Source: Flavobacterium sp. (lineage in GTDB: Bacteria > Bacteroidota > Bacteroidia > Flavobacteriales > Flavobacteriaceae). From it: 6,125 nucleotides of DNA. The stretch spans positions 1 through 6,125 of the forward strand of contig JAGORP010000115.1 in NCBI GenBank assembly GCA_018062725.1, written 5' to 3'. The translations under genes were made by a program, and so were the position numbers. The notes below the pieces were generated by a model. The model saw nothing but the letters and a program-made list of their open reading frames with translations, was not told the DNA's origin and made no database searches. Positions 1 to 6,125 of the stretch are shown here, piece by piece; position 1 is the stretch's first letter; each line of letters starts with the position of its first letter.

Positions 1-393
1 TTGTAATCCCATAAGCGCACAAACGGTAGCTATTGCCACTCCGTGTTGCCCGGCACCAGTTTCGGCAATGATTCTATTTTTTCCTAAATGTTTGGCGACT
101 AATATTTGTCCAATCGTATTGTTTATTTTATGAGCTCCTGTATGACACAAATCTTCTCTTTTTAAATAGATTTTAGTGTTGTATTTAGCAGATAGACGTT
201 TGGCAAAATAAAGCGGAGTCGGACGTCCTACATAGTCCTTCAGCAGTTGTTGGAACTCCTTTTGGAAACTTTCTGTTTTGATGATTTTTAAATACTCTTG
301 ACGTAATTCTTCTACATTTGGGTAAAGCATTTCAGGTATGAAAGCTCCACCGAATTCGCCATAAAATCCTTTTTCGTTAACGTGATAATTCAT
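1..393 (-). CDS. trpB: Tryptophan synthase beta chain, N-terminal 131 residues (gene continues past left edge)
   Basis: The beta subunit condenses indole, channelled from TrpA, with L-serine to give L-tryptophan, using PLP in the cytoplasm. Reading from the ATG at 393, the protein opens with [20 protein letters not shown], the usual TrpB beginning. It continues with GRPTPLY (residues 56-62), the PLP-lysine motif HTGAHKINN (84-92, Lys89 as the Schiff-base residue), and [11 protein letters not shown] (110-120), where Glu111 matches the catalytic glutamate of the family. About one third of a normal TrpB of roughly 390-400 residues is present. The frame is open to base 1, so the truncation is only the window edge. 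The start lies inside the end of trpF, giving a 17-nt overlap in a different frame, which suggests translational coupling. No clear Shine-Dalgarno sequence is visible. trpA would be expected next but is outside the window. Confidence 0.97.
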
Positions 394-982
394 GTTGCAG
401 TTTTTTTAATAGAGGTGTGTTTTTTAATCCGGGTTCGATTTCGAATTTGCTGTTGACATCGAGCGCGTATATGGGTAATTCTAGTTTTTTGATTTTTTCA
501 ATTTCTTCTAAACCAATTCCTCCACTTAGAAAAAAAGGTTTTTGGGAAGGATATTTTTTCAAAATTTCCCAATTGAAGACTGTTCCGTTGCCACCAGGTT
601 GTCGTCCTTTTGTGTCGAATAAAAAGTAATCACAAACTGTTTCGTAAGGTGTAATTACATCAAAATTAAAGGTATCATCAACTGAAAAGACTTTGATAAC
701 CTTTGCATCAGTTTGTTTGAACAATTTGCAAAAATCGGGTGTTTCATTGCCGTGTAATTGCACAAGTTGTAAATTATAGCTGCGAACTTTGTCTAAAATA
801 TCATCCAAATAGGCATTTACAAAAACGCCAACTTTTTTTGTGAATTTGGGTAGCGTAGGGATTTCTCCGTTAAAAAATCGAGGCGATTTATCGTAAAAAA
901 TGAATCCCAAATAATCAGGTTGCAGGGAAGCAACTTCCTGAATATTCTCTAGATATTTCATGCCGCATATTTTCAGTTTCAT
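377..982 (-). CDS. trpF: Phosphoribosylanthranilate isomerase (TrpF)
   Basis: This enzyme catalyses the Amadori rearrangement of N-(5'-phosphoribosyl)anthranilate to CdRP, the step between TrpD and TrpC. The 201-residue length fits a single-domain (beta/alpha)8 PRAI. The N-terminal KICGMK (residues 4-9) holds the catalytic base Cys6. LFDTKG (121-126) holds the probable catalytic acid Asp123. [10 protein letters not shown] (129-138) and FLSGGIG (151-157) are the substrate and phosphate loops, and [16 protein letters not shown] (173-188) is the C-terminal phosphate-binding signature. HGNE (77-80) is also typical. The ATG at 982 is required: the next in-frame Met is residue 8, and starting there would lose Cys6. 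The start lies 3 nt after the trpC stop and the stop lies inside trpB. TrpF is a separate protein here, not fused to TrpC as in enterobacteria. Confidence 0.97.
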
Positions 983-985
983 GGC

Positions 986-1771
986 TTATGGAATTAGTTT
1001 TTTAATAAATTCATGTGCTGCTTGGCCCGGATTTTTCGTTTTCATAAAGTTTTCTCCAATTAAAAAACCTTGGTAACCAAAAGATTGTAATTCGATGATA
1101 TCTTTTGGATTCGAAATACCACTTTCTGAAACTTTGACGAATTCATCTGGTATAAGTTTGGCCAATTCTTTGCTGTAATCGAGATTGACTTCAAAGGTTT
1201 TAAGATTACGGTTGTTCACGCCAATCATGTCTAGACTTGGCATAATTACTTTGTCTAGTTCTTCTTTATTATGAATTTCCAACAAAACTTCTAGTCCTAA
1301 TGAATGGGCAAATTCGGATAGTTGTTTGATTTCAATACGGGTTAAAACAGCTGCAATTAATAAGATAACATCGGCTCCATGTGCTTTGGCTTCAAGGATT
1401 TGATATTCCTCAATGATGAACTCTTTTCTTAATAAAGGGATTTTTACAGCGGCTTTGGCCAATATTAAATCGTCTAAAGAACCACCAAAGTATTTCCCAT
1501 CCGTTAATACTGAAATTCCAGAAACTCCGGCATTTTGATATCCAATAACCACTTCTTCCACCGAAAAATCATTGCTAATTACCGATTTTGATGGAGAACG
1601 ACGTTTGTGTTCTGCAATGATTCCGACTTGATTATTTCGTAGGTTTTTGCTCATTGAATGAGTACGACTACCAAAAAGTACCGTGTTTTCGAGTTGACCC
1701 ACAGAGATTAGTTGTTTTTTTAAGGCAACTTCTCGTTTTTTATCGTTTATAATTTTATCTAAGATGTTCAT
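986..1771 (-). CDS. trpC: Indole-3-glycerol phosphate synthase (TrpC)
   Basis: TrpC closes the indole ring by decarboxylating and cyclising CdRP to indole-3-glycerol phosphate, the substrate of tryptophan synthase. The 261 residues form one complete TIM-barrel domain. The family residues can be followed along the barrel: IAEHKRRSPSK (52-62; Glu54, Lys56), ISVLTDGKYFGGS (86-98), PLLRKEFIIEEYQI (112-125; catalytic Lys116), GLEVLLEIHN (159-168; Glu165), IGVNNRNL (183-190; Asn186), VSESGI (214-219; Glu216, Ser217) and GFLIGENFMK near the end. These roles are assigned by analogy with the characterised archaeal and bacterial enzymes. The TAA stop is 3 nt before trpF, so the two are probably co-translated. 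Upstream, a 62-nt AT-rich spacer separates it from trpD; I see no promoter or hairpin there. Confidence 0.97.
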   Translation of the reverse strand: MNILDKIINDKKREVALKKQLISVGQLENTVLFGSRTHSMSKNLRNNQVGIIAEHKRRSPSKSVISNDFSVEEVVIGYQNAGVSGISVLTDGKYFGGSLDDLILAKAAVKIPLLRKEFIIEEYQILEAKAHGADVILLIAAVLTRIEIKQLSEFAHSLGLEVLLEIHNKEELDKVIMPSLDMIGVNNRNLKTFEVNLDYSKELAKLIPDEFVKVSESGISNPKDIIELQSFGYQGFLIGENFMKTKNPGQAAHEFIKKLIP

Positions 1772-1833
1772 GTTTTTATTTTTTTGAGTTATTTAGAAAA
1801 GGGTAAAGGCAATAGATTTTGCTTAACAATCAT

Positions 1834-2832
1834 TTATCCCTTATTACTTAACTCTTGTAACTTTATTAATTTCCCTAAAGCTTTTCCGCTTAATAAGCTT
1901 TCTTTAGCCAATTCAAATCCGTCTGAAATCGAGCAGTTTTTTACAGTCGCTATTGCCATTCCAGCATTGGCACAAACGACATTGTTTTGAGCTTGAGTAC
2001 CGTTTCCTTTTAAGATGTTTAGGAATATTTCGGCTGATTTTTTAATAGTTATACCTCCAAGAATATCGCCTTCCTGTAGTTTTTGCACTTTATAATCTTC
2101 CGGTTTTACAATCTGTTCATAGTTTTTGGAAATGATTTTGGTATTTCCGGTCAAAGAGATTTCATCGTAACCTTCTAAACTATGTAAAATGGTGAAATTT
2201 GTTTCGGTCTTTTGGTACAAATAGGCATACATTCGAGCGAGTTCCAAACTGAAAACACCGACTAACTGGTTTTTTGGAAAAGAAGGATTTACCATTGGTC
2301 CCAACATATTGAAGAAGGTTTTTACGGCTAATTCTTTGCGAATTGGAGCGACATTTTTCATGGCAGGATGGAAGAGAGGGGCGTGCAAGATGCAAATACC
2401 TGCTTCTTCAATCGATTGCTTTAAAAAGGTTTCATCATTACTGAACTTAATGTCTAATATTTCCATTACATTACTGGATCCTGAAATGGAAGAAACACCA
2501 TAATTTCCATGCTTTGCTACTTGAATTCCTGCTCCCGCCGCAACAAAAGAAGCCAGTGTTGAAATATTGAAGGTGTTTTTACCATCTCCTCCAGTACCAC
2601 ATAAATCGATGGTATTATAATCGGTTAAATCGATGGGAATACAGAGTTCCAGTAAGGCTTCACGAAATCCAGCAAGTTCTTCAATAGTAATATTTCGCAT
2701 CATATAAACCGTTAAGAAACTCGCAATTTGTGCAGGGTTGTAAAGTCCATTCGAAATATTTTTCAACACAGTTTTTGCCTCTTCTTTGGAAACGGTCTCG
2801 TGTTGTATTAATCTATTTAATATTGTTTTCAT
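1834..2832 (-). CDS. trpD: Anthranilate phosphoribosyltransferase (TrpD)
   Basis: TrpD transfers phosphoribose from PRPP to anthranilate. The 332 residues match the usual length of a stand-alone enzyme, with an alpha-helical N-terminal domain and a nucleoside-phosphorylase-like C-terminal domain. LCGTGGDGKNTFNIST (77-92) is the glycine-rich PRPP pyrophosphate loop. VAKHGNYGVSSISGSSNVME (105-124) is the second signature; many bacteria have Arg-Ser where this protein has Tyr-Gly, a variant I associate with Bacteroidota. HPAMKNVAPIRKEL (155-168) includes Arg165, the likely anthranilate contact. FFNMLGPMVNP (173-183) and YDEIS (222-226; Asp223 and Glu224 for Mg) follow. It is not fused to TrpG, unlike in E. 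coli. It starts 150 nt downstream of the trpG stop; the spacer contains an inverted-repeat element. No Trp residue occurs in the protein. Confidence 0.97.
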   Translation of the reverse strand: MKTILNRLIQHETVSKEEAKTVLKNISNGLYNPAQIASFLTVYMMRNITIEELAGFREALLELCIPIDLTDYNTIDLCGTGGDGKNTFNISTLASFVAAGAGIQVAKHGNYGVSSISGSSNVMEILDIKFSNDETFLKQSIEEAGICILHAPLFHPAMKNVAPIRKELAVKTFFNMLGPMVNPSFPKNQLVGVFSLELARMYAYLYQKTETNFTILHSLEGYDEISLTGNTKIISKNYEQIVKPEDYKVQKLQEGDILGGITIKKSAEIFLNILKGNGTQAQNNVVCANAGMAIATVKNCSISDGFELAKESLLSGKALGKLIKLQELSNKG

Positions 2833-2838
2833 GTTTTT

Positions 2839-2986
2839 TAGCTTTTAGGCTTTTAGCAATTAGCTATCAGCTGTTTTATCGTACGTTAAATTTGAAATAT
2901 AAAATCCTGGGTTAGTAAAATTTACTATCCTAAATAATTATAAAATGTTAATTGCTAGTGGCTAACTGCTAATAGCTGATGGCTAA
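2839..2986. repeat. Degenerate AGCT-rich inverted repeat filling the trpG-trpD spacer
   Basis: Both ends of the spacer are built from imperfect copies of a roughly 10-nt unit resembling TTAGCNATTAGC. The left cluster lies at about 2839-2873 and the right cluster at about 2947-2986. AGCTGATGGCTAA at 2974-2986 is complementary at 12 of 13 positions to 2860-2872, and TAATTGCTA at 2949-2957 is exactly complementary to 2854-2862. The order of these modules differs between the arms, so this is not one clean hairpin but a set of competing stems. The right arm runs into trpG and supplies its TAG stop (2983-2985). In the mRNA it would form a structured spacer between two cistrons. It could be a member of a dispersed intergenic repeat family, which one copy cannot prove. 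Confidence 0.6.
2910..2930. repeat. 21-nt palindrome in the centre of the trpG-trpD spacer
   Basis: Two 10-nt arms (2910-2919 and 2921-2930) around a single central base are complementary at 9 of 10 positions; the core is TAGTAAA / TTTACTA. With one central base it cannot fold fully as an RNA hairpin, so it could be a protein-binding dyad or simply the core of the surrounding repeat element. I see no convincing TAnnTTTG promoter beside it on the minus strand. Confidence 0.4.
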
Positions 2987-3552
2987 GAATTAACCCAGTT
3001 TTCTAAGATTTTCTTTCCATTAGGTGTAAGCACGCTTTCAGGATGGTATTGTACCCCGCGAACATCGTAGGTTTTATGTCGGAGGGACATGATTTCTCCA
3101 TTTTCATCTACAGCAGTGATTTCCAAAACGTCTGGAAAATTTTCTTTTGCGACCACCCAGGAATGGTAACGTCCCACTTCTATTTCATCTGTTAAATCTT
3201 TAAAAAGTAGTTCATCAGGAACGATAATTTTGACTAGGGTTGCCACACCATGATATACTTTTTCAAGATTAGCTAACTGTCCACCAAAAACTTCTCCAAT
3301 TGCTTGCTGGCCAAGACAAACACCGAGAATACTTTTAGTAGGGGCATAGGTTTTGATAACTTCTTTGAGTAAACCTGCTTCATCAGGAATCCCTGGACCT
3401 GGAGAAAGCAAAATTTTATCAAAGTCTTTTAGTTCTTCCATGTAAAATTCGTCATTACGAAAAACGGTGACTTCGCAATTTAAATCTTCCAAATAATGGA
3501 CTAAATTGTAAGTGAAACTATCATAATTGTCGATAACTACTATTTTTTTCAT
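2983..3552 (-). CDS. trpG: Anthranilate synthase component II, glutamine amidotransferase (TrpG)
   Basis: TrpG hydrolyses glutamine and passes ammonia to TrpE, which uses it to aminate chorismate. The 189 residues are a complete class I (triad) glutamine amidotransferase. NYDSFTYNLVHYL (9-21) is the family start, LLSPGPGIPDEAG (48-60) forms the oxyanion and glutamine loop, GVCLGQQAIGE (77-87) carries the nucleophile Cys79, GRYHSW (127-132) is typical of TrpG/PabA, and VQYHPESVLTP (167-177) carries His170 and Glu172 of the triad. It lies 60 nt downstream of trpE and is not fused to it. Because it adjoins trpE in a trp operon, anthranilate synthase is the primary role; the subunit may also serve aminodeoxychorismate synthase (PabA), as happens in some bacteria. 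The TAG stop lies within the arm of the downstream repeat. Confidence 0.97.
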   Translation of the reverse strand: MKKIVVIDNYDSFTYNLVHYLEDLNCEVTVFRNDEFYMEELKDFDKILLSPGPGIPDEAGLLKEVIKTYAPTKSILGVCLGQQAIGEVFGGQLANLEKVYHGVATLVKIIVPDELLFKDLTDEIEVGRYHSWVVAKENFPDVLEITAVDENGEIMSLRHKTYDVRGVQYHPESVLTPNGKKILENWVNS

Positions 3553-3612
3553 TTTTTTTATTTGAAAGATTAAATAATTGTAAAATTTATAGATTGTGTG
3601 AACTTGAAATCT

Positions 3613-5010
3613 TTAAATTTTTTCTGCTAAATCTAAGGCTTTGTTCAAAGCTTCTAATTTATTGTAGACTTCATTCATTTCACTTTCTTCATCAGAACTG
3701 GCCACGATTCCGGCTCCCGCTTGGTAATGCAATTGGTGATTTTTACTCAAAAAGGTACGAATCATAATGGCGTGGTTAAAATTACCATCAAAATCCATAA
3801 AACCAATAGCACCACCATAAAATGTTCGATTAGTATTTTCTATGCTTTCGATGAGTTGTAAGGCTTTATGCTTTGGTGCTCCAGATAATGTTCCAGCAGG
3901 AAAGGTATCGGCAACTACTCGCATAGTTGGTTTTTCGGGTTTTAATTTACCGGTTACCTTGGAAACCAAATGAATAACATGCGAAAAAAACTGTACTTCG
4001 CGGTATTTTTCAACTTTGACACTATATCCGTTTCGACTTAAATCGTTTCTAGCCAAATCGACTAACATCACATGTTCGCTATTTTCTTTTGGATCTTCCG
4101 ATAATTGTTTGGCCAAAAGGGCATCTGATTCATCGTTTCCAGTTCGTTTAAAAGTGCCTGCAATGGGGTGAATTTCGGTATTTTTATTCTTGATAATTAA
4201 TTGTGCTTCAGGCGAAGATCCTATAATTTTGAAGTTACCATAATCAAAATAAAATAGGTAAGGGGATGGATTAATGCTTCGCAAGGCACGATAAACATTA
4301 AACTCGTCTCCTTTGAAATTTTGCGTAAATCTTCGGGATAAAACTAATTGAAAAACATCCCCACGAAAACAATGTTTTTTGGCTAACACAACATTAGCTT
4401 TGAAATCTTCATCCGTTAAATTGGAAGTAACACCATTTTCTTTATTAAATGAAAAAGAAGAAAAGTTTTTGGCTTGAATAAGTTGTTCGATTTCGGAAAT
4501 ATTATTCTGATTGTTTGCATTGTGGCAAAATAGATACGCTTCGTTTTTAAAATGATTAATCACAATAATGTTTTGATAAACCGCATAATAAACTTCTGGA
4601 ATTTGCAATTCAGAACCTTTTTTTTCGACGGTTACGTTGTCGAAATAACGTACGGCATCGTAAGAAATATAACCAAATAAACCGTTATTGATGAATTTAA
4701 AATCGGTATTGGTGGTTTCAAATTGAGATGCAAATGCTTGAATTCCTTCCAGTACTTGTTCAGAACTTTCAATAGTCGTTGTTGTATTTCCGTCTGGTAG
4801 TGCAACAGAAATGGTCTCATTTTCGACTTTGATACTCGCGATGGGATTGCAACAGATATAAGAAAAACTATTGTCATTGCTATGATAATCATTGCTTTCA
4901 AGCAACAAGCTATTCGGGAATCTATCTCGCAATTTTAAATAGATACTCACGGGCGTAATCGTATCGGAAAGGATTTTTTTGTAATGGGTATGTAAGGTAT
5001 ATTTTTGCAT
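3613..5010 (-). CDS. trpE: Anthranilate synthase component I (TrpE)
   Basis: TrpE converts chorismate plus ammonia from TrpG into anthranilate and pyruvate, the committed step of tryptophan synthesis. At 465 residues it has a normal length with both domains. The N-terminal domain has the regulatory LLLES (35-39); with NPSPY (247-251) this forms the family's tryptophan feedback pocket, so allosteric inhibition is likely. The chorismate-binding domain has QLVLSRRF (221-228), HPIAGTFKRTG (281-291), EHVMLVDLARNDL (312-324, His313 catalytic), FPAGTLSGAPK (370-380) and AGAGIVASSDEESE (431-444), the last with acidic Mg ligands. The ATG at 5010 lies 18 nt after the attenuator's T-run with no clear ribosome-binding site, as is usual in Bacteroidota. 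TrpE contains no tryptophan. PabB was considered, but the adjoining trpG, the Trp leader and the operon context make TrpE secure. Confidence 0.98.
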   Translation of the reverse strand: MQKYTLHTHYKKILSDTITPVSIYLKLRDRFPNSLLLESNDYHSNDNSFSYICCNPIASIKVENETISVALPDGNTTTTIESSEQVLEGIQAFASQFETTNTDFKFINNGLFGYISYDAVRYFDNVTVEKKGSELQIPEVYYAVYQNIIVINHFKNEAYLFCHNANNQNNISEIEQLIQAKNFSSFSFNKENGVTSNLTDEDFKANVVLAKKHCFRGDVFQLVLSRRFTQNFKGDEFNVYRALRSINPSPYLFYFDYGNFKIIGSSPEAQLIIKNKNTEIHPIAGTFKRTGNDESDALLAKQLSEDPKENSEHVMLVDLARNDLSRNGYSVKVEKYREVQFFSHVIHLVSKVTGKLKPEKPTMRVVADTFPAGTLSGAPKHKALQLIESIENTNRTFYGGAIGFMDFDGNFNHAIMIRTFLSKNHQLHYQAGAGIVASSDEESEMNEVYNKLEALNKALDLAEKI

Positions 5011-5028
5011 ATTGTTGGATTTTGTAAT

Positions 5029-5064
5029 AAAAAAAAAGGCTTGTCGTGATTGACAAGCCTTTTT
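5029..5064 (-). terminator. Intrinsic terminator of the trp attenuator, directly before trpE
   Basis: On the minus strand AAAAAGGCTTGTC (5064-5052) and GACAAGCCTTTTT (5045-5033) form a perfect 13-bp stem with the 6-nt loop AATCAC, and the T-run continues to nine (5037-5029). The T-run ends 18 nt before the trpE start and the hairpin follows the trpL stop. A terminator ahead of the first structural gene and after a Trp-rich leader peptide is the expected position of an attenuator. On the plus strand the hairpin is also followed by five T, so it might weakly stop opposite-strand transcription. Confidence 0.93.
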
Positions 5065-5097
5065 ATCTATTTTGGTTTTAAAAATACAGATAGGAGG
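5058..5097 (-). promoter_or_regulatory. Candidate antiterminator hairpin of the trp leader
   Basis: In the leader RNA CCT (5097-5095) can pair with AGG (5060-5058), TATCT (5092-5088) with AGATA (5068-5064), and ATTTT (5085-5081) with AAAAT (5073-5069). The loop is TAAAACC, with an internal loop CC/AAA and a GU bulge. The structure takes AGG and one flanking A from the 5' arm of the terminator, so the two are mutually exclusive at the stem. Pairing was found by eye and no energy was computed. It is AU-rich and much weaker than the terminator, so it would have to form first, while a ribosome is stalled. Confidence 0.5.
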
Positions 5098-5103
5098 ATT
5101 CGC

Positions 5104-5160
5104 TCACGATTTTCGACGTAAGTTTTTCCACCACCAAGTATTGTTTAAAATGTTATTCAT
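5104..5160 (-). CDS. trpL: trp operon leader peptide with three tandem Trp codons
   Basis: The ATG at 5160 opens an 18-codon frame, MNNILNNTWWWKNLRRKS, ending in TGA at 5106-5104. Codons 9-11 (5136-5128) are three consecutive TGG. The peptide probably has no function as a protein. Its translation senses charged tRNA-Trp: with scarce Trp the ribosome halts at the TGG run, the downstream antiterminator is free and trpE is transcribed; with ample Trp the ribosome reaches the stop codon, covers the 5' side of the antiterminator, and the terminator forms. The support is positional: a promoter about 24 nt upstream, the stop 39 nt before the terminator stem, and trpE just after. Three Trp in 18 residues contrasts with three in about 1,580 residues of the enzymes. 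No Shine-Dalgarno sequence is clear, as for its neighbours. It is too short for ordinary gene callers. Confidence 0.93.
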   Translation of the reverse strand: MNNILNNTWWWKNLRRKS

Positions 5161-5183
5161 TTCGAATCTTTATTTCTTCGGTA

Positions 5184-5215
5184 CAAATGTATAGAATGTT
5201 TTTTGAATTGTGCAA
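5184..5215 (-). promoter_or_regulatory. Predicted trp operon promoter (Bacteroidota type)
   Basis: On the minus strand TACATTTG (5191-5184) matches the -7 consensus TAnnTTTG of Bacteroidota exactly. TTG (5215-5213), 21 nt upstream, serves as the -33 element, near the upper end of the usual spacing. Transcription would start near 5178, giving an 18-nt untranslated leader before trpL and about 150 nt of RNA before the attenuator's end. The position agrees with the attenuator, which strengthens the call. Confidence 0.75.
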
Positions 5216-5264
5216 TTATTTTAGATGATAAAATTTTAAATTCTTGTAAAAAGATATTAAATTA

Positions 5265-5294
5265 TTGTTTTGCGATAATAAATTAATATATTTG
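5265..5294 (+). promoter_or_regulatory. Predicted promoter of the DUF2975-HTH unit (Bacteroidota type)
   Basis: TTG at 5265-5267 and TATATTTG at 5287-5294 are spaced by 19 nt, an exact fit to TTG-N19-TAnnTTTG. The expected start near 5300 leaves a very AT-rich untranslated region of about 18 nt before the ATG at 5319. It diverges from the trp promoter, with about 50 nt between the two -33 elements. An imperfect dyad, ATTATTG (5261-5267) with CGATAAT (5273-5279), 6 of 7 complementary, overlaps the -33 element and could be an operator. Confidence 0.75.
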
Positions 5295-5318
5295 CTTTAT
5301 AATTTTAAATAAATTCAA

Positions 5319-5834
5319 ATGAAATCAGTAAAAAGAATAGCTACTTTTCTGGATAAAATTGTAAAAATAGTTGCCATTGGGTATCTGATTACGGCTATTT
5401 ACACCTTAACCAATTGCCTGTTTAAAGGCCCATTTTTTGAAACTTTGGAGAAGAATCGTTTTGCCATTAATTTTCCTTTTACCCAAGTACATTTTTTGCT
5501 AGGCTCTGAATATTCCTTTGAATATGTCGCCGAAATGGTTATCGGAATTGGACTTTATGGTCTTTTCTTTTGGGTATTGAGCAATGTTTTTAAAACGTTT
5601 AAGCAAGAACGATTGTTTACCCAAAGTGGATTGAGCTATTTGAAACAATTTTACTTATTTAACCTAATAATGTATCCGATTTTAGCCATTATTTGGGCTT
5701 TTATAAGTCAGGAAGATTTTCCTTTTTTTGCCATGATTATGGCACATGCTATCATGGGAATATTTATCTATTTCATGGCAGCAATATTTAAGCAAGGTGT
5801 GAATTTACAAGACGAACAAGATTTATATATATAG
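5319..5834 (+). CDS. DUF2975-type four-helix membrane protein
   Basis: The function is unknown. The 171 residues show four hydrophobic segments at about 14-34, 68-92, 109-130 and 135-157, predicting an inner-membrane protein with little outside the bilayer apart from a 35-residue stretch between helices 1 and 2. The loop FKTFKQERLFTQSGLSYLKQ (91-110) and the C-terminal tail FKQGVNLQDEQDLYI (157-171) resemble the conserved loop and the acidic tail ending in a short hydrophobic motif that I associate with DUF2975. No signal peptidase site or catalytic motif is visible. The ATG is well placed after a Bacteroidota-type promoter. The next gene, a small HTH regulator, starts 2 nt after the stop; this pairing is recurrent for the family and is the best functional hint. 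Family assignment rests on memory of the pattern, not a search. Confidence 0.85.
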   Translation: MKSVKRIATFLDKIVKIVAIGYLITAIYTLTNCLFKGPFFETLEKNRFAINFPFTQVHFLLGSEYSFEYVAEMVIGIGLYGLFFWVLSNVFKTFKQERLFTQSGLSYLKQFYLFNLIMYPILAIIWAFISQEDFPFFAMIMAHAIMGIFIYFMAAIFKQGVNLQDEQDLYI

Positions 5835-5836
5835 TT

Positions 5837-6040
5837 ATGGCAATAATTGTAAATGTTGATGTTATGCTTGCTAAACGTAAAATGCAAAGCAAAGAATTGG
5901 CTGAAAAAATTGGTATAACTACTGCTAATTTATCCATTTTAAAGACAGGCAAAGCTAAAGGGATTCGGTTTGATACTCTTGAAGCGATTTGTGAAGCATT
6001 GAGTTATCAACCAGGAGACGTGTTAGAATACGTAAAATAA
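5837..6040 (+). CDS. Small Cro/C1-type (XRE) helix-turn-helix regulator, YozG-like
   Basis: This 67-residue protein is almost entirely one HTH domain. After the beta-like start MAIIVNVDVML, helices 2 and 3 fall at about 18-37 (SKELAEKIGITTANLSILKTG), with the classical ELAEKIGI helix-turn and a recognition helix around TTANLSILKTG. IRFDTLEAICEALSYQPGDVLEY (43-65) is the closing pair of helices seen in the short HTH_26/YozG-like group. There is no effector or dimerisation domain. It probably binds DNA as a dimer and may repress its own operon; that is inference from size and context. It begins 2 nt after the DUF2975 gene, so the two are surely co-transcribed and probably work together, for instance with the membrane protein controlling the regulator. 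The target genes are unknown, and nothing links it to the neighbouring trp operon except location. Confidence 0.9.
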   Translation: MAIIVNVDVMLAKRKMQSKELAEKIGITTANLSILKTGKAKGIRFDTLEAICEALSYQPGDVLEYVK

Positions 6041-6061
6041 CAATTTAAATTTCTACTATTT

Positions 6062-6101
6062 AAAAAAATCGGTTCTAAACCGACAGGGCTTTTTTTGCCC
6101 T
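6062..6101. terminator. Compact double hairpin, probable bidirectional terminator
   Basis: TCGGTT (6069-6074) and AACCGA (6078-6083) form a 6-bp stem with a 3-nt loop. On the minus strand this stem is followed directly by seven T (complement of 6068-6062), a canonical terminator for a convergent gene beyond the right edge. On the plus strand, after CAGGGC, seven T follow at 6090-6096. A second stem, AGGGC (6085-6089) with GCCCT (6097-6101), encloses that T-run in its loop, an unusual arrangement. It begins about 20 nt after the HTH stop codon. Confidence 0.7.
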
Positions 6102-6125
6102 AATCGAAAATAATCATCAATTATA

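Follow-up and report, generated by a model that had tools for sequence, protein, structure and literature searches.

The element upstream of trpE in the Flavobacterium sp. DNA analysed here (6,125 nt in its entirety, hereafter the window) is an already known RNA, the Bacteroid-trp element of Rfam (RF01692), and it is very probably best explained as a ribosome-mediated attenuator that would use an antiterminator as a kinetic switch. Computation further supports a new, family-wide antiterminator, in which UCGUGA and CCU of the leader are set against the terminator loop, the start of the terminator 3′ arm and its 5′ arm.

A conserved leader ORF with tandem Trp codons

The leader ORF and its parts are as follows.

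5160-5104, minus strand: trp leader ORF of 18 codons, MNNILNNTWWWKNLRRKS followed by TGA, found by ORF reading and with a counterpart in relatives
5136-5128, minus strand: three tandem TGG (Trp) codons in the sequence, regulatory, the probable site of ribosome stalling
5106-5104, minus strand: stop codon TGA of the leader ORF, read from the sequence

The ATG, three tandem TGG codons and stop codon that the original prediction had placed on the minus strand are correct to the base. The sequence TGGTGGTGG occurs once in the window when both strands are counted, and the Trp-run leader ORF exceeds chance expectation, as no short ATG...(TGG)3...stop ORF arose when the 308-nt intergenic stretch was dinucleotide-shuffled 5000 times. 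The proposed comparison of trpE upstream regions was run on the best 80 of 579 trpE-like places, which comprise 78 from Flavobacterium, one from [Flexibacter] and one from a Flavobacteriaceae bacterium and reach at most 81% trpE identity to the window; a WWW leader lies upstream of trpE at 80 of these 80 loci.

The terminator and the trp operon

Downstream of the leader ORF lie an intrinsic terminator and the trp genes.

5064-5033, minus strand: intrinsic terminator with a perfect 13-bp stem and a 6-nt loop, from a hairpin scan
5037-5029, minus strand: U tract (nine T) of the terminator, read from the sequence
3613-5010, minus strand: trpE (anthranilate synthase component I), first gene of the operon, with its ATG at 5010
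2983-3552, minus strand: trpG
1834-2832, minus strand: trpD
986-1771, minus strand: trpC
377-982, minus strand: trpF
from 393, minus strand: trpB, truncated by the window end

The T run ends 18 nt before the trpE ATG, and the perfect 13-bp terminator with nine T that had been claimed at this distance was confirmed. A terminator 3′ of the leader was detected by script in 129 of 130 sequences; for L060 and L068 the widest scan chose a stronger hairpin farther upstream, and a scan restricted to the post-leader stretch found the terminator. From leader start to trpE the distance is 268 nt in L001 and 260 nt in L056, as against 146-197 nt at the other 78 trpE loci, and at these two extra sequence must therefore lie 3′ of the terminator. 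Elsewhere in the window, a divergent pair on the plus strand (5319-6040) encodes a DUF2975 protein and a small HTH_26 (Cro/C1-type) regulator.

Identity with the Bacteroid-trp family

The leader region and the upstream part of the terminator coincide with a published RNA family.

5180-5052, minus strand: match to Rfam RF01692 Bacteroid-trp, 61.5 bits against a gathering score of 49

The match covers the full model (1-131), scores over the gathering cut-off, lies directly upstream of trp genes and has relatives in Bacteroidota, and the element has the short tandem-Trp ORF and the intrinsic terminator before the first gene that characterize ribosome-mediated trp attenuators; the window sequence forms 8 non-standard pairs among the 24 of the Rfam stem. 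Bacteroid-trp was published in 2010, with Table 1 of that paper giving it as a Bacteroidetes RNA with “y” for cis-regulatory (Weinberg et al. 2010, PMC2864571), and a 2019 paper likened this element, upstream of the Flavobacterium psychrophilum trp operon, to the E. coli trp leader (PMC6414381). For the same species, strong clues to leader-peptide attenuation upstream of amino-acid biosynthesis operons are described in the main text of PMC9723704. With RF01692 in Rfam and F. psychrophilum named in PMC6414381, the implied novelty of an attenuator in this lineage is not supported. A literature search found no experimental test of a Bacteroid-trp element in Bacteroidota among the matches listed.

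Trp operons in other phyla use TRAP or T-boxes, and it might be supposed from this precedent that the present leader senses uncharged tRNA or tryptophan directly, through a T-box, a riboswitch or a TRAP-like protein, with the ORF being incidental. Such direct sensing is exceedingly improbable here, as neither a T-box nor a riboswitch model is among the five Rfam matches that the window gives at E up to 1, the Trp-run ORF is present in all 80 of the relatives compared (the best 80 of 579), and the leader geometry fits masking by the ribosome. The E. coli-type model RF00513 (Trp_leader) is likewise absent from these five matches. Weak matches to RsaE, Thr_leader and Phe_leader over the same bases, and to MIR2606 elsewhere in the window, scored far below the respective gathering scores and were rejected; among plasmid records there was no near match.

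Distribution in Bacteroidota

At E<=0.001, RF01692 was matched in 46 of 392 genomes across the phylum (42 over the gathering cut-off), in 178 of 249 genomes from the family of G385 (156 over it), in 20 of 247 from the order of G341 (12) and in 18 of 121 from the order of G365 (3), in searches to which stricter filters applied when they were larger. The fetched stretch contains a trpE-like tblastn match for 44 of the 46 phylum matches. The attenuator remains ahead of trp genes although the first gene differs (gene names assigned by eye). By eye, the first long ORF after the leader is trpB-like in L085, L091, L114 and L122, with the trpE-like match behind it, while L127 and L128 are without a trpE match and carry trpD- and then trpF-like genes.

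Family-wide counts were made on 207 of 210 sequences (the window and L001-L209), which were dereplicated to 98 representatives, 13 of them from L001-L080. Left out before counting were L114, whose stem is too imperfect for the script, L204, whose leader by eye has a GTG start and escaped an ATG-only script, and L137, whose Trp leader (MKTSLFNAYWWRCLQL, with two Trp) precedes a terminator cut off at the contig end. From the 178 matches in the family of G385, the top 30 and, from the bottom of the rows listed, 20 more were taken, plus some from the phylum set. Among the 207 are some loci drawn twice from the same genome (e.g. L081-L084 with L004-L001), duplicates that the similarity filter removed. 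Three Trp codons are present in 201 of the 207 collected leaders and two in the other 6. The L122 leader, MLHTMVNTFFWWRLLQLPKS, has two Phe codons beside two Trp codons ahead of its trpB-like gene and perhaps responds to more than one aromatic amino acid.

Promoter and predicted 5′ UTRs

A promoter element that had gone unmentioned in the original prediction lies upstream of the leader.

5191-5184, minus strand: Bacteroidota sigma-A -7 box TACATTTG, an exact match to the consensus TAnnTTTG

From the position of this box, which spans -12 to -5 according to PMC9723704, transcription is predicted to start at about 5179, so that about 19 nt of 5′ UTR should precede the leader ATG; all transcription starts given here are box-based predictions of this kind. 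A TAnnTTTG box was found at most 100 nt upstream of the TGG run in 83 of the 98 representative leaders and in none of the remaining 15, against a background of 48 boxes per 71,792 nt (0.067 per 100 nt). The predicted 5′ UTR in the 83 is 0-5 nt long in 28, 10-19 nt in 48 and of other length in 7. Boxes lie 4-5 nt 5′ of the leader ATG in L059, L063, L079, L093, L095, L096, L113, L117, L123, L125, L168, L184, L192 and others, a spacing that predicts a leaderless or almost leaderless leader ORF. L204 has a WWW leader for which GTG is the fitting start by eye, 5 nt 3′ of its TATATTTG box.

Leaderless attenuator ORFs reportedly occur in mycobacteria, as described in a 2020 paper on polycysteine ORFs. 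We regard as evenly balanced the proposition that Bacteroid-trp elements attenuate in the classical way with leader ORFs that are leaderless or almost so, drifting between these and the 10-19 nt forms while the antiterminator logic is kept; a leader ORF of this type, if real, would explain prompt ribosome loading without a Shine-Dalgarno site. In the phylum, leaderless mRNAs were put at 5.5% in F. psychrophilum (PMC9723704, main text) and 5′ UTRs of <10 nt at about 3.7% in B. thetaiotaomicron (PMC7366714, main text), and 87% of predicted transcripts are given as having leaders of >10 nt in F. johnsoniae (PMC6847099).

A predicted antiterminator in the window

The two strands of the predicted antiterminator are as follows.

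5095-5109, minus strand: antiterminator 5′ strand, UCGUGA 5109-5104 (last codon and stop), GA 5101-5100 and CCU 5097-5095, from the predicted minimum free energy (MFE) fold and family tests
5044-5060, minus strand: predicted antiterminator 3′ strand, AGG 5060-5058 and UC 5053-5052 (terminator 5′ arm) and UCACGA 5049-5044 (loop and first two bases of the 3′ arm)

The predicted pairs are UCGUGA with UCACGA, GA with UC and CCU with AGG, enclosing a UAUCUGU hairpin, at -13.8 kcal/mol. In the window folds, RNA upstream of the stalled ribosome was hidden and the terminator emerged in steps of the nucleotides made. With 21 nt of terminator the antiterminator is the MFE fold for stalls at W1, W2 and W3, with 24 nt it is so for stalls at W2 and W3 and not at W1, and from 28 nt the terminator is the MFE fold in every stall state. 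Part of the antiterminator 5′ strand would lie under a ribosome at the stop codon, and for this state the antiterminator was never predicted as the MFE fold at any terminator length folded for the window. Taken alone, the window is suggestive only, with P values of 0.055 and 0.07 for duplex energy in a first and a second test and 0.12 for pair count.

Once the RNA is full-length, equilibrium favours the terminator in either ribosome state (0.94 and 0.95), and any switch would therefore have to be kinetic. The same preference could be read as a terminator that merely ends stray upstream transcription or exerts constant polarity control, beside a Trp leader that is non-regulatory; a constant terminator of this sort, however, needs neither the Trp run nor a leader strand that fits its own terminator better than others, as described below, and is very unlikely to be the whole of the element.

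A predicted antiterminator across the family

Because the MAFFT alignment seems to put GTGAGA of L121 and similar sequences out of place, the pairing was assessed by duplex tests on unaligned sequences rather than by counting pairs in the alignment. The first such test gave 31 of 37 at P<=0.05, with a segment that began 9 nt before the ORF end and missed L123, whose partner lies farther upstream; the segment of the second began 9 nt after the last TGG. Antiterminator duplex energy beats dinucleotide shuffles, which control for composition only, in 73 of the 98 representatives at P<=0.05; the window falls outside these 73. When leaders were exchanged among 25 distinct terminators, the own leader won 474 of 600 swaps (P ~5e-5), and over all 98 the own-leader mean was -13.3 versus -11.7 swapped (P 2e-4), as the 1:2 pairing over the Trp codons was -10.4 own versus -8.9 swapped (P 2e-4), all three P values coming from permutations that ignore relatedness.

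Antiterminator pairs average 13.0 for a stall at the last Trp codon and 2.9 for a ribosome at the stop codon, and they are more numerous in the former state in 98 of 98. Part of this contrast is inherent in the comparison, since a ribosome at the stop leaves less RNA exposed. At least 5 pairs persist with the ribosome at the stop in 20 of 98. Shuffling the leader sequence reduced the mean to 7.5 pairs versus the real 13.0. In 97 of 98 representatives the real leader yields more pairs than its own shuffles do on average; the excess reaches P<=0.05 in only 54 of the 98, a set that likewise excludes the window.

The word CGTGA forms the leader stop in 47 of 98, lies out of frame inside the ORF in 14, follows the stop in 7 and is absent from 30, in which substitute words include GTGAGA/TCTCAC (L121), CAAAGTCTT/AAGACTTTG (L123) and GGCAGCC/GGTTGCC (L127). 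That the word is kept while its place relative to the ORF shifts suggests selection on the RNA rather than the peptide. This bears on the idea of a trans role for the leader peptide or for the short terminated RNA, such as that reported for Sinorhizobium peTrpL (PMC7298713). Among the best 80 of 579 trpE-like places there are indeed few distinct endings after WWW, in line with trans action (KNLRQTS 25, NNLRQTS 22, NNLRQSS 12, SNLRQTS 9). The ending nevertheless varies in wider relatives, and together with the shifting position of CGTGA this makes trans action highly improbable. The ribosome-mediated trp attenuation originally proposed gains support from the Trp codons, from the terminator and from an antiterminator strand that is matched to its own terminator and could be masked by a ribosome at the stop.

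A model for attenuation

We propose that RNA polymerase starts near 5179 from the TAnnTTTG promoter and that translation of the 18-codon leader begins behind a short 5′ UTR that has no evident Shine-Dalgarno site. Under Trp-tRNA shortage, the ribosome would stall at the TGG codons, and the stretch from the last leader codon and stop through CCU would be free to pair with the terminator 5′ arm, the loop and the start of the 3′ arm as these emerge; the terminator would then close too late, and transcription would probably continue into trpE and onward. When Trp-tRNA is plentiful, the ribosome would reach UGA and cover UCGUGA and the following bases, the antiterminator would not form, and transcription would stop before trpE. 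Computation shows the leader, the terminator, membership of the family, conservation and the family-wide fit of the antiterminator strand to its own terminator; the start site, stalling, timing, read-through and tryptophan response are inferred.

Comparison with known systems

The window element resembles RF01692 Bacteroid-trp in its place before trp genes, its Trp-codon leader and its score over the cut-off, and can be annotated by name with a public model. That model ends within the terminator 5′ arm and contains one hairpin over the Trp codons (1:2); its consensus structure as given in Rfam is without an antiterminator (2:3) or a terminator (3:4), both of which are predicted here. The leader-ORF attenuation candidates in the transcriptomes of F. 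psychrophilum (PMC9723704) and B. thetaiotaomicron (PMC7366714) are a further likeness within the phylum, although the word “tryptophan” is absent from the main texts of both papers. The phylum is described as being without Shine-Dalgarno sequences (PMC6847099).

The antiterminator and the very short predicted 5′ UTRs make concrete predictions for attenuation in such a phylum. In the E. coli trp attenuator, the leader has two Trp codons, the RNA forms 1:2, 2:3 and 3:4 pairings, and a ribosome at the stop codon masks the antiterminator. The window element is like it (RF00513) in its Trp codons, in the 1:2 and 3:4 pairings and, as predicted, in the 2:3 pairing and its masking at the stop, and differs in having three Trp codons rather than two, no evident Shine-Dalgarno site and a short 5′ UTR, and in a predicted antiterminator that extends into the terminator loop and 3′ arm. 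What the present analysis adds beyond the known family is a conserved alternative hairpin, predicted by computation, and, in some relatives, leaders that appear to start near the first RNA base.
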